Assembly: GCF_003002815.1 (NCBI RefSeq)
Contig: NZ_PVTF01000008.1
Span: forward strand, 1-64,000
Length of the DNA stretch: 64,000 nt
Direction of reading: 5' to 3'
DNA from: Umezawaea tangerina
Lineage (GTDB): Bacteria > Actinomycetota > Actinomycetes > Mycobacteriales > Pseudonocardiaceae
Positions 1 through 64,000 of the stretch are shown here, piece after piece. Numbering within the stretch: position 1 is the stretch's first letter; each line of letters begins with the position of its first letter. A program made the position numbers and the translations under genes. The notes beneath the pieces were generated by a model. It saw only the letters and a program-made list of their open reading frames with translations. It was not told the DNA's origin and ran no database searches.

Positions 1-130
1 ACTACAACACCCGACGGGCCCACAGCGCCCTCGGTGGTCGACCACCGATCAGCCGACTGGCCGCCTAACCGTCAACAACGTCACAAATCACTACACCTAG
101 CGCGCCCCACCCGAGATTGAGGATCTGGCC

Positions 131-1399
131 ATGACGGCTCCCACCCCCGCCGAACGTCCGCTGCTCGTGCTCATCGGCACCGGCATGAGGCTCTACCGCG
201 AGTACCTGCTGCGGTCGATCGGCGCCCACTACCGCGTGCACCTGTTCCTGTCGGCCGAACCCGAGTGGGAGAAGGAGCACGTCACGGGGTGGACCGTCCT
301 GCCCAGCACGACCGACGGCCCGGCGATGGCCGCCGCCGTGCTGGAGCTGCACGCCACCGACCCGGTCGCGGGCGTCCTGTGCTGGGACGAGGTCCGCATC
401 CACGCGGCCGCGTTCGTGGCCGGGGCGCTCGGCGTCCGCAACGGCGACCCGGCGGTCATCTGGCGACTGCGGGACAAGGGGCAGACCCGTGCCGCGCTGG
501 ACGCCGCGGGCGTGGCGCAGCCGCGGTCGATCCCGGTGAAGACCGTGCAGGACGCCGTCGACGCCGCGGCCGAGGTCGGCTACCCGGCCATCCTCAAGCC
601 CCGCGGTCTCGGGGCGAGCCTCGGCGTGATCAAGGTCGGGGACGAGGAGCAGGTCCGCGCGAACTTCGCCTTCACCGAGGGCGCGCGCGGACCCGAGCCG
701 GTCGTGTTCGACACCGACCGGCCGATCCTGGTCGAGGAGTTCGTGTCGGGGGAGGAGATCAGCGTCGACTCCGTCGTGCGCGAGGGCAAGGTGACGCCGC
801 TGTTCGTCGGCCGCAAGGTCGTCGGCTACCCGCCCTACGCCGAGGAGATCGGCCACTTCGTCGACGCCGCCGACCCGTTGCTCACCGACCCTGTGCTCCG
901 GGCGGCCCTCCAAGAGACCCACGAGGCGCTCGGCTTCACCGACGGCATCACCCACTCCGAGTTCATGCTCACCGCCGACGGCCCGAAGGTCATCGAGGTC
1001 AACGGGCGCCTCGGCGGCGACATGATCCCCTACCTCGGCCTGCTCGCCACCGGCATCGACCCCGGCCTCGCCGCCGCGGCCGCCGCCACCGGCGCCGAAG
1101 CCGACCTCACCCCCACCGCGAACCGGGTCGCGGGCATCCGCTTCTTCTACGTCGAGGAGGAGGACACCACCCTGGGCTCGCTCGGCTTCGACGAGACCGC
1201 ACTGCCCGAAGGCCTCGACAAGGTGGTCGTCGTCGCCCAGCCCGGCGCCGTCGTCTCCCCGCCGCCGAAGGGCACCGTGTGGGGCCGCATCGCGTTCGCC
1301 ATCGCCGTCGGCGAGTCCCGCGACCAGGTCACCCGACGCCTCGACGCCGCCGAGTCCGCCCTCGACGTCGTCCCCGCCCTGGAGTCCGTGCCCGCCTGA
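131..1399 (+). CDS. ATP-grasp domain carboxylate-amine ligase-like protein
   Basis: A 422-residue protein of the ATP-grasp superfamily, whose members use ATP to join a carboxylate to an amine or thiol through an acyl-phosphate. The N-terminal third looks like a Rossmann-like pre-ATP-grasp domain. The ATP-binding part is seen around residues 152-170 (AILKPRGLGASLG) and the metal-binding part around 276-300 (EFML..., then VIEVNGRLGGD). The closest style is the carbamoyl-phosphate-synthase-large-chain-like or BL00235/CARNS1-like group that makes dipeptides or modifies amino acids. The substrate cannot be read from sequence. The ATG at 131 follows a GAGG about 9 bases upstream. The gene stands alone and is convergent with the sirtuin, with a shared hairpin between them. 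Confidence 0.85.
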   Translation: MTAPTPAERPLLVLIGTGMRLYREYLLRSIGAHYRVHLFLSAEPEWEKEHVTGWTVLPSTTDGPAMAAAVLELHATDPVAGVLCWDEVRIHAAAFVAGALGVRNGDPAVIWRLRDKGQTRAALDAAGVAQPRSIPVKTVQDAVDAAAEVGYPAILKPRGLGASLGVIKVGDEEQVRANFAFTEGARGPEPVVFDTDRPILVEEFVSGEEISVDSVVREGKVTPLFVGRKVVGYPPYAEEIGHFVDAADPLLTDPVLRAALQETHEALGFTDGITHSEFMLTADGPKVIEVNGRLGGDMIPYLGLLATGIDPGLAAAAAATGAEADLTPTANRVAGIRFFYVEEEDTTLGSLGFDETALPEGLDKVVVVAQPGAVVSPPPKGTVWGRIAFAIAVGESRDQVTRRLDAAESALDVVPALESVPA

Positions 1400-1407
1400 C
1401 CCGGACT

Positions 1408-1440
1408 GGGTCCGGTCACCCCGCCGCGGTGACCGGACCC
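1408..1440. terminator. Bidirectional hairpin terminator
   Basis: Perfect 13-bp inverted repeat (arms 1408-1420 and 1428-1440, GGGTCCGGTCACC) with a 7-base loop, between the convergent ATP-grasp and sirtuin genes. It overlaps the last codons of the sirtuin. There is no U-tract, as is usual in high-GC actinobacteria. Confidence 0.7.
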
Positions 1441-2324
1441 TCCGGCCGGTCCACCCCGAGCCGTCGGGTCAGGTCGGTGAGCGCCTGGCCGAGGGGGAGG
1501 TCGACGCGGGTGGTGGCGTAGGGGTCGCCGCGGGTCTCGCCGCGGTTGACGATGAGGACCTGCTTGCCGGTCTTGGCGGCGTGCCGGACGAACCGGAGGC
1601 CGGACATGACGGTCAGCGAGGAGCCCAGCACCAGCAGGGCCTCGGCGTCGTCGACGAGTCGGTAGCACTGGTCCACGCGGGGGCGGGGGACGTTCTCGCC
1701 GAAGAACACGACGTCCGGTTTGAGCACGCCGGAGCAGTCCGCGCACGGGACCGGGGTGAAGGTGCGGACGACGTCGTCGGGCAGCTCCACGTCGCCGTCG
1801 GGGTTGATCCGGGTGGCGGTGCCCTCGAACGCGGGGTTGGCCGCGCGCAGCCTGCGGTCGAGGGTCTCGCGGTCGCTGGTCCGGCGGCAGTCCAGGCAGA
1901 TCACCCGGTCCAGGCTGCCGTGCAGCTCCACCACGTCCGGCGCGCCCGCGGCCTGGTGCAGGCCGTCGACGTTCTGGGTGATGATCCCGGACAGGTGGCC
2001 ACCGGCGTGCAGGGCGGTGACGGCGCGGTGGCCGTCGTTCGGCGCGGCGCGGGCGATCGTGCGCCAGCCGAGGTGGCTGCGCGCCCAGTACCGCCGTCGG
2101 CCGTCCGGGTTCCCGGTGAACTCCTCGTAGGTCATCGGCGTGTGCCTGCGCAGGCTGCCCTGCGCGCCGCGGTAGTCCGGGATGCCCGACTCGGTGGACA
2201 GCCCGGCGCCGCTGAGCACGACGACCCGGCCCCGCGCGACGGTCCGCACCACCTCGTCGAGGTCGGTCGTCCTGGGCAGGGGCGCCCCGGTGGACGCCCA
2301 GCTGAGGGTTGGTCTTGTCCGCAC
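1416..2324 (-). CDS. Sir2-family NAD-dependent protein deacylase
   Basis: A 302-residue sirtuin. It would remove acetyl or other acyl groups from lysines of cytoplasmic proteins, consuming NAD+ and releasing nicotinamide and O-acyl-ADP-ribose. Visible signatures are the NAD-binding GAGLSTESGIPDYRG at residues 39-53, TQNVDGLH at 116-123, the catalytic His at about 135 (ELHGS), and the structural zinc site CLDC (143-146) with CADC (194-197). KPDVVFFGE at 202-210 and GSSLTV near 234 complete the fold. The GTG at 2324 is used because the core would otherwise lose its lead-in; there is no strong ribosome-binding site. It lies 18 bp after the membrane-anchored protein gene on the same strand, so co-transcription is possible. 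This looks like a bacterial class II-like sirtuin; the target protein is unknown. Confidence 0.95.
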   Translation of the reverse strand: MRTRPTLSWASTGAPLPRTTDLDEVVRTVARGRVVVLSGAGLSTESGIPDYRGAQGSLRRHTPMTYEEFTGNPDGRRRYWARSHLGWRTIARAAPNDGHRAVTALHAGGHLSGIITQNVDGLHQAAGAPDVVELHGSLDRVICLDCRRTSDRETLDRRLRAANPAFEGTATRINPDGDVELPDDVVRTFTPVPCADCSGVLKPDVVFFGENVPRPRVDQCYRLVDDAEALLVLGSSLTVMSGLRFVRHAAKTGKQVLIVNRGETRGDPYATTRVDLPLGQALTDLTRRLGVDRPEGPVTAAG

Positions 2325-2342
2325 CCCACGAGCGTACGTACG

Positions 2343-2834
2343 TCAGGCGGTCTCGGAGATCCGCACGGCCGTCGCGGTGTCCCCGGTGGTGGTCGCGACG
2401 ACGGTGACGGTGTCGCCCGCGGCGATGTCGGCGGCGCTCCCGGTGGCCATGCCCGCGCCCGGCGCGGTGGCGGCGGCGAACACGGTGGCCGAGTCGATGA
2501 CGTAGGTCCTGGTGTACCCGTCGGTGCTGGTCGCGGTGAGCGACGTGGCGGTGATCGCGGTGACGGCGCCGGTCTGCATCTCGCCGTGCGACACGCCCGA
2601 CAGCAGGTCGTTCGCGCCACCGGGTCCACCGCCGGTCCCGCCGGGGCCCATGCCCGCTGGTGCCTGGCCGATCGCCGACGACGTGTCGGAGCCGGAGGTC
2701 GCCCAGACCGCGGCACCACCGCCACCGGCGATGACGAGCGCGACGGCCGCGGCGACGACCCCCTGGCGGACCTTCGACCGCGGGGCCTTCGGCTGCCGGG
2801 GCGCGGGCGGGGTGAACTGCTCGGTCGTGGTCAT
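2343..2834 (-). CDS. Single-pass membrane or exported protein, DUF5666-like
   Basis: A 163-residue protein with a proline-rich cytoplasmic N-terminus, one hydrophobic segment at about residues 24-45 (ending GGGGAAVWA) and an extracytoplasmic C-terminal half of short beta-strand phrases (GAVTAITATSLTATSTDGYTR...TVVATT). That layout resembles small DUF5666-type surface proteins with an OB-like beta barrel. It is not an enzyme I can name. The ATG at 2834 is chosen over an upstream start because GAGGAG lies 7-8 bases before it. A Gly/Pro/Met-rich linker follows the membrane segment. It lies upstream of the sirtuin on the same strand with only an 18-bp gap; whether the two are functionally linked is unclear. 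Confidence 0.7.
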   Translation of the reverse strand: MTTTEQFTPPAPRQPKAPRSKVRQGVVAAAVALVIAGGGGAAVWATSGSDTSSAIGQAPAGMGPGGTGGGPGGANDLLSGVSHGEMQTGAVTAITATSLTATSTDGYTRTYVIDSATVFAAATAPGAGMATGSAADIAAGDTVTVVATTTGDTATAVRISETA

Positions 2835-2944
2835 CGGGTGCTCCTCGTGGTCGGCTCTGCTGAGGACCACGGTCCCGGCCGCCGCTGTGCCCGCCCTGTG
2901 CGTTGCACGGGCGCGGCCTGTGCGACCACGTCCGGTGCGGGTGA

Positions 2945-2987
2945 TGACCGGGTGGAGGTCGGTGCCGTCACGACCTCCACCCGGTCA
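2945..2987 (-). terminator. Strong hairpin terminator
   Basis: Perfect 17-bp inverted repeat (2945-2961 with 2971-2987, 9-base loop) immediately downstream of the small helical protein gene on the minus strand. It also insulates the membrane protein gene further on. Confidence 0.75.
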
Positions 2988-2993
2988 CGCGCG

Positions 2994-3218
2994 TCACTTG
3001 GCGGCGGTGCCCAGGTCGGCGAGCGCGGCCGCGAGCTTGAAGTACTTGTTGGTGCCCAGGTCGCGCACGGTCTTGATGCCGAACGCGGCCTCCAGCTTCT
3101 CCGCGTCGCCATCGCTGACGCCCGCGAGGGCGGCGACCGGCGCGTCGAGGACCTCGGCGACCGTCAGGTTCTCGTAGGCCTTGTCGAGCTGCTTGTCCAG
3201 GTCGGCGGTGATGGCCAT
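2994..3218 (-). CDS. Small helix-rich protein with a helix-hairpin-helix-like pattern
   Basis: A 74-residue protein. The sequence alternates short helices with glycine-containing turns (VAEVLDAPVAALAGVSDGDAEKL then FGIKTVRDLG). This is like the DUF4332 or helix-hairpin-helix repeats seen in DNA-associated and scaffold proteins. No catalytic residues are visible. The ATG at 3218 has GGAAGG 9 bases upstream, better placed than the GTG three codons earlier. It has its own terminator and is divergent from the polyphosphate kinase. The intervening 125 bp carries a small inverted repeat (TCACC...GGTGA, near 3260) that could be an operator. The function is unknown. Confidence 0.75.
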   Translation of the reverse strand: MAITADLDKQLDKAYENLTVAEVLDAPVAALAGVSDGDAEKLEAAFGIKTVRDLGTNKYFKLAAALADLGTAAK

Positions 3219-3343
3219 GCTGCACACCCTTCCGTGAAGTTGATCAAGCTGAAGGGTTCACCTTATCGGGTGACGCGTTGTGGTCGGCGCCAGCCTGGTG
3301 CGGAGAGGTATGACCAGCGACATGCCGGGGTAACACCGACGGT

Positions 3344-4300
3344 ATGCGCCCTTTGCCCGACGTGCCCGCTCTGCTCGCCGAGTTCGAGGTCGACGACACC
3401 GACCGGGACGACCCCGTGCTGCTGCACCGCGGCGGAGCCCCGGTGGACACGTGGCGGCAGAACTACCCGTACGACGAGCGGATGTCGCGCGAGGAGTACG
3501 ACCGCGAGAAGCGGCTCCTCCAGATCGAGCTCCTGAAGCTCCAGTACTGGATCAAGGAGACCGGGCAGCGGCTCGTCGTGGTGTTCGAAGGGCGCGACGC
3601 GGCGGGCAAGGGCGGGACGATCAAGCGCTTCACCGAGCACCTGAACCCGCGCGGCGCGCACGTCGTGGCGCTGGAGAAACCGTCCGAACGCGAACGCACC
3701 CAGTGGTACTTCCAGCGGTACGTGGAACACCTGCCCGCCGCCGGGGAGATGGTCCTGTTCGACCGGTCCTGGTACAACCGGGCCGGGGTGGAACGGGTGA
3801 TGGGGTTCTGCACCGAGGCGGAGTACGAGCGGTTCCTGGTGCAGGCGCCCGCCTTCGAGCACATGCTGGTGGACGACGGCGTGCTGCTGGTGAAGTTCTG
3901 GTTCTCGGTGTCGCAGGACGAACAGCGCACCCGGTTCGTGATCCGGCAGGTGGACCCGGTGCGGCAGTGGAAGCTGAGCCCGATGGACCTGGAGTCGCTG
4001 GACAAGTGGGACGACTACACGTCGGCGAAAGTGGCGATGTTCCGGGAGACCGACACGGCGAAAGCACCGTGGACGGTGGTGAAGAGCAACGACAAGAAGA
4101 GGGCGCGGTTGGAGGCGATGAGGAGCTTGTTGGTGCGGTACGAGTACGAGGATCGGGATGAGGAGGTGGTGGGGAGGCCGGATACGAGGATTGTTGGGGC
4201 GGCGGCGACGTTGTTGGAGTCGGGGGAGGATGAGACGGATCTGTCGCCTACGCCTTTGCATCACGGTGGGGAGGTGATGGGGATTGGGTTGCATCCGTAG
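3344..4300 (+). CDS. ppk2: Polyphosphate kinase 2 family protein
   Basis: A 318-residue PPK2 enzyme, which moves phosphate between polyphosphate and nucleotides (NDP/NTP, or NMP/NDP in some subclasses). Motifs: Walker A GRDAAGKGGT at residues 83-92, lid-module basic residues in PSERERTQWYFQRYVEHLP, Walker B LFDRSWYNRAG at 138-148, and the conserved RQVDPVRQWKLSPMD...W block. Single-domain length and the N-terminal RKxLQIELLKLQYW helix are typical of the subclass that phosphorylates nucleoside diphosphates. An oddity is that codon choice changes abruptly toward the 3' end. About 25 of the first 50 codons end in C, but only 1 of the last 50 does, and those end in G or T instead. The repeat element begins about 30 bp past the stop. 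Confidence 0.95.
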   Translation: MRPLPDVPALLAEFEVDDTDRDDPVLLHRGGAPVDTWRQNYPYDERMSREEYDREKRLLQIELLKLQYWIKETGQRLVVVFEGRDAAGKGGTIKRFTEHLNPRGAHVVALEKPSERERTQWYFQRYVEHLPAAGEMVLFDRSWYNRAGVERVMGFCTEAEYERFLVQAPAFEHMLVDDGVLLVKFWFSVSQDEQRTRFVIRQVDPVRQWKLSPMDLESLDKWDDYTSAKVAMFRETDTAKAPWTVVKSNDKKRARLEAMRSLLVRYEYEDRDEEVVGRPDTRIVGAAATLLESGEDETDLSPTPLHHGGEVMGIGLHP

Positions 4301-4331
4301 GGGTTGGGGTGTGGGCACTTTGCGTGTGTCG

Positions 4332-4669
4332 GTTGGGTGCTACCAGGTATTGGGGGAAGCCCAGCCCCCGGCGCGCGATTGTCTCAATGCTTGATCTTGC
4401 TTGTCAAGACGATAGGGCTGTCTTGACAAGCAAGATCAAGCAGGAGGGCGCTGTGTATCGGGGGCAGAGGGGGAGTCTGGCTTCGCCAGCATCAGGCTGC
4501 GCCTGACAGGGCATCGGGCTCCGCCCGACAAGGCATCCTTGGCTTCGCCGTTGGACAAGGCATCCGCGCTTCGCGGCGGACAGGGCATCCTTGCTGCGCT
4601 GCGGACAAGGCCCCAGGCGCTTTGCGCCGGATGCGCGCTGGCGGGCTGCGCCCAATGTGGAGGGGTTTG
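4332..4669 (+). repeat. Dispersed structured repeat, copy A
   Basis: First of three copies of a non-coding element, lying between the convergent ppk2 and lipase genes. Order: a lead GGGGAAGCCC...CCCCCGGCGCGCGATTGTCTC; a hairpin at 4388-4442 with a perfect 23-bp stem and a 9-base loop (GATAGGGCT); a linker CAGGAGGGCGCTGTG...GGGGGCAGAGG; an array from about 4478 to 4655 of roughly eight mini-hairpins of the type GGC-TTCG-GCC or CGC-TTCG-GCG, spaced about 23 bases by GACAAGGCATCC-like joints; then a GT-rich tail (TTGTTGG repeats) reaching the lipase stop codon. It has no open frame with normal codon use. It fills the whole gene-free stretch 4301-4697. Confidence 0.9.
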
Positions 4670-4697
4670 CTCGCCTTTGTTGGTTGTTGGTTGTTGG

Positions 4698-5468
4698 TTA
4701 GCAGGCGGGTGCGAGGGCTGGGGAGTCTGCCCAGGCGATTAGTTGGTGATTTAGGGCTTTGTAGACGGTTGGGTCGAAGGCCATTCCGGTGTGGGTGGTG
4801 TGGACTTCCAGGTGTTCTGCGTGGGGGTCGAGGCTGCATTGCCAGGGGACGATGGCGTCTGAGCGGGAGTAGATGGAGAGGGCTGGGGTTTGCAGTGGGG
4901 TGGTGAGGGCGGTGATGTTGGTGTTGTAGCAGGTGCCGGAGAGGCAGTCGGTGTTCATGAGGCCTGGGATGCCGAGGGTGGAGAGGCGGGTGAGGAGGGC
5001 GGCGATGGCCATGACGTCGCGTTGGGCGTTGAGGGGTTCGACTACTGGGCTGCCGAGCATGATGAGGCCGCGGACGAGGTCGGGCCTGCGGGTGGTGAGG
5101 AGGCGGGCCAGGGTGCCGCCGCGGCTTTGGCCGATGAGGACGACCTGGCCGCCGGTGGTTTCGGCATGGGCTTCTAGGCGGCGCTCCAGCTTGTCGACCA
5201 GGTCGGTGGTGCAGCCGACGGTGAAGCCGATGCCGGCGCCGGTGGGGCGGTAGCCGCGGGCGCGGAGCCAGGTGCTGGTGAGGGAGAGGGTGTGGTCGCC
5301 GGGGACGAGCAGGACGCCGAGGCCCTGGCCCTGGGTGGTGTCGACGGTGGTCCAGACGGAGTGGCGGAGCAGGCGGGGGATGCCGAGCATGGCGACGAGC
5401 ACCTGCTCGCGGGCCGCGACCTTCATGGTGTCGAGCGCCCGTTCGGCGATCATGTGGGGTGCCCTCAT
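4698..5468 (-). CDS. Alpha/beta hydrolase (lipase-like)
   Basis: A 256-residue protein with the alpha/beta-hydrolase nucleophile elbow GQSRGG (Ser about 115), a later Asp in SRSDAIVPW (about 204) and a His in HTTHTGMAF (about 226), which form a plausible Ser-Asp-His triad. The N-terminal part carries the oxyanion-side LLVPGDH strand. It would hydrolyse esters; the substrate is unknown. No clear signal peptide is seen, so it is probably cytoplasmic or loosely membrane-associated. The ATG at 5468 is chosen because GAGGAACGGAG precedes it; the open frame extends further upstream without a better start. Codon use is unlike most of the window, with silent sites on the coding strand strongly G-poor, mirroring the skew seen in ppk2's 3' end next to the repeat. 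Confidence 0.8.
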   Translation of the reverse strand: MRAPHMIAERALDTMKVAAREQVLVAMLGIPRLLRHSVWTTVDTTQGQGLGVLLVPGDHTLSLTSTWLRARGYRPTGAGIGFTVGCTTDLVDKLERRLEAHAETTGGQVVLIGQSRGGTLARLLTTRRPDLVRGLIMLGSPVVEPLNAQRDVMAIAALLTRLSTLGIPGLMNTDCLSGTCYNTNITALTTPLQTPALSIYSRSDAIVPWQCSLDPHAEHLEVHTTHTGMAFDPTVYKALNHQLIAWADSPALAPAC

Positions 5469-5568
5469 CGGCCGCTCCGTTCCTCGGACATCGTGCGGAG
5501 TGGCTACCCCGGAAATCCATTTTCGACACCTGCGTGTCTCGTAGCCCGGTATCGCTAGTGTCACGCCG

Positions 5569-6675
5569 GTGGAGAAGGTTCTGCTGGCGGCGGTCATCGT
5601 CCTGGCGACGGCGTACGGCGTGCTGGTGCCGACCCGTGGCGGGGCGCCGGAACGGCCTGGGCGGGGGTGGGCGCGGCATCCGGGGACGTGGCTGCTGGTC
5701 CTGGTGCTGCTGGTCTACCTGAACCAGGTGCTGTTCACCGTGTACGTGCGGCGGGAGTGGGGCGGGGACGTCACGCGTCTTTCGCGGCTGCTGCCGGAGG
5801 GCTGGTTCGCGTTGGCGGACCTGGGGTGGCTGGCGGACCGGTTCCCGGCGCCGGAGCTGCTGCCGTGGACGGTGATGCGCGCGCAGTCGTCGTTGGAGCT
5901 GGCCTTCGCGGTGCTGCTCTACCTGCTGGTGTGCCGCTGGTTCGGGGCCGAGGTGTACCGCAGGGCGGTGCACGCGCGGTGGGCGGTGTCGGCGTCGTTC
6001 ACGGTGACGTTCTGCCTGATCGAGTGGGCGTTGCCGACCCCGTACACGACCGACGACATCGTGATCCGGGTGCTGTCCGGCGTGGTCGTGCCGCTGGCGG
6101 TGAGCAGGCTGTCGGAAGGGCCCGTCGGGCCGCCGCGGCTGGTGCCGTTCGTCGTGTCGGTGGCCGCGATGGGAGCGCTGGTGCTGACCGTGTACGACAC
6201 GGCGCTGCTCTACAACCTCGGCGACCTGGACGACTGGCTGCCGGTGGCCGCGGCGGCGGCGGTCGTGCTGGCGGCGGCCCGCTGGTGGGCGCGTCGGCCC
6301 GCGCCCGCGGCCGGTCCGGCGACGGGCGCGGTCACGTCGTCGCTCGGCTGGTTCCTGGTGCTGTTCCTGGTGCCCTCGCTGCCGCTGCGCTACGGCGTGA
6401 ACTTCGGGACGACGGCGGTGTCGCTGGCGGCCGGTGTGGTGGTCACGGCGGTCGCGCTGCGGCTCGGCTGGCCCAGGCGGCTGCTCGGGTGGTTGGCCGC
6501 GGCCGCCGTGGCGGGTGTCGGCGGAGCGGTGCTGGGCTACCTGCTGGCGAGCGGCTACCACGAGGCGCGGCTGCTCGCGGCGGCCGCGGGGTTCCTGCTG
6601 GCGGGCGGTGCGGTGTGCGCGGCGGCCGACCGGTGGTCGACGGCCGCCGCGCACGAGGAGCCCGCTAACGCCTGA
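5569..6675 (+). CDS. Polytopic membrane protein of unknown function
   Basis: A 368-residue integral membrane protein with about nine or ten hydrophobic segments. The first is at residues 3-20, followed by clear segments near 42-60, 110-125, 140-156, 160-175, 190-205, 222-240, 260-275, 285-300 and 310-360. There is no signature motif for a transporter, kinase or glycosyltransferase that I can identify. The GTG at 5569 is the first in-frame start and overlaps no promoter of the divergent lipase gene (100-bp gap). The 3' end overlaps the convergent hydrolase gene by 11 bp. The function is unknown. Confidence 0.8.
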   Translation: MEKVLLAAVIVLATAYGVLVPTRGGAPERPGRGWARHPGTWLLVLVLLVYLNQVLFTVYVRREWGGDVTRLSRLLPEGWFALADLGWLADRFPAPELLPWTVMRAQSSLELAFAVLLYLLVCRWFGAEVYRRAVHARWAVSASFTVTFCLIEWALPTPYTTDDIVIRVLSGVVVPLAVSRLSEGPVGPPRLVPFVVSVAAMGALVLTVYDTALLYNLGDLDDWLPVAAAAAVVLAAARWWARRPAPAAGPATGAVTSSLGWFLVLFLVPSLPLRYGVNFGTTAVSLAAGVVVTAVALRLGWPRRLLGWLAAAAVAGVGGAVLGYLLASGYHEARLLAAAAGFLLAGGAVCAAADRWSTAAAHEEPANA

Positions 6676-7537
6676 GCTTCTCGCCGAGCCAGGCCACCAG
6701 GTCGCCGGTGACCTCCTCGCGGTTGGTCTCGTTGAGGATCTCGTGCCGCGCGCCCGCGTAGACCTTGGTCGTGAGGTCCTTCGTGCCCGCCTGGCGCAGC
6801 CGGTCGGCCAGCGCGTGCAGCAGCGCCAGGTCGCCGTTGACCGGGTCCTGGTCGCCGACGGCCAGGTACACGGGCAGGTCGGGGCGGACGTCGGCCAGCC
6901 GCGCGGGGTCGGCGGTGGAGCGCAGGCCGACGAACATGGCGCGCACGGACTCGCCGTCCAGGCCGAAGCCGCACGCGGGGTCGGCCACGTAGGCGTCGAC
7001 CTGGGCCTCGTCGCGGCTGAGCCAGTCGTACTCGGTGCGGGCGGGCTGGAAGGCGCCGTTGAACATCGCCAGGTCCAGCGGGGCGTCGAGGTCCAGCGCC
7101 GGTTCGAGCAGGTCGATGGCCGCGGTGCCGGTGAGCGCGACGGCGTCGACGCTCCCGCTGCCGGTGAGCAGGTACTGCTGGGCGGCGAACGACCCCATGC
7201 TGTGCGCCACCAGCCCGACCGGCGGGTCCGGGTGCTCGGCGTGGATCCGGGCGTTCAGCACACCGACCTCCTCGACCAGCGCGGACCAGCCGTCCGGGCC
7301 GAGGACGCCGTGCTGCTCCGGTGACGGGGCGCTGGCGCCGTGGCCGCGCTGGTCGTGGCCGTACACGACGACACCCGCCGCGGTGAGGGCCTCGGCGAGC
7401 CCGGCGTAGCGCAGGACGTGCTCGCCCATGCCGTGCAGGACCTGGACCGCGGCGACCGGCGCACCGGCCGGGTCCCAGCGGTATCCGACGAGGTCCTGGC
7501 CGTCGCGGCCGGTGAAGTGGAACGTCTCGGTGGGCAT
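6665..7537 (-). CDS. Alpha/beta hydrolase, monoacylglycerol-lipase type
   Basis: A 290-residue serine hydrolase of the lysophospholipase/monoacylglycerol lipase group (Hydrolase_4). Signatures: oxyanion-hole region VQVLHGMGEHVLRY near residue 30, YGHDQRGHGAS near 57, nucleophile elbow AHSMGS near 112, Asp in VGDQDPVNG near 232 and His in GARHEILNE near 262. It would release fatty acid from monoacylglycerol or related lipids. The ATG at 7537 has GAGG 7 bases upstream; an ATG two codons earlier is the alternative. It begins only 11 bp after the stop of the acyl-CoA synthetase gene, so the pair is one operon in which freed fatty acids could be activated to acyl-CoA. Confidence 0.9.
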   Translation of the reverse strand: MPTETFHFTGRDGQDLVGYRWDPAGAPVAAVQVLHGMGEHVLRYAGLAEALTAAGVVVYGHDQRGHGASAPSPEQHGVLGPDGWSALVEEVGVLNARIHAEHPDPPVGLVAHSMGSFAAQQYLLTGSGSVDAVALTGTAAIDLLEPALDLDAPLDLAMFNGAFQPARTEYDWLSRDEAQVDAYVADPACGFGLDGESVRAMFVGLRSTADPARLADVRPDLPVYLAVGDQDPVNGDLALLHALADRLRQAGTKDLTTKVYAGARHEILNETNREEVTGDLVAWLGEKLRR

Positions 7538-7548
7538 CGGCATCCTCG

Positions 7549-9087
7549 TCACTGGGGTCGGGTGTACTGGGCGCGCAGCTTGGTCTTCTGGAGCTTCCCG
7601 GTGGGTGTCCTGGGCAGCTCGGTGACGAAGTCGACGGACCTCGGGGCCTTGAAGTGGGCGATCCGGTCGCGGACGTGGTCGAGCAGCTCGGCGGCCAGCT
7701 CGGGACCGGTGACGACGCCCGGCGCGGCCTGGACGACCGCCTTGACCTGTTCGCCCATCTCCTCGTCCGGCACGCCGATCACCGCGATGTCGAACACCTT
7801 CGGGTGCAGCGTCAGGACGTTCTCGATCTCCTGCGGGTAGATGTTGACCCCGCCCGAGATGATCGTGAACGCCTTGCGGTCGGTGAGGAACAGCGACCCG
7901 TCCTCGTCGACGCGGCCGACGTCGCCGGTGGTCGTCCACAGTGGATGGTCCGGGTGCTGCGCGGCCGCGGTCTTGGCCGGGTCGTTGTGGTAGGTGAACG
8001 GCAGCCGGTCGCGCTCGAAGTAGACCGAGCCGATGCCGCCCGCGGGCAGCTCGAGGCCCTCGTCGTCGCAGATGTGCAGCACGCCGAGGCCCGCCGTGCC
8101 GACCGTCCCCGGTTTCGCCAGCCACTCCTCGGGGCCGACGAACGTGACGCCGTTGCCCTCGGTGGAGGAGTAGTACTCGTGCAGGATGGGACCCCACCAG
8201 GACATCATGGCGTTCTTGACCTCGACCGAGCACGGCGCCGCGGCGTGGATCGCCAGCCGGTGGCTCGTCAGGTCGTGCGCCGTCCGCTGCTCCCGCGGCA
8301 GCTTGAGCATCCGCACGAACATCGTCGGCACCCACTGGCTGTGCGTGATCCGGTGCCGCTCGATCGCCGCCAGCGCCGCCTCGGGCTCGAACGCGGGCAT
8401 GACGACGACCGTGCCGCCCAACGCGTGCACGAACCCGCCGAACCGCAACGGGGCCGCGTGGTACAGCGGCGCCGGGCACAGGTACACCGTGTCGCGGTCG
8501 AAGCCGTACATCTTCCCGAACACGGCGACGTACGGGTCACCCCACTCGTCGACCCTGCGGTCCGGCAGCGGCGGGCGCACACCCTTGGGCACGCCCGTGG
8601 TGCCCGAGGAGTAGAGCATGTCGTTGCCGACCCTGTTGTCCGGCAACGGGACCGGCTCGGCGGTGGCCAGCGCGGTCTCGTAGTCCTCGTGGCCGTCCAC
8701 CGGGCCGCCGAACGCGAGCCTGCACACCACGGTCGGTGTCCGGTCGGCGATCGCCAGCGCCTGCTCGGCCTTCCCGGCGGACACCACGAGCGCCTTCGCC
8801 GCGCAGTCGCCGACGATGTAGGCGATCTCGGCGGGTTTGAGGTGGTGGTTGATCGCGGTGATGTACAGACCGCCGCGCAACGCCGCCCAGTAGGCCTCGA
8901 AGCAGCGCGGGCCGTTCTCCGCGATGACCGCGACCGTGTCACCCCGGCGCAGCCCCCGGTCGTGCAGGAGCCGGGACAGCCGGGTCGACCGCTCCTCCAG
9001 CTCCGCGTAGGTGAGCGCCTCGCCCGTGTCGGACATGACGACGGCGGGCTGGTCGGGCTCGGTCCGCGCCCAGTGTCCGGGGTACAT
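7549..9087 (-). CDS. Acyl-CoA synthetase (AMP-forming, FadD-like)
   Basis: A 512-residue ANL-superfamily ligase that makes an acyl-adenylate and then acyl-CoA. Motifs: phosphate-binding loop LYSSGTTGVPKGV at residues 158-170, EYYSSTEG near 312, the TTGDVGRVDEDG aspartate motif near 392, the hinge DRKAFTIISGGVNIYP and the C-terminal catalytic lysine in PTGKLQK near 500. It fits the fatty-acyl-CoA ligases common in actinobacterial lipid catabolism; chain length cannot be read. The ATG at 9087 has GAGGAGG 5 bases upstream. It is followed at once by the monoacylglycerol-lipase-like gene. Confidence 0.93.
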   Translation of the reverse strand: MYPGHWARTEPDQPAVVMSDTGEALTYAELEERSTRLSRLLHDRGLRRGDTVAVIAENGPRCFEAYWAALRGGLYITAINHHLKPAEIAYIVGDCAAKALVVSAGKAEQALAIADRTPTVVCRLAFGGPVDGHEDYETALATAEPVPLPDNRVGNDMLYSSGTTGVPKGVRPPLPDRRVDEWGDPYVAVFGKMYGFDRDTVYLCPAPLYHAAPLRFGGFVHALGGTVVVMPAFEPEAALAAIERHRITHSQWVPTMFVRMLKLPREQRTAHDLTSHRLAIHAAAPCSVEVKNAMMSWWGPILHEYYSSTEGNGVTFVGPEEWLAKPGTVGTAGLGVLHICDDEGLELPAGGIGSVYFERDRLPFTYHNDPAKTAAAQHPDHPLWTTTGDVGRVDEDGSLFLTDRKAFTIISGGVNIYPQEIENVLTLHPKVFDIAVIGVPDEEMGEQVKAVVQAAPGVVTGPELAAELLDHVRDRIAHFKAPRSVDFVTELPRTPTGKLQKTKLRAQYTRPQ

Positions 9088-9185
9088 GACGCCTCCTCGT
9101 CGAGGGTCGGTCCACTACTCGCACCTTCGACGACCACCGGCCGCGGGGCAACCCCCGGAGGGGCGGGGTGTCCGCCGGTGACCGG

Positions 9186-9566
9186 TCAGCAGCGCACCGC
9201 GATGGCGATCCCGCGCCGCTTCGGCCTGCGCAGCACCTTGGTGGCCCACTCGGCCACCCGGACCAGGAAGTACTTGCTCGCCAGCAGGGCCCGCGCCTCG
9301 TCGGTGTCGGCCTGGTTCAGCAGCCGGGCCGTGCCGCGCACGGTGGGCGCCCCCTGCGCGACCCGCCCGCGCCGGTCGCACGGGGTCAGGTCGACGGTGC
9401 CGTTGTTCCTGATCCGCTTGACCTTCCCGCTGTCCGGGGAGGTCCAGATGAACAGCTCACCGCCGTCGACCGCGTGCCACACCGGCGTCGGCACCCCCAC
9501 ACCGGACTTCCGGTAGGTGGTGAGGCTGACGTAGCGCTCACGGGCGAGCTCGTCGAGTGTCGTCAC
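9186..9566 (-). CDS. PPOX-class F420-dependent oxidoreductase (FDOR-B-like)
   Basis: A 126-residue split-barrel flavin/deazaflavin protein. The start TLDELARERYVSLTTYRKSGVGVPTPVW, then GELFIWTSPDSGKVKRIRNNGTVDLTPCDRRG, is the typical pattern of small actinobacterial proteins that bind F420 or FMN and reduce unsaturated or quinone-like substrates. No separate catalytic residue is expected in this fold. The ATG at 9566 begins a compact ORF of family length. It sits upstream of the acyl-CoA synthetase on the same strand with a 98-bp gap; a functional link is not evident. The substrate is unknown. Confidence 0.88.
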   Translation of the reverse strand: MTTLDELARERYVSLTTYRKSGVGVPTPVWHAVDGGELFIWTSPDSGKVKRIRNNGTVDLTPCDRRGRVAQGAPTVRGTARLLNQADTDEARALLASKYFLVRVAEWATKVLRRPKRRGIAIAVRC

Positions 9567-9629
9567 CCGTCCATCATGGACCGCCGCCGCACCCCCGTGC
9601 CGTTCCCCCTGGTACCGGTGCCCGGGGGG

Positions 9630-10466
9630 TCACTTCCAGAACGCGGCGACCTCCGCGGCGATCCGCAGGCCCTGCTCGCGGCCCGCGCGGGCGGTGGGCT
9701 CCCTCGTGGCCGGGTCCAGCGGGTTCGGGCCGATCGCGGCCACGCTCGGCTCGTCGGTGCCGATCACCAGGACGGAGGAGCCCTCCTGCCGCAGGGCGTC
9801 GACCTGGCCGCCGAGGGCGTCCATCCCCTCCACCCGCATCGCCTGCAGCACCAGGACGACGTCGTGCCCGGTGGCGAGGTCGGCGTTCTCGCCGCTGCGC
9901 ACGCCGCCGTCGACGTAGCGGGTGCCGCCGATGGTGACCGGCGGCCAGACCACCGGCACGGCGCAGCTCGCCGTGACGGCGTCGACCAGCTCCACGCCGC
10001 TGTCGGCGTCGAACACCCGCTCCTGCCCGGTCTCGGCGTCCACGGCGACGATCAGCACCTTCGTGGCGGGCCAGGTGTGCACCGGCAGCCTGCCCGCGAT
10101 CACCTCGCGCCGCCGCTCCTCCGCGACGGTCGGGGCGTCCAGCGCGGCCCTGCCGATCCGGCGGCGCACCTCCAGCGGGTCGGCGTCCTGGTCCGCCGTG
10201 ACGCCGAACAGCTCCACGAGGCGGTCCATGTCGACCTCGGCGGCGATCTCGGGTGCCTGCGCGTCGGGATCGGTCTGCGCCCGCAGCAGCCCCGGCAGCG
10301 CCGCGCCGCTGGTGATCTGCGCCGCCACCACCGACCCGGCGGACGTGCCCACGACGAGGTCCGCCCCGGTGACGTCGACCCCGCCTTCGGCGAGCCCGTT
10401 GAGCAGACCGATCTCCCAGGCGATCCCGGCGATCCCGCCGCCGCCCAGCACAAGTGCGCGAGTCAT
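9630..10466 (-). CDS. Patatin-like phospholipase family protein
   Basis: A 278-residue patatin-fold lipid acyl hydrolase. The oxyanion glycine-rich loop GGGGIAG is at residues 8-14, the nucleophile motif GTSAGS at 40-45 (Ser 42) and the catalytic Asp in DGG at 186-188 (TRYVDGGVRSGENAD), giving the Ser-Asp dyad of the family. There is no signal peptide, so it is probably a cytoplasmic enzyme acting on the inner membrane leaflet. The ATG at 10466 is preferred since the glycine loop follows directly; an in-frame ATG four codons earlier is possible. The open frame continues upstream inside the next gene but with no homology. Confidence 0.92.
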   Translation of the reverse strand: MTRALVLGGGGIAGIAWEIGLLNGLAEGGVDVTGADLVVGTSAGSVVAAQITSGAALPGLLRAQTDPDAQAPEIAAEVDMDRLVELFGVTADQDADPLEVRRRIGRAALDAPTVAEERRREVIAGRLPVHTWPATKVLIVAVDAETGQERVFDADSGVELVDAVTASCAVPVVWPPVTIGGTRYVDGGVRSGENADLATGHDVVLVLQAMRVEGMDALGGQVDALRQEGSSVLVIGTDEPSVAAIGPNPLDPATREPTARAGREQGLRIAAEVAAFWK

Positions 10467-10483
10467 GCCCCCATCCATACCAC

Positions 10484-12223
10484 TCACCCGTCCAGCGCGT
10501 CGGCGCCACGACGCAGGCGCAGCAACAGGTGCAGGTCCAGCGCGCGCTCGGGCAGCCGCCAGTCCTCGCCCAGCAGCCGGTCCAGCACCGCGAGCCGTTG
10601 GTACAGCGTGTTGACGTGCACACCGAGCTCGGCCGCGGCGGCCGCCGGACGCCTGCCGTGGTCGAGGAACGCGTGCAGGGTGGCCAGCAGCGGCACCGAA
10701 CGCCGCCGCTGTTCCGCCTCGACGGCGCCGAGCTCGCGCTCGAACAGCTCCCGCAGGTCGCGGTGGCCCTGGTGGGTCAGCAGCACGCGGTAGATGCCCA
10801 GCCCGGCCGCCGTGGTGAGCCGCCCCGGCCGGTCGAGCGCGAGCAGCGCGTCCAGGGCCTGCTCGGCTTCCCGGCGGCACCGGGCCAGGTCGTCCGGTCC
10901 GGTCGCGGGACCGGCAGCCCCGGCCGTGAACCGCTGCCCGCCAACGCGTTCCGGCCAGCCTGCGGCCAGCGAGTCCGGGTCGGCCACCGGCACCACCGCG
11001 ACCAGCCGACCGCCGTCCGCGGCGACCGCCGACCCCTCGGGCAGCACGGCCGACAGCCGCGCGCGGGCGGCGGCCGGTGGGGTGTCGTGCGTGCGGACGA
11101 CGAGCACGCTGTACGTCCGCCGGGGGTCGAGCCCGGCGGCCCGCACCTGCCGCGCCGGGCTCGGCGGGTCGTCGTCGGCGCGGGACAGCAGGTCCAGCAG
11201 GAGCGCGTCGCGGGTCAGCCGCGCCGACCGCTCGACGGCCTCCTGGCCGACCAGGACCAGCGCGAGCGGGGGAGCGGCCCGTTCCAGCAGCAGCCGGTCG
11301 TCCGCGCTCGGTTCACCGGGACCGGTCAGCACGAGCGCGCCCAGCGTCCGTCCGCCCGCGATGACCGGCTGGACCAGCCGGTGGCCGTCGGGCGGCTCCT
11401 CGTCGACGCCGACGAAGTCGACCCGGTCGGTGGCCGACGCGGCGACCTCCGCCAGCAGGTCGTCCACCCCGCCGCCGTCGAGGACGACGCGGGTGAGGCG
11501 GCGGTCCCAGTGCAGCGTCCGCTCCAGGTCGGCGTTGGCCTGGTCGAGCCGGTCGACGGCCGCGCGCGAGGCCTGCATCGACCGGGCGTTGTCGATCGCC
11601 ACGGCCGCGTGGGCGGCGAGCGCGGACAGCAGCGTGATCTCGTCCTCGTCGAAGCTGCGCTCCTGCCGCTTGCACGCCAGCAGCGCGCCCAGCACCCGGC
11701 CGCGCGACGTCAGCGGCACGCCCAGCAGGCCGCGCATGTTCTCCGCGGCGGCGGCCCGGTCCGCCGCGGCGTCGTGGCGCAGACCGCGTTCGGCCCGGTA
11801 GTCGGGTGTCCACACGGGTTCGCCGCGCGCGACCACGGCGGCGGCCAGCCCGGTGTCCGGCGGGATGGCCAGGCCGAGCAGGTGCGGGGTCAGCGCGCCG
11901 TCGGCGATGTCGATGCGCAGGTGGTCGTCCTCGACCAGGGCCAGGTAGGTCAGGTCGACGCCGAGCAGCCGACGGGCGTGGGCGACGACCTCGCCGACGA
12001 GCGCGTCCGGGTCGTGCAGGGCCGCCAGGCGGCGGGCGATGTCGTTGAGCGCGGCCAGTTCGGTGGCCCGCTGCTGCCGTTGCGCGAGCAGGGCGCGCAG
12101 GGCAAGCGCCGACCGGGCGTCGCGGTCGGCGCCCTGGTCGCCCGCCGCGCGCCGGGCCCGCTGGTGCCGGGTCAGCGTCTCGGTCGACGCGCCCTCGAGC
12201 AGCAGGTCGAGCCACGTGGTCAC
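10484..12223 (-). CDS. GAF-domain transcriptional regulator with PucR-type HTH
   Basis: A 579-residue regulator. Domains in order: an N-terminal helical lead; a GAF sensor at about residues 50-215 (ends ALAAHAAVAIDNARSMQAS); a coiled stretch; a variable middle region; and a C-terminal CdaR/PucR helix-turn-helix at about 515-575 (LATLHAFLDHGRRPAAAAAELGVH then NTLYQRL). Such proteins sense a small ligand through GAF and activate adjacent catabolic genes. The GTG at 12223 follows GGAGGGAACG, a better start than the one 16 codons upstream. It is divergent from the glycolate-oxidase-like flavoenzyme gene with a 120-bp shared control region, so it probably controls that enzyme and the esterase after it. 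Confidence 0.88.
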   Translation of the reverse strand: MTTWLDLLLEGASTETLTRHQRARRAAGDQGADRDARSALALRALLAQRQQRATELAALNDIARRLAALHDPDALVGEVVAHARRLLGVDLTYLALVEDDHLRIDIADGALTPHLLGLAIPPDTGLAAAVVARGEPVWTPDYRAERGLRHDAAADRAAAAENMRGLLGVPLTSRGRVLGALLACKRQERSFDEDEITLLSALAAHAAVAIDNARSMQASRAAVDRLDQANADLERTLHWDRRLTRVVLDGGGVDDLLAEVAASATDRVDFVGVDEEPPDGHRLVQPVIAGGRTLGALVLTGPGEPSADDRLLLERAAPPLALVLVGQEAVERSARLTRDALLLDLLSRADDDPPSPARQVRAAGLDPRRTYSVLVVRTHDTPPAAARARLSAVLPEGSAVAADGGRLVAVVPVADPDSLAAGWPERVGGQRFTAGAAGPATGPDDLARCRREAEQALDALLALDRPGRLTTAAGLGIYRVLLTHQGHRDLRELFERELGAVEAEQRRRSVPLLATLHAFLDHGRRPAAAAAELGVHVNTLYQRLAVLDRLLGEDWRLPERALDLHLLLRLRRGADALDG

Positions 12224-12343
12224 CGGGCGTTCCCTCCACTCGGTCCGGTCAACACTGGACAGTACGCACATTGCCGGGTCCCGGTGCCGGGGTTAGCGTC
12301 GGGTTCCGGGACACCGGGGTCACCGGGGGAGAGGACGGGCGTC

Positions 12344-13723
12344 GTGGACGAGCTGGTCGGACTGCTCCCGCCGGGGCGCGTGCTGGTCGATCCGGACGTG
12401 CTGGCCTCCTACCGCCACGACGAGGCCGAATGGGCCCCGTACGGCACGCCCGCCGCCGTCGTGCGACCGCGCACCGCCGAGGAGGTCCAGGTCGTCGTCC
12501 GGTACTGCGCGCGGCACGGCGTCCCGGTCGTCCCGCGCGGCGCGGGCACCGGCTTGTCGGGTGGCGCCAACGCGGTCGCCGGCTGTGTGGTCGTCGCGCT
12601 CGACGGGATGCGCGCGATCAAGGAGATCGACCCGCTGGAGAAGCTCGCGGTCGTCGAACCCGGTGTCGTCAACGACGACCTGCGCGCCGCCTGCGCCGAG
12701 CAGGGCCTCTGGTACCCGCCGGACCCGGCGAGCTCGCCGTGGTCGACCATCGGCGGCAACGTCGCCACCAACGCGGGCGGCGTGTGCTGCGTGAAGTACG
12801 GCGTCACGGGCGACTACGTGCTCGGCCTCCAGGTCGTGACGGGGACCGGTGAGCTGGTGCGGCTGGGTCGCCGCACGGCCAAGGGCGTCGCCGGGTACGA
12901 CCTCACGTCGCTGCTGGTCGGCTCCGAGGGCACGCTCGGCGTCATCACCGAGGTGACCGTCCGGCTGCGACCGCGCCGCGAGCCGGAGCGGACCGTCGCC
13001 GGGTACTTCCCGTCGGTCGTGGCCGCGGGCCGGGCCGTGGAGGCGGTCGCCGCCGCCGGGCTCACGCCGTCCGCGCTGGAGCTGGTCGACCGGCAGTGCC
13101 TGGAAGCCGTCGACGCGTGGAAGAACATGGGGCTCTCGGCGGACGCGGACACCGTGCTGCTGGGCCGCACCGACGCCCCCGGCGCGGCGGGGGAGGCCGA
13201 GGCGGACGCGATGCTCGCCTGCTTCACCGCCGCCGGCGCCACCTGGAGCGTCCGGTCGTCCGACCAGGAGGAGGCCGACGCGCTGTTCGCGGCACGACGG
13301 CTGGCCTACCCCGCGCTGGAACGCCTCGGACCGGTGCTCACCGAGGACATCTGCGTCCCCGTCGGCAGGGTCGCGGAGATGCTGGGCCGCGTCCAGGACA
13401 TCGGCGTCCGGCACGACACGAGGATCGCCAACATCGCGCACGCGGGTGACGGCAACCTGCACCCGATGCTGCTGACCGCCGAGGGCGACGAGGCCGCCAG
13501 GCTCCGCGCGCAGGCCGCGTTCGACGACATCGTCCGCGAGGCGCTGGAGCTCGGCGGCACGGTCACCGGCGAGCACGGCGTCGGCCTGCTCAAGCGCGAC
13601 GGCCTGCGCGCCGAGCTCGACCCGGCCGTGCTCGACCTGCACCGCGCCGTGCGCGACGCGCTCGACCCCCACCGCATCCTCAACCCCGGCAAGGTCTTCA
13701 CGACCGGCAAGGAGTCCACATGA
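12344..13723 (+). CDS. FAD-linked oxidase, glycolate oxidase GlcD / D-lactate dehydrogenase type
   Basis: A 459-residue flavoenzyme of the VAO/PCMH family with C-terminal FAD-oxidase domain. It would oxidise a D-2-hydroxy acid (glycolate, D-lactate, D-2-hydroxyglutarate or similar) to the keto acid. The FAD-binding loop PRGAGTGLSGGAN is at residues 65-77, followed by TIGGNVATNAGG near 131, GLQVVTGTGELV, LVGSEGTLGVITEV, and the C-terminal active-site patches NIAHAGDGNLHP and GGTVTGEHGVGLLK. The GTG at 12344 is chosen because GGGGAGAGGAC precedes it. The frame is open for another 1.9 kb upstream but that is antisense to the regulator. The stop overlaps the esterase start (ATGA), so the two are translationally coupled. 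There are no glcE/glcF-like partners nearby. Confidence 0.93.
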   Translation: MDELVGLLPPGRVLVDPDVLASYRHDEAEWAPYGTPAAVVRPRTAEEVQVVVRYCARHGVPVVPRGAGTGLSGGANAVAGCVVVALDGMRAIKEIDPLEKLAVVEPGVVNDDLRAACAEQGLWYPPDPASSPWSTIGGNVATNAGGVCCVKYGVTGDYVLGLQVVTGTGELVRLGRRTAKGVAGYDLTSLLVGSEGTLGVITEVTVRLRPRREPERTVAGYFPSVVAAGRAVEAVAAAGLTPSALELVDRQCLEAVDAWKNMGLSADADTVLLGRTDAPGAAGEAEADAMLACFTAAGATWSVRSSDQEEADALFAARRLAYPALERLGPVLTEDICVPVGRVAEMLGRVQDIGVRHDTRIANIAHAGDGNLHPMLLTAEGDEAARLRAQAAFDDIVREALELGGTVTGEHGVGLLKRDGLRAELDPAVLDLHRAVRDALDPHRILNPGKVFTTGKEST

Positions 13724-15201
13724 CCGTCGTGCGCATCGGCGAGGGCGCGTTGCGCGGCCGCCACAGCGATGGCGTGCACGCGTTCCGCGACATCCCCTAC
13801 GCCCACGCCGAGCGGTTCGGGCTGCCCGAGGTCGCGGTGCTGACCGGCGAGCGCGACGCGGGGGAGTACGGGCCGACCGCGCCGCAGGGCTCCACTCGCA
13901 TTCCCGGCGTCGACCTGGAGGCCATCGTCGGACCCGGCTGGGTGCGCGGCGAGGAGTACCTGACCGCGAACGTGTGGACGCCCGACCCCGGCGCGTCCGG
14001 CCTGCCCGTGCTGGTGTTCGTGCACGGCGGCTCGTTCACCGGCGGCTCCGGCCGCACCCCCGGCTACGACGGCAGCGCGTTCGCCCGCGACGGCGTCGTG
14101 CTGGTGACGGTGAACTACCGGCTCGGCGTCATCGGGTTCGGCTCCCTGCCGGGGGTGCCGGAGAACCGCGGCCTGCACGACCAGCTGGCGGCGCTGCGGT
14201 GGGTGCGCGACAACATCGCGGCGTTCGGCGGCGACCCGGACAACGTGACGGTGTGCGGCGAGTCCGCGGGCGCGCTCAGCGTGTGCGACCTGCTGGCGGT
14301 CCTGCCGCCGGGCCTGGTCCGCCGCGCGGTCAGCGAGAGCGGCGGCGGCTCGCACCTGCTCACCCCGGCGCAGGCCGCGGTGACCACCCGCGCCGTCGCC
14401 GAGGCGCTGGGCGTCCCGGCCACCGCGGAGGCGTTCGCGTCGGTGGCCGAGGCCGATCTCGTCGGTGCGCTGGCGAAGGTCACCGCCGGACAGCCGAACC
14501 TGGCCGTCGACGGCTTGGCCGACCCGCTGATGGGCCTGTCCCCGATCGGCCCGGTCCTCGACGGCGACCTGTTCGACCGCCAACCCGTCGACGCCGTCCG
14601 CGCCGGCGCCGCGTCCGGGATCGACCTGCTCGTGGGCCACAACACCGACGAGATGAACCTCTACCTCGTCGGCCTGGGCGCCACCATTCCCGAGGTCACA
14701 CCCGAGCTGCTCGCCCTCGCCGTCTCCCGCCTCCACCCCGAACCGGCCGCCGTGATCGAGGCCTACCGCACCGCAGGCCGCGGCCGAACTCCCGGCGAAC
14801 TGCTCTCCGCGATCGGCACCGACTACATGTTCGGCGTCCCCACCGCCCGCATCGCCGACGCCCACGCCCCGCACACCGCAGGCACGTGGCGCTACGAGTT
14901 CACCTGGCGCTCACCCGCGTTCGACGGACGCCTGGGCGCCTGCCACGGCATCGAACTGCCGTTCGTGTTCGACGCCGTCGACCGCGTCGACTTCGGCCTC
15001 CTCGGCATCACCCCAACCCCCGAAACCCGCACCCTCGCCACCACCGTCCACCAGGCCTGGGTCCGCTTCGCCCACGACGGCGACCCCGGTTGGCCGAGGT
15101 ACACACCGGAGCACGCCGTGGTGCAGAGGATCGACGCGGAATGGACACTCACCACCGAGGCCGACGGCAAGGAAACCGCCGTGTGGGACGGAATTCGCTG
15201 A
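13720..15201 (+). CDS. Carboxylesterase, type B family
   Basis: A 493-residue carboxylesterase/para-nitrobenzyl-esterase relative. Signatures: FVHGGSFTGGSG oxyanion loop near residue 105, nucleophile elbow GESAGALS near 181-188, probable Glu in GHNTDEMN near 309 and His in ACHGIELPF near 408. There is no signal peptide, so it is cytoplasmic. It overlaps the FAD oxidase stop by 4 bases. A two-step route, hydrolysis of an ester to a hydroxy acid and then its oxidation, is a reasonable inference for the pair under the divergent GAF/PucR regulator. The last 500 bp show C-rich, G-poor silent sites, the mirror image of the codon skew near repeat copies A and C, and repeat copy B lies about 400 bp downstream in inverted orientation. 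Confidence 0.92.
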   Translation: MTVVRIGEGALRGRHSDGVHAFRDIPYAHAERFGLPEVAVLTGERDAGEYGPTAPQGSTRIPGVDLEAIVGPGWVRGEEYLTANVWTPDPGASGLPVLVFVHGGSFTGGSGRTPGYDGSAFARDGVVLVTVNYRLGVIGFGSLPGVPENRGLHDQLAALRWVRDNIAAFGGDPDNVTVCGESAGALSVCDLLAVLPPGLVRRAVSESGGGSHLLTPAQAAVTTRAVAEALGVPATAEAFASVAEADLVGALAKVTAGQPNLAVDGLADPLMGLSPIGPVLDGDLFDRQPVDAVRAGAASGIDLLVGHNTDEMNLYLVGLGATIPEVTPELLALAVSRLHPEPAAVIEAYRTAGRGRTPGELLSAIGTDYMFGVPTARIADAHAPHTAGTWRYEFTWRSPAFDGRLGACHGIELPFVFDAVDRVDFGLLGITPTPETRTLATTVHQAWVRFAHDGDPGWPRYTPEHAVVQRIDAEWTLTTEADGKETAVWDGIR

Positions 15202-15365
15202 CCGCCCACACCAGACCAGAGGTCCCCCGTCGGCAAGACCCCCCGATCCACACGGTACGACAGGGGTACGACATTTTCGTCGTCACCGCGCGAGCAGGGC
15301 ACAGCAGGTGCAAAGCGTCGCCGGTCAACACCAGGCCAGCCGGCCACCTCACCGACCAGACCGAC

Positions 15366-15409
15366 CACGCCCCTCCAGAGGCCTCGTCAACCACGCCCTT
15401 CCAGAGGCG
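15366..15409 (+). repeat. Short direct repeat next to tRNA-Cys
   Basis: Two near-identical 17-mers of the type CCACGCCC(C/T)TCCAGAGG begin at about 15366 and 15391. The second runs into the 3' end of the tRNA-Cys gene. A partial duplication at the tRNA 3' flank can mark an old integration junction, but no integrase is visible in the window. The rest of 15202-15404 holds no gene that I can see. Confidence 0.4.
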
Positions 15410-15476
15410 GAGACGGGAATCGAACCCGCGTAACAGGCTTTGCAGGCCTGCGCCTGAACCACTCGGCCACTCCGCC
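15405..15476 (-). tRNA. tRNA-Cys (GCA anticodon)
   Basis: The minus strand folds as a 72-nt cloverleaf. The 7-bp acceptor stem GGCGGAG (15476-15470) pairs with CTCCGCC (15412-15406). The D-arm is GCCGAGTGGTTCAGGC, the anticodon stem-loop has loop CTGCAAA (anticodon GCA, Cys), and the T-arm is GCGGGTTCGAATCCCGT-like. The discriminator base is U, which is the identity element for cysteine tRNA. The 3' CCA is not encoded. Confidence 0.95.
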
Positions 15477-15590
15477 GTACTTGATCACACACGACGACCG
15501 TAACCACCCAACACAGGAGTGACCAGGCCGTCCACTGTGCGGGAAAACCCCAAAAGCACTTGCAAAACCAACCCCAACAAGAAGCGAGCA

Positions 15591-15874
15591 CAACCCCCTC
15601 CACGTTGGGCGCAGCCCGCCAGCGCGCATCCGGCGCGGAGCGCCTGGGGCCTTGTCGGCGCCAGCCGATGCCTGGTCCGACGCGCAGCGAGGATGCCTGA
15701 GTCAGGCGGAGCCTGATGCTGGCGAAGCCAGACTTCCCCTCTGCCCCCGATCCACAGCGCCCTCCTGCCCGATCTTCGTTGTCAAGACAGCTCTATCGTC
15801 TTGACAACGAAGATCGGGCATTGAGACAATCGCGCGCCGGGGGCTGGGCTTCCCCAGAGCGTGAGCACAACCCA
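15591..15874 (-). repeat. Dispersed structured repeat, copy B (inverted)
   Basis: Same element as at 4332 and 40161 but on the minus strand, between tRNA-Cys and the 3' end of the SDR gene. The main hairpin is at 15766-15820 with a 23-bp perfect stem. Compared with copies A and C, four stem positions differ on the left arm (TTG to CCG near the base, GC to CG in the middle) and all four are matched by compensatory changes on the right arm; the 9-base loop (GATAGAGCT) is conserved. The mini-hairpin array is shorter (about five units). The GT-rich tail continues to about 15545. Together with its flanks it fills the gene-free interval 15477-15879. Confidence 0.9.
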
Positions 15875-15879
15875 CCCCC

Positions 15880-16614
15880 TCACCCCCTCCCCACCAACGG
15901 CATATTCGTAGCCATCACCGTCATGAACTGCACGTTCGCCTCCAACGGCAGCCCCACCATGTACCGAACCGCCTCCCCCACCCCACCAACATCCATCGTC
16001 GGCTCCGCAGCCACGCTGAAGTCGGCTTGCAGCACCCCCGACGCCATCCTCTCCGTCAGCGGCGTGCTCGCGTTCCCGATGTCGATCTGCCCGCAGGCGA
16101 TCCCGTACCGCCGCCCTTCCAGCGACAACGACTGCGTGATCCCCGTGACGGCGTGCTTCGTGGCGTTGTAGGCGATCGCGTGGGGCCGCGGCGCGTGGGC
16201 CGACACCGACCCGTTGTTGATGATCCGCCCACCTCGCGGTCGTTGTTCCTTCATCACCCGGAACGCTTCCCGCGCGCACAGGAACACCCCGGTCAGGTTC
16301 GTGTCCACCACCTTCGACCACTGCCCGAGGGTGAACTCCTCGACCGGGGTCGGCCGCACGTTCGTCCCCGCGTTGTTGAACAGCACGTCCACCCGCCCCC
16401 ACCGCTCCCGGACGGCGTCGAACAGCGCGACCACCGACGTCTCGGACGTGACGTCCGTCGGGACGGCCAGGACGTCGTCGCCGGTGGCGGTCTCGGCCAA
16501 CGCCTCGGGTCGGCGTCCCGCCAGCGCCACCCGGTACCCCGCTTCCAGGAGGGTCCGCGCGACCGCGCGCCCGACCCCGGACCCCGCCCCCGTCACCACC
16601 ACGACACCGGTCAC
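15880..16614 (-). CDS. Short-chain dehydrogenase/reductase (classical SDR)
   Basis: A 244-residue classical SDR, an NAD(P)-dependent oxidoreductase. Cofactor motif TGAGSGVG is at residues 8-15, NNAG at 80-83, catalytic Ser about 136 (NNGSVS), Tyr 149 and Lys 153 (YNATK). The Arg residues after the second strand (AGRRPE) suggest NADP(H) preference. The substrate is unknown. It is divergent from the Ser/Thr kinase gene with a 127-bp gap. The 3' end shows C-poor, G/T-rich silent sites on the coding strand and is followed within about 6 bp by the lead of repeat copy B. Confidence 0.92.
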
Positions 16615-16741
16615 CGCAGCCTCCTCAGTCGACCGCCCCGATCATAGGTGCGGCCGCGCCACACCGGCTGACGTGCGGTTCCGGGGGAACCGCGTGGTTA
16701 CCATCTGCGTCGATGAGGTGGTGGACGCAGAGGTGGGAGTG

Positions 16742-18352
16742 ATGGCCGCGGAGACCTTCGGGCCCTACCGGATAGGTGAGCTGCTGGGTCGTGGCGGCAT
16801 GGGCGAGGTGCACCGGGCGTACGACACCGCGCACGACCGGGTCGTCGCGCTCAAGCGGCTGTCCGCGCAGTACCACGCCGATGACGACTTCCGCGCCCGC
16901 TTCCGCAGCGAGTCCAAGATCGTGGCCCGGCTGCGGGAGCCGCACGTCATCCCGATCCACGCCTACGGCGAGATCGAGGGCAGGCTCTACATCGACATGC
17001 GGCTGGTGGAGGGCCAGGACCTCACCAAGCTGCTGGAGCACGGCCCGCTGGAGCCGCGCCGGGCGGTGCGGATCCTGGAGCAGGTGGCCAGCGCGCTCGA
17101 CGCCGCCCACGAGGACGGTCTCGTGCACCGCGACGTGAAGCCGTCCAACATCCTCGTCGGCGCGAACGACTTCGTGTACCTGGTCGACTTCGGCATCGCC
17201 CGCAGCGCCTCGCCCGCGGCGACCCACCACACGGCCTCGGGCGACATCGTCGGCACCCTCGACTACATGGCGCCGGAGCGCTTCGGCGCCGGTCCGGTCG
17301 ACGGCCGCGTCGACGTGTACGCGCTGGCCTGCGTGCTGTTCAGCAGCGTCGCGGACCGCCGCCCGTTCCTCGCCGACTCCACGGCGGCGCAGATCTGGGC
17401 GCACATGCAGGAGCCGCCGCCCAGGGCGTCGTCGTCGAACCCGAACGTCCCTCCCGCGCTGGACGACGTGATCGCGAAGGGCATGGCCAAGGACCCCGCG
17501 TGGCGCTACCCGACCGCGGGCGCCCTGGCGTCGGCCGCGGCGGCGGCGCTGGACGCGCCCAGGCCCGTGTTCACCGCCCCGCCCCCGGTGCCCGCGCCGC
17601 CGTTGCTGCCCCCGCCGCGTCCGGTCGTCGCGCCGGGGCCGCCGTGGCAGAACCGGGCGGGTGTCCTCGGCGCCGTCGCCGCCGTGGTGGTGATCGCGGC
17701 GGTCGTGGTGGCGGTGGCGCTCAGCAAGGGTGCCCGCGACCGGCTCGACTCGGGCGCGCAGTCCTCGACCGCGACCACCAGCACGACGGCGGAGTCGGGC
17801 ACCACCACGACCACCGCGCCGTCCTCGTCGGTGCCCGTGAGCACCACGACGACACCGCCCGGCCCCGGTCCGGAGGTCGCGGCCCTGCTCGCCGTGCTCC
17901 CCTCGGCGTACAAGGACAACCCGGGCTGCGCGGGCGTCGACACCGCGGCCGGAGCCGTCGCCTCGGTCGCCTGCACCGGGGCGAACCGCACGAGCCCGTT
18001 CTTCCCGCCGCCGGAGAAGGCCGTGTTCCACCACTTCGCCGACCGCGGGGCCCAGGACGCGTTCTTCCTGAAACTGGTCGGTGACAACAACATCCCGCGC
18101 GACGACAGCCAGGGCGGTTGCCGTCCGCTCGTCCGCGGCGCGCACTACTCCACCTACTACCGCAACCAGAGCGGTCCGCTGGAGGGGGAGTTCACCACCT
18201 GCTTCGTCAAGGACGGGGTGGGCCAGGTGTGGTGGGTGGACACCAAGACGCTGGTGGTCGGGTCGCTGCTCTCGACCAGGGCCACCGGTGACGACGACCT
18301 CGACAAGCTGGGGTACTGGTGGAACGAGGAAGTCCTCAGCCCCGACAACTGA
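16742..18352 (+). CDS. Transmembrane serine/threonine protein kinase (PknB-type)
   Basis: A 536-residue receptor-like kinase. The cytoplasmic kinase domain covers residues 7-265: glycine loop GRGGMGEV (17-24), ATP lysine 38, catalytic HRDVKPSN (129-136), DFG (149-151), APE (177-179). A Pro-rich linker leads to a single membrane helix at about 303-328, then a Thr/Ser-rich extracellular stalk. The extracellular domain of about 150 residues has four cysteines and no PASTA repeats, so the ligand differs from the muropeptide-sensing PknB. The ATG at 16742 has GAGGTG 7 bases upstream. It is followed by a strong terminator. Confidence 0.94.
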   Translation: MAAETFGPYRIGELLGRGGMGEVHRAYDTAHDRVVALKRLSAQYHADDDFRARFRSESKIVARLREPHVIPIHAYGEIEGRLYIDMRLVEGQDLTKLLEHGPLEPRRAVRILEQVASALDAAHEDGLVHRDVKPSNILVGANDFVYLVDFGIARSASPAATHHTASGDIVGTLDYMAPERFGAGPVDGRVDVYALACVLFSSVADRRPFLADSTAAQIWAHMQEPPPRASSSNPNVPPALDDVIAKGMAKDPAWRYPTAGALASAAAAALDAPRPVFTAPPPVPAPPLLPPPRPVVAPGPPWQNRAGVLGAVAAVVVIAAVVVAVALSKGARDRLDSGAQSSTATTSTTAESGTTTTTAPSSSVPVSTTTTPPGPGPEVAALLAVLPSAYKDNPGCAGVDTAAGAVASVACTGANRTSPFFPPPEKAVFHHFADRGAQDAFFLKLVGDNNIPRDDSQGGCRPLVRGAHYSTYYRNQSGPLEGEFTTCFVKDGVGQVWWVDTKTLVVGSLLSTRATGDDDLDKLGYWWNEEVLSPDN

Positions 18353-18373
18353 CGACCGTCCGCTGGGGAGCGA

Positions 18374-18412
18374 CGCGAAGGGCCCCGCGCACCGTGCGCG
18401 GGGCCCTTCGCG
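18374..18412. terminator. Bidirectional hairpin terminator
   Basis: Perfect 19-bp inverted repeat (arms 18374-18392 and 18394-18412, core AGGGCCCCGCGCAC) between the convergent kinase and SRPBCC genes. It is the longest GC hairpin of this kind in the window. Confidence 0.85.
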
Positions 18413-18425
18413 TTGTGGGGATCCG

Positions 18426-19037
18426 TTACAGGATCGGCGATCCGTTGGCCAGCGGCGGCTCGCGGCCGTCGTCGTGCCTGCCGGTCAGCGGGTCGGTCGA
18501 CGCCGGGTTCCGGGTCAGGTGGTGGTCGGGGCTCTGCGCCACGTGCTTCTCCGGCGTGGCCGGGTTCTGCGGCGCCGCGTCGACGTCACCGCGCCAGGCG
18601 CCCGTCTCGGTGCCCTGCTTCTCGATGAAGTCCTTGAACCGGTCGAGGTCGCCCTTGATGCGGACGCCGACGACGCCCAGCGCCGCGCCGACCTTCTCGG
18701 TCAGCGACTCGGGCTCGTACTCCATCTGCAGGTTGACCCTGGTGGTGTTGTCGTCGAGCCGGTGGAAGGTCACCACGCCGCCGTGCGACGTGCCCTCCTC
18801 GGTGTCACCGGTGGTGTGCCAGGCGATCCGCTCGTCCGGGTGCTGCTCGGTGATCTCCGCGTCGAACTCGCGGCTGACACCGGCGATCCTGGTGACCCAG
18901 TGGGTGCGGGTCGGGGTGAGCTGGTTGATCTTCTCGACGCCCTCCATGAAGGCGGGGAACGACTCGAACTGGGTCCACTGGTTGTAGGCGGTCGTGACGG
19001 GCACTTCCACGTCAACGTGCTTCTCGATCGTCGTCAC
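18426..19037 (-). CDS. SRPBCC-family (START/cyclase-like) protein
   Basis: A 203-residue protein. Residues 1-145 form a polyketide cyclase/dehydrase-like SRPBCC fold (TTIEKHVDVEVPVTTAYNQWTQFESFPAFMEGV is the classic opening). The last about 60 residues are a hydrophilic, probably disordered tail. The fold makes a hydrophobic ligand pocket; in this small stress-associated subgroup no reaction is established. It is last of a three-gene minus-strand run after the diiron-oxidase-like and CDGSH genes, with an 80-bp gap to the latter. The ATG at 19037 is followed by the conserved TTIEK start, and GGAGG (read from TTTCCTCCG) precedes it. Confidence 0.88.
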   Translation of the reverse strand: MTTIEKHVDVEVPVTTAYNQWTQFESFPAFMEGVEKINQLTPTRTHWVTRIAGVSREFDAEITEQHPDERIAWHTTGDTEEGTSHGGVVTFHRLDDNTTRVNLQMEYEPESLTEKVGAALGVVGVRIKGDLDRFKDFIEKQGTETGAWRGDVDAAPQNPATPEKHVAQSPDHHLTRNPASTDPLTGRHDDGREPPLANGSPIL

Positions 19038-19117
19038 GTTTCCTCCGTTGCCGATCTGGTTCTGCGTTCAGGTCGTGTTCGGGGACTTACCCCCTGCGGT
19101 CGGGTCCCACACCCGGT

Positions 19118-19342
19118 CTAGCGCTCGCGGTCCCCGCCGGAGGCGTGGAAGCCACCGACCTTGTGGGTCCCGTCGCACAGGGGTTTGATCGCGGAAAGCC
19201 CGCAGCGGCACAGGGCCACCGTGCCGCGACCGCCGTCGATGACCTCGCCCGACTGGGTGCGCAGCTCGAAGTCACCGCGCACGAGCAGTGGTCCGTCCTG
19301 ATAGGACGTTATGGTGGCGCGGCTTCCCGCTGATGTGTCCAC
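19118..19342 (-). CDS. CDGSH iron-sulfur domain protein
   Basis: A 74-residue CDGSH (mitoNEET-type) protein. The motif CRCGLSAIKPLCDGTH (about residues 45-60) supplies three Cys and one His to a redox-active, pH-labile [2Fe-2S] cluster. The N-terminal beta strand (GPLLVRGDFELR) is typical. It would act as an electron or cluster carrier in the cytoplasm. A GTG start is used with no strong ribosome-binding site. It starts 43 bp after the stop of the diiron-oxidase-like gene on the same strand, so it may be that enzyme's redox partner. Confidence 0.93.
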   Translation of the reverse strand: MDTSAGSRATITSYQDGPLLVRGDFELRTQSGEVIDGGRGTVALCRCGLSAIKPLCDGTHKVGGFHASGGDRER

Positions 19343-19385
19343 GTGGGGTGGTTACCCGCGCCGGACCGCTTCTACACCAACGGGA

Positions 19386-20375
19386 CTACGCTGTGCGCGA
19401 CAGCGGTTCCGGGGAACTTTCCCAGCGTCCCAACAGGTAGCGCCCGAACTCGGCCTCGACGGCCAGGCAGGCCGTCGCGCCGAACAGGATGTCGGAGGCC
19501 GCCTCGGGGTGCTGGCGCGCGTAACCGCCGCACAGGTCGTGGGCGGCGATCTGCTCGTGCACGGCGTCCGCCTCGACGTGCTCGTCGTAGAACCGGGTCG
19601 CGGTCGCGTCACCGCCGAGGCGGCGCAGCCCGTTGCCGTAGCGCCGGTTCGGCAGCGACGACGTCATCTCGAACGCTGCCAGGTGGCCGATCAGCGCGCC
19701 GCCCAGGCTCCGGCGCAGGCCGAACAGCGAGATGGTGTTCGTCACAGCCAGCGTCACGGCGGGTGCCTGGTCGACGTAGTGGCCGTAGTCGTCGTCCAGG
19801 TCGAGCGCGCGCATGACGTCGCGGAACAGCTCGGAGTGCATGCGCTCCACCCGGCCGCCGCCGTACTCGTCCACCTGGATCTCGATCAGCGCGGCCTTCG
19901 CGGACCCCTCCAGCCTGGGTATGCCCCAGGAGTGCGGGTCGGCCTCCTTGAGGTGGTAGACCGAGCGCTGCGCCACGAACTCGCGGAACTGCTCCAGCGT
20001 CGCCTTGCGCTGCAGGAACCCCGCCAACGACGGTCCGTCGTCGGCCGCCACGAGCTCGGCCAGCGCGGAGGGCACGGCGTCCGGCTCCACCTCGACCGGG
20101 GGAGCCAGCAGCCGGAGCCCGGCCAGCCACCGCTCCTCCAGCGCCCCGCGCACGGCGATCAGCGACGGCGCCCACTCCCAGTCGTCGTCGACGCCGTCGA
20201 AGCCGCGGTAGTGCATCTCGTAGCAGGTCCACAGCGCCAGTTGCAGGTCCTCGTCGTGCACGATCCCGTCCACCGGGCCGTCCGCCGGGGGAACCGCCAG
20301 CGGGTACGGGCACGGGTGGCCCAGGGCGTCGATGACCGCGGCGCTGACCGGTCCGCGGGGGTGGGGCAGACGCAT
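19386..20375 (-). CDS. Iron-containing redox enzyme family protein (heme-oxygenase-like diiron fold)
   Basis: A 329-residue helical protein of the heme-oxygenase-like domain-containing oxidase (HDO) type. Candidate iron ligands are clustered Glu/His/Asp positions: E53 and H55 (YEMHYRG), IQVDEYGGG and MHSELF near 165-180, and YDEHVEADAVHEQI near 272-285. Members of this superfamily use a labile diiron centre for N-oxygenation, desaturation or C-C cleavage. The substrate here is unknown. The ATG at 20375 has AGGAG 6 bases upstream. It lies upstream of and is probably co-transcribed with the CDGSH gene. Confidence 0.85.
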   Translation of the reverse strand: MRLPHPRGPVSAAVIDALGHPCPYPLAVPPADGPVDGIVHDEDLQLALWTCYEMHYRGFDGVDDDWEWAPSLIAVRGALEERWLAGLRLLAPPVEVEPDAVPSALAELVAADDGPSLAGFLQRKATLEQFREFVAQRSVYHLKEADPHSWGIPRLEGSAKAALIEIQVDEYGGGRVERMHSELFRDVMRALDLDDDYGHYVDQAPAVTLAVTNTISLFGLRRSLGGALIGHLAAFEMTSSLPNRRYGNGLRRLGGDATATRFYDEHVEADAVHEQIAAHDLCGGYARQHPEAASDILFGATACLAVEAEFGRYLLGRWESSPEPLSRTA

Positions 20376-20706
20376 GGTGTTCTCCTGGTGCTCGGGTCGT
20401 CTTCGACCCGCGCCGAATACCCTGATCGGAGCAGTGCCAATCTCGTGCGGTACCCGACCGGGTCCCGGAGGGCGAGGCCGGGGAAGTCGTCGACCGCGGC
20501 AGGTTTCGACCCGCCACCGACGGGGCATCCGGGCTGATTGTGCTTGCTCGCCGAGCCGGGGAAGGAACGGGTCCGCCCATTCGACCGTCGAATGGGAGCG
20601 ATCGCCGCAGGGCATCCTCAGGGCGTTGCACTCGTTGGACAACGGGTAGCCACCCGGCCGTCGAGGCGGTGACCCACTAGGACGACAGGCTCGAGGTCGA
20701 AGTGCG
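20376..20706. other. Divergent intergenic region, 331 bp
   Basis: Non-coding space between the diiron-oxidase-like gene (minus) and the RsbW-like gene (plus). It is less GC-rich than its surroundings. The only structure I can name is the alternative-sigma-type promoter listed next; no gene is supported here. Confidence 0.6.
20625..20649 (+). promoter_or_regulatory. Possible SigB/SigF-type promoter
   Basis: GTTG, 15-base spacer, GGGTAG, about 58 bp before the RsbW-like gene. It resembles the general-stress sigma promoter of actinobacteria (GTTT-N14-17-GGGTAT). This would fit autoregulation of an anti-sigma-type ATPase. It is inference from pattern only. Confidence 0.4.
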
Positions 20707-21123
20707 ATGACTGGTCCAGAGCCTTACCGGACGCGGATAGACGTGGATCTCCGACGCCACGGGACACCACCGCTCGCGGAGCTGCGCGCCCACATCCGCG
20801 TGATGCTGGCGGCTGAGGACCCGGAGTGCGTCGAGGACGTCGAGCTGCTCACCACCGAGCTCGTCACCAACGCCTACGACCACGGCGTCCGCCCCCTCTT
20901 CGCCCGCCTCTGGCGCCCCGACCACAGCAAGGTGATCCGGCTGGAGGTCGACGACTCCGACTCGTCCCACCTGCCCGTGATCGGCGTCTCGCGGTTCGGC
21001 TCGAACCGCGGGCGGGGACTGGTCATGGTCGACCAGCTCGCCCAGCGGTGGGGGAGCAAGGTCAGGACCTGGGGCAAGACCATCTGGGCCGAGGTGGCGT
21101 CCACCGCGGTGACGCCCGCCTGA
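20707..21123 (+). CDS. RsbW-like ATP-binding protein (anti-sigma-factor-type HATPase)
   Basis: A 138-residue GHKL-fold ATPase domain of the HATPase_c_2 group. N-box ELVTNAYDHG lies near residues 50-59, G1 box LEVDDSDS near 79-86 and G2 box GRGLVMVD near 101-108. In this family the protein either binds a sigma factor or phosphorylates an STAS antagonist. There is no sigma or STAS gene beside it; the STAS protein at 58736 is a distant candidate partner. The ATG at 20707 is preceded by GAGG at about 10 bases. Confidence 0.9.
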   Translation: MTGPEPYRTRIDVDLRRHGTPPLAELRAHIRVMLAAEDPECVEDVELLTTELVTNAYDHGVRPLFARLWRPDHSKVIRLEVDDSDSSHLPVIGVSRFGSNRGRGLVMVDQLAQRWGSKVRTWGKTIWAEVASTAVTPA

Positions 21124-21134
21124 GCCCCCGGCCC

Positions 21135-21587
21135 TCACCTGGTGGGGATCAACGCCGACGGCGCGCTGTGCTTCACCCGCGACCGCAGCCACGCCAGCTG
21201 GCGGTCGGTGTCCTGCTCGCACCCCTCGGCCACGTCCAGCAGCGCGCTGTCGCGCACCCCTCGTGCGGCCTGCGTGACGACCGCCCACGTGAGGTCGACG
21301 AACGAGGTGAGGGCGTAGAGGTCGAGCAGGTCGCGGAGCAGGCCGACCTCACCGGACCGCGGGCTGTCGGCCGGCATGCCGTAGGGCACCTCGGTCCGCG
21401 TCCGGGCGCCGTAGCGGCGGACGACCGGGGTCAGGCGTTCGACGTGGGACTCGCTGACGCGGGCCAGGCCGCGACAGGTGTCGGCGACCTCGACGACGGC
21501 GGCGTGACCCGTCGCGACCCGGCCGAACGCGTCCGCGAGACCCTGCTCCGCGGTGCGGAGCATGCCCAGGTAGGTCGCGAGGTGCAC
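21135..21587 (-). CDS. Conserved hypothetical helical protein
   Basis: A 150-residue, all-helical protein starting VHLATYLGMLRTAEQGLADAF. Its spacing of long helices, with His/Glu pairs (SESHVERL near residue 45), suggests a ferritin-like four-helix bundle, but the metal ligands are not clear enough to call. The GTG at 21587 is chosen because AAGGAG lies 6 bases upstream; the frame is open far upstream but antisense to other genes. It is convergent with the RsbW-like gene, 11 bp apart. The function is unknown. Confidence 0.7.
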   Translation of the reverse strand: MHLATYLGMLRTAEQGLADAFGRVATGHAAVVEVADTCRGLARVSESHVERLTPVVRRYGARTRTEVPYGMPADSPRSGEVGLLRDLLDLYALTSFVDLTWAVVTQAARGVRDSALLDVAEGCEQDTDRQLAWLRSRVKHSAPSALIPTR

Positions 21588-21794
21588 GGTCGACTCCTTG
21601 TCGTCGGTTCCACTGGAGGTACCCGCGACGGGGAGGATCAACCCCGGACGCGGACGTCCGGGCGTCGACGCGCCCAGATGTCGAAGATCCTTCGTCCCAC
21701 CTCCTGGATGTCCACCCCGTGGGACGGGGAATAGCCGCCCGACGCGGTCGTTGCCACCGGTGACGTTGACGGCGAACGGGATGTGGGGCTGGCG

Positions 21795-22586
21795 ATGAGC
21801 ACCGAGCAGTTCGTGCACGACTGGCGGGACTGGAAGACCGCGCGCGAGGAGGACCTGGCCGCACCGCACGGGTGGCTGGCGCTCGTGTCGCTGGACTGGC
21901 TGCAGGAGGTGCCCCGGCGGTACGCGGGCATCCCCGGCCTGTGGTGGCAGGACGCCGAGGCGGCCTACCTCGACCCGGAGGACGCCGAGCTGACCCACGA
22001 AGGCGCGCCCGTCACCGGCGTGCGCCGGTTCGAGCTGGTCAACAGCGGCGCGGGCACCAGGGTGTCGGCCGGTGACGTGGAGATCGAGGTCGCCCGCCGC
22101 TCCGGCTACCTGATCCGGGTGCACGACCCCAAGGCGCCGGTGCTGCGCGACTTCCACGGCGTGCCCGCCTACGAGCCCGCCCCGGACTGGGTGCTGACCG
22201 GCGTGTTCGAGCCGTTCGACGAGCCGCGCCCCACCACCGTCGGCGCGGTGGTGCCGGGCCTGAGCCACGTCTACACCGCGCCCGGCGTCGTGCGGTTCGA
22301 GCACGACGGCGTCGAGCACGCGCTGACCGCGTTCAACGGGAAGGCCGACGGGCTGAGCATCCTGTTCACCGACGCGACCAGCGGCGTCACGACCTACCCG
22401 GCGAACCGCTCGCTCAGCGTTCCCGCGCCGGACGCCGACGGCCGGGTCGTGCTGGACTTCAACCGCGCGGTCAACCTGCCGTGCGCGTTCACCGACTTCG
22501 CCACCTGCCCGCTGCCGCCGGAGGGCAACCGGCTGGCGTTCGCGGTCGAGGCGGGCGAGAAGCTGCCGCACGAACGCGAGTCCTGA
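21795..22586 (+). CDS. DUF1684 domain-containing protein
   Basis: A 263-residue protein matching the DUF1684 pattern: an N-terminal helix FVHDWRDWKTAREEDLAAPHGWLAL, a central beta region, and the highly conserved C-terminal block FNRAVNLPCAFTDFATCPLPP...NRLAFAVEAGEK. The invariant Cys/Asn/Phe in that block suggest a binding or catalytic site, but no activity is known for the family. The ATG at 21795 begins the conserved helix; a GTG four codons earlier is the alternative. It is followed by a strong hairpin. Confidence 0.88.
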   Translation: MSTEQFVHDWRDWKTAREEDLAAPHGWLALVSLDWLQEVPRRYAGIPGLWWQDAEAAYLDPEDAELTHEGAPVTGVRRFELVNSGAGTRVSAGDVEIEVARRSGYLIRVHDPKAPVLRDFHGVPAYEPAPDWVLTGVFEPFDEPRPTTVGAVVPGLSHVYTAPGVVRFEHDGVEHALTAFNGKADGLSILFTDATSGVTTYPANRSLSVPAPDADGRVVLDFNRAVNLPCAFTDFATCPLPPEGNRLAFAVEAGEKLPHERES

Positions 22587-22592
22587 GCACGG

Positions 22593-22621
22593 CGGTGCGC
22601 CCGCGCGGGGCGGGCGCACCG
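22593..22621 (+). terminator. Hairpin terminator
   Basis: 12-bp GC-rich inverted repeat (CGGTGCGCCCGC at 22593-22604 with 22610-22621, 5-base loop) just after the DUF1684 gene. Confidence 0.7.
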
Positions 22622-22693
22622 TCCACTTCGGATCGGGTGGACAGCGCCGCGGGGAACGGCCGGGTCGGGAGGGGGCGGCTTTCCGGAAAGCCG

Positions 22694-23542
22694 TCAGGAG
22701 TCCTGGTGGGCGAGGTGCTGGGCGCCGACGACGGACAGCAGGCGCAGCTTCTCGTCGCTCTCGCTGCCCGGCGTGGCGGTGAACACCAGCAGGGCCTGCT
22801 GCTGACCGTTGTCGAACAGCACCTGGCAGTGCAGTTCCAGGTCGCCCACGCTCGGGTGGTGGAACCGCTTCGCGTCGGTGTGCAGGATGCCGACCTCGTG
22901 CGCGGCCCACACGGCGCGGAAGTCGGCGGACTCCTCGGTCAGCGCGCGGACCAGCGAGCCCGCGCGTGAGGCGGGGCCGTCGACGGTGTGCGCGGACCGC
23001 AGCTTGGAGACCAGGACGCGGGCGTGGTTCGCGCGCTCGTCCTCGTGGTAGAACGACCGCGCGGCCTCGTCGGTGAACCACCGGTACACCGCGCTGCGCT
23101 CCAGTCCGGTGTAGCCGGTCTGGTCGCCCTCCAGCGCGACGTGCGCCCTGGTCTGCACGAGCGACTCGGCCAGCCGGTTGAGCACGACGGCGGGGGTGTC
23201 GTCGAGCCGGTCGAGGATGCGCAGCAGGCCGGGGTTCACGTGGTCGGACCGGCCGGCCCTGGCCGGGATGCCGTGACCGGCCAGGAGGAACAGGTGGTCG
23301 CGCTCGTCGAGCGTCAGGTGCAGCGCCCGCGCGATGGCGGTCAGCATCGGCTCCGAGGGCTGCGGTCCCTTCCCGCCTTCGAGCCTGCTGTAGTAGTCCG
23401 TGGACATGGACGCCAGCGCGGCGACCTCCTCGCGGCGCAGCCCCGGCGTCCGCCTGCGCCTGCCGCGGGACAGCCCCAGGTCCTCCGGTTGCAGCGCCTC
23501 CCGCCGCCTGCGCAGGAAGTCCGCCAGCCCGGTGTACTCCAC
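22694..23542 (-). CDS. XRE-family HTH regulator with MmyB-like ligand domain
   Basis: A 282-residue regulator. The N-terminal XRE helix-turn-helix is at about residues 5-80 (LGLSRGRRRRTPGLRREEVAAL then YYSRLEGGKGPQPS). The C-terminal MmyB-like PAS-fold domain, which in family members binds a fatty-acid-like ligand, covers about 100-275 (LDRLDDTPAVVLNRL..., DLELHCQVL). This class often controls a neighbouring short-chain dehydrogenase; here the SDR gene lies 37 bp upstream on the same strand, so the two form an operon with probable autoregulation. Confidence 0.93.
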   Translation of the reverse strand: MEYTGLADFLRRRREALQPEDLGLSRGRRRRTPGLRREEVAALASMSTDYYSRLEGGKGPQPSEPMLTAIARALHLTLDERDHLFLLAGHGIPARAGRSDHVNPGLLRILDRLDDTPAVVLNRLAESLVQTRAHVALEGDQTGYTGLERSAVYRWFTDEAARSFYHEDERANHARVLVSKLRSAHTVDGPASRAGSLVRALTEESADFRAVWAAHEVGILHTDAKRFHHPSVGDLELHCQVLFDNGQQQALLVFTATPGSESDEKLRLLSVVGAQHLAHQDS

Positions 23543-23579
23543 GTCGTCCTCCTCGCCCGCCGCTGCCCCTGGTCGCCGC

Positions 23580-24452
23580 TCAGACCGCGAGCTCGGTGCC
23601 CGTGCGGGTCAGCCTGCCCGACAGCTCCCACAGCTCGCGCGCCAGCCCTTCGTCGCGCGCGGTCCTCGACGGCTTGCCGAGCGCCGGGTGACCCTTGATC
23701 CCGCCGATCCCGTCCGGCCCGACGTAGGAGCCGCCCGCGACGTCCTGGGTGGCCGCGTACAGGGTCGGCAGTGCGCCGTGCTCGGCGTCGTTGAGGAGGA
23801 ACGACATCCGGCCGATCCGCGCGGACGGCCCGCGGCGCACGTGGGAGGTCAGCGAGGTCGTCGCGATGCCGGGGTGGGCCACCACCGAGCGGCGCGGACC
23901 GGTCATCCTGCGGTCCAGCTCCAGCGCGAACAGCACGGCGGCGAGCTTGGAGTCGTTGTACGCCTGGAGGTCGTCGTACTCGCGGCGGGTCCAGTCCAGG
24001 TCGTCGAACACGGGCTTGCCCAACCGGTGCAGCTGCGAGGCGACGGTGACCACCCGGTCGGTGATGTGCGGCAGCAGCAGGTTGGTGAGCGCGAACGGGC
24101 CGAGGTGGTTGGTCGCGGACTGCAGCTCGAACCCCTCCTCCGTGTGCGACTCGGGCACCTGCATGATCCCGGCGTTGTTGACGAGCACGTCGAGGGGCCC
24201 GGTCCACGCCCGCGCGAACGCGCGCACCGAGCGCATGCTGCTCACGTCCAGCTCGCGCACCTCGGTGCGCCCTGGCATGTCGGCGGCGGCCCGCTCGCCC
24301 TTGGCGGTGTCGCGCACGGCCAGCACGACCCGTGCACCCGCCCTCGCCAGCTCCCGCGCGGTGACCAACCCGATCCCGCTGGTGGCACCGGTGACCACCA
24401 CCGTGCGGCGGTTCAGGTCGGGCAGGTCGGCGGCGGTCCACTTCGTCGTCAT
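23580..24452 (-). CDS. Short-chain dehydrogenase/reductase (WW-oxidoreductase-like SDR)
   Basis: A 290-residue SDR. Cofactor motif TGATSGIG is near residues 21-28, NNAG near 89-92, then NHLGPFALTNLLLP typical of the retinol-dehydrogenase/WWOX-like branch, and active-site YNDSK (Tyr about 155, Lys about 159). It is likely NADP(H) dependent on lipophilic alcohols or ketones; the exact substrate is unknown. The ATG at 24452 has GAGGAG 6 bases before it, so the eight upstream codons are left out. It lies directly upstream of the MmyB-type regulator. Confidence 0.9.
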   Translation of the reverse strand: MTTKWTAADLPDLNRRTVVVTGATSGIGLVTARELARAGARVVLAVRDTAKGERAAADMPGRTEVRELDVSSMRSVRAFARAWTGPLDVLVNNAGIMQVPESHTEEGFELQSATNHLGPFALTNLLLPHITDRVVTVASQLHRLGKPVFDDLDWTRREYDDLQAYNDSKLAAVLFALELDRRMTGPRRSVVAHPGIATTSLTSHVRRGPSARIGRMSFLLNDAEHGALPTLYAATQDVAGGSYVGPDGIGGIKGHPALGKPSRTARDEGLARELWELSGRLTRTGTELAV

Positions 24453-25186
24453 CGCTTCTCCTCGGCTGCGAGCCATTCCGCCGACCTCTCGTCGGCCTCA
24501 CAACGAGCGTGCTGCGGTCCAGTGAAGCCAACAAGGTCGCGCCCAGCCACTGCTCGCCGAGCAGAGGACAACGCGAAGAGCCGCGGTGCGGCGGCGCACA
24601 ACCGGCGGAGACGCGACGAAAGCACGGAGAACCACCTCCGACCGGTTTCGCCGTAATCCATCTCGACGGAACCCCGCCGACGCACTGCTCCGTGCCCGAG
24701 TCGAATGGAATAAAGAGGATCGGGCAGATCCGCAATACTTCGTTGACAACGCGCTGTGGGTGGACCGGAAACGCGGTCGCGACATCGACGGCGTGTGTCC
24801 GACGAGGGGCCAGTGGCCGGGAACCACCAGGTCGGACGTCATTGCTCCGCGCGAGAGCCCGATGGGGAAATGCCACCCCAGGTGCCGGTCGGCCGAATCG
24901 CACAGCGCCCGATGGGGTGGGATGCGTCCACGCCCTTGCGCTAACGTCCGCGGTCCGCTTGTGGCTACTATCGTCCGATCCACGATCCGAATGGGGTACC
25001 CCGTGGCGAAACAAAAGGACCGGGTCCTCCAGGACATCGGCATCTCCGTCGCGAGCACGCTGGACGACGACCGCGCGGCGCGGTGAGGACGGTCCGCCGC
25101 ACTAGCGGAGAGTCACCTGTTCGGCCCACCCGACACGATCGTGTGGCAGAGCTTCACGCTGACGGCCGAGCCAGTGAAGACCACGA
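24453..25186. other. Long intergenic region, 734 bp
   Basis: Between the SDR gene (minus) and the GGDEF/EAL gene (plus). Base composition is clearly lower in GC than the flanking genes, and every open frame across it has poor codon use. A -10-like TACTAT is at 24966-24971 (weak -35 about 18 bases before). The only frame I consider worth listing is the 27-codon one at 25003-25086. I see no RNA gene. Confidence 0.6.
25003..25086 (+). CDS. Possible small peptide or leader ORF (27 aa)
   Basis: A GTG-started frame of 27 codons reading VAKQKDRVLQDIGISVAS... then an acidic-basic end, with GGGG 6 bases before the GTG and the TACTAT box about 32 bases before it. It could be a leader peptide for the GGDEF/EAL gene 100 bp downstream, or chance. 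I do not recognise it. Confidence 0.3.
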   Translation: MAKQKDRVLQDIGISVASTLDDDRAAR

Positions 25187-27295
25187 GTGGGTAAACTCGC
25201 GCACCCCGACATCTCAAGCAGGCCAACACTTATGCGCAATGCAGGCCAGGGCTCCGATGCTGTCCCACCGTCGTCCGACCACGTCCGGAAGCGGGCGGCG
25301 CTCGCCCGCAAGTGGACCTACCTCCTGAGCGGTCTGGTCGTCGTCCCGCTGACCGGCGACGAGCTGGGGCGCGAGCTCGGTTTCCAGCTCGACGCCCTCT
25401 GCGAGGGGCTGCGCGCCGAGCCGTACGGCCCGGCGGCGCTGGAGGTCGCGGGGGAACGCCTGTGCGGCTTGGGCTACATCGGCGAGCAGGGGCTGCGCTG
25501 CACCATGGAGGTGCTGGGCAAGGGGCTGCTCGCGCTGCCGGAGTTCCAGCCCGTGGAGTCCTCCGCCGAGCGGATCGTGCTCGGGCTCGGCGCGTTCGCC
25601 GTCGGGTTCCTGGCCGCGGACCGCCGTGCGGTGATCGCGCAGCAGGAGAGCATGCAGCTGTCGCTGTTCAAGGCGGTGCGCGACGCGAAGTCGAACCTGC
25701 GCGAGAGCGAGGCGCGCTTCGACGAGGTGGCCACGTCCTCCACCAGCGGCATCATGATCATCGGTCTGGACGGCGAGCTGGTGCGGGCCAACGCCGCGAT
25801 CGGCGACATCCTCGGGTACCTGCCCGCCGAGCTGACCGGCACGACGCTGTTCGACCTGGTGCACCCGGACTCCGCGGACGTCCTGCGCGACGCGATGGAC
25901 AAGCTGCTCGCCGGGACCGAGACCAGGATCAGGCAGTCGCAGCGCCTTCTCCGCAAGAATGGGGAGATAGCGCGGATCTCGCTCACCACGTCGCTGCTGC
26001 GCGGTGCCGACGAGGAGCCGAGCCACCTCGTCATCGTCGTCGAGGACGGCACGGAGCTCATGCTGTTGCAAGGGGAGCTGAAGCGGCAGGTGCTGCACGA
26101 CGTGCTGACCGGCCTGCCGAACCGGCAGTACTTCAGCACCCACTTGGAAAGCGCGCTGCGGCGCGCCGACCCCGCCCGCGGCGTGACGCTGTTCCACCTC
26201 GACCTCGACGCGTTCGGCATGGTGTGCAACAGCCTCGGCAGGCGCGTGGGCGACCGGCTGCTGGTGCACGTCGCCCAGCGGCTCAAGGAGGTCATGGCCG
26301 ACGAGCGGTCCATGGTCGCCCGGTTCGACGGCGACGAGTTCGGCATCCTGGTGGAGAACACCGCCACCACACCGGACGTCGCGACCATCGTGTCGAACAT
26401 CAACGCCGACCTGGCCGAACCGACCTTTGTGGACGGTCACGGCCTCGCGGTGTCGGTGAGCGTCGGCGTGGTGCACCGCCCGGCGCGCGACCTCGACCCG
26501 ACCGAGCTGCTGCGCGCCGCCGACCTCGCGCTGCGGCGGGCGAAGACCCGGCGCGGCCAGTGGGAGATGTTCCACCCCGACCAGGACGCCCACGACCGCG
26601 AGGCGCAGGCGCTCGCGGTGTCGATGCCGGGTGCCTGGGAGCAGGGCGAGGTCAGCGTGGTCTACCGGCGCGCGGTGCGGCTGTCCGACGGCCGCACGGC
26701 GGGCGTCGAGGCCCTGCTGCGCTGGGACCACCCCGAGCTGGGCGTGCTCGGCCACGACCGGTGCGCGGAGCTGGCCGACCAGACCGGCCTGATCCTGCCC
26801 GTGGGCGAGTGGCTGATCCGCGCCGCGGTCGGGCAGGCGGTGTGGTGGAAGGAGTACCCGCTGGTCGTCTGCCTGACGCCCTACCAGGCCGCCGACGCCG
26901 ACCTGGTCTCCCGCGTGGTCCGCGTGCTCAAGGAGACCGGACTGCGCCCGGATCTGCTGACGATCGGCATGCCCGTCCGGGCCCTCCAGGCGGCCGAGGC
27001 GCTCGACAACTTCCGGGTGCTCGCCGACATGGGCGTCACCACGATGATCGACGAGTTCGGCGGCGGCACGGCCGACCTCGCGCTGCTGGAGGACCTGCCC
27101 GCGAAGTCGGTCCGGCTGGCCCCGTCGCCGTTCGTGGGCGAGCTGACCGCCCTGGTGCACGACACCGCGGCGGTCGTGGTGGTCGACGGCGTCGACACCG
27201 CCGACCGGGAGGCGTCCTGGCGCACCGCGGGCGCCGACCTGGCGATGGGCGACCTGTACGGCGCCCCGTGCCCGCCGGGTGACATCAGCCTGTAA
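25187..27295 (+). CDS. PAS-GGDEF-EAL protein with degenerate EAL domain
   Basis: A 702-residue cytoplasmic protein. In order: N-terminal helical region (1-165), PAS sensor (about 170-290), GGDEF domain (about 300-460) with signature RFDGDEFG (first Gly replaced by Asp) near 380, and EAL domain (about 475-700). GGDEF domains make cyclic di-GMP and EAL domains degrade it. The EAL opening motif EALLRW is kept near 507. But the metal-binding Asn reads Cys (VVCLTP), the ELTE-like Glu is absent (LTIGMP), DDFG is DEFG, the KxD lysine is lost (VRLAP) and the final EGVE and Q motifs read DGVD and M. No RxxD inhibitory site precedes the GGDEF signature. Phosphodiesterase activity is therefore unlikely; cyclase activity is possible. 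A start at 25232 (ATG) is an alternative. Confidence 0.9.
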   Translation: MGKLAHPDISSRPTLMRNAGQGSDAVPPSSDHVRKRAALARKWTYLLSGLVVVPLTGDELGRELGFQLDALCEGLRAEPYGPAALEVAGERLCGLGYIGEQGLRCTMEVLGKGLLALPEFQPVESSAERIVLGLGAFAVGFLAADRRAVIAQQESMQLSLFKAVRDAKSNLRESEARFDEVATSSTSGIMIIGLDGELVRANAAIGDILGYLPAELTGTTLFDLVHPDSADVLRDAMDKLLAGTETRIRQSQRLLRKNGEIARISLTTSLLRGADEEPSHLVIVVEDGTELMLLQGELKRQVLHDVLTGLPNRQYFSTHLESALRRADPARGVTLFHLDLDAFGMVCNSLGRRVGDRLLVHVAQRLKEVMADERSMVARFDGDEFGILVENTATTPDVATIVSNINADLAEPTFVDGHGLAVSVSVGVVHRPARDLDPTELLRAADLALRRAKTRRGQWEMFHPDQDAHDREAQALAVSMPGAWEQGEVSVVYRRAVRLSDGRTAGVEALLRWDHPELGVLGHDRCAELADQTGLILPVGEWLIRAAVGQAVWWKEYPLVVCLTPYQAADADLVSRVVRVLKETGLRPDLLTIGMPVRALQAAEALDNFRVLADMGVTTMIDEFGGGTADLALLEDLPAKSVRLAPSPFVGELTALVHDTAAVVVVDGVDTADREASWRTAGADLAMGDLYGAPCPPGDISL

Positions 27296-27554
27296 CGAAC
27301 CGGCCACACCGGCCCACGGCGCGTGGTCGGTCTTGTCGTTCCCACCCGGCCGTCCCACCCTGGTCCCACGAGGTGCTCCGGGCGCGGTCAGGGGCTTTTC
27401 CGGCCGTCCGGGAGCAGGGCTGGTTCGTCATGTCCGGTATGTCCGAGCAAGACAAATTGATGTGCAGTGCTGTTGTCCTCTGTTGAAACATGTTAGTAAT
27501 CGAGGAAGTTTGTGAGGTGTCTCACGCCCTGCGCCGCCAGGAAGGGAACGCTCC

Positions 27555-30500
27555 ATGCCTAGACCACCCCTGCGACCACTCGTCGCGGTCCTCCTGATGA
27601 TCCTCTCCGTGCTCGCGATACCCACGGGGGTGGCCTCCGCCGCACCGGAGGACACGGCGGTAGTGCACGGTCTGAAGGGCGAGTACTACCGGATGTCCGC
27701 GCCGGGCGCCCGCGACTTCGCCCAGCTCGGCGGGGTGCTGCTCGACCCGAACTTCGACCTGCCGGGGCTGGTGGGGACGTTCGAGTCCCTCACCGGGCAG
27801 ACGGAGCACACCACCGCGCGCTGGACGGGCAAGATCACCGCCCCCGCGACCGGCGACTACACGTTCTCGCTCATCGGTGACAACGGGTTCCGCTTCTTCA
27901 TCGACGACCAGCCGGTGATCGACCACTGGGTCGGCGACTGGGACGTCGAGCAGAACAGCCAGCCGGTGCACCTGGTGGCCGGTGAGGCCCACAACCTGCG
28001 CATGGAGATGTTCCAGGACGTCGGCGGCGCGAACCTCTTCCTCCGCTGGGCCGCTCCCGGCCTGGCCAAGCAGATCGTGCCCGAGTCGGCGTTCACCCCG
28101 CCGGACGGCTTCCAGGTCTACCCCGTCGACTTCACCCTCGCCGCGGACGGCCTGAAGCTCACCGCGGACTTCGAGAAGAACGTCACCAGCCTGGGCCAGC
28201 TGGCCTCGCACCTCGTCGTCGAGGCCGACACCACCCCGATGCCGATCAAGTCGGTCAAGCTCGCGGGTGACAAGTCGCAGGTCGTGGTGACCCTCTCCCA
28301 GCCCGTGCAGAAGGGGCAGCGCGTCCGGGTCAACTACGACGGCACCGGCGGCCTCGTCGTCGGCGGCGAGACCGTGCCGCAGATCGTCCGCAGCGCCACG
28401 AACAACTCGACGCACCGCCTGACCACCAAGTGGGGCGACGACCTCGACCGCGAGCACCCGCTCCCGGAGTACCCCCGGCCGCAGCAGACCCGCAAGGACT
28501 GGGTCAACCTGAACGGGCCGTGGGAGTTCGCGGGCGCCGCCGCCGGTGAGCAGCCGGTGTTCGGCAAGACCCTCGCCGAGAAGGTCACCGTGCCGTTCCC
28601 GATCGAGTCCCAGCTCTCCGGGCTCGAGCGCCACGAGGACCACATGTTCTACCGCAAGCTCGTCTCGGTGCCGCGCGACTGGCGCATCGGCTCCGGGCAG
28701 CGGCTGAAGCTCAACTTCGGCGCCGTCGACAACCACGCCCGCGTGTACGTCAACGGCAAGCTGGTCGCCGACCACACCGGTGGCTACACGGCGTTCACCG
28801 CCGACATCACCGACGCCCTCAAGGGCAGCGGCAAGCAGGAGATCGTCGTCGCGGTGACCGACACGACCGGCCCCGACCAGCCGATCGGCAAGCAGTCCAC
28901 CAACCCCCAGGGCATCGTCTACACGCCGACCTCCGGCATCTGGCAGACCGTGTGGCTGGAGCCCGTGCCCGACGCGGCCATCGACGACGTCGTCACCACG
29001 CCGGACCTGTCGACCAGCTCGCTCACCGTGCAGGTGCGCTCGGCCAAGGCGTCGGCCTCGGCGAAGGTGACCGCGACCGCCCGCGACAAGAAGGGCAAGA
29101 AGGTCGGCAGCGTGACCGGTGCCGCGGGTGCCGCGCTCACGCTGAAGATCGACAAGCCGCACCTGTGGAGCCCGGACGACCCGTACCTCTACGACCTCGA
29201 GGTGACGCTGGAGCAGGGCCGGTCCAAGGACACCGTCGGCAGCTACTTCGGCATGCGCTCGATCAAGGTCGAGAACGTGGGCGGCTACCCGAAGCTCGTG
29301 CTCAACGGCTCGCCGATCTTCTCGCTGGCCACGCTGGACCAGGGCTTCTTCCCCGACGGGCTCTACACGGCGCCGAGCGACGAGGCGCTGCGCTGGGACC
29401 TGGAGGAGACCAAGAAGCTCGGTTTCAACGCCGTCCGCAAGCACATCAAGGTCGAGCCCGCCCGCTGGTACCACCACGCGGACGAGCTGGGTCTGCTGGT
29501 GTGGCAGGACTTCGTGTCCGGTGACCTGCGGACCAAGGCCGGCCAGGACCAGTTCGTCGAGGAGGGTCGGCGCGAGGTCGAGCAGCTGCACAACTCGCCG
29601 TCGATCATCGGCTGGATCGTGTTCAACGAGGGCTGGGGCGAGTGGGACCGCACGGCGACCGGCCAGCTGGCCGAAGCCGTCAAGGCCTCCGACCCGAGCC
29701 GGATCGTCAACGCGCACAGCGGCGTGAACTGCTGCTCGTCCAAGGGCGACTCGGGCAAGGGCGAGGTGATCGACCACCACGACTACAACAACAACGACCC
29801 CGCGTTCCCGGACGCGACCCGCGTGGCCATGGACGGCGAGCACGGCGGCTTCACGCTGCGCACCCCGGGGCACATGTGGCCCGGCCCGCCGGCCGCGATC
29901 TACAGCGGTGTGAAGGACAAGGCGGCGCTGACCGCCAAGTACGTCGACAACACGCAGACCTTCTACCTGGAGGCCGCGCGCGCGGAGCTGTCCGGATCGG
30001 TCTACACCCAGATCACCGACCTGGAGACCGAGCTCAACGGGCTGTGGACCTACGACCGGCGGGAGATCAAGGTCGACCCGAAGCCGGTGCGCGAGGTCAA
30101 CCAGAAGGTCATCAAGGCGGGGTCCCAGGCGGGCAAGCCCGTCACGTACCCCGGCCGCGGCACCTGGGCCCTCGACGAGGGCAAGGGCACCGCGTCGCGC
30201 GACCGCAGCGGCGGTCGCAGCGACCTGGCGCTCAAGGGCGACACCAAGTGGGTCCCCGGTCAGAGCGGGTCGGCGCTGTCGTTCGACGGCGACGGCGACT
30301 ACGCCGAGACGGCGGGGCCGGTCCTCGACACCACGAAGGACTACTCCGTCTCCGCGTGGGTGACGCTGGACAAGCTGCCCGGCAACTACGCCACCGCGGT
30401 CAGCCAGGACGGCCGCCAGGCGGAGAACCCGTTCTACCTCCAGTACGGGCAGGGCGCGTTCGCCTTCAGCACCCCCGGTGGCAACCGGGCCAGGCTGGTC

Positions 30501-30770
30501 GTCGCACCCGAGCTCAACCGCTGGTACCAGCTGGTCGGCGTCCGCGACCACACCAGCGGTGAGGTCCGGCTGTTCCTCGACGGCCAGCGCGTGGGCACCG
30601 CGCCCGCGGGCCCGGACGCCACCAGCACCGGTCCGCTGGCCGTGGGGCGCGCGAAGTACGCGGGCAACAAGGTCGACTTCTGGTCCGGCGCGGTCGACAC
30701 GGTCCACGCGTACAGCCGTGCGCTGACCGACCAGGAGGTGGCTGCGCTCTACACGTCCGAGAAGCGCTGA
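27555..30770 (+). CDS. Secreted multidomain glycoside hydrolase family 2 protein
   Basis: A 1071-residue exported enzyme. Signal peptide 1-29 (hydrophobic core LVAVLLMILSVLAI, cleavage after ASA), PA14 carbohydrate-binding domain about 38-180 (GDYTFSLIGDNGFRFFIDD), a SwmB-like beta domain to about 285, GH2 sugar-binding and Ig-like domains about 300-570, TIM barrel about 575-850, and a LamG lectin domain about 870-1068. The general acid/base is the Glu in FNEGWGEW (about 692) and the probable nucleophile the Glu in MDGEHGGF (about 760). GH2 members act as beta-galactosidases, beta-mannosidases or beta-glucuronidases; the specificity is not readable. Upstream at about 27489 lies AACATGTT, a palindrome that could be an operator. 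GGAAGGG precedes the ATG. Confidence 0.92.
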   Translation: MPRPPLRPLVAVLLMILSVLAIPTGVASAAPEDTAVVHGLKGEYYRMSAPGARDFAQLGGVLLDPNFDLPGLVGTFESLTGQTEHTTARWTGKITAPATGDYTFSLIGDNGFRFFIDDQPVIDHWVGDWDVEQNSQPVHLVAGEAHNLRMEMFQDVGGANLFLRWAAPGLAKQIVPESAFTPPDGFQVYPVDFTLAADGLKLTADFEKNVTSLGQLASHLVVEADTTPMPIKSVKLAGDKSQVVVTLSQPVQKGQRVRVNYDGTGGLVVGGETVPQIVRSATNNSTHRLTTKWGDDLDREHPLPEYPRPQQTRKDWVNLNGPWEFAGAAAGEQPVFGKTLAEKVTVPFPIESQLSGLERHEDHMFYRKLVSVPRDWRIGSGQRLKLNFGAVDNHARVYVNGKLVADHTGGYTAFTADITDALKGSGKQEIVVAVTDTTGPDQPIGKQSTNPQGIVYTPTSGIWQTVWLEPVPDAAIDDVVTTPDLSTSSLTVQVRSAKASASAKVTATARDKKGKKVGSVTGAAGAALTLKIDKPHLWSPDDPYLYDLEVTLEQGRSKDTVGSYFGMRSIKVENVGGYPKLVLNGSPIFSLATLDQGFFPDGLYTAPSDEALRWDLEETKKLGFNAVRKHIKVEPARWYHHADELGLLVWQDFVSGDLRTKAGQDQFVEEGRREVEQLHNSPSIIGWIVFNEGWGEWDRTATGQLAEAVKASDPSRIVNAHSGVNCCSSKGDSGKGEVIDHHDYNNNDPAFPDATRVAMDGEHGGFTLRTPGHMWPGPPAAIYSGVKDKAALTAKYVDNTQTFYLEAARAELSGSVYTQITDLETELNGLWTYDRREIKVDPKPVREVNQKVIKAGSQAGKPVTYPGRGTWALDEGKGTASRDRSGGRSDLALKGDTKWVPGQSGSALSFDGDGDYAETAGPVLDTTKDYSVSAWVTLDKLPGNYATAVSQDGRQAENPFYLQYGQGAFAFSTPGGNRARLVVAPELNRWYQLVGVRDHTSGEVRLFLDGQRVGTAPAGPDATSTGPLAVGRAKYAGNKVDFWSGAVDTVHAYSRALTDQEVAALYTSEKR

Positions 30771-30784
30771 GGTAGTCGTGCACG

Positions 30785-30822
30785 GGGCCGGGGCGGTGGG
30801 TGGGCGACCACCGCCCCGGCCC
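30785..30822 (+). terminator. Hairpin terminator after the GH2 gene
   Basis: Perfect 15-bp inverted repeat (GGGCCGGGGCGGTGG at 30785-30799 with 30808-30822), 14 bp past the GH2 stop. Confidence 0.75.
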
Positions 30823-30846
30823 TTCGCCGTGCACCCCTCGACGCGC

Positions 30847-30879
30847 AGCGCCCGCCGGTCGTGACGACCGGCGGGCGCT
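30847..30879 (-). terminator. Hairpin terminator after the GH114 gene
   Basis: Perfect 15-bp inverted repeat (arms 30847-30861 and 30865-30879, core GCGCCCGCCGGTCG) with a 3-base loop, just downstream of the GH114 stop on the minus strand. Confidence 0.75.
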
Positions 30880-30907
30880 GGGAAAGGGGGCAGGGGGTTT
30901 CGGGTTC

Positions 30908-31774
30908 CTAGCAGTGGTCGTAGCGGTAGGCGCCGTTGTTCGGGCCGACGAGCTGGCGGTCGCGCAGGGTCGTGGTGGCCGGGCGGTCGGAGCTGCGGCA
31001 GACCGTGGAGAACGGGCCCTTGGGCAGGTTGTCGGTGTACTCGACGTCCATCACCAGCGCGCCGTAGACGTCGCTGTAGTCGCCGCACTCCTCGTAGGCG
31101 AAGCACTCCTCGGCGAACGCGAAGTCGAAGCCGACCTCGTTGCGGGCGCGCCGGCTGACCTCGGCGGAGTTCTTCTGGCCGATGGCCAGGCCCAGGGCGT
31201 GGGCCCGCTGCTGGAGCAGCTTGGCGTAGGCGAGGTTGTGGTCGACCGTCAGCTTGCCCTTCGAGCGGCTGTACGAGTCGAGGTTGTCGATCTCGAGGCC
31301 CTTGAAGCCGCGCTGCGAGCAGCGCGTGATGGCCTCGTCCGCGATCGCGGCGAGCCTGGTCCGCTTGGCCGCCGTCGACGTGTCCAGGATGAACTCGTCC
31401 GGCCACTCGGGGTCGATGATCGGCTTGCCGTTGGAGCCCGTGACGAGCAGGTCCTTGCGCTGGTTCAGCCAGAGGTCGTGCTCCTCGGGCTGGGTCTGGA
31501 AGCCGTTCACGTAGCAGATGTTGTAGATGCCGGGCGCCGGGGTCGCGGTGCTGTCGCGCGTCACGAGGGTGACCCCCGCCGGGGGCGTGTAGGCGGCGCC
31601 GAGCTGGTAGTCCAGGACCGCGGGCACGGGCGGCAGCTGGACGGCCGCCGCCGCGATCCCGGAGTCGGCGACCAACGGCTGGGGCGCGGCCTGCGCGGAG
31701 GCCCCGGTGGTGCAGAGCGCCACGACGAGGCTGGTCACCGCTGCTTTTCCGAGCACTGAGGTGAGGGGTGCCAT
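30908..31774 (-). CDS. Secreted endo-alpha-1,4-polygalactosaminidase family protein (GH114)
   Basis: A 288-residue exported protein. Signal peptide 1-30 (cleavage near ASAQA). The rest matches the GH114/TM1410-like barrel: VLDYQLGAAYTPPAGVTLVTRDS, YNICYVNGFQTQPEE, IIDPEWPDEFILDTS, GFKGLEIDNLDSYSRS, IGQKNSAEVSR and AFAEECFAYEECGDYS. Founding members cut alpha-1,4-linked galactosamine polymers such as fungal galactosaminogalactan or Pel-like polysaccharide. Acidic residues in LEIDNLD and AEEC are the likely catalytic pair. It is divergent from an ABC sugar importer with a 316-bp control region and begins the amino-sugar locus. GGAG lies about 12 bases upstream of the ATG. Confidence 0.9.
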   Translation of the reverse strand: MAPLTSVLGKAAVTSLVVALCTTGASAQAAPQPLVADSGIAAAAVQLPPVPAVLDYQLGAAYTPPAGVTLVTRDSTATPAPGIYNICYVNGFQTQPEEHDLWLNQRKDLLVTGSNGKPIIDPEWPDEFILDTSTAAKRTRLAAIADEAITRCSQRGFKGLEIDNLDSYSRSKGKLTVDHNLAYAKLLQQRAHALGLAIGQKNSAEVSRRARNEVGFDFAFAEECFAYEECGDYSDVYGALVMDVEYTDNLPKGPFSTVCRSSDRPATTTLRDRQLVGPNNGAYRYDHC

Positions 31775-32090
31775 AGACGTACGAAGCTCCTTAATCGCTC
31801 ATGAAGGTTGATTGCTTGTGATCGATTAAACTACAACGGCGTCACGTTTGGGTAGCCCCCGGTTGCCGGTAGGGGTTGGGTCGACTCTCGTTCGTGGGAC
31901 TACGAAAGGGATACGGAAGTCGGCGAGCCCCGAGGGCGCGAGTGGTTCACGTCCAGATGGGACGGTTTGATCGTTCGGGCACAGGAAGTGAACGATTCTG
32001 AGCTTTTACCAGGGTTCCCTTGCTGATATGAGCGGTTCTGTTCTAGCGTGACCGGCCTCAACCAAAACCAAGCACCACCAGGAGGCCCGG
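31775..32090. promoter_or_regulatory. Divergent control region of the amino-sugar locus
   Basis: 316 bp between the GH114 gene and the importer genes. It holds two AT-rich inverted repeats: TTAATCG/CGATTAA (31791-31797 with 31823-31829) on the GH114 side and ATCGTTC/GAACGAT (31970-31976 with 31990-31996) on the importer side. The decamer ATGAGCGATT is on the minus strand at 31793-31802, close to the ATGAGCGGTT found in the two plus-strand promoters of the locus. These are candidate sites for the DeoR regulator at 39360. Confidence 0.55.
32020..32049 (+). promoter_or_regulatory. Promoter with embedded operator, importer operon
   Basis: TTGCTG (32020), 18-base spacer, TAGCGT (32044-32049). The spacer contains ATGAGCGGTT(C)TG, which recurs in the same position in the promoter of the SIS-domain gene. 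The predicted start of transcription leaves a 35-base leader with AGGAGG before the importer's ATG. Confidence 0.55.
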
Positions 32091-33374
32091 ATGACACAGG
32101 GGAGCGGACTGAGTCGGCGGGCGGCCCTGACCTTGGCGGCCACGCTCGCACTGACCGCGGCCTGTGGTGGCTCTCCCGGAGGCGGGAGCGGTGGCGGCGG
32201 CAAGGTGACGGTGTGGCACGGCTACACCGACAAGGAGGGCGAGGCGCTGAACAAGCTGGCCGCCCGCTGGAACTCCGAGCACCCCGACAACCAGGTCGAG
32301 ATGGTCTTCAACGGCGGCAACGACGGCGTCCTGCAGAAGACGCTGGCCGCGTTCGTCGCGGGCAACCCGCCCGCCGTGTCCTACGAGTTCGGCTCCTCGC
32401 TGTCCGGTCTCGCCGAGCGCCCGCAGACCCAGGACCTGACGTCGACCGTCCGCGACGACAAGGACTTCAAGTGGGACGACCTGTTCGCGGCGGGCCGCGA
32501 GGCGGCCACCGTGGACGGCAAGGTCTACGGCGTCCCCGCGCTCGTGGACAACCTCTCCCTGGTCTACAACAAGAAGCTCTTCGACGAGGCCGGGATCGCC
32601 TACCCGACCGAGACGTGGACGTGGGAGGAGTTCCGCTCCGCCGCGGCGAAGCTGACCGCCGGGAGCGACCGGTTCGGCTGGGCCTACGTCAACGACGGCT
32701 CCGAGGACACGGTCTGGCGCTACCTCGCGCTGCTCTGGCAGGCGGGCGGCGACCTGCTCTCGCCGGACGGCAAGAAGGCCGCGTTCGACTCGGAAGCGGG
32801 CAAGCAGGCCATGCAGCTGCTGCACGACATGGCGGTCGAGGACAAGTCCGTCTACCTCGACACCGGCGACCAGCAGTACGTGAACCTCTTCAACTCCGGC
32901 CGGGTCGGGATGCTCTGGACCGGACCGTGGGACCTCGGCGGCATCAACGAGGACGTGTCCTACGGCGTGCAGTTCCTGCCCGGCAAGGTCACCCACGCCA
33001 CGATCGCGGGCCCCGACACGTTCGTGGTGTTCGGCGACAAGGGGAAGGCCGACGCGTGGCCGTTCCTGAAGTGGCTGCTGTCGCCGGAGATCCACCTGGA
33101 GTTCGCGATGGAGACCGGCCACCTGCCGATCCGCCAGTCCGAGCTGTCGCTGCCCGACTACCCGAAGTTCGAGGAGAAGTTCCCCGGCAACAAGGTGTTC
33201 GTCGAGAACCTGGCGAAGAACGTGACGAAGGCCCGGCCGAACATCTCGCAGTACCCCAAGATCTCCCAGTCGCTGGGCACCGCCGTCCAGTCCGTCCTAC
33301 TGGGACAGGCGCAGCCCGCCGACGCGCTGGCCACCGCCCGCGCCGAGGTCGACGAGATCCTGGCCGGCTCGTGA
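32091..33374 (+). CDS. Sugar ABC transporter substrate-binding lipoprotein
   Basis: A 427-residue extracellular binding protein of the MalE/UgpB-like family 1. The lipoprotein signal ends at lipobox LTAAC (Cys about 25) with a Gly/Ser-rich tether. Mature features are VTVWHGYTDKEGEALNKL, YGVPALVDNLSLVYNKKLFDEAGI and FNSGRVGMLWTGPWDL, typical of oligosaccharide binders. It would capture the amino sugar or oligosaccharide released by the secreted GH114 enzyme. AGGAGG lies 6 bases before the ATG. The stop overlaps the first permease start (GTGA). Confidence 0.94.
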   Translation: MTQGSGLSRRAALTLAATLALTAACGGSPGGGSGGGGKVTVWHGYTDKEGEALNKLAARWNSEHPDNQVEMVFNGGNDGVLQKTLAAFVAGNPPAVSYEFGSSLSGLAERPQTQDLTSTVRDDKDFKWDDLFAAGREAATVDGKVYGVPALVDNLSLVYNKKLFDEAGIAYPTETWTWEEFRSAAAKLTAGSDRFGWAYVNDGSEDTVWRYLALLWQAGGDLLSPDGKKAAFDSEAGKQAMQLLHDMAVEDKSVYLDTGDQQYVNLFNSGRVGMLWTGPWDLGGINEDVSYGVQFLPGKVTHATIAGPDTFVVFGDKGKADAWPFLKWLLSPEIHLEFAMETGHLPIRQSELSLPDYPKFEEKFPGNKVFVENLAKNVTKARPNISQYPKISQSLGTAVQSVLLGQAQPADALATARAEVDEILAGS

Positions 33375-34311
33375 CCGCTGTCCTCGCACCGCCGCCGCGG
33401 GGACCGGTGCGCGAAGGCGGACGGCCGGGGCCCCGGCGGACCCGCACCGCCGACCACCTCGCGGGGTGGGGGTTCGCCGCCCCGGCGATGGTGGTGATCA
33501 GCCTGTTCGGGCTGGTGCCCGTCGTCTGGTCGTTCGTGCTGTCGTTCCAGGAGACCGACCTCACCTCGCCCGGCACGTTCGCGGGCGGCGCCAACTACGC
33601 CAAGCTCGCGCAGGACCCGATGTTCTGGGACGCCGCGCGCCGGACCCTCGTCTACACGGTCCTGTTCGTGCCGATCACGATGGTGCTCGCCCTGCCCATC
33701 GCGGTGCTGCTCAACCAGCGGATCCGCGGCATCACGCTGTACCGCATGGCGGTGTTCGTGCCGCTGGTGACGTCCACGGTCGCCACCGGCATCGTGTTCA
33801 GCTGGCTGGGCAACCCCCAGTTCGGGCTGGTGAACGCCCTGCTCCAGGGGATCGGCCTGCCCAAGCAGGGCTTCTTCCAGGACCCCGGCCAGGCGCTCTA
33901 CGTCGTGGTGGGCATGACGGTCTGGGGCTGGCTGGGCTTCGCGGTGATCATCTTCCTGGCGGCGCTGCAGAACGTGCCGCAGGACCTGATGGAGGCCTCC
34001 GCGCTCGACGGGTGCGGCAGGCTGCAGTCCTTCTGGCACGTGGAGCTGCCGCAAGCGGCGCCCGCGTCCGGCTTCCTGCTGGTGTGGCTCACGATCAACG
34101 GGCTGCAGCTGTTCGACCAGGTCTACGTGACGACCAAGGGCGGTCCGCTGCGGGCGACCACGGTGCTCGTCTACCACCTCTACAACGAGGCCTTCGTCAG
34201 CTTCGACGGCGGCTACGCCGCGGCCATCGGGTGCGTGGTGTTCCTGGTGATCCTGGTGTTCACGGTCGTCCAGCTGCGGTTCAACCGCCGCACGTCCCAC
34301 TTCGAGGTCCG

Positions 34312-34315
<4 letters not shown>
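33371..34315 (+). CDS. Sugar ABC transporter permease (MalF/UgpA type)
   Basis: A 314-residue inner-membrane permease with six membrane segments. The EAA loop that docks the ATPase is LMEASALDGCGRLQSFWHVELP (about residues 204-225). The N-terminus carries a basic cytoplasmic tail. A GTG start overlaps the binding-protein stop, indicating translational coupling. No ATPase is encoded in the operon; in actinobacteria such importers share a multitasking ATPase (MsiK) encoded elsewhere, so its absence is expected rather than a defect. Confidence 0.94.
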
Positions 34316-35145
<830 letters not shown>

Positions 35146-35256
35146 CCACCGGGCCGGGGGAGGGGGAGGAGGTCGGGGCGGGGCAGCGGCCCGTCCCGAC
35201 TTCCGTCCTGTCCCGGTGGGTGTTCGACGGGCAACTTCGTCAAACGCTCAAGCTCA

Positions 35257-35286
35257 TTGCTTGGTTATGAGCGGTTGTGCTAGAAA
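35257..35286 (+). promoter_or_regulatory. Promoter with embedded operator, SIS-gene operon
   Basis: TTGCTT (35257-35262), 18-base spacer, TAGAAA (35281-35286). ATGAGCGGTT(G)TG sits in the spacer as in the importer promoter, here as one arm of GCTCAT-N9-ATGAGC. The start codon at 35293 is only 6 bases past the -10 box, so the transcript is probably leaderless. Confidence 0.55.
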
Positions 35287-35292
35287 ACTCTC

Positions 35293-36246
35293 ATGCGCGC
35301 ACAGCCTCAGCCGTCCGGTGATCAGTCCGACGAGGTGTCCGGCCGCCTCCACACCACCGTCGAGATCGCCTCGCAGCCCGACTGCTGGCGACGGGCCGCG
35401 GAGGTGGCGGCCGATCCCGCGACCGCGCGGGCGCTACCGCGCCGGGGTGAGCGCGTCGCCGTGGTCGGCTGCGGCACCTCGCTGTTCATGGCGCAGGCCT
35501 ACGCCCGGCTGCGCGAGGACGCGGGCCAGGGCGAGACCGACGCGTTCGCCGCCTCGGAGATGCCCGCGGGCCGCTCCTACGACCGCGTCGTGGCGCTGAC
35601 CAGGTCGGGCACGACCACCGAGATCCTGGAGGTCCTCGCCCGGCTGCGGGCCGACTCCCCGTCCACGCCGACGGTGGCGGTCGTGGCCGACCCGGAGACC
35701 CCGGTCATGGCGCTGGCCGGCGACGTCGTCGTGCTCGACTTCGCCGACGAGAGGTCCGTGGTGCAGACCCGGTTCGCCACGACGGCGGTCGCGCTGCTGC
35801 GCGCCCACCTCGGCGAGGACCTGAGCCGCGCCATCGCCGACGCCGAGCGGTCACTGGCCGAACCGCTGCCCGCCGGGGTCGCCCAGCGCGGGCAGTTCAC
35901 CTTCCTGGGCGCGGGCTGGACCACCGGTCTCGCGGCGGAGGCGGCGCTCAAGATGCGCGAGGCGTCGTTGAGCTGGGCCGAGTCCTACCCGGCCGCGGAG
36001 TACCGGCACGGTCCCATCGCGATCACCGACTCCGGCTCGGCGGTGTGGGTGCTCGGCACCCCGCCCACGGGCCTCGACCAGCAGGTCGGAGCCACCGGCG
36101 GCCTGTGGGTCGCCCGCGACCGGGACCCGCTGGCCGAGCTGGTCGCGATCCACCGGCTGGCGGTGGAGGTCGCGCTGGCGCGCGGGCTCAACCCCGACAC
36201 CCCGCGCAACCTGACCAGGTCCGTCATCCTGCGCAGCACCGCCTGA
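35293..36246 (+). CDS. SIS-domain sugar isomerase/deaminase (AgaS-like)
   Basis: A 317-residue protein with two SIS phosphosugar-binding domains, like the isomerase half of GlmS and like AgaS. Motifs: VVGCGTSLFMAQAY near residue 56, LTRSGTTTEILE near 104 (phosphate-binding Ser/Thr cluster), a second GAGWTTGLAAEAALKMREASLSWAESYPAAEYRHGP near 215-250 carrying the family's Glu and His. In the galactosamine pathway AgaS turns galactosamine-6-phosphate into tagatose-6-phosphate with loss of ammonia. The surrounding PfkB, GatY-type aldolase and DeoR genes support that role. The transcript is probably leaderless. Confidence 0.9.
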   Translation: MRAQPQPSGDQSDEVSGRLHTTVEIASQPDCWRRAAEVAADPATARALPRRGERVAVVGCGTSLFMAQAYARLREDAGQGETDAFAASEMPAGRSYDRVVALTRSGTTTEILEVLARLRADSPSTPTVAVVADPETPVMALAGDVVVLDFADERSVVQTRFATTAVALLRAHLGEDLSRAIADAERSLAEPLPAGVAQRGQFTFLGAGWTTGLAAEAALKMREASLSWAESYPAAEYRHGPIAITDSGSAVWVLGTPPTGLDQQVGATGGLWVARDRDPLAELVAIHRLAVEVALARGLNPDTPRNLTRSVILRSTA

Positions 36247-36251
36247 CCGCC

Positions 36252-37139
36252 GTGCGGGCACTCACCGTCACGCTCAACGCGGCCCTCGACGTGACCTACC
36301 CCGTCGACCGGCTCACCGCGGGCGCCACCCACCGGGTCGGCGACCCCGCCGTCCGGGCGGGCGGCAAGGGCGTCAACGTCGCCAGGGTCCTGCGGGCGCT
36401 CGACGTGGCGGTCGTCGCGACCGGGCTCGCGGGCGGCTGCGCCGGGACGCTGCTCGCCGCCGACCTCGCCGCGGCGGGCGTGGCCGAGGCGATGTTCCCG
36501 ATCAAGGGCGAGACCCGCCGGACGCTGGCGGTGGTCGAGGACTCCGGCGAGGCGACGATGTTCACCGAGCCGGGGCCCGGCGTCACCGCCGCGGAGTGGG
36601 CCGGGTTCCTCCGGCACTACCGCCGGTTGGCCGCCGAGTCCGACCTGGTCGTGCTGTCCGGGTCGCTGCCGAAGGGCGTGCCCGCCGACGCCTACGCCAC
36701 CCTCGTCCGCGCCGCCGACGTCCCGGTGCTGCTCGACGCGGACGGCCCGGCGCTGGCGGCGGGGGCGGCGGCCGGACCGGCGGTGATCACGCCCAACCGG
36801 CTGGAGCTGGTCGCCGCGAACGGCGGCGGTGACCCGCTGGCGCTCGGCGCGGCCGCCGCGGTCGTGTCGGACGGCCCGGCCGGGATGACCGCCTACACCG
36901 CCGACGGCGTGTGGACCGCGGCGCCACCCGAACGGGTCGTCGGCAACCCGACCGGTGCCGGGGACGCGGCCGTCGCCGCCCTGGTCGCCGGGTGGCACCT
37001 GAGCTGGCCGGAACGCCTGGCCGAGGCGGTGGCCCTGTCGGCGGCCGCCGTCCGCTCCCCGCTGGCCGGGGACTTCGACCGCGACTTCTACGAACACCGC
37101 AGGACCCGTGTACAGCCGCGACGAGTGACCGAGGAGTAG
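36252..37139 (+). CDS. PfkB-family kinase (tagatose-6-phosphate / 1-phosphofructokinase type)
   Basis: A 295-residue ribokinase-fold sugar kinase. It starts VRALTVTLNAALDVTYPVDRL, with GGKGVNVARVL near residues 37-47 and the C-terminal NPTGAGDA anion hole with catalytic Asp near 233-240, which is the LacC/FruK signature. The expected reaction here is tagatose-6-phosphate plus ATP to tagatose-1,6-bisphosphate, feeding the next gene. It starts 5 bp after the SIS gene with GTG and is followed after 3 bp by the aldolase gene. Fructose-1-phosphate remains an alternative substrate. Confidence 0.9.
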   Translation: MRALTVTLNAALDVTYPVDRLTAGATHRVGDPAVRAGGKGVNVARVLRALDVAVVATGLAGGCAGTLLAADLAAAGVAEAMFPIKGETRRTLAVVEDSGEATMFTEPGPGVTAAEWAGFLRHYRRLAAESDLVVLSGSLPKGVPADAYATLVRAADVPVLLDADGPALAAGAAAGPAVITPNRLELVAANGGGDPLALGAAAAVVSDGPAGMTAYTADGVWTAAPPERVVGNPTGAGDAAVAALVAGWHLSWPERLAEAVALSAAAVRSPLAGDFDRDFYEHRRTRVQPRRVTEE

Positions 37140-37142
37140 AAG

Positions 37143-37967
37143 ATGCCGCTGGTTCCCCTCCGGGACCTGCTCGACCGGTCCGCGCCCACCGCGGCGTTCA
37201 ACGTGATCCAGATCGAGCACGCGGAGGCCATCGCCGCCGCCGCCGACGAGACGGGCGCCCCCGTGGTGCTCCAGATCAGCGAGAACGCCGTCCGCTACCA
37301 CGGATCGCTGGCGCCGATCAGCCGCGCCGCGCTCGCCATCGCCGCGTCCGCGGTGTCGCCGGTCGCGGTGCACCTCGACCACGCCACGTCCGAGGACCTG
37401 ATCCGCGAGGCCGTCGACCTGGGCTTCGGCTCGGTGATGTTCGACGGGTCCGCGCTCGGCCACGACGAGAACGTGGCCCGCACCGCCGCCGTGGTGCGGC
37501 GCTGCCACGGGCGCGACGTGTCCGTGGAGGCCGAGCTCGGCGAGATCGGCGGGAAGAACGGCGTGCACGAGCCGGGCGCGCGCACCGACCCCGACGAGGC
37601 CGCCCGGTACGTCGAGGCGACCGGGGTGGACGCGCTCGCCGTGGCCGTCGGGTCGTCGCACGCGATGCTCACCAGGACCGCCACCCTGGACTTCGACCTC
37701 ATCGCCCGGCTGAAGGCGGCCGTTCCGGTGCCGCTGGTGCTGCACGGCTCGTCCGGCGTGGCCGACGAGCACCTGGCGGCGGCGGTCCGCGCGGGCATGC
37801 GGAAGATCAACATCGCCACCCAGCTCAACAAGTTCTTCACCGCGGCGATCAGGGCCGGGCTCGGGGACGACCCCGTCCTCGTCGACCCCCGGCGCTACCT
37901 CGGTGCGGGCCGCGAGGCCATGACCACCGAGGTCGCCCGCCTCATCCGGGTACTGGAAGGTCGGTAG
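37143..37967 (+). CDS. Class II ketose-bisphosphate aldolase (GatY/KbaY-like)
   Basis: A 274-residue zinc aldolase. Signatures: N-terminal AAFNVIQIEHAEAI, zinc ligands in HLDHA (about residues 78-82), VEAELGEIGGKN near 132-143, and HGSSGV near 200-205 plus KINIATQLN near 220. It would split tagatose-1,6-bisphosphate (or fructose-1,6-bisphosphate) into glyceraldehyde-3-phosphate and dihydroxyacetone phosphate. Length and the HGSSG form fit the GatY/KbaY/FbaA branch. It is directly coupled to the PfkB and GH4 genes (3-bp and 0-bp gaps). Confidence 0.93.
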   Translation: MPLVPLRDLLDRSAPTAAFNVIQIEHAEAIAAAADETGAPVVLQISENAVRYHGSLAPISRAALAIAASAVSPVAVHLDHATSEDLIREAVDLGFGSVMFDGSALGHDENVARTAAVVRRCHGRDVSVEAELGEIGGKNGVHEPGARTDPDEAARYVEATGVDALAVAVGSSHAMLTRTATLDFDLIARLKAAVPVPLVLHGSSGVADEHLAAAVRAGMRKINIATQLNKFFTAAIRAGLGDDPVLVDPRRYLGAGREAMTTEVARLIRVLEGR

Positions 37968-39272
37968 ATGCTCACCATCGCGTTCATCGGCGCGGGCTCC
38001 GTGGAGTTCACGCGCCAGCTCCTCCGCGACCTCCTGTCGTTCCCCGAGCTGGCCGACGTGACGATCGCCCTGCACGACATCGACGGCGAACGGCTCGCGG
38101 TCGCCGAGGCGCTGGCCCGGCACACCGCCGAGGCGTGCGGGGCGAAGCCGCACGTCGTGTCCTCGCTGTCGCGCCGCAAGGTGCTGGAGGGCGCCGACGT
38201 CGTGATCAACATGGTCGCGGTCGGCGGCCACGCCGCCACCCTGACCGACTTCGACGTGCCCGAGTCCTTCGGCCTGCGGCAGACGATCGGCGACACGCTC
38301 GGCATCGGCGGCATCTTCCGGGCCCTGCGGACGTTCCCGCTGCTGGAAGGGCTGGCCGCGGACATGCTCGCGGTGTGCCCGGACGCGTGGCTGCTCAACT
38401 ACACCAACCCGATGGCGATGAACGTCCAGTACCTGGCCGCCGTCGCGCCGCGGCTGAAGGTCGTCGGGCTGTGCCACTCCGTCTACTGGACGATCCGCGA
38501 CCTCAGCGGGCTGGTCGGCGTCCCGTACGAGGAGGTCGACTACCTGTCCGCGGGCGTGAACCACCAGGCGTGGGTGCTGCGCTGGGAGTTCGAGGGCCGC
38601 GACCTCTACCCGGCGCTCGACGCGGCGATCGCCGCCGACCCCGAGCTGGCCCGGCGGGTGCGGGTGGACATGTACCGGCGCCTGGGCCGCTACCCGACCG
38701 AGACCAGCGAGCACTCCTCCGAGTACGTGCCCTGGTACCTGCGGCACGACTCCGAGGTCGAGCGGCTGCGCATCCCCGTCCGCGACTACGCCGGGATCAG
38801 CGCGGCGAACCTCGCCGAGTACGAGGGGCTGCGCGACCGGATCGCGTCCGGCGAGGCCCCGCCGCCGGTGCTCGACGAGGACGCCACCGAGTACGCCCCG
38901 CAGGTCGTGCACAGCCTGGTGACCGGGAAGCTCCGCACCATCCAGGTGAACACGGTCAACCACGGCCTGATCGACAACCTGCCCGCCGGGGCGGCCGTCG
39001 AGGTGCCCGCGACGCTGGACCGCCTCGGCGTGCACCCGCACCGCGTCGGCGCGCTCCCGCCGCAGCTGGCCGCGCTCAACCGCGGCTTCCTCAACGTGGT
39101 CGAGCTGACCGTCGCCGCGGCGGTGGAGGGCGACCCCGCCCACGTCCGCCACGCCGCGATGTGCGACCCCGCGACCGCGGCCGCGCTGACCGTCGACCGG
39201 ATCTGGGAGCTGTGCGCGGCGATGACCGCCGCCCACGGCGACCTGCTGCCCCCGGCGTTGAGGAGCACGTGA
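37968..39272 (+). CDS. Glycoside hydrolase family 4 (alpha-galactosidase MelA-like)
   Basis: A 434-residue GH4 enzyme, which uses NAD+ and Mn2+ for a redox-assisted elimination rather than a classical double displacement. The Rossmann GAGS is at residues 8-11, LLNYTNPMAM near 143, the metal-binding Cys169-His170 in GLCHSVYWT, and NHQAWV near 197. The CHS form points to the MelA/alpha-galactosidase-like subgroup that acts on unphosphorylated substrates. Inside the cell it could trim alpha-linked galactosaminyl oligosaccharides brought in by the ABC importer; that specificity is inference. The ATG follows the aldolase stop directly. Confidence 0.93.
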   Translation: MLTIAFIGAGSVEFTRQLLRDLLSFPELADVTIALHDIDGERLAVAEALARHTAEACGAKPHVVSSLSRRKVLEGADVVINMVAVGGHAATLTDFDVPESFGLRQTIGDTLGIGGIFRALRTFPLLEGLAADMLAVCPDAWLLNYTNPMAMNVQYLAAVAPRLKVVGLCHSVYWTIRDLSGLVGVPYEEVDYLSAGVNHQAWVLRWEFEGRDLYPALDAAIAADPELARRVRVDMYRRLGRYPTETSEHSSEYVPWYLRHDSEVERLRIPVRDYAGISAANLAEYEGLRDRIASGEAPPPVLDEDATEYAPQVVHSLVTGKLRTIQVNTVNHGLIDNLPAGAAVEVPATLDRLGVHPHRVGALPPQLAALNRGFLNVVELTVAAAVEGDPAHVRHAAMCDPATAAALTVDRIWELCAAMTAAHGDLLPPALRST

Positions 39273-39290
39273 GGCGCCTGGCCTGAACGA

Positions 39291-39345
39291 GCATGGGTGG
39301 TGCGTGTTTGATGCGAAATTCTGAACGTACGGGCACCACCCATGC
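39291..39345. promoter_or_regulatory. Long inverted repeat upstream of deoR-type gene
   Basis: A perfect 13-bp inverted repeat GCATGGGTGGTGC (39291-39303) with its complement at 39333-39345, arms about 42 bp apart. The right arm ends 14 bases before the regulator's ATG. It may be an autoregulatory operator pair (arms on the same DNA face, four turns apart) or a weak attenuator/terminator for the upstream operon. Confidence 0.55.
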
Positions 39346-39359
39346 ACTAAGGTGAGCGA

Positions 39360-40121
39360 ATGCTCCAGCAACAGCGCCTCGCCGCGATCCTCGAGCGGCT
39401 GGCCGACACCGGCTCGGTGAGCGTCGTCGACCTCGCCTCCGAGCTGGGCGCGTCCGTCGCCTCGATCCGGCGCGACCTCCAGTCGTTGGAGGAGCAGCAG
39501 CTGCTCAAGCGCACCCACGGCGGCGCCGTGGCCGCCGAGGTCATCTACGAGCTGCCCATGCGCTACCGGGTCGGGCGGCGCGAGCAGGAGAAGCGGCGGA
39601 TAGCGGAAGCGGCCGCGCACCGCGTCGACGAGTCCGTCCACTCGGTCGGCCTCAACGGCGGCACCACCACGACCGAGCTCGCCAGGCTCCTGGCCACCGG
39701 GCGCTCCCTGAAAGTCGTCACCAACGCCCTGAACATCGCCGCCGACCTCTCCGTCCGCCCGATGATCGACCTGGTCGTCACCGGCGGCGGCGTCCGCCAG
39801 GAGACCTACGAACTGGTCGGCCCCATCGCCGACCGCGCCCTCTCCGGCATCAGCCTCGACGTGGTCTTCCTCGGCGTCGACGGCATCGACGCCCGCGGCG
39901 GCATCACCACCCACGACGAGGTCGAAGCCCAGACCGACCACTGCCTGATGCGCACGGCCGACCAGGTGATCGTGCTGGCGGACGGGTCGAAGATCGGGAA
40001 GAGGGCGTTCTCGCGGATCGCGGACATCGGTGAGGTGAACGTGGTGATCACGGATGGGAGTGCGGCGGCGGAGGGGGTGGACCGGTTGAGGGCGGCGGGG
40101 GTTGAGGTTGTGGTGGTGTAG
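39360..40121 (+). CDS. DeoR/GlpR-family transcriptional regulator
   Basis: A 253-residue repressor. The N-terminal winged helix is at residues 3-57 (LQQQRLAAILERLADTGSVSVVDLASELGASVASIRRDL). The DeoRC sugar-phosphate-sensing domain runs from about 75 to 235, with NGGTTTTELARLL near 98 and the effector lysine-containing VLADGSKIGKRAF near 205-217. By its place and family (AgaR-like) it would repress the galactosamine locus and release on a phosphosugar. AAGGTGAG lies 5 bases before the ATG. The last 25 or so codons shift to G/T-ending silent sites as the sequence approaches repeat copy C. Confidence 0.93.
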   Translation: MLQQQRLAAILERLADTGSVSVVDLASELGASVASIRRDLQSLEEQQLLKRTHGGAVAAEVIYELPMRYRVGRREQEKRRIAEAAAHRVDESVHSVGLNGGTTTTELARLLATGRSLKVVTNALNIAADLSVRPMIDLVVTGGGVRQETYELVGPIADRALSGISLDVVFLGVDGIDARGGITTHDEVEAQTDHCLMRTADQVIVLADGSKIGKRAFSRIADIGEVNVVITDGSAAAEGVDRLRAAGVEVVVV

Positions 40122-40160
40122 GTGGGGTTGTGCGGGTTCTTTGGGGGGCTGGCTTTGGTT

Positions 40161-40490
40161 GTGTTGGTGTCCACCAAGTCGGGAAGCCCGGCCCCCGGCG
40201 CGCGATTGTCTCAATGCTTGATCTTGCTTGTCAAGACGATAGAGCTGTCTTGACAAGCAAGATCAAGCAGGAGGGCGCTGTGGATCGGGGGCAGAGGGGA
40301 AGTCTGGCTTCGCCAGCATCAGGCTTCGCCTGACCAAGCATCGAGCTGCGCTCGACAAGGCATCCTCGGCTGCGCCGTCGGACCAAGCATCCTTGCTTCG
40401 CGGCGGACAGAGCATCCTTGCTGCGCGGCGGACAAGGCCCCAGGCGCTTCGCGCCGGATGCGCGCTGGCGGGCTGCGCCCGACGTGGTGG
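40161..40490 (+). repeat. Dispersed structured repeat, copy C
   Basis: Third copy, same orientation as copy A, between the convergent DeoR and peptidase genes. The main hairpin is at 40215-40269 (23-bp perfect stem, loop GATAGAGCT). The mini-hairpin array follows, with copy-specific compensated changes such as CGAGC-TGCG-CTCG where copy A has CGGGC-TCCG-CCCG. The tail is the GT-rich run GGGGTTGGTTTGG... up to the peptidase stop at 40526, with spaced GG pairs that could form a quadruplex. It fills the gene-free stretch 40122-40525. Confidence 0.9.
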
Positions 40491-40525
40491 GGGTGCGGGG
40501 TTGGTTTGGTTGGTTTGGTGGGTGT

Positions 40526-43021
40526 TTACCTGGTGATGGTTATGTCGGTGTCGTTGAGGTCGAAGTAGATGTTGCCGATGGCTTCCACGCGGATTCGGCC
40601 CTTGGTGGTTTGGAGTCTTGGCAGGGTCACGGTTGCTGTGCCGTCGTTTCGCGTTCGTGGGCTGAGGGTGTGGGGGAAGGTGAGGCCGCCGTCTGTGGAG
40701 AAGGTGATGCGGACGGCGGTGGTGTTGATGGGGGTGGTGTTGGTGCCTGCGACGGTCCAGGTGACGGTTTGGCGGGAGCCGGCTTTGTAGGTGGGGGTGG
40801 AGGTCTGTGAGGTCACCAGGAACGGGCCGGCGGTGGGGGTGATGGTCAGTGCGGTGTCGGCGCTGCCGATGCCGCCGCCGCCCTGCCTGCCGTCGCGGGC
40901 GGTGAGCTTGAAGTGCAGGGTGCGGTCCTCGGTGATGCCCACCCAGTCGGGGGTGGGGAGGAACTCGGAGTAGCAGTCGATCAGCTCGGGGCTGAGGTTG
41001 GTGCCGCCGCCGGTTTCCGGGGCGGGTGGTGGGGGTGCGGTGGGGCAGGTGCCGGTGGGGGCGTTGGTGTTGTTGGCGGCGATCTGGGCGAGGTCGGGGA
41101 AGACGCGGGTGGGGTTGGGGGTGGCGGTGTTCTCGCCGGGGGAGTAGTACGTCAGGGCGTCGGAGTCGGTGACGGTGGCGGCGGTGCCGAACTGGCGGAA
41201 CAGGGGGCCGTTCGTCTTCCTGTTGTCCACCAACGAGGTGCCGGTCTCGCCGCCGCGGTCGTTCTGCTCCCACATGTACGTCACCGGGTCGCCGTCGGGG
41301 TCGTGGGCGCGGCCGGTGAGGGCGAAGGGGGTGCGGGTGGGGATGGTGTGGTGGGCGGCGGTGGTGACGACGGGGCGGTGGTTGCGGGTGGTGGTGACGC
41401 GGTGGCCCTGGTTGTCCTCAGGGCCGCCCTGGACGGCTTCGCCGACGAGGGCGGTCGTGCCGGTCGTCTCGATGCCGAGCGGGCGGACGTCGACGCCGGC
41501 CAACGTGCCGCCGAAGGTGACCTGGAAACCGGTGTCGTCGACCTCGGACGGGCGGTTGTAGGTGTTGTTCCCGTAGCCCGCGACCTCGACCTCGGCGCCG
41601 GCGGGCAGGATCGACGTGAGCGCGGCCTTGAGCGTCTCGGGGGTGTAGCCGGGGCCGTGGGTGATCGGGGCGGACCGGTGGCCGCGGAAGGTCAGCCGGA
41701 ACGAGTCGGTGCCGTCGAAGTCGCGCAGCGAGACGTTCTGCACCTCGTCGTCGGACCACGGGGCGGCCGAGGTGAACGAGGTGATCTCGGTGAGGCTGCG
41801 GTGCGACCAGTACGGGTCGCTGTGCCGCTGCAGGTTGTCCTGCTGGCAGATCCCGGCGTAAGCCATGATCGACGACCCGCTGCCCGGCTCGTAGGAGTCC
41901 TCGGCGCTGCGCTGGCCGCTGCCGCAGTTCCACTGGTCGCCGTTGAACGGGTGGTCGGCGCCGAACTGGTGGCCGATCTCGTGCGCCACGTAGTCCACGG
42001 CGAAGAAGTCGCCCACCGGGGTGGTCAGCCCGGTGCACCCCACGGCCTTGTCCTGGCCGCCGACACCGGGTGCGGCGGCGCCACCGCCGCGGACGCCCAT
42101 GGCGATGTGCCCGACGTCGTAGTTGCCCGCGCCGACGAGCTGGCCGAGGGCGGTGATGTTGTCGACGAACGTCCCGGTGCGGCAGGACTCGAGGTCCTCC
42201 GGGAGGAAGCAGGCCGTCGCGCCGCACGGCCCGTTCGGCCTGCTCGCCTCGGCGTCGGTGTTGAGGTTGGTCTTGTCCGTGGCGTCGACGAGCAGCAGCC
42301 GGATCGCGGTCTCGTCCTCGTACACCTGCGCGACCCGGTTGACCAGTGACGCCTTGGCCGCCGTCACGTTCTCCGCGCCGAAGTAGCGCGCGTACGACGG
42401 GTCCGTGACCAGCGCCAACCGGTAGGTGCGCAGCCGCACGGCCGACCCGGTGGCGGCGGCCTCGACCTGCCTCGCCACGTGCTTGACCTCGGTCTCCCGC
42501 AGCGGTTCCGCGGCGGTGAGGTCGTGGCCGTAGTAGCTGGCGTACAGGCTCTGGTCGCCGTGGAAGTACGGGTCGACGAACCACTGGCCCCGCGGCGACC
42601 GGACGGAGGCGTGGAAGCCGAGCGGGGTGAGGTCCGCGCGGACCGTCGCCGTCGGGTCGTCCAGGCCCCTGCCCGCGTAGGTCCGGATCTCCGGGTGCCG
42701 CGCCGCGAGCCCCGGTTCCATCACGGGCGTGTCGACCAGTTCGAACCGCTCGAACCCGCCCGAGGGCGTCGGCAGCACGACCTCCGGGTCCGTCGACCCG
42801 CGCAGGGCGCCCGCCATGCCCGACCGGTCGAGGGTGAACCCGGCGAACCGGTCGGTGTGCACCTCCGCGGGCCGGTCGGACCTGGCGGCGGAGGCGGTGT
42901 CGACCCCGGTCCACGGGTTGGCCGCCGCGGCGGCCGAGCCCGTCGGCGGGATCAGCGCGCTCACGGTGGCGGCGACCGCCAACGCGGTCAGGCCACGGCG
43001 TGTCGAGGAACGTGGTGCCAC
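40526..43021 (-). CDS. Secreted reprolysin-like zinc metallopeptidase (M12B-like)
   Basis: An 831-residue exported protease. Signal peptide about 1-34 (LTALAVAATVSALIPP...AAAA), a propeptide-like N-terminal region, then a catalytic domain with HEIGHQFGADH (about residues 345-355; three His and the catalytic Glu) and a Met-turn SSIMAYAGIC about 35 residues later. Paired cysteines surround the site. The C-terminal about 300 residues are Ig/cadherin-like beta domains (PVVTTAAHHTIPTRTPFALTGRAHDPDGDPVTYMWEQ). It would digest extracellular protein. The first 400 bp of the coding 3' end are strongly skewed in codon choice (G-poor silent sites) next to repeat copy C. Confidence 0.92.
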   Translation of the reverse strand: MAPRSSTRRGLTALAVAATVSALIPPTGSAAAAANPWTGVDTASAARSDRPAEVHTDRFAGFTLDRSGMAGALRGSTDPEVVLPTPSGGFERFELVDTPVMEPGLAARHPEIRTYAGRGLDDPTATVRADLTPLGFHASVRSPRGQWFVDPYFHGDQSLYASYYGHDLTAAEPLRETEVKHVARQVEAAATGSAVRLRTYRLALVTDPSYARYFGAENVTAAKASLVNRVAQVYEDETAIRLLLVDATDKTNLNTDAEASRPNGPCGATACFLPEDLESCRTGTFVDNITALGQLVGAGNYDVGHIAMGVRGGGAAAPGVGGQDKAVGCTGLTTPVGDFFAVDYVAHEIGHQFGADHPFNGDQWNCGSGQRSAEDSYEPGSGSSIMAYAGICQQDNLQRHSDPYWSHRSLTEITSFTSAAPWSDDEVQNVSLRDFDGTDSFRLTFRGHRSAPITHGPGYTPETLKAALTSILPAGAEVEVAGYGNNTYNRPSEVDDTGFQVTFGGTLAGVDVRPLGIETTGTTALVGEAVQGGPEDNQGHRVTTTRNHRPVVTTAAHHTIPTRTPFALTGRAHDPDGDPVTYMWEQNDRGGETGTSLVDNRKTNGPLFRQFGTAATVTDSDALTYYSPGENTATPNPTRVFPDLAQIAANNTNAPTGTCPTAPPPPAPETGGGTNLSPELIDCYSEFLPTPDWVGITEDRTLHFKLTARDGRQGGGGIGSADTALTITPTAGPFLVTSQTSTPTYKAGSRQTVTWTVAGTNTTPINTTAVRITFSTDGGLTFPHTLSPRTRNDGTATVTLPRLQTTKGRIRVEAIGNIYFDLNDTDITITR

Positions 43022-43148
43022 GTGGGTCTCTCCCGTCCGAACCGGTATGAGGGCGGCTCACATTGTCGCGGTGTCCGGCTCCGGGGAGAACTGCCGAACG
43101 TACGGAATCGGGGGTCGTCCCGATTGGCGGTCGGACCAACCCAGAAGC

Positions 43149-43177
43149 TTGATTTAATCCATGAACTAGTCAAGTAT
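43149..43177 (+). promoter_or_regulatory. Sigma-70-like promoter of the quinone reductase gene
   Basis: TTGATT (43149-43154), 17-base spacer, AAGTAT (43172-43177). The spacer contains AT-rich ATGAACTAGTC. The expected leader is about 29 bases, ending in GGAGAGG before the TTG start codon. Confidence 0.55.
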
Positions 43178-43212
43178 CTCCGTGAGTTGCCCATGTACCG
43201 GAGAGGGATCCC

Positions 43213-44193
43213 TTGAACGGCGACAGGATGACCGGGGTGGTCGTGCGCGCACCCGGCGGCCCGGACGTGCTCCAGGTCGAGGAGATGGCCGCGCCGACAC
43301 CCGCGGCGGGCGGGGTCGTCGTCGAGGTGGAGGCCGCGGGAGTGGCCTTCGGCGACGTGCAGCTGCGGCAGGGGCGCTTGCCCGGCAAGCTCCCGGTCGT
43401 CCCCGGCTACGACGTGGTCGGCCGGGTCTCGGCGGTGGGACCGGGCGTGCGGGGGATCGCGGTCGGGCAGCGGGTGGCGGCGCTGACCGGCACCGGCGGT
43501 TACGCCACCCGCGCCGCGGCGCGGGCGGACCGGGTCGTGCCGGTGCCGGAGGGCCTGCCCGCGGCGTCGGTGGTGGCGCTGGTGCTCAACTACCTGACGG
43601 CGTGGCAGATGCTCCACCGGGCCGCCGCGGTCCGGCCGGGCGGCTCCGTCCTGGTGCTCGGCGCGGCGGGCGGGGTGGGATCCGCGCTCGTCGAGCTGGC
43701 GGCCAGGGACGGGATCCGCGTCTACGGCACCGCGTCGCCACGGCGCCACGCGGCGTTGACCGCCGCCGGGGTCACCGTCGTCGCCGACCAGACCGCCGTG
43801 CCCGAACCGGTCGACGCCGTGTTCGACTCCGTCGGCGGACCCTCGCTGGCCGTCAGCCGCCGGGCGGCCAAGCCGACCGGCGTGGTGGTCGGGTACGGCA
43901 TGAGCTTCGCGATCGCCGCGGACCTGTCGAAGGCGGGCGGCCTCGTCCGAGCCGTGGCCGCGCTGGCGCGGGCCAAGCTCACCCCCGGCCCGAAGGTGGT
44001 CGACTACCTCGTCCTGTCGAGCGCCGACCGGGACCCCGCCGCGTTCCGCGCCGACCTCGCGCGGCTGCTCGACCTGCTCGCCGAAGGGGCCGTCAGCCCC
44101 GTCGTGACGACGATGCCGCTGGCGCGCGCGGCCGAGGCGCACCGCCTGCTGGAGGCGCGCCAGGTCGTCGGCAAGCTCGTGCTCGTTCCCTGA
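43213..44193 (+). CDS. Zinc-free medium-chain reductase (quinone oxidoreductase-like)
   Basis: A 326-residue MDR-superfamily oxidoreductase. The N-terminal GroES-like domain contains GVAFGDVQLRQGRLPGKLPVVPGYDVVG; zinc-ligand cysteines are absent. The NADPH-binding loop is LGAAGGVGSA near residues 155-164, and the C-terminal HRLLEARQVVGKLVLVP ending is typical of quinone/enone reductases. The TTG at 43213 is preferred because GGAGAGG precedes it at good spacing; an ATG five codons later has none. It is divergent from the peptidase gene. The substrate is unknown. Confidence 0.9.
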   Translation: MNGDRMTGVVVRAPGGPDVLQVEEMAAPTPAAGGVVVEVEAAGVAFGDVQLRQGRLPGKLPVVPGYDVVGRVSAVGPGVRGIAVGQRVAALTGTGGYATRAAARADRVVPVPEGLPAASVVALVLNYLTAWQMLHRAAAVRPGGSVLVLGAAGGVGSALVELAARDGIRVYGTASPRRHAALTAAGVTVVADQTAVPEPVDAVFDSVGGPSLAVSRRAAKPTGVVVGYGMSFAIAADLSKAGGLVRAVAALARAKLTPGPKVVDYLVLSSADRDPAAFRADLARLLDLLAEGAVSPVVTTMPLARAAEAHRLLEARQVVGKLVLVP

Positions 44194-44278
44194 CGTCCGT
44201 CCCACGGACGGGTATCGGCTGGTTTGAGGTTGTCGCACAAGGGCATCCAGGACCAACTTCGATCCACAGGAGACGGAC

Positions 44279-44485
44279 ATGGGCCTCAACGACGACGACA
44301 TCACCGGCACGAGCGGCCCGGAAGGCCCCGCTGACGGCGGTGCTGACGGCGTGCCGAACGAGCACGACGGCGGCGCCGACGGCGGCGCGAGCCCGGACGA
44401 GCACGGTCCGGCCGACGGCGGTGCCGGTGCGGTGCCCAACGAGCACGACGGCGGCGCCGACGGCGGTGCGGGCGGCGGGCGTTGA
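44279..44485 (+). CDS. Repeat-containing acidic peptide, putative substrate of the adjacent oxygenase
   Basis: A 68-residue peptide with a short N-terminal leader-like part (MGLNDDDITGTSGPE) and then two near-identical units of about 26 residues, each built as GPADGGA..., PNEHDGGADGGA. It is almost entirely Gly, Ala, Asp, Pro, with two NEHDGG and one DEHG site, and has no Cys, Ser/Thr-rich core or hydrophobic segment. AGGAG lies 7 bases before the ATG. Its stop overlaps the start of a JmjC/cupin oxygenase (TGATG), which in turn overlaps a ferredoxin-like gene. The size, low complexity, repeated core and enzyme neighbours suggest a peptide modified after translation (hydroxylation of Asp, Asn or His), but that is inference. 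No known peptide family is recognised. Confidence 0.85.
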   Translation: MGLNDDDITGTSGPEGPADGGADGVPNEHDGGADGGASPDEHGPADGGAGAVPNEHDGGADGGAGGGR

Positions 44486-45744
44486 TGACCGCTCTTCCGA
44501 CCGGGCGCAGCGCCTGCGGGTCTTCGGACCGGCAGGCGCTGCGCCGCTGCGTGGGGGTCGACCCGGAGGTGTTCGCGGCCGAGCACTGGGGTCGGACCCC
44601 GCTGTTCACCCCGGCCGCGGACCTGCCGAGGGCGTTCGACGACCTGCTCGACCTGGCCCAGGTCGACGAGCTGCTGTCCCGGCGCGGCCTGCGCACACCG
44701 TTCCTGCGGGTCGCCCGCGACGGCACCGTGCTCGGGTCGTCCCAGTTCACCCGCGGTGGCGGGGTCGGCGCGGAGATCGCCGACCAGGTCGCCGACGACC
44801 TGGTGGCGGCGCTGTTCGCGGAGGGCAGCACGCTGGTGCTCCAGGGCCTGCACCGGCTGTGGCCGCCGCTGATCGACCTCGCGGGCGAGCTGAACGCCGA
44901 CCTCGGGCACCCGGTGCAGGTCAACGCCTACATCACGCCCCCGCAGTCGCAGGGCTTCTCGGCCCACTACGACGTCCACGACGTGTTCGTCCTCCAGGTG
45001 GCCGGGCACAAGCGGTGGCGCGTCCACGCGCCCGTGCACCCCGACCCGCTGCGCGACCAGCCGTGGGCCGACCACGCCGAGGCCGTCGCCGAGCAGGCCG
45101 GTCGTGAACCGCTGATCGACCGCGTGCTGGCACCGGGCGACGCGCTCTACCTGCCGCGCGGCTACCTGCACTCGGCGGTGGCGCAGGGCGAGATCAGCGC
45201 TCACCTCACCGTGGGCGTGCACGTCGTGACCCGCCACGCGCTGGTGGAAGCGCTGTTCGCGCTGGCAGGCCGGGACGTCGACCTGCGCACGTCGCTGCCC
45301 CTCGGGATCGACCCGGCCGACCCGGAGCAGCTCGCGCCGCACGTCGCGGACGTGGTCAAGCTCCTCGCCGGTGTGCTGGCCGACGCCGATCCCGCGGATG
45401 TCGCCGAACGGGTTCGCCGCCACGTGTGGGCGGGCAACCGGCCCACGCCGGTGGCGCCGCTGGCCCAGGCGACCGCCGCGCGCGAGGCGGACGAGGGCAC
45501 CGCGGTGCGCTGGCGGCGGGGACTGCGCTTCCGGCTGGGCACGGCGGGTGAGCGGGTCGTGCTCGACCTGCCGCACGACCGCCTGACCCTGCCGGTGTCC
45601 ACGGCCGCCGCGCTGGAGCGGCTGGCGACCGGCGACGTCGTCGTGCTCGGCGACCTGCCCGGCCTGCCGGTCGACGACCAGCGGGTGCTCGTGCGCAGGC
45701 TGCTCAAAGAAGGGGTCGTGGTCCCCGCCGGACCACCGTCGTGA
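44485..45744 (+). CDS. JmjC/cupin-domain 2-oxoglutarate-dependent oxygenase (ROXA/NO66-like)
   Basis: A 419-residue cupin-fold oxygenase. The iron triad is HYD (His about 159, Asp about 161, in SAHYDVHDVFVLQVAGHKRW) and the distal His in PRGYLHSA near 227; the lysine of GHKRW fits 2-oxoglutarate binding. The C-terminal half is a winged-helix-like dimer/arm region as in ribosomal oxygenases that hydroxylate Arg or His in ribosomal proteins. It starts on the TGATG overlap with the repeat peptide and ends on a GTGA overlap with the ferredoxin-like gene. A dedicated peptide substrate is therefore a stronger guess than a ribosomal one. Confidence 0.92.
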   Translation: MTALPTGRSACGSSDRQALRRCVGVDPEVFAAEHWGRTPLFTPAADLPRAFDDLLDLAQVDELLSRRGLRTPFLRVARDGTVLGSSQFTRGGGVGAEIADQVADDLVAALFAEGSTLVLQGLHRLWPPLIDLAGELNADLGHPVQVNAYITPPQSQGFSAHYDVHDVFVLQVAGHKRWRVHAPVHPDPLRDQPWADHAEAVAEQAGREPLIDRVLAPGDALYLPRGYLHSAVAQGEISAHLTVGVHVVTRHALVEALFALAGRDVDLRTSLPLGIDPADPEQLAPHVADVVKLLAGVLADADPADVAERVRRHVWAGNRPTPVAPLAQATAAREADEGTAVRWRRGLRFRLGTAGERVVLDLPHDRLTLPVSTAAALERLATGDVVVLGDLPGLPVDDQRVLVRRLLKEGVVVPAGPPS

Positions 45745-46616
45745 ACCGCGAGCGGTGCGCGGACGGGTGCGTCCGCCGTGACGACCCGCCCACCGCGACC
45801 GCGCCGCCGGTGGGCCGCTGGGTGCTGGTGGAGCTGCCCGGCCCGTGGGGACCCGACCCGCTGCGGCTGACCTCGGAAGGGGTGGCGGTCACGCCCTTCG
45901 CGGGCGCGGTCGGTGCCAGGGTGCTGTTCATCCGGCGGCCCGGCCGCACCGTACCGGGTCGCCGCAGGCGGTGGGCGTTCGCCGACTCGACGCCGGGGAG
46001 CGAGCGGATCTCGTGGGGGGAGTTCGACGACCCCGCCGAGCTGGCCGGCATCCGGCCGGGCGACGGCGTGGCCTCGGAGCGGCCGGTGTACCTGGTGTGC
46101 ACGCACGGCAGGCACGACCTGTGCTGCGCGGTGCGCGGCCGTCCGGTCGCCGCCGCGCTGGCCGCGGCCCGGCCCGAGGACACCTGGGAGTGCTCGCACG
46201 TCGGCGGCGACCGGTTCGCCGCGAACCTCGTGGTCCTGCCGCACGGGCTCTACTACGGCAGGCTCGACGAGCGGAGTGCCGTCGAGGTCGCCGAGGCGCA
46301 CGAGCGGGGTCTGGTGCTCGGCCCGGTGGCCCGCGGCCGGTCCTCGGTGCCCGCGCCCGTGCAGGCCGCCGAGCACTTCGCCCGCGGACACCTCGGCGAG
46401 GACCGGCTGGACCGGCTCCGCCTGGTGACCGTCGAGCAGGTCGAGCGGCACCGCTGGCGGGTGCGGTTCACCGGACCGGACGCGGTGGTCGAGGTGAAGG
46501 CCGGGTTCCACCGGGCCGACAGCCCGCTCACCTGCGCCGGGTCCACTCCCGGAACCGCGAGGGAGTTCGAGCTGGTCTCGGTGTCCGGCGGCGTCGGACC
46601 CGGCGCGGGCGGGTGA
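45741..46616 (+). CDS. Sucrase/ferredoxin-like protein (thioredoxin-fold [2Fe-2S])
   Basis: A 291-residue Suc_Fer-like protein. The core is the thioredoxin-like ferredoxin pattern VCTHGRHDLCCAVRGRPVAAAL (about residues 118-139) followed by WECSHVGGDRFAANLVVLPHGLYYGRL near 152-178. The CTHG...CC and CSH groups would hold a [2Fe-2S] cluster. Despite the name the family is not a proven sucrase. Coupled by overlap to the JmjC gene, it could pass electrons that keep the oxygenase iron reduced, or act as a second modifying step. The last gene of the trio ends 72 bp before the carotenoid genes. Confidence 0.88.
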   Translation: MNRERCADGCVRRDDPPTATAPPVGRWVLVELPGPWGPDPLRLTSEGVAVTPFAGAVGARVLFIRRPGRTVPGRRRRWAFADSTPGSERISWGEFDDPAELAGIRPGDGVASERPVYLVCTHGRHDLCCAVRGRPVAAALAAARPEDTWECSHVGGDRFAANLVVLPHGLYYGRLDERSAVEVAEAHERGLVLGPVARGRSSVPAPVQAAEHFARGHLGEDRLDRLRLVTVEQVERHRWRVRFTGPDAVVEVKAGFHRADSPLTCAGSTPGTAREFELVSVSGGVGPGAGG

Positions 46617-46622
46617 GCGGCG

Positions 46623-46643
46623 GGTCCGCTTGTCATGCGGACC
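46623..46643 (+). promoter_or_regulatory. Shared crt control motif, site 1
   Basis: Inverted repeat GGTCCGC-N7-GCGGACC upstream of crtYc, with the plus-strand word GTCATGCGGACC. The same word occurs upstream of crtE. A TACGGT hexamer lies 14 bases after. It is a candidate site for a light- or redox-responsive regulator, or a -35 region for an extracytoplasmic-function sigma factor. Confidence 0.55.
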
Positions 46644-46688
46644 GCCACCACCCGACCTACGGTGGGGCTGAGCCGCGGAGGTCGGGTG

Positions 46689-47048
46689 ATGGACGGTCGT
46701 TGGGAGTACGTGCTCCTGCTGCTCGGATGTCTTGCTGTGACAGCACCCCTGGAGCTGCGGGGTGACGGTGTGTACCGGAGACCGGCCGCGCTCGCGCGGG
46801 CGATCCTCCCGGTGGTGCTGCTGTTCACCGCGTGGGACGTCGTGGCGATCGCCAGGCGGCACTGGGACTACAACCCGGCGTTCGTGACCGGGATCCGGCT
46901 GCCGGGCGCGCTGCCGGTCGAGGAGTTGCTGTTCTTCGTCGTGGTGCCGCTCTGCGCCGTGCTCACCTACGAGGCCGTGCTCGCCTTGCGGCCCAAGGGG
47001 ATCAGGCTCGACGGGGCGGTGCCGGACCTGGCCGCGCGCCGCGGCTGA
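46689..47048 (+). CDS. crtYc: Lycopene cyclase subunit (CrtYc-like)
   Basis: A 119-residue integral membrane protein with three hydrophobic segments and the cyclase signature LPVEELLFF near residues 79-87, which holds the acidic residues for acid-base ring closure. It is one half of the heterodimeric lycopene cyclase of actinobacteria; the second half is the next gene. Together they would turn lycopene into beta-carotene. The ATG at 46689 has GGAGG 7 bases before it. Stop and next start overlap (TGATG). Confidence 0.92.
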   Translation: MDGRWEYVLLLLGCLAVTAPLELRGDGVYRRPAALARAILPVVLLFTAWDVVAIARRHWDYNPAFVTGIRLPGALPVEELLFFVVVPLCAVLTYEAVLALRPKGIRLDGAVPDLAARRG

Positions 47049-47365
47049 TGGGCCGGGAGTACCTGGTGGCGGCGTTGGCGGCCGCCGTGCTGACCGTCCT
47101 CTTCGAACTCCTGGTCCTGCGCACGGGCCTGTTCCGCCGCACCGCCTACTGGGTCACGATGGCGATCGTCTTCGCGTTCCAGGTGCTGGTCGACGGGTGG
47201 CTGACCAAGCTGAGCGCGCCGGTCGTGCGCTACGCGGACTGGGCGATCAGCGGTGTGCGGGTGCCGTGGGACATCCCCGTGGAGGACTTCCTCTTCGGGT
47301 TCGCGATGGTCACGCTGACGCTGCTGCTGTGGGAGCGGGCGCGTGGGCGGAAGGCGGAGGTCTGA
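47048..47365 (+). CDS. crtYd: Lycopene cyclase subunit (CrtYd-like)
   Basis: A 105-residue membrane protein, the second cyclase subunit, with three hydrophobic segments and IPVEDFLFGF near residues 78-87, the matching acidic motif. Having both subunits as separate overlapping genes is the actinobacterial arrangement, unlike the single CrtY flavoprotein of Streptomyces coelicolor. The methyltransferase gene begins at the next base after its stop. Confidence 0.92.
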   Translation: MGREYLVAALAAAVLTVLFELLVLRTGLFRRTAYWVTMAIVFAFQVLVDGWLTKLSAPVVRYADWAISGVRVPWDIPVEDFLFGFAMVTLTLLLWERARGRKAEV

Positions 47366-48091
47366 GTGCGGTCCACGACCACGGCGGAGGTGCCCGGCGC
47401 GTTCGACGCCGCCGCGCCGGCCTACGACTTCCTGGTGGGCATGAACCCCGGCTACCACGAGGCCCTGCGCCGTTCGGCGAGCGGACTGCGGCTCTCCGGC
47501 GGCGGCAAGGGCCTGCGGCTGCTCGACCTCGGCTGCGGCACGGGCGCGTCCACGGCCGCGCTGCTCGCCGTGGCGCCGGAGGCCGAGATCGTCGGCGTGG
47601 ACGCGTCCGAGGGCATGCTGGCCCGCGCCCGCCGCAAGCACTGGCCGGACACGGTGTCCTTCGTGCACGCCAGGGCCGAGGACCTGCTCGCGGTAGGGGT
47701 GCGCGGGCCGTTCGACGGCGTGTTCGCGGCCTACCTGGTCCGCAACCTGCCCGAGCCGGACCCGGTGCTGGAGGTCGTGCGGGACCTGCTCAGGCCGGGC
47801 GCGCCGTTCGTGGTCCACGAGTACTCCGTGCGCGACTCGTTGCCGCGCACGGTGATCTGGACCGCGGTGTGCTGGGCGGTGGTCATCCCCAGCGGCGCCG
47901 TCGCCACCCGCACACCGGGCATCTTCACCTACCTGTGGCGCAGCGCGCTGGCCTTCGACGGCGCGGGCGCGCTGCGCGACCGGCTGCGCCGCACCGGGTT
48001 CACCGGCGTCCGCAGCGACACGGTGTCGGGCTGGCAGCGCGGCGTCGTGCACACCTTCGTAGCCCACGCACCCAGGGGAGAGCACGGATGA
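47366..48091 (+). CDS. crtT: Class I SAM-dependent methyltransferase (CrtT-like)
   Basis: A 241-residue methyltransferase with SAM motif LLDLGCGTGAST near residues 51-62, acidic strand GVDASEGMLARA and VFAAYLVRNLPEPD. In Streptomyces-type aromatic carotenoid clusters a gene of this kind (crtT) sits between the cyclase and crtU, as here. The precise methyl acceptor is not established. The GTG directly abuts crtYd's stop, and the 3' end overlaps crtU by 4 bases. Confidence 0.85.
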   Translation: MRSTTTAEVPGAFDAAAPAYDFLVGMNPGYHEALRRSASGLRLSGGGKGLRLLDLGCGTGASTAALLAVAPEAEIVGVDASEGMLARARRKHWPDTVSFVHARAEDLLAVGVRGPFDGVFAAYLVRNLPEPDPVLEVVRDLLRPGAPFVVHEYSVRDSLPRTVIWTAVCWAVVIPSGAVATRTPGIFTYLWRSALAFDGAGALRDRLRRTGFTGVRSDTVSGWQRGVVHTFVAHAPRGEHG

Positions 48092-49656
48092 CCGCCCGCG
48101 ACCGCAAGGCCGTCCGCACCCCCGGACCGGTGGGGCGCACCTCGTTCGAGCACGACGAACCCGTGGTCGCGGTGGTGGGCGGCGGGATCGCCGGACTGTC
48201 CGCCGCGACGATCCTGGCCGAACGCGGCGCGCGGGTCGTGCTGTGCGAGCGCGAGGACTACCTGGGCGGCCGGGTCGGCGGGTGGGCCACCGAGCTGGCC
48301 GACGGCAGCACCGCCACGATGACCCGCGGCTTCCACGCGTTCTTCCGGCAGTACTACAACCTGCGCTCGCTGCTGGCTCGCGTAGACCCGGACGGCACCG
48401 CGCTGGTCGGGCTGCCCGACTACCCGCTCTGGCACGCGGGCGGCCACCGCGAGGGCTTCGCCGGGCTGCCGCGCGCCGTGCCGTGGAACGCGGCGGCGTT
48501 CCTGCGGCGCAGCCCCACCTTCGCGTGGCGCGACCTGCCGTCGGTGAACACCCGCGCCGCGCTGCCGCTGCTCGACGTGTCGGTGCCCCGCACCTACGAC
48601 GAGCTCGACGGCCTGGACGCCGCGACCTACCTCGGGCACGTGCGCTTCCCGCGCGCGGCGCACGCGCTGGCGTTCGAGGTGTTCTCCCGCAGCTTCTTCG
48701 CCCACCCGAGCCGGATGTCCGCCGCCGAGCTGGCGACCATGTTCCACATCTACTTCCTGGGCTCGGCCGAGGGGCTGCTGTTCGACGTGGCCGCGGACCC
48801 GTTCCCGCACGCGCTGTGGAACCCGCTGGCCCGCTACCTGGACTCGCTCGGCGCCTCGGTGCGCACCGGGACCCCGGTGGAGGGCGTCGACACCGGCGGC
48901 GGGAGGCGGTTCACCGTCCGGCTGCCGGGGGAGTCGGTCGAGGCCGACGCGGTCGTGCTGGCCGCCGACGTGCACGGCCTGCGCCGGGTCGTCGACGCCT
49001 CGCCGGGACTGGGCACGTCCGGGTGGCGGGCGGGGATCTCCCGCCTGGAGACGACGCCGCCGTTCCTGGTGTCCCGCTACTGGCTCGACCGCCCGGTGCG
49101 CGCGGACCGGGCGGGGTTCCTCGGCACGACCGGGTACGACCTGCTGGACAACGTGTCCGTGCTTGACCACTACGAGCACGAGGCCCGTGCCTGGGCGGCG
49201 CGCACCGGTGGTTCCGTGGTGGAGCTGCACGGCTACGCGCTGCCGGACGACCTGGACGAGGCCTCGGCCCGCGCCCGGCTGCTGGAGCAGCTCCACGTCG
49301 TGTACCCGGAGACCAAGGCCGCCGGGATCGTGGACGAGCGGCACGAGCTGCGCGCGGACTGCCCGCTGTTCCCGCCGGGCGGGTTCGCCGACCGCCCGAC
49401 CGTCGGCACGCCCGACGACTTCCTGGTCCTGGCGGGCGATCTCGTGCGGATCGACCTGCCGGTCGCGCTGATGGAACGCGCCGCGACGACCGGTTTCGCC
49501 GCGGCCAACCACCTGCTCTCCCGGTGGGGCGTGGCCGGGACTCCACTGTGGACGGTGCCGACCTCCGGTCGCGGACCGCTGCTGCGCGCGGCGGCGCGCC
49601 GCTGGGGCCGCAACCCCGGTCAGCCGGGCAGCCGACCGGTGGCGCGCAACGCGTAG
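48088..49656 (+). CDS. crtU: Carotenoid desaturase/methyltransferase (isorenieratene synthase CrtU-like)
   Basis: A 522-residue flavoprotein of the CrtI/UDP-galactopyranose-like amine-oxidase fold: VVGGGIAGLSAATILAERGARV near residues 27-48, then CEREDYLGGRVGGW. In its family it desaturates beta-ionone rings with methyl migration, turning beta-carotene into isorenieratene. MTRGFHAFFRQYYNLRSLL and the C-terminal LVLAGDLVRIDLPVALMERA match that group rather than phytoene desaturase. The 3' end overlaps the convergent Rieske gene by 37 bp. Confidence 0.88.
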   Translation: MTARDRKAVRTPGPVGRTSFEHDEPVVAVVGGGIAGLSAATILAERGARVVLCEREDYLGGRVGGWATELADGSTATMTRGFHAFFRQYYNLRSLLARVDPDGTALVGLPDYPLWHAGGHREGFAGLPRAVPWNAAAFLRRSPTFAWRDLPSVNTRAALPLLDVSVPRTYDELDGLDAATYLGHVRFPRAAHALAFEVFSRSFFAHPSRMSAAELATMFHIYFLGSAEGLLFDVAADPFPHALWNPLARYLDSLGASVRTGTPVEGVDTGGGRRFTVRLPGESVEADAVVLAADVHGLRRVVDASPGLGTSGWRAGISRLETTPPFLVSRYWLDRPVRADRAGFLGTTGYDLLDNVSVLDHYEHEARAWAARTGGSVVELHGYALPDDLDEASARARLLEQLHVVYPETKAAGIVDERHELRADCPLFPPGGFADRPTVGTPDDFLVLAGDLVRIDLPVALMERAATTGFAAANHLLSRWGVAGTPLWTVPTSGRGPLLRAAARRWGRNPGQPGSRPVARNA

Positions 49657-50597
49657 CGGCGCTCGGCGTAGGCCATGTCGTCGCGCCACAACCGCTTCGC
49701 GGCCCACCGCATCACCGGCCGCAGGGCGGGCGCGGTCGACCTGGCCACGGCGAACCCTGGCCGCGGCGAGTGCGCGATCGTCGCCTCGACGACCGCCGTG
49801 CGCGCGACCCCGTCGGGGCCGGGGGACAGCGGAGTGGCGTGGGTCTCCACGACGCTGCCGGTGCCCTCGCCCTCGACGATGTGCATCACGATCGTGCGCG
49901 GCTCGGGGCAGGTGAACGCGGCCACCACCGGCACGCCGACCCGCCCGGCCAGCCGGAAGGTGACCTCCACCAGGAACTTGTCGTCGCGCTCGGTCGGCGT
50001 CTCCAGCACGCTCAGGTTCGCGAACGAGTACGGGTGGAACCACGCGCCGTGCCACGGGTCGAGCCGGTTGGCGACCACGTCCTCCGGCTCGCACCGGCCG
50101 ACGACGGTCGCGACGGCGTCGACCGAGCCCGCGGGCGGGCGGACCGGCAGCACGGGTTCCGGCAGCGGTTCCTCGCCGCCCACCTCGTCCAGCCGCACCC
50201 ACGCCAGCACGCCGTCGTCGTGCGCCGGGTAGGGGCTCCAGCCGCCGAACCGCTTGCCGTCCAACGCCAGGCCGTGCCACCGGCACACGACCTTGCCCTG
50301 GTGCACCGCGCCGTCGCACAGCGGCGCGCCCAGGTGCGGGCACGCGCCCGGCCCGGCCAGCAGCTCACCACCGGCTCCGCGCCACGCGACGACCTCGCGG
50401 CCCGCGACGGTCAGCCCGAACGGCTTCCCCGTGACGACGTCGCGGCTGGCGCCGAGCACGAACCAGTTCCCGGACGGCCGGGCCAGCGCGCGCTTGAGCG
50501 CCGACGCGATGAGCGCGGGCTTGGCGTCGCGCCAGGTCGGTTCCTGCTCCGGCCACGGTCGACTGCCGAACACGCGCAACGGGATGCGGACGGGCAT
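49620..50597 (-). CDS. Rieske [2Fe-2S] protein, DUF5914-type
   Basis: A 325-residue protein with a Rieske cluster CPHLGAPLCDG...CRWHGLAL (cluster ligands CxH and CxxH near residues 87-107) and a C-terminal domain that resembles the catalytic half of ring-hydroxylating oxygenases (LDPWHGAWFHPYSF). This family recurs in aromatic carotenoid clusters and may supply electrons for, or carry out, ring hydroxylation of the carotenoid. That role is inference. The ATG at 50597 has GAGGAG 8 bases upstream. It is followed on the same strand by crtB's end, in the order crtB then this gene. Confidence 0.85.
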   Translation of the reverse strand: MPVRIPLRVFGSRPWPEQEPTWRDAKPALIASALKRALARPSGNWFVLGASRDVVTGKPFGLTVAGREVVAWRGAGGELLAGPGACPHLGAPLCDGAVHQGKVVCRWHGLALDGKRFGGWSPYPAHDDGVLAWVRLDEVGGEEPLPEPVLPVRPPAGSVDAVATVVGRCEPEDVVANRLDPWHGAWFHPYSFANLSVLETPTERDDKFLVEVTFRLAGRVGVPVVAAFTCPEPRTIVMHIVEGEGTGSVVETHATPLSPGPDGVARTAVVEATIAHSPRPGFAVARSTAPALRPVMRWAAKRLWRDDMAYAERRYALRATGRLPG

Positions 50598-50620
50598 GCG
50601 GTCACTCCTCGGGGTGGTGC

Positions 50621-51553
50621 TCAGGCCGAGCGGACCAGCACGGACCTGGCCAGCGCGGGGAGGGCGATGGCCAGCCTGCGGCCGCCGGACACGACCACCC
50701 GGCCGGACAGCACGTCGTGGTCGGCTTCCTCGATCAGGTCCAGGATCCGGCCGTACAGGCGGAAAGCGGTGCCCACGCACGGCCTGGACCGCGGCGCGAG
50801 CATGGCGATGCCGGGCTCGGCGTCGCGGTACACCGCGCGGGCCCTGGCGACCTGGTGGGCGAGCGCGCGGCGGATCCGCTGGTCCGTGCGCCCGGTCCGG
50901 CGGGCGTGCTCCAGCATCGGCCGGTCGACGCCGAAGGCCGCCAGCTCGTCGGCGGGCAGGTAGACCCGGCCGCGGTCGAGGTCCTCGCCCACGTCGCGCA
51001 GGAAGTTGGTCAGCTGGAAGGCGACGCCCAGCGCCGCCGCGGCGGGTTCGGCCTCCGCGCGCGGCACGCTGGTGCCCAGCACCGGCAGCACCTGGAGGCC
51101 GATCACGGCGGCCGACCCGTGCACGTACCGGGCGAGGTCGGCGTAGGTCGGGTACTCCGCCACGGTGAGGTCCATCCGCATGGACGCCAGGAAGTCGACG
51201 AAGTGCCGGTGGTCGATGTCGTAGCGGCCCGCGGTGTCCACGACCGCCGCGATGACCGGGTCGTCGCTGCGCCCCGCGGCCAGCCCGGCGAGCAGGCTCC
51301 CCTCCACAGTGGACAGCTGCGCCGCGCGCTCGGCCGGGGTCCGGCCGTCGTGCACCTCGTCCACGATGTCGTCGGCCCACCGGGCGAACCCGTACAGCGC
51401 GTGGACGGCGGGCCGCTGCTCGCGCCGCAGCAGCCTGGTGGCGAGGAAGTAGGTGCGCCCGTGCTCGGCGTTGAGCGCGCGGCAGCGCGCGTACGCCCGC
51501 CGCAGCACGGGATCCGTGATGGCGGCGGCGTCGAGCTCCCGGTCTACGGACAT
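50621..51553 (-). CDS. crtB: Phytoene synthase
   Basis: A 310-residue trans-isoprenyl synthase that joins two geranylgeranyl diphosphates head to head into phytoene. Substrate-Mg2+ motifs: [10 protein letters not shown] near residues 58-67 and [17 protein letters not shown] near 188-204. [28 protein letters not shown] is the family opening. The ATG at 51553 is the start nearest the conserved core; an upstream extension of 27 codons lacks similarity. It is divergent from crtE and its product feeds crtI. Confidence 0.94.
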
Positions 51554-51608
51554 GGCGCTGGGGATCCTTCCGCGGGGGATGTGGCCCCACGCTAAGGCGG
51601 CGGGTGCC

Positions 51609-51641
51609 GGTCCGCACGACGGGCGGCTCGTCATGCGGACC
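51609..51641 (+). promoter_or_regulatory. Shared crt control motif, site 2
   Basis: GGTCCGC (51609-51615) and GCGGACC (51635-51641), extended to an 11-of-12 inverted match, between divergent crtB and crtE. The word GTCATGCGGACC is identical to site 1. A TTAGCT-like hexamer lies 14-15 bases downstream, toward crtE. Confidence 0.55.
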
Positions 51642-51737
51642 CGGCCGGGCGCTGCTTAGCTCAGCACGACACCCCACGGACCCGCGCGCGCCACCGCTGG
51701 TCCGGTCGCCACCGTCCGTCCACCCCAGGAGGCGATG

Positions 51738-52844
51738 ATGTCGCTGGCTCCCAGTGCTCGCGCGGACGGCCCGCTCGCGCTGGCCGACGTGGGCGCCTTC
51801 CGCGGGCTGCCCGCGGCGCTCGCGGCCTTCTTCGACACCAGGCCGCACGCCGACCTCGCGCCGGAGCTGGTCGACGAGCTGTCCCGGCTGGTGCTCGGCG
51901 GCGGCAAGCGCGTCCGGCCGACGTTCGCCTGGTGGGGCTGGCGCGCCGCGGGCGGCACCCCCGACGGGCCCGAGGCCGAGACCACCGTGCGCGCGCTGGT
52001 GGCGTTGGAGCTGCTGCAGGGCTGCGCGGTCGTGCACGACGACGTGATGGACCGCTCCACCACCCGCCGGGGCAGGCCCGCGGCGCACGTCCGCTTCGCG
52101 GCCCACCACCAGCGGGCGCGGTGGGCGGGCGACGGGCGGCTCTACGGCGACTCCGCCGCGATCCTGGTGGGTGACCTCGCCCTCGCCTGGGCCGACGACG
52201 CACTGGTCACGGCCGGCCTGGACGGCGCCTCGCTGGCACGGGCGTGGGTCCCGTGGCAGGCCATGCGCACCGAGATGATGGCCGGGCAGCACCTCGACCT
52301 GCTGGCCTGCGCCCGGCGCGAGGAGTCGCTGGAGCGGACGCTGCGGGTGGCGCGGTTCAAGACCGCCGCCTACACCGTGGAACGCCCGCTGCACCTCGGC
52401 GCCGCCCTCGCCGGTGCCCCGGCTGACCTCGTCGACGCGCTGCGCGAGTTCGGCCGCGACATCGGGGTGGCCTTCCAGCTGCGCGACGACCTGCTCGGCG
52501 TGTTCGGCGACTCCTCGACCACCGGCAAACCGGTCGGCGACGACCTGCGCGAGGGCAAGCGCACCCCGCTCATGGCCGTCGCGATCGGGCTCGCCCGCGC
52601 GGCGGGCCGCACCGACGCCGTGCGGCTGCTGCACTCGTGCCTGGACGGTCCGCAGGTCACCGACCAGGTGGTCGCCGACGTCCGCGAGCTGCTGCACGAC
52701 CTCGGCGCGGTGGGGGCGGTCGAGGAGCAGATCGCGGTCCTCACCGCCAGCGCCCTGCACGCACTCGACCGCGCGCGGATGACCGGACAGGCCAGGGCCG
52801 CGCTGCGGCACCTCGCCACCGTCGTCACCGCGCGCCGAAGCTAG
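51738..52844 (+). CDS. crtE: Geranylgeranyl diphosphate synthase
   Basis: A 368-residue polyprenyl synthase. The first Asp-rich motif VVHDDVMDRSTTRRGRP is near residues 98-114 and the second LRDDLLGVFGD near 248-258; GGGKRVRPTF near 56 binds pyrophosphate. It makes the C20 precursor GGPP from IPP and allylic diphosphates. The second of two tandem ATGs (51738) is chosen because AGGAGG ends 5 bases before it. It is followed 9 bp later by crtI. Confidence 0.93.
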   Translation: MSLAPSARADGPLALADVGAFRGLPAALAAFFDTRPHADLAPELVDELSRLVLGGGKRVRPTFAWWGWRAAGGTPDGPEAETTVRALVALELLQGCAVVHDDVMDRSTTRRGRPAAHVRFAAHHQRARWAGDGRLYGDSAAILVGDLALAWADDALVTAGLDGASLARAWVPWQAMRTEMMAGQHLDLLACARREESLERTLRVARFKTAAYTVERPLHLGAALAGAPADLVDALREFGRDIGVAFQLRDDLLGVFGDSSTTGKPVGDDLREGKRTPLMAVAIGLARAAGRTDAVRLLHSCLDGPQVTDQVVADVRELLHDLGAVGAVEEQIAVLTASALHALDRARMTGQARAALRHLATVVTARRS

Positions 52845-52853
52845 GAGCCCCCC

Positions 52854-54329
52854 GTGGTCCACGTCGTCGAAGGCCGCACCGACTCGGTCGTGGTGGTGGG
52901 TGCCGGGCTCGCCGGGCTGTCGGCCGCCCTGCACCTGCGCGGCGACGGGCACGAGGTGACCGTCGTGGACAAGGGCGAGGAGCCCGGCGGTCTGGCCGGG
53001 CGGCTCGACCTGGCCGGGCACCACCTCGACACCGGCCCCACCGTCCTGACCATGCCGGAGCTCCTGGACGAGGCACTGGGCGCGGTCGGCGAGACCCTCG
53101 CCGACCGGCTGGAGCTCCTGCCGCTGCACCCGGCCTACCGGGCCGCCTTCGCCGACGGCAGCGCGCTGGACGTGCACACCGACCAGGCCGCGATGGAGCA
53201 GGCGGTCGCCGAGTTCGCCGGGGGAGCCGAGGCCGACGGCTATCGGCGGCTGCGCGCCTGGCTCACCAACCTCTACCAGGTGCAGCGCGACCGGTTCATC
53301 GGCGCGAACTTCGACAGCCCGCTCGACCTCGCGGGCCGCGACCTGGTCGCCCTCGCCGCCATGGGCGGTTTCGGCCGCCTGGACACCGCGGTCGGCCGGT
53401 ACCTGCGCGACCCCAGGCTGCGCCGGGTGTTCACGTTCCAGTCGCTCTACGCCGGGGTCGCGCCCGGCGACGCGCTGGCCGCCTACGCCGTCATCGCCTA
53501 CATGGACACCGTGGCCGGGGTCTGGTTCCCGCGCGGCGGCATGCACGCCGTCCCCACGGCGCTGGCCGCCGCGGCCGAGGACGCGGGCGTCCGGTTCGTC
53601 CGCGGCGCCGAGGTGGTCGCCCTCGAACGCTCCGGCGACCGCGTGAGCGCCGTGCGCACCGACACCGACCGGTTCCCCTGCGACGCCGTCGTGCTGGCCA
53701 CGGGTCCCGCGCAGAGCACCCGGCTGCTGCGCGGCGGCCCGCGCCGACCGGTCGCCCTGCGCTGGTCGCCGTCGGCGGTGGTGGTGCACCTGAGCGCGGA
53801 CCGCGTCACCGACGAGGTCGCGCACCACACGATCTCGTTCGGCGGGGCGTGGGAGACCACGTTCGACGAGATCATCGGCCAGGGCAGGCTGATGAGCGAC
53901 CCGTCGCTGCTGCTGACCACGCCGACGCTCACCGACCCCGACCTGGCACCGGCGGGCAAGCACACCCAGTTCCTGCTCGCCCCGTGCCCCAACCTCGACG
54001 CCGCCGCGATCGACTGGGACGCCGTCGGACCCCGCTACGCCGACGAGATCGTCGAGGAGGTGGTGCGCCGCAAGCTGGTCGGCTCCACCGCCGACGTGAC
54101 CAGGCTGGCACTGGTCACCCCGGACGACTGGGCGCGGGCGGGGCAGGCGGCGGGCACCCCGTTCTCCGCCGCCCACACGTTCGCCCAGACCGGCCCGTTC
54201 CGACCTCGCAACCTGCCGTTCCGGCACGGCAACGTCGTGCTGGCGGGCAGCGGCACCACACCGGGGGTCGGCATCCCGCCGGTGCTCATCTCCGGTCGCC
54301 TGGCCGCCCAGCGGCTGCGCAGGGCCTGA
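52854..54329 (+). CDS. crtI: Phytoene desaturase
   Basis: A 491-residue CrtI-type FAD enzyme that converts phytoene to lycopene. FAD motif VVVVGAGLAGLSAALHLRGDGH is near residues 12-33, then DTGPTVLTMPELL (residues 62-74, a CrtI hallmark), and the C-terminal HTFAQTGPFRPRNLPFRHGNVVLAGSGTTPGVGIPPVLISGRLAAQRL, also diagnostic. A GTG start with GGAG 6 bases before it. It ends the crtE-crtI operon and is convergent with the GNAT gene, 6 bp apart. Confidence 0.95.
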   Translation: MVHVVEGRTDSVVVVGAGLAGLSAALHLRGDGHEVTVVDKGEEPGGLAGRLDLAGHHLDTGPTVLTMPELLDEALGAVGETLADRLELLPLHPAYRAAFADGSALDVHTDQAAMEQAVAEFAGGAEADGYRRLRAWLTNLYQVQRDRFIGANFDSPLDLAGRDLVALAAMGGFGRLDTAVGRYLRDPRLRRVFTFQSLYAGVAPGDALAAYAVIAYMDTVAGVWFPRGGMHAVPTALAAAAEDAGVRFVRGAEVVALERSGDRVSAVRTDTDRFPCDAVVLATGPAQSTRLLRGGPRRPVALRWSPSAVVVHLSADRVTDEVAHHTISFGGAWETTFDEIIGQGRLMSDPSLLLTTPTLTDPDLAPAGKHTQFLLAPCPNLDAAAIDWDAVGPRYADEIVEEVVRRKLVGSTADVTRLALVTPDDWARAGQAAGTPFSAAHTFAQTGPFRPRNLPFRHGNVVLAGSGTTPGVGIPPVLISGRLAAQRLRRA

Positions 54330-54335
54330 CGCCGC

Positions 54336-54965
54336 TCACCCGTCGAACTCGACCCGCATGACCACCCGCCGCACGGTCGGGCGGGTGACCGCGCTGAACC
54401 CGGCCTCCTCGAAGACCTGGACGGCACCCACGTGCAGCTCGCCCCAGGTGATCTCCTTGCCGGGCTGGGTGGTCATCGCGTAGGCCTCCAGCGCCCGTGC
54501 GCCGCGGTCGCGGGCGAAGTCGACCGCGGCACGGGCGAGCGGGTAGGTGAGGCCGCGCCCCCGGTAGCCCTTGCGGACCACGAAGCAGGTCACCGCCCAG
54601 ACGCCGTCGTCGTCCTTGTCCTCGGTCCGGCCCTTCCACGGGACGCGCGAGGTGCGCAGCTTCGGGTAGGCCGTCCTCGGCTCGACCGCGACCCAGCCGA
54701 CCGGCTCGCCGTCGAGGTAGGCGACCAGTCCGCTGGTGGACTCGGCGTCCGGCTCGCCGCAGCCGGTCTGCTCCCACAGCATCCCGGTCCGCTGCTCCTG
54801 GGTGGAGTCGCGCGGCATCCAGCCGATGACCTTGAACCGCTGGCACCGGCAGCGGCCCGAGTAGTCGGCGGTGCCGAACACCGCCGTCAGGTCCTCCTGC
54901 GACGACTCGTTGGCGGGCACGATCCTCAGCCGCTCCAAGGGGACCGGTGTGCGCGCGGACGTCAT
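54336..54965 (-). CDS. GNAT-family N-acetyltransferase
   Basis: A 209-residue acetyltransferase. The acetyl-CoA loop is VRKGYRGRGLTYPLARAAV near residues 132-150. A cysteine-rich start (SGRCRCQRFKVIGW) is characteristic of a subgroup seen next to DinB or WYL genes. The acceptor is unknown. The start ATG overlaps the DinB gene stop (ATGA), so the two are translationally coupled. Confidence 0.9.
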   Translation of the reverse strand: MTSARTPVPLERLRIVPANESSQEDLTAVFGTADYSGRCRCQRFKVIGWMPRDSTQEQRTGMLWEQTGCGEPDAESTSGLVAYLDGEPVGWVAVEPRTAYPKLRTSRVPWKGRTEDKDDDGVWAVTCFVVRKGYRGRGLTYPLARAAVDFARDRGARALEAYAMTTQPGKEITWGELHVGAVQVFEEAGFSAVTRPTVRRVVMRVEFDG

Positions 54966-55534
54966 CGCGCCTGCGGCGGGTCGTTGCCCACGAGGCCGTC
55001 GAACGCCTCGCGCAGCAGGTCCGCGTGGCCGGTGTGGCGCAGGTACTCCTCGACGAGGTCGACCAGCACGCGGCGCAGGTTGGGGTGCTCCCCGGACGGG
55101 GTGGTGAACAGCGACGGCCGGTCCAGCCCGCCGTCGGCGAGCGCGGCGCCCCACGCGGCGCGGGACCGCTCCACCGAACGGCTCCAGAGGGCGTACAGCT
55201 CCTCGGGGGAGTCCTCGGCCGCCGACTCCCAGTCCCACTCGGGTCGCGCGGCGAGGTCGACCGCGTCCCACGGCGGTCCGAGGGGCTCACCGGTGATGGC
55301 GAGGGCGACGAACTTGTCCTCCAGCAGCGCCATGTGCTTGAGCAGGCCGCCGATGGTCATCGTCGACGGCGGGTGCCGCCGGTCGAGGCCCGCCGCGTCG
55401 AGCCCGCCGCACTTCCAGGCGAACTGGCCGCGCACCCGTTCCAGCGCGAACATCATCATCTCGGTCTCGCCCGCCGTCGGTGACGGCTCGTGGATCGTGG
55501 TGTCCACCAAGGGGGTCTTGGTCATGACGGGCAC
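54962..55534 (-). CDS. DinB-family protein (DUF664-like)
   Basis: A 190-residue four-helix-bundle protein. Family signs are the metal-site histidines at GGLLKHMALLEDKF (His about 65) and EEYLRHTGHADLLRE (two His near 167-171). DinB-like proteins include thiol-dependent transferases and S-transferases using mycothiol or bacillithiol, which would fit an actinobacterium. The GTG at 55534 is chosen since GGAGG lies 5 bases upstream; ATG three codons later has none. It is divergent from a WYL regulator whose start is 47 bp away and which probably controls it. Confidence 0.88.
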   Translation of the reverse strand: MPVMTKTPLVDTTIHEPSPTAGETEMMMFALERVRGQFAWKCGGLDAAGLDRRHPPSTMTIGGLLKHMALLEDKFVALAITGEPLGPPWDAVDLAARPEWDWESAAEDSPEELYALWSRSVERSRAAWGAALADGGLDRPSLFTTPSGEHPNLRRVLVDLVEEYLRHTGHADLLREAFDGLVGNDPPQAR

Positions 55535-55581
55535 GGTAACCTCCATTCCGGACGTTCCACTTCCGGATTGCCGGGGTCGAC

Positions 55582-56547
55582 ATGAGAAGCGACACGAGCC
55601 CCACCGCACGCGCGCTGCTCGCCCTCGAGATCCTCCAGGGCGCGCCCGGCATCACCGCGGACCGGCTCGCCGACAAGCTCGGCGTCACGGAGCGGGCGGC
55701 CCGGCGCTACGTCGGCATCCTCCGCGAGGCGGGCATCCCGGTCGAGGCCGTCCGCGGGCCGCACGGCGGCTACCGCCTCGGTCGCGGCCTGCGGCTGCCG
55801 CCGCTGACGTTCAGCGCGGACGAGGCGCTGGGGCTGGTGATGGCCGTGCTCGACGGCCACCACGACGCGGGCGACCCGACCGACCCGGTGGGCAACGCGC
55901 TGGGCAAGCTCGTCCGGGCGCTGCCCGAGCCGGTGGCGGCCCAGGCGGAGGCCGTCCGCCGCACGACGGCGCCCGCGCCCGACCGCGCCGCCGCCCGACC
56001 GGACCCGCACACCGCGAGCACCCTCGTGCGGGCCTGCTCCGACCGCAGGAGGGTGTCGGTCGGCTACCGCTCCGAGGCCGGGTCGGAGTGGACGGTCGAG
56101 GCCGACCCGTGGGCGGTCGTCGTCCGGCACGGCCGGTGGTACCTGCTGTGCCGGTCGGTGGCCAAGGACGCCGTGCGCGCCTACCGGATCGACCGCGTGC
56201 GGGCGGTGGACGTCCTCGACGACACCTTCGAGCCACCCGCCGACCTCGACCCGGTCGACATGCTCGAGGAGCACCTGGGCAGCGGGTGGGACTACGACGT
56301 CGAAGTCCTGGTCGACGCCCCCGTCGCCGCGCTGGAGCGCTGCCTGCCGCGCACCCTGGGCAGGCTCACGGCCGTCGACGCCGGGACGACCCGGCTGGTC
56401 GGCAGCACCAGCAACCCGCGGTGGTACGCCGAGCAGTTGGCAGCGGTCCCGGCGTCCTACCGGATCGTCCGCGGCGCCGAGGTCCGGCGCAGCGCGCGCC
56501 TGGTGGCGCAGCGCCTGCTGGCGGCCGCGCAGGACCCACCCGCCTGA
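55582..56547 (+). CDS. WYL-domain HTH transcriptional regulator (YafY-like)
   Basis: A 321-residue regulator. The N-terminal winged helix (residues 5-60, TARALLALEILQGAPGITADRLADKLGVTERAARRYVGIL) is followed by a WYL ligand domain near 140-230 (VEADPWAVVVRHGRWYLLCRS) and a C-terminal WCX extension. Such proteins often sense nucleic-acid or nucleotide ligands. It is divergent from the DinB-GNAT operon; two TTCCGGA words (55546-55552, 55561-55567) in the 47-bp gap are candidate half-sites. Confidence 0.92.
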   Translation: MRSDTSPTARALLALEILQGAPGITADRLADKLGVTERAARRYVGILREAGIPVEAVRGPHGGYRLGRGLRLPPLTFSADEALGLVMAVLDGHHDAGDPTDPVGNALGKLVRALPEPVAAQAEAVRRTTAPAPDRAAARPDPHTASTLVRACSDRRRVSVGYRSEAGSEWTVEADPWAVVVRHGRWYLLCRSVAKDAVRAYRIDRVRAVDVLDDTFEPPADLDPVDMLEEHLGSGWDYDVEVLVDAPVAALERCLPRTLGRLTAVDAGTTRLVGSTSNPRWYAEQLAAVPASYRIVRGAEVRRSARLVAQRLLAAAQDPPA

Positions 56548-56679
56548 CCCGGCGCGCCCGCGCGTCATGCTGGGGGAAACGGGTACTCCACCGGTCGTGA
56601 CGGTGGTACCCACCGGAACGAGGGTCGGACGGCTCCGCCTCGGCACGCCCACTCACCAGAGCCGAGGTCGGGAGGCGCA

Positions 56680-58269
56680 GTGAACGACGAGGTCGACGCG
56701 GTCGTGGTGGGATCGGGGCCCAACGGGCTGGTCGCCGCCAACGTGCTCGCCGACGCGGGCTGGGACGTCCTGGTCCTGGAGGCCGCGGACACGCCGGGTG
56801 GGGCCGTGCGGACCGCGGAGATCACCGCGCCGGGCTTCCGCAACGACCTGTTCAGCGCGTTCTACCCGCTCGGCGTCGCCTCGCCCGCGCTGGGCGCGCT
56901 CGACCTGGAGGAGCACGGCCTGCGCTGGTCGCACGCCCCGGAAGTGCTCGCCCACGTCTTCCCCGACGACCGGTCCGCGCTGCTGTCGCGCGACCCCGAG
57001 CGGACCGCGAAGTCGGTCGGCACGTTCGCGGCGGGCGACGCCGACGCGTGGCTGGCGGAGTTCGAGACGTGGCGGCGGGTCCGCGACGACGTGCTGGGCT
57101 CGCTGCTCGGGCCGTTCCCGCCGGTCCGCTCCGGCGCGCGCCTGCTGCGCGAGCTGGGGGCCGCCGACGGGCTGCGGTTCGCGCGGATGGCGGTGCAGCC
57201 GGTGCGGCGGTTCGGCGACGAGCGGTTCCGCGGCGACGGGGCGAAGATCCTGCTGGCGGGCAACGCGCTGCACACCGACCTCGGCCCGGACCAGGCGGGC
57301 GGCGCCGTGTTCGGCTGGCTGCTCGCGATGCTGGGCCAGGAGGTCGGCTTCCCGGTGCCGCGAGGGGGCGCGGGGGAGCTGGTCGCCGCGCTCGTGCGCA
57401 GGCTGGAGTCCCGCGGCGGTCGGGTGGAGTGCGGCCGACCCGTGCGCGAGGTGGTCGTGGCGGGCGGTCGGGCGCTGGGTGTGCGCGACGCGCAGGGCGG
57501 CCTGGTCCGGGCCCGCCGCGCGGTGCTGGCCGACGTGCCCGCGCCCGCGCTGTACCTGGACCTGGTCGGCGAGGAGCACCTGCCGTCCCGGCTGGTCGAC
57601 GACCTGGCCGCCTTCGAGTGGGACGACGCCACGATCAAGGTCGACTGGGCGCTGTCCGGGCCGATCCCGTGGACTTCGGAGGACGCCCGGCGGGCGGGCA
57701 CCGTGCACCTGGGCGCCGACCTGAACGGGCTGGCGGGCTTCGCCAACGACCTCGCGTGCGACCGGGTCCCGCGCACGCCGTTCCTGCTGCTGGGCCAGAT
57801 GACCACGGCCGACCCGACCCGTTCGCCCGAGGGCACCGAGTCGGTGTGGGCCTACACGCACGTGCCGCGCGGCGAGGTGTGGTCGCAGGACCGGCTGCGG
57901 CGGCGGGCCGACCGGGTCGAGCAGGTGCTGGAGAGGCACGCGCCGGGCTTCCGGGACCTGGTCCTCGCCCGCGTCGTGAGCGGGCCGGCTGAGCTGCAGG
58001 AGCGCAACTCCAGCGTGGTCGGCGGCGCCATCAACGCGGGCACGTCGGGCATCCACCAGCAGCTGGTGTTCCGGCCGACGCCGGGGCTGTCCCGCGCGGA
58101 CACACCGGTGGACCGGCTGTACCTGGCGGGCGCCTCGGCGCATCCGGGCGGCGGTGTGCACGGGGCGTGCGGCGCGAACGCCGCCCGCGCCGCGCTGGCC
58201 CGCGAGGGCCACGCCGGTGGTGCCTACCGCGCGGTGGTCGGGGCGGCCCTGCGGGCCGTCTACCGGTGA
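56680..58269 (+). CDS. CrtI-like FAD-dependent oxidoreductase
   Basis: A 529-residue flavoprotein of the phytoene-dehydrogenase-related NAD(P)/FAD family. The dinucleotide motif VVVGSGPNGLVAANVLADAGW is near residues 8-28 with AADTPGGAVRT, and the C-terminal LYLAGASAHPGGGVHGACGANAARAAL is the hallmark of the pyridine-nucleotide-disulfide-like CrtI relatives seen outside carotenoid clusters. It could act on a carotenoid or another polyene/quinone. GGAGG lies 4-5 bases before the GTG. The end overlaps the convergent SRPBCC gene by 10 bp. Confidence 0.9.
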   Translation: MNDEVDAVVVGSGPNGLVAANVLADAGWDVLVLEAADTPGGAVRTAEITAPGFRNDLFSAFYPLGVASPALGALDLEEHGLRWSHAPEVLAHVFPDDRSALLSRDPERTAKSVGTFAAGDADAWLAEFETWRRVRDDVLGSLLGPFPPVRSGARLLRELGAADGLRFARMAVQPVRRFGDERFRGDGAKILLAGNALHTDLGPDQAGGAVFGWLLAMLGQEVGFPVPRGGAGELVAALVRRLESRGGRVECGRPVREVVVAGGRALGVRDAQGGLVRARRAVLADVPAPALYLDLVGEEHLPSRLVDDLAAFEWDDATIKVDWALSGPIPWTSEDARRAGTVHLGADLNGLAGFANDLACDRVPRTPFLLLGQMTTADPTRSPEGTESVWAYTHVPRGEVWSQDRLRRRADRVEQVLERHAPGFRDLVLARVVSGPAELQERNSSVVGGAINAGTSGIHQQLVFRPTPGLSRADTPVDRLYLAGASAHPGGGVHGACGANAARAALAREGHAGGAYRAVVGAALRAVYR

Positions 58270-58700
58270 TCGCCGCGCACGACGACGTCGGAGAGGCGGA
58301 GCAGGGTCTCCCTGTTGCGCGGTTGCAGCACCAGGGCCTGCACCGCCTCCGGCACCAGCGCGCCGGGGCCCTCGACGGCCTTCTCCGCCATGCTGACCCT
58401 GGTGCCGTCCGCGGTCGCGGTCAGCTCGAACCGCACCAGGGCGGTGCCGAACGGCCACGCCTTGGCGTGCAGCTCCAGCGAGTCGCCCGGCACCACGGAC
58501 CGGACCACGGTCTGGTCCTTGAGCTGCAACGGCCAGGTGCCGACGCTGTGGTGGATGCGGGCACCGACCGCGGGCCAGCCCTTGTCGACGGCGCGGATGT
58601 GCGTGGCGCCCACGACCCACCCGGCGTAGGTCCAGCCGTCGGCGAGCACGGCGAACACCTCGGCGGGCGGACGGGGGATGTCGAGCTCGACGGTCGTCAT
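58260..58700 (-). CDS. SRPBCC-family protein
   Basis: A 146-residue START/cyclase-like domain (TTVELDIPRPPAEVFAVLADGWTYAGWVVGATHIRAVD) with a hydrophobic cavity fold. Small stand-alone members are usually of unknown function. It is convergent with the CrtI-like oxidoreductase and its 3' end overlaps it by 10 bp; a shared lipophilic ligand is possible but not shown. Confidence 0.9.
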   Translation of the reverse strand: MTTVELDIPRPPAEVFAVLADGWTYAGWVVGATHIRAVDKGWPAVGARIHHSVGTWPLQLKDQTVVRSVVPGDSLELHAKAWPFGTALVRFELTATADGTRVSMAEKAVEGPGALVPEAVQALVLQPRNRETLLRLSDVVVRGDHR

Positions 58701-58735
58701 ACCCGCAGGTACCCGCGGTCGACCGGGAGGAACCC

Positions 58736-59095
58736 TCAGGGGCGTGGACGCCCACCGGGGTCGGGCGGGACCGCTTCGGCGACCGAGGCCGCCAGCGTCA
58801 CGTGGTCGGTGATCCCGGCCAGCGCCATCAGCCGGACCACCTGGCGCGAACCGACCACGCGGACGTCGACGCCGCGGCGCACGACGGTCAGGAACGAGGC
58901 CAGGCCCACCGAGTCGCAGAACGACACCGAGGTCAGGTCGAGGACGACCACCCCGGATCCGGTGTCGATCCGTTCGAGGTGCCAGTCAAGCTCCGGCGCC
59001 GTGTCGGCGTCGAGGTCTCCCGTGACCGTCACCAGAACGGCCGCAGGGGTGTGCGTCACTTCTACGAAGAATTCGTCCTCCGATTGCACCACCAC
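58736..59095 (-). CDS. STAS-domain anti-sigma factor antagonist
   Basis: A 119-residue STAS protein. The phosphoserine motif VSFCDSVGLASFL (Ser about 66) matches SpoIIAA/RsbV-like antagonists that, when dephosphorylated, capture an anti-sigma ATPase. The start GTG at 59095 is chosen because AAGGAG lies 8 bases upstream; the ATG 35 codons earlier would add an unusual Arg-rich extension not found in the family. The RsbW-like ATPase at 20707 is a possible but distant partner. Confidence 0.88.
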   Translation of the reverse strand: MVVQSEDEFFVEVTHTPAAVLVTVTGDLDADTAPELDWHLERIDTGSGVVVLDLTSVSFCDSVGLASFLTVVRRGVDVRVVGSRQVVRLMALAGITDHVTLAASVAEAVPPDPGGRPRP

Positions 59096-59532
59096 GGGCG
59101 GCTCTCCTTCTCGTCGTCTTCGCGGCCAACGGCACTCCGGGTCGAGGTGGGGAACAGTGCAGGTCAGCACAGCGGGCGTTCCATCCGCCGGGCTCGACAT
59201 CGGTTGCTGATTAACGCCTTGTGGGCATTAGTCCGTGTTTTCGCGACATCGTTCATCACGCCTGAAATATCGCTGCCGACGCAGTGGTTCGTTACAATGT
59301 TTTATAGGTGCAGAAAATGGGTAACCATTTCTGGTGAGATGCACCGCGTTGGTGGGAAAACGTGCTGACTAGGCGTTTTCCGGCTGTTCTCGGGTAATGG
59401 CACCGAGTGGGAAAGGGCCCGTTCATTGGTCGAGCGCCGTGACCCGTGGGCCCGGCGCTCATCCTCTCCATCGGCGGTGAGGGCCCGGACCTGAAGGCCC
59501 GCGCCCCACGTGTACCTGAACGGAGCAACGGG
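59096..59532. other. AT-rich intergenic region upstream of the STAS gene
   Basis: About 440 bp, clearly the most AT-rich stretch of the right half. It contains an inverted repeat AAATGG-GTAA-CCATTT (59315-59330) and, on the minus strand, TATAAA (59306-59301), which may be promoter elements for the STAS gene. A 78-codon frame on the minus strand (59292-59528) has atypical codon use and no start signal, so I do not call it. Confidence 0.5.
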
Positions 59533-61524
59533 TCACGGTTCGGGCAGGTCGGCGGCGGTGTCCGCCAGCGGCGCGAACAGGTCGCCCGTCCGCGCGACGC
59601 GCTCCAGGACGTCCCCGGCGGTGAAGCGCAGGTCTTCCGCGCGCAGGCAGGCGCGGACCTCGTCCCAACCGACCGGGGTCGACGCGGTGGGCTCGTCGCG
59701 GCCGCGCAGCGAGTACGGGGCGACGGTGGTCTTGGCCGGGTTGTTCTGGCTCCAGTCGACCAGCACCTTCCCCGGTCGCAGCGCCTTGGTCATCCTGGCC
59801 GTCACGAGGTCCGGCGTCTCGCGCGCCAGGCGTTCGGCCAGCGCCTTGGCGTACGCCGAGGTCCGCTCGGCCCGCGCGACCCGCACGGCGGCGTAGAGCT
59901 GCATGCCCTTGGACCCGCTGGTCTTCGCGACCGGGGCGAGGCCGTCGGCGACCAGCAGGTCGCGCAGCCGCTCGGCCACCCTGGCGCACTCCACGACCGT
60001 CGTGCCGGGTCCGGGGTCGAGGTCGAACACCAGCCGGTCGGGGAGCCCTCGGGTGCCGTCGGGACCGATGGTCCACTGCGGCACGTGCAGTTCCAGCGAC
60101 GCCAGGTTGGCCGCCCAGACCAGTGCGGGCAGGTCGTCGATCAGCGGGTGGTCGACCGACTCGCCGCGGCCGCGCGAGCCGGTGCTCGGCAGCCGGGCGC
60201 TGCGCAGCCACGCCGGGGCGCCCGCGGGGACGTTCTTCTGGAAGAACCGCTGCCCGCCGACCCCGTTGGGGAAGCGGATGAACGTCACCGGCCTGCCCGC
60301 GAGGTGGGGGAGCAGCACCGGGGCGATCCGGCTGTAGTAGTCGATGACCTCGGCCTTGGTGAACCCGTCCTCCGGGTACATCACCTTGTCCAGGTTCGAC
60401 AGCGCGAGCCGCCGGTCGCCGACCCGCACGGCGACCCGCGTCGGCGCCGGGGCCGGCGGGCGTTCCGGCACGGCGGGTCGACTCGCCCGCGGGGCGAGCA
60501 CCTCCGACTCGTCGCGGTCCTCGCGCAGCCCGCGCCAGCTGGTGTGCCGCAGCCGTCCGGCGCCCTTGGTGAACTGCCGGAACCGGACCTCGCCGACGAG
60601 CGCGGGCTCGACCCACCGCGCGCCCGTGACGTCCTCGCGCGGCGGCGCGGCCGCGAACGGGTGGGTCCGGCGCTCCATCGCGGACAGCCGGTCGCGCAGC
60701 TCGTCGCGGTCGCGGTGGGTGAAGCCGGTGCCGACGTCGCCCAGGTACACCAGGTCGCCGGTGTCCGGGTCGTGCCCGCCGAGCAGGAGCCCGCCCAGCG
60801 TGCCGCCGAAGCTCTGCTTGCCGGGCCGCCAGCCGCAGACGACGACCTCCCGCGTCTGGACCAGCGGGTGCTTGAGCCAGTAGCCCGGCCGCTCGCCGGG
60901 CAGGTACGGCGAGGACCGCAGCTTCGCGATCAGGCCCTCGTGGCCCTCGGCGGTGAGCCGGTCGAGCAGGGTGGCCGGGGTCAGCCGGTCGGCGGCCAGC
61001 TCGTCGAACGTGACCGCCGGGACCACGGACACCAGGTGCGGGTCGGGCATCGGGAGCCGGGCGAGCAGCGCGCGCCGCCGGTCGTAGGACTCGCGCAGCA
61101 GCGGGGTGTCGCCGAGCCGGAGCAGGTCGAACGCGAGGAAGCGCACCGGCACGTCGTCGAAGACCTCGTCGCGCACGGCCGAGCCGCTGTGCTTGCGGTA
61201 GCGCCCGCGCCGTTCCTGCATCAGCCCGAAGTCGACCTGCCCGGCGTCGTTGTAGACGACGATCTCGCCGTCGATCAGCGCGGACTCGCCGTCGAGCACG
61301 CCGACGAGGGTGGGGAACTCGGCGGTGAAGTCGATCCCGTTGCGGCTGGTGAGCGTGGTCGTGCCGTCCGGGGCGACCCGCATCAGCGCGCGGTAGCCGT
61401 CCAGCTTGTACTCGTAGGCCCACTCCGGGCCGCTGCGCAGCCGCCCGCCGTCCGGCTTGGCGAGCATCGGTGGGACCCAGCCGGGCACGGCGGCGGATCC
61501 GCCACCACCGGACATCCGCTCCAT
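59533..61524 (-). CDS. ligD: ATP-dependent DNA ligase LigD, ligase-polymerase fusion
   Basis: A 663-residue DNA repair enzyme. Residues about 15-320 are the ligase domain, with the adenylated lysine in EYKLDGYRA near 38-46, DGEIVV and the C-terminal OB fold (LIAKLRSSPYLPGERPGYWLKHPLVQTREVVVCGWRPG). After a Pro-rich linker, residues about 365-640 are the archaeo-eukaryotic primase-like polymerase (LSNLDKVMYPEDGFTKAEVIDYY, DLDPG, SGSKGMQLYA). The 3'-phosphoesterase domain is missing and the order is ligase then polymerase, unlike mycobacterial polymerase-nuclease-ligase. It joins broken ends with Ku; no ku gene is in the window. GGAGG precedes the ATG at 61524. Confidence 0.93.
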   Translation of the reverse strand: MERMSGGGGSAAVPGWVPPMLAKPDGGRLRSGPEWAYEYKLDGYRALMRVAPDGTTTLTSRNGIDFTAEFPTLVGVLDGESALIDGEIVVYNDAGQVDFGLMQERRGRYRKHSGSAVRDEVFDDVPVRFLAFDLLRLGDTPLLRESYDRRRALLARLPMPDPHLVSVVPAVTFDELAADRLTPATLLDRLTAEGHEGLIAKLRSSPYLPGERPGYWLKHPLVQTREVVVCGWRPGKQSFGGTLGGLLLGGHDPDTGDLVYLGDVGTGFTHRDRDELRDRLSAMERRTHPFAAAPPREDVTGARWVEPALVGEVRFRQFTKGAGRLRHTSWRGLREDRDESEVLAPRASRPAVPERPPAPAPTRVAVRVGDRRLALSNLDKVMYPEDGFTKAEVIDYYSRIAPVLLPHLAGRPVTFIRFPNGVGGQRFFQKNVPAGAPAWLRSARLPSTGSRGRGESVDHPLIDDLPALVWAANLASLELHVPQWTIGPDGTRGLPDRLVFDLDPGPGTTVVECARVAERLRDLLVADGLAPVAKTSGSKGMQLYAAVRVARAERTSAYAKALAERLARETPDLVTARMTKALRPGKVLVDWSQNNPAKTTVAPYSLRGRDEPTASTPVGWDEVRACLRAEDLRFTAGDVLERVARTGDLFAPLADTAADLPEP

Positions 61525-61642
61525 GTCCGACCTCCGATGCCCACGACGTACCAGTCTGCCCGTCGAGCCCGTCCGACCGTAACCCGTTCGGCCTAGTCGT
61601 GCTCGGCGTATTCCGTGGTCACGGGTGGTTCGCATCGCCGGA

Positions 61643-61691
61643 CGGCGCCAATGGCGCCAAAGTGGCGCCACGATGGCTTGCGCTGGCGCCA
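61643..61691. promoter_or_regulatory. Phased tandem operator upstream of the RHH regulator
   Basis: Four copies of the palindrome TGGCGCCA (first copy CGGCGCCA) at 61643, 61652, 61663 and 61684. Start-to-start distances of 9, 11 and 21 bases put them on one face of the helix. They lie 22-70 bp before the ribbon-helix-helix gene and between it and ligD. This is the arrangement expected for cooperative binding of such a protein to its own promoter. Confidence 0.7.
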
Positions 61692-61712
61692 CCCATGCGT
61701 CATAGTTGTGCC

Positions 61713-62243
61713 ATGGACCTGACCACGTACATCGACAACCTCGGCCGCGAGCTCGCGCTGCTCGCCGAGACCGGCGGCGAGGAGGCCCGTGCGCTGGTCG
61801 AGCGCCTCAGCGGGTCGCTGGAGTCGGCGATCCGGCTCACGCTGCTGGAGACGCTGTCCGCCGCCGCCGACGAGATCACCCTCGACCTGGCGCCGGGCTC
61901 CGTGGAGCTGCGGCTGCGCGGCCGCGACCCGGACTTCGTCGTCACGCTCCCGCCGTCCGACCGGCCCGCCGACGCCGCGGGCGCCCGTGAGGACGCGCCG
62001 GTGGCACGGGTGGAGGAGGCCCCGGCGGTGGGTGCCGACGACGGCGCCACCGCCCGGATCAACTTCCGGCTCCCCGAGCAGCTCAAGGCCTCGATCGAGG
62101 AGGCCGCCGCCAAGGAGGGCCGCTCGGTCAACGCGTGGCTCGGCCGGGTCGCGTCGGCGGCGCTGCGGCAGCCGGGCAGGCCCCCGGCCGCCGAGCCGAA
62201 CGGCAAGCGCGGCAACAACCGCTACACCGGTTGGGTGCAGTAG
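61713..62243 (+). CDS. Ribbon-helix-helix regulator (HicB-antitoxin-like)
   Basis: A 176-residue protein. Its N-terminal half is acidic and helical (DLTTYIDNLGRELALLAETGGEEARALVERL) with beta strands after it. Residues about 115-150 (ARINFRLPEQLKASIEEAAAKEGRSVNAWLGRV) form a ribbon-helix-helix DNA-binding domain. Databases often label this type HicB-like antitoxin, but no toxin is beside it. It is followed by a DUF4097 gene and an ABC ATPase, and preceded by a likely self-operator, so it is more probably the regulator of this operon. Confidence 0.88.
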   Translation: MDLTTYIDNLGRELALLAETGGEEARALVERLSGSLESAIRLTLLETLSAAADEITLDLAPGSVELRLRGRDPDFVVTLPPSDRPADAAGAREDAPVARVEEAPAVGADDGATARINFRLPEQLKASIEEAAAKEGRSVNAWLGRVASAALRQPGRPPAAEPNGKRGNNRYTGWVQ

Positions 62244-62297
62244 CCCAACCCCTTCACCAGCCGAAACGCACATCCGACACCACCACAGGGGACAGCC

Positions 62298-63143
62298 ATG
62301 CCCATTTTCGACACTCCTCAGCCCGTCGACGTCACGGTCGAGATCCCCAGCGGGGACGTGCGGGTCACCGCGGGGGACCGGCTCGACACCCTCGTCGAGG
62401 TCCGCCCGAGCGACGCGGGGGACGCGAGCGACGTGCAGGCCGCCGAGCAGACCCGCGTCGAGTTCCAGGACGGCAAGCTGCTGGTCAAGACGCCGCGGCA
62501 GCGCGGGATCCCGAACCCCCGCAGGAGCCGCTCGGTCGACGTCCTGATCGAGCTGCCCACCGGGTCGCGGGTGCACGGCCAGACCGGGATGGGCGACCTC
62601 CGGCTGACCGGGCGGCTCGGCGAGTGCAGGCTCAAGTCCGGCACCGGGAACATCGAGGTCGACCGGACCGGACCGCTGCACCTGCACACGTCCACCGGCA
62701 ACGTCTCCGTGGACGCGGTCGACGGAGACGCCGAGATCTCCACCGCGTCCGGGACGCTGCGCGTCGGCGGGGTCGACGGCGGCGCGGTCGTCAAGAACTC
62801 CAACGGCCCCACCACGATCGGCAGGGTCGCGGGCGACCTGCGGGTGCGGGCGTCCAACGGCGACATCTCCGTGGCCGAGGCCGCGGGCGGGGTGGACGCC
62901 AAGAGCGCCAACGGTTCCCTGCGGGTCGGCGAGGTGGCGCGCGGCTCGGTCGTGCTCAAGACCTCCATGGGCGACATCGAGGTCGGCATCGCCGAGGACA
63001 CGGCGGCCTGGCTCGACGTGCACACCTCCAGCGGCCGCGTGCGCAACTCGCTCGACCAGTCCGAGGCCCGACCCGACCGGGCCGGGACCGTCGAGGTGCG
63101 CGCGCAGACCTCGTTCGGCGACATCACGATCCACCGTTCCTGA
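62298..63143 (+). CDS. DUF4097 beta-strand-repeat protein
   Basis: A 281-residue protein built of short parallel beta repeats (GDVRVTAGDR, GTGNIEVDRTGPLHLHTSTGNVSVDAV, GDAEISTASGTLRVGGVDG), a beta-helix adhesin-like fold. There is no signal peptide. The function of the family is unknown; it recurs between HicB-like regulators and DrrA/DrrB-type exporters. GGGG is placed before the ATG. It ends 12 bp before the ABC ATPase gene. Confidence 0.9.
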   Translation: MPIFDTPQPVDVTVEIPSGDVRVTAGDRLDTLVEVRPSDAGDASDVQAAEQTRVEFQDGKLLVKTPRQRGIPNPRRSRSVDVLIELPTGSRVHGQTGMGDLRLTGRLGECRLKSGTGNIEVDRTGPLHLHTSTGNVSVDAVDGDAEISTASGTLRVGGVDGGAVVKNSNGPTTIGRVAGDLRVRASNGDISVAEAAGGVDAKSANGSLRVGEVARGSVVLKTSMGDIEVGIAEDTAAWLDVHTSSGRVRNSLDQSEARPDRAGTVEVRAQTSFGDITIHRS

Positions 63144-63155
63144 AAGGGGAGTCCC

Positions 63156-64000
63156 GTGCACACCACGCCATCGGCGATCACCACCACCGGACTGCGCAAG
63201 TCCTACGGGGACAAGGTCGTCCTCGACGGCATCGACCTCGACGTCCGGCAGGGCACGATCTTCGCCCTGCTCGGCCCGAACGGGGCGGGCAAGACGACCA
63301 CCGTGCAGATCCTGTCCACCTTGATCAAGGCGGACGGCGGCAAGGTCTCGGTCGGGGGCCACGACCCCGAGCGCGCCCCCGACTCCGTCCGCGCCGCGAT
63401 CGGCGTCACCGGCCAGTTCTCGGCCGTCGACAACCTGCTGACCGCCGAGGAGAACCTGGTCCTCATGGCGGACCTGCACCACCTGGGCAAGGTCGAGGGC
63501 CGCCGCCGGGCCGCCGCGCTGCTGGAGCGGTTCGACCTCGTCGAGTCGGCGAAGAACCTGGCCTCGACGTTCTCCGGCGGCATGCGGCGGCGGCTCGACC
63601 TCGCCATGGGCATGGTGGGCGCCCCGCGCATCGTGTTCCTCGACGAGCCGACCACCGGACTCGACCCGCGCAGCCGCCGCGACATGTGGCGGATGATCCG
63701 CGAGCTCGTGGCGGGCGGCGTCACGATCTTCCTCACCACCCAGTACCTGGACGAGGCCGACGAGCTGGCCGACCGGATCGCCGTGCTGGACCACGGGAAG
63801 CTGGTCGCCGAGGGCACCGCGGAGGAGCTCAAGCGGCTCGTCCCCGGCGGCCACGTCAGCCTCCGCTTCGCCGACCCGGCCGCGCTCGACTCCGCCGTCC
63901 GGGCGTTCGGCGACGTGCCGCGCGACGACGACGCGCTGGTGCTGCGGGTGCCCAGCGACGGCGGCGTGGCCTCCCTGCGCGGTCTGCTCGCCCGGCTCGA
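63156..64000 (+). CDS. ABC transporter ATP-binding protein, DrrA-like (3' end beyond window)
   Basis: The visible 281 codons encode an ABC ATPase, truncated by the window edge. Walker A GPNGAGKTT is near residues 39-47, signature FSGGMRRRLDLA near 144, Walker B IVFLDEPTTGLD near 160-171 and the H-loop TTQYLDEA near 197. The style is the daunorubicin-resistance DrrA group that powers drug or lipid export with a DrrB membrane partner, expected just past the right edge. GGGGAG lies 5 bases before the GTG. Operon with the regulator and DUF4097 genes. Confidence 0.92.
   Translation, partial: MHTTPSAITTTGLRKSYGDKVVLDGIDLDVRQGTIFALLGPNGAGKTTTVQILSTLIKADGGKVSVGGHDPERAPDSVRAAIGVTGQFSAVDNLLTAEENLVLMADLHHLGKVEGRRRAAALLERFDLVESAKNLASTFSGGMRRRLDLAMGMVGAPRIVFLDEPTTGLDPRSRRDMWRMIRELVAGGVTIFLTTQYLDEADELADRIAVLDHGKLVAEGTAEELKRLVPGGHVSLRFADPAALDSAVRAFGDVPRDDDALVLRVPSDGGVASLRGLLARL

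What the first reader, a model, noticed from the sequence alone, without database searches (positions are those of the whole stretch)
44279..46616. Coupled trio: DGGADGG-repeat peptide, JmjC/cupin oxygenase, ferredoxin-like protein
A 68-residue, low-complexity peptide with two copies of a GPADGGA...NEHDGGADGG unit overlaps by its stop codon with a JmjC-type 2-oxoglutarate oxygenase, which overlaps a sucrase/ferredoxin-like [2Fe-2S] protein. Such overlap means made together, in fixed ratio. JmjC ribosomal-oxygenase relatives hydroxylate single His, Arg, Asn or Asp side chains in proteins, and the peptide offers repeated Asn-Glu-His-Asp sites. This looks like an undescribed ribosomal peptide or metal-binding protein made by hydroxylation, with its own electron donor.
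Basis: partly seen in the sequence, partly recalled or inferred. Interest (0 to 1): 0.9.

Follow-up and report, generated by a model that had tools for sequence, protein, structure and literature searches.

The report
JmjC-modified Asp-Gly repeat peptide system
Many actinobacteria carry a small gene cassette that makes a short aspartate-glycine repeat peptide together with an oxygenase predicted to hydroxylate it and an unusual iron-sulfur protein; I found no description of it.

Summary
A 68-residue Asp/Gly-repeat peptide, a NO66/YcfD-type JmjC oxygenase and a thioredoxin-like [2Fe-2S] (Suc_Fer) protein overlap end to end. Among the best-scoring JmjC homologues (about 52% identity or more, upstream DNA held), 100 of 100 loci (88 non-redundant) have such a peptide upstream; 10 of 6,490 other ORFs pass the same test. 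Suc_Fer is in 85 of 89 loci, but in a class-wide sample in 19 of 25. More distant JmjC enzymes mostly follow different short peptides whose shared feature, by eye, is an Asp-rich core, and peptide type follows the enzyme tree. Best explanation: a large ribosomal-peptide family in which JmjC hydroxylates Asp, here in D-x-x-A units. JmjC-linked Suc_Fer proteins have Asp, Cys or Glu where most unlinked ones keep a canonical cluster His. Part of the family has SigB-type promoter motifs. Hydroxylation, the Suc_Fer role and product function are inferred. JmjC enzymes in RiPP clusters are known, so: a new variant of a known kind.

The parts
44210..44215 (+). GGGTAT, -10-like element of a possible SigB-type promoter, 69 bp upstream of the peptide start
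   Evidence: In homologues G[CT][AG]T[GA]-N15-GGGTA occurs in 32 of 88 upstream regions and in none of the distant control regions. In the window itself the matching -35 is absent, so the assignment here is weak.
44268..44272 (+). AGGAG, putative ribosome-binding site of the peptide gene
   Evidence: Sequence; similar sites stand before the chosen start in most of the 88 homologues, by eye.
44279..44485 (+). Putative precursor peptide, 68 aa: leader-like MGLNDDDITG, then Asp/Gly repeats with six DGGA units
   Evidence: no Pfam or NCBIfam match.
44485..45744 (+). JmjC_2 (ROX/NO66-like) putative Fe(II)/2-oxoglutarate oxygenase, 419 aa from ATG (a TTG start at 44482 is possible)
   Evidence: PF08007 E=1.8e-28; NO66 is the best PDB match by sequence and by fold; AlphaFold mean pLDDT 92.2.
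44965..45171 (+). Predicted metal-binding residues H161 and D163 (44965-44973) and H229 (45169-45171) of the JmjC enzyme
   Evidence: Invariant in 38 aligned homologues, as are N147 and K176, which align with identical residues of NO66. That they bind metal and 2-oxoglutarate is recalled for NO66.
45502..45726 (+). C-terminal part (residues about 340-414) with strands followed by helices, taken as the winged-helix/RRE-like domain and candidate leader reader
   Evidence: Secondary structure of the AlphaFold model; NO66 match (the superposition of this domain was not checked separately). RRE-like folds fused to PF08007 are reported in PMC12710340. Leader binding is inferred.
45741..46616 (+). 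Suc_Fer-like protein with a thioredoxin-like [2Fe-2S] ferredoxin domain
   Evidence: PF06999 E=5.3e-17; AlphaFold pLDDT 92.9; the best PDB matches are thioredoxin-like [2Fe-2S] ferredoxins, E 3.8e-3, probability 1.00, none below E 0.001.
46098..46211 (+). Predicted cluster site CX8C...HX3D: C120 (46098-46100), C129 (46125-46127), H153 (46197-46199) and D157 (46209-46211) in place of the canonical second His
   Evidence: Alignment and motif counts.

Best explanation
The trio is a ribosomal-peptide modification system. The JmjC enzyme binds the acidic N-terminal leader of the peptide (typically M-x-L-D-D-D-D-I/M-T), probably through its C-terminal winged-helix domain, and uses Fe(II), O2 and 2-oxoglutarate to hydroxylate the Asp residues of the D-x-x-A repeats, giving a peptide with many beta-hydroxyaspartates. 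The [2Fe-2S] Suc_Fer partner most likely keeps iron reduced, either the oxygenase's own iron over many turnovers or iron bound by the product. I found no conserved exporter or protease, and by eye the peptides begin with no signal peptide, so the product probably stays in the cell; part of the family looks stress-controlled. Shown by computation: gene order, co-conservation, conserved triad, conserved leader, Asp as the shared core residue (by eye across classes), changed cluster-ligand position. Inferred: the substrate relation, Asp as target, the winged helix as leader reader, the Suc_Fer role and the cellular function.
For: Peptide upstream of 100 of 100 judged close loci. Leader and D-x-x-A units are kept while length runs 58-244 aa: DGGA 1008, DSGA 136, DGSA 55, DHGA 30 occurrences; Cys absent from 88 of 88 cores. 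Window against L002 (same genus): 11 synonymous and 6 non-synonymous codon differences. Distant JmjC enzymes mostly follow other peptides with Asp-rich cores: 57 of 60 loci L144-L203 and 12 of 17 loci L114-L130, by eye. Peptide type follows the enzyme tree: 9 changes, shuffled mean 45, none of 200 as low (71 chosen rows). HxD...H invariant in 38 sequences. Suc_Fer is the widest neighbour cluster, 48 loci round one hub, the next 22. A JmjC enzyme that hydroxylates a RiPP precursor is known (BipG).
Against: No modified peptide has been seen. Gly, Ala or Ser of the repeats could be the target. Known ROX enzymes act on His or Arg, not Asp (recalled; the structure titles name histidine and arginyl hydroxylases). 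Suc_Fer is often absent: 4 of 89 loci, 6 of 25 class A loci of the class-wide sample, and all but 2 of the 30 loci L144-L173 (flanks about 1.5 kb). Five of the 17 loci L114-L130, and L148 and L167, show no clear peptide. The Asp/Gly motif alone is not specific: one DGGADG-type pattern occurs in 68 of 150 family genomes, many as single matches away from any strong JmjC hit. Protease, transporter or immunity genes typical of RiPP clusters are not conserved round class A.
Confidence: 0.66

Rival explanations
1. The JmjC enzyme modifies the peptide, but at Gly, Ala, Ser or His, or it makes a cross-link or another oxidation instead of simple Asp beta-hydroxylation; Suc_Fer then takes part in a second redox step.
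For: [quoted passage not shown] 2025, seen only as a reference). Many peptides have His beside Asp (DHGA, HDGG). The Asp/Cys/Glu-ligand Suc_Fer subtype goes with JmjC.
Against: His is absent from 13 of 88 cores; by eye no residue but Asp is shared by all peptide classes.
Confidence: 0.17
2. The peptide is a hydrophilin-like stress protein that protects by its own composition; the JmjC enzyme acts mainly on another target, such as a ribosomal protein, and the genes are only co-regulated.
For: Cores are 41% Gly with no Cys; SigB-type promoter motif in part of the family; ROX enzymes hydroxylate ribosomal proteins (structure titles).
Against: Constant pairing, and replacement by unlike Asp-rich peptides next to distant JmjC clades, point to a substrate relation. 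Peptides of 35-45 aa in other classes seem too short for a bulk protectant (inference).
Confidence: 0.1
3. Suc_Fer is a ferric reductase for iron bound by the modified peptide, so that the trio is an intracellular iron store or buffer. (This can hold together with the best explanation; the odds are not exclusive.)
For: Beta-hydroxyaspartate is a known Fe(III) ligand in siderophores (recalled). An unlinked Asp-ligand Suc_Fer (L215) lies beside a FecCD transport permease. S. coelicolor dpsA is transcribed from a SigB-like promoter (PMC3184153, start of abstract).
Against: No IdeR, Fur or Zur box upstream of the 88 peptide genes beyond a resampled control; many JmjC loci have no Suc_Fer nearby.
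Confidence: 0.25
4. The small ORF is a low-complexity GC-rich artefact and is not translated.
For: Repetitive, Gly-rich, GC-rich DNA; no family match; single DGGADG-type matches are common in these genomes.
Against: Conserved leader, ribosome-site-like sequence and frame in the 88 homologues; codon differences to L002 lie mostly at third positions, 4, 4 and 11; control 10 of 6,490 ORFs.
Confidence: 0.02

Closest known systems
Biphenomycin-type RiPP clusters (JmjC enzyme BipG; relatives BpmG, PbsQ)
   Same: A JmjC/cupin-like oxygenase encoded beside a precursor peptide and hydroxylating it (PMC12707348 section and passages; PMC12257519 passages).
   Different: BipG hydroxylates ornithine made from Arg in an FRF core, with B12-rSAM, MNIO and metallopeptidase genes; here the core is Asp-rich and Suc_Fer is the only widely shared neighbour I found.
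Ribosomal oxygenases NO66, MINA53 and YcfD (RoxA)
   Same: Same fold by AlphaFold and Foldseek (NO66 TM 0.69 by query length, rmsd 6.1); HxD...H triad and the aligned N and K conserved.
   Different: Those act on His or Arg of ribosomal proteins (recalled; structure titles); this clade is fixed next to a short peptide gene. 24% identity to NO66 in the fold alignment.
Apd1/Aim32-type bis-His thioredoxin-like [2Fe-2S] proteins (Suc_Fer, PF06999)
   Same: Same Pfam family and a CX8C...H site (motif CX8CXnHX3H from a section heading of PMC8482512; 2Cys2His pocket of Apd1, PMC11126956 passage).
   Different: The fourth ligand position is Asp, Cys or Glu in JmjC-linked members with a readable motif.
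MNIO aspartate beta-hydroxylases in RiPPs (PesHI)
   Same: Beta-hydroxylation of Asp in a precursor peptide (PMC13060819 passages).
   Different: A different enzyme type (multinuclear iron); one Asp (Asp21) rather than a repeat array.

Membership tests
RiPP (ribosomally made, post-translationally modified peptide) | Short precursor gene beside a modifying enzyme, conserved together | tested here: met
   100 of 100 judged close loci; 57 of 60 further loci by eye.
RiPP (ribosomally made, post-translationally modified peptide) | Conserved leader and variable or repeated core | tested here: met
   Leader M-x-L-D/N/E-DDD-I/M-T/R in most of 88, by eye; core length and repeat number vary, 6-25 D-x-x-A-like units.
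RiPP (ribosomally made, post-translationally modified peptide) | Modified residues present in the product | not testable with these tools
   Needs mass spectrometry.
RiPP (ribosomally made, post-translationally modified peptide) | Leader removal and export genes nearby (usual, not required) | tested here: not met
   Among flanking ORFs of 100 aa or more, no cluster wider than 22 loci besides Suc_Fer with 48 (flanks 4 kb in L031-L110, about 1.5 kb in L002-L030). A Peptidase_S9 ORF lies upstream in the one class C3 locus scanned.
ROX-type JmjC 2-oxoglutarate oxygenase | HxD...H metal triad and 2-oxoglutarate-binding Lys | tested here: met
   H161, D163, H229, K176 and N147 invariant in 38 sequences and aligned with NO66; their roles are recalled.
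ROX-type JmjC 2-oxoglutarate oxygenase | JmjC barrel followed by helical and winged-helix domains | tested here: met
   AlphaFold model; NO66 match E 6.9e-27, TM 0.69, 468 alignment columns.
ROX-type JmjC 2-oxoglutarate oxygenase | 2-oxoglutarate-dependent hydroxylation of a protein side chain | not testable with these tools
   Biochemistry needed.
Apd1-type bis-histidinyl [2Fe-2S] protein | CX8C and HX3H cluster ligands | tested here: not met
   CX8C and the first His are present; the second His is Asp here, and Asp or Cys in 118 of 118 linked loci with a readable motif; 13 class A loci gave no readable motif.
Hydrophilin | Gly above about 6% and strongly hydrophilic (recalled definition) | tested here: inconclusive
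   Gly is 32% of the window peptide and 41% of cores; hydrophilicity index not computed and protection not tested.

The most novel reading that the evidence does not exclude
Actinobacteria make a stress-induced, intracellular poly-beta-hydroxyaspartyl protein: a genetically encoded, repeat-length-tunable hard-metal (iron or calcium) buffer built by one JmjC enzyme on a disordered Asp-Gly scaffold and unloaded by a dedicated [2Fe-2S] reductase with a new HX3D cluster ligand set.
Probability: 0.17. Interest if true: 0.93.

Novelty: new variant of a known kind. Interest (0 to 1): 0.78.

Why it matters
JmjC_2 proteins of actinobacteria are usually filed as cupins or histone-demethylase relatives of unknown role (recalled). 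This analysis gives a large group of them an adjacent, testable substrate and a predicted residue. If true it would add a JmjC Asp hydroxylase, a widespread peptide family with seven core types as I sorted them, and an altered [2Fe-2S] ligand set, all open to simple co-expression tests. It also bears on why NO66-type enzymes carry a winged helix: in bacteria it may be a peptide-leader reader.

Tried and rejected
Iron (IdeR), Fur and Zur boxes upstream of the 88 peptide genes: no better than resampled sequence; four regions have LexA-box-like sites with 2-3 mismatches. Conserved neighbours beyond the trio: none of comparable width. Peptide family matches in Pfam and NCBIfam: none above cut-off for the classes scanned. 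A canonical GTTT -35 for the GGGTA element: not seen; GNNT fits. DGGADGG-type repeats without JmjC: tandem arrays in genus g4 (L111, L112) are the C-terminal stalk of a longer protein with a signal-like N-terminus, and L113 holds an array in a long minus-strand ORF; the short pattern occurs in 68 of 150 family genomes, often singly, so the pattern alone proves nothing. Asn and His as general targets: rejected by composition. Literature: 'DGGADGG' in 0 papers; the listings that I saw (20 of 74; 11 of 11; 0; 15 of 187; 15 of 115; 12 of 27) show no description of this trio; the library is open-access only. Xia et al. 2025 (JACS) is not held, so overlap with it cannot be excluded.

Weak points of my own: two of the 71 tree labels (L114, L174) were given before their peptides were seen. 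Checked afterwards: L114 fits; L174 has a different long leader with a D-rich end. The 71 rows were chosen by me from the loci held. Peptides were accepted by eye (L144 is the weakest), and class C4 lumps several unlike cores. Leaders and starts were picked by a pattern, with 4 of 88 by fallback. The promoter motif was found and counted on the same data, so its count is post hoc, although the fixed 15-base spacing is an internal control. In one search, 41 of the 42 Suc_Fer loci were examined; L235 was left out by my range. One search tested that Suc_Fer lies in the locus, not its order; the order was seen for loci read on the plus strand, whose output was cut in the middle.
Full report
Observation. 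The window (contig C8 of a 10.7 Mb genome; closest named locus Umezawaea endophytica, 82% in JmjC) carries at 44279-46616 a 68-aa peptide gene, a JmjC_2 gene and a Suc_Fer gene that overlap by one and four bases. The peptide has 11 Asp, six of them in DGGA units, and a single Lys/Arg. Pfam gives PF08007 (E 1.8e-28) and PF06999 (E 5.3e-17); the peptide matches no Pfam or NCBIfam family. The genome has three PF08007 places, only this one strong.

The trio is conserved. Of these 110, 100 have an upstream ORF with at least three DG[GASN][AGSVY] motifs. The other 10 are 6 cut off by contig ends (15-167 bp upstream) and 4 distant homologues of 37-43% identity; three of those four have a class B peptide and L027 none. 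The same test is met by 10 of 6,490 other ORFs in these loci. After dropping 12 duplicates from the 100, 88 peptides remain: 58-244 aa, median 97, mostly with a GGAG-type ribosome site and a leader M-(A/S/G)-L-(D/N/E)-DDD-(I/M)-(T/R) by eye, and a core of 41% Gly, 19% Ala and 15% Asp. Asp is mostly in D-x-x-A: DGGA 1008, DSGA 136, DGSA 55, DHGA 30; each core has 6-25 such units. Cys is absent from 88 of 88 cores, Lys from 77, Asn from 59, His from 13. Suc_Fer is in 85 of 89 non-redundant loci with at least 900 bp downstream; missing in L031, L059, L068 and L073. In the class-wide sample it is in 19 of 25 class A loci, missing in L181, L182, L186, L191, L192 and L199. No other neighbour is comparably wide: Suc_Fer 48 loci round one hub, the next cluster 22. 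Hosts include Pseudonocardiaceae, Kribbella, Geodermatophilaceae, Kineosporia and Microbacteriaceae, and further families and orders of the class.

The enzyme. By sequence the best solved relatives are NO66 and MINA53, then a YcfD-like protein and YcfD. The AlphaFold model (pLDDT 92.2, pTM 0.88) matches NO66 (TM 0.69, rmsd 6.1, 468 columns). H161, D163 and H229, and N147 and K176, which align with identical NO66 residues, are invariant in 38 homologues. Bregman et al. (PMC12710340; section 6, outline and part of the references read) report RRE-like folds fused to PF08007 and bacterial JmjC homologues in RiPP-like contexts; the parts that I read do not describe this trio.

Other peptides of the same enzyme family. 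Behind more distant JmjC enzymes stand other short peptides: class B, 'RPLRDDDMQTVGGGG...DADSDATDADAD'; class C1, 41-44 aa, '...VDRGKANGA' with a DND- or DTD-type end; C2, such as '...SDGGGTGRSDTND'; C3, such as 'MDPIEVEVEDLAEVTSRDITAGGDNDGTDSSSDFI'; C4, such as '...HSDSDGSDG', with several unlike cores; D, 'VIADNDPSDPVL' twice. Of the 60 loci L144-L203 (at least four of which repeat loci seen before, the window among them) 57 have such a peptide by eye; L148 and L167 do not, and L164 is cut by a contig end. Of the 17 JmjC loci L114-L130, 12 have one and five (L115, L119, L123, L124, L129) do not. On a tree of 71 chosen enzymes the eight labels need 9 changes (least possible 7; shuffled mean 45, none of 200 as low). 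Class A forms one group with support 94/89; classes B and C2 need two changes each and 'no peptide' four. What the cores share, by eye, is Asp, mostly followed by a small residue. This is the main reason for naming Asp as the target.

The iron-sulfur partner. The Suc_Fer model (pLDDT 92.9) resembles thioredoxin-like [2Fe-2S] ferredoxins (best E 3.8e-3, probability 1.00; nothing below E 0.001). Literature gives CX8CXnHX3H as the motif (section heading of PMC8482512) and a 2Cys2His pocket for Apd1 (PMC11126956 passages). In linked loci the last His is Asp or Cys in 118 of 118 readable cases (A 81 D and 20 C; B 11 D; C1 4 D; C4 2 D); 13 class A loci gave no readable motif. In loci drawn by Pfam search without regard to JmjC, 19 of 19 linked members have Asp (18) or Glu (1), while of 22 unlinked ones 17 have His, 4 Asp and 1 no readable motif (41 of 42 loci). 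One of the four exceptions (L215) lies beside a FecCD permease. The change therefore marks a subfamily that goes with JmjC but is not exclusive to it.

Regulation. Upstream of the peptide gene G[CT][AG]T[GA]-N15-GGGTA occurs in 32 of 88 regions and in none of the distant controls; other spacings from 8 to 25 give 0-2. GGGTA alone is in 44 of 88, against 19 on the reverse strand of the same regions and 2 and 5 of 87 in distant regions. This fits SigB-type stress promoters of Streptomyces (PMC8346170 passages: GNNT -35 in one group; SCO0566p GCATAA-N14-GGGTAT). Geodermatophilaceae loci show a variant, GTGTR-N15-(A/C)GGTA, by eye. The window has GGGTAT at 44210 but no matching -35, so stress control is inferred for part of the family, not shown for this locus. 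No iron or zinc boxes stood out.

How it most likely works. Leader binding to the winged helix, repeated Asp beta-hydroxylation by the JmjC centre, and an iron-reducing role of Suc_Fer. Because I found no conserved exporter or protease and the peptides begin with an acidic leader rather than a signal peptide (by eye; no signal-peptide program was run), the product is probably intracellular. A many-fold hydroxylated Asp-Gly polymer would be a strong hard-metal ligand and water binder (inference); which use matters is open. The rivals are different chemistry on the same peptide, a hydrophilin with an unrelated enzyme, or an iron buffer with Suc_Fer as its reductase.

Novelty. A JmjC hydroxylase in a RiPP pathway is known (BipG on ornithine, section read; PbsQ, passages), and Asp beta-hydroxylation in RiPPs is known from a different enzyme type (PesHI, passages). 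In the listings that I saw I found no paper on this peptide family or on the JmjC/Suc_Fer pair (open-access library only). One possibly relevant paper (Xia et al. 2025) could not be read. Hence: a new variant of a known kind, wide in distribution.

Noticed in passing
L111:3576-4352 and L112:3289-4041; also L113: DGGADDGG/DGGADGG repeats also occur without any JmjC gene in the locus: as the C-terminal stalk of a protein with a signal-like N-terminus in two genomes of one other genus, and in a long minus-strand ORF of L113.
   Followed up: partly
L215 (also L214, L218, L228): Suc_Fer proteins with the HX3D cluster motif but no JmjC gene in the locus; the one in L215 is beside a FecCD permease, which suggests a ferric-reductase role. 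L214 lies near a contig start.
   Followed up: partly
window 46635-49656: A run of genes directly after the trio begins with a lycopene-cyclase-like protein (PF18916) and goes on with methyltransferase-like and desaturase-like ORFs (by eye), probably a carotenoid cluster; its co-conservation with the trio was not tested.
   Followed up: no
L174, upstream of JmjC: A 91-aa ORF with a long, unlike leader and a C-terminal 'GWDWDGTDGYFVTDPDPTD' stretch precedes a JmjC enzyme that groups with class D, a possible further precursor type.
   Followed up: partly
L115 and L129, upstream of JmjC: A nitroreductase-family ORF (PF00881, scanned for L129 only) lies directly upstream of JmjC genes that have no obvious peptide.
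   Followed up: partly
L157, upstream of the class C3 peptide: A prolyl-oligopeptidase-family (Peptidase_S9) ORF lies next to the class C3 peptide (a fragment scanned); similar ORFs are visible in several sister loci. A candidate processing protease.
   Followed up: partly
window 40526-43021, minus strand: Large reprolysin-type metallopeptidase ORF (PF13574, E 1.1e-26).
   Followed up: no
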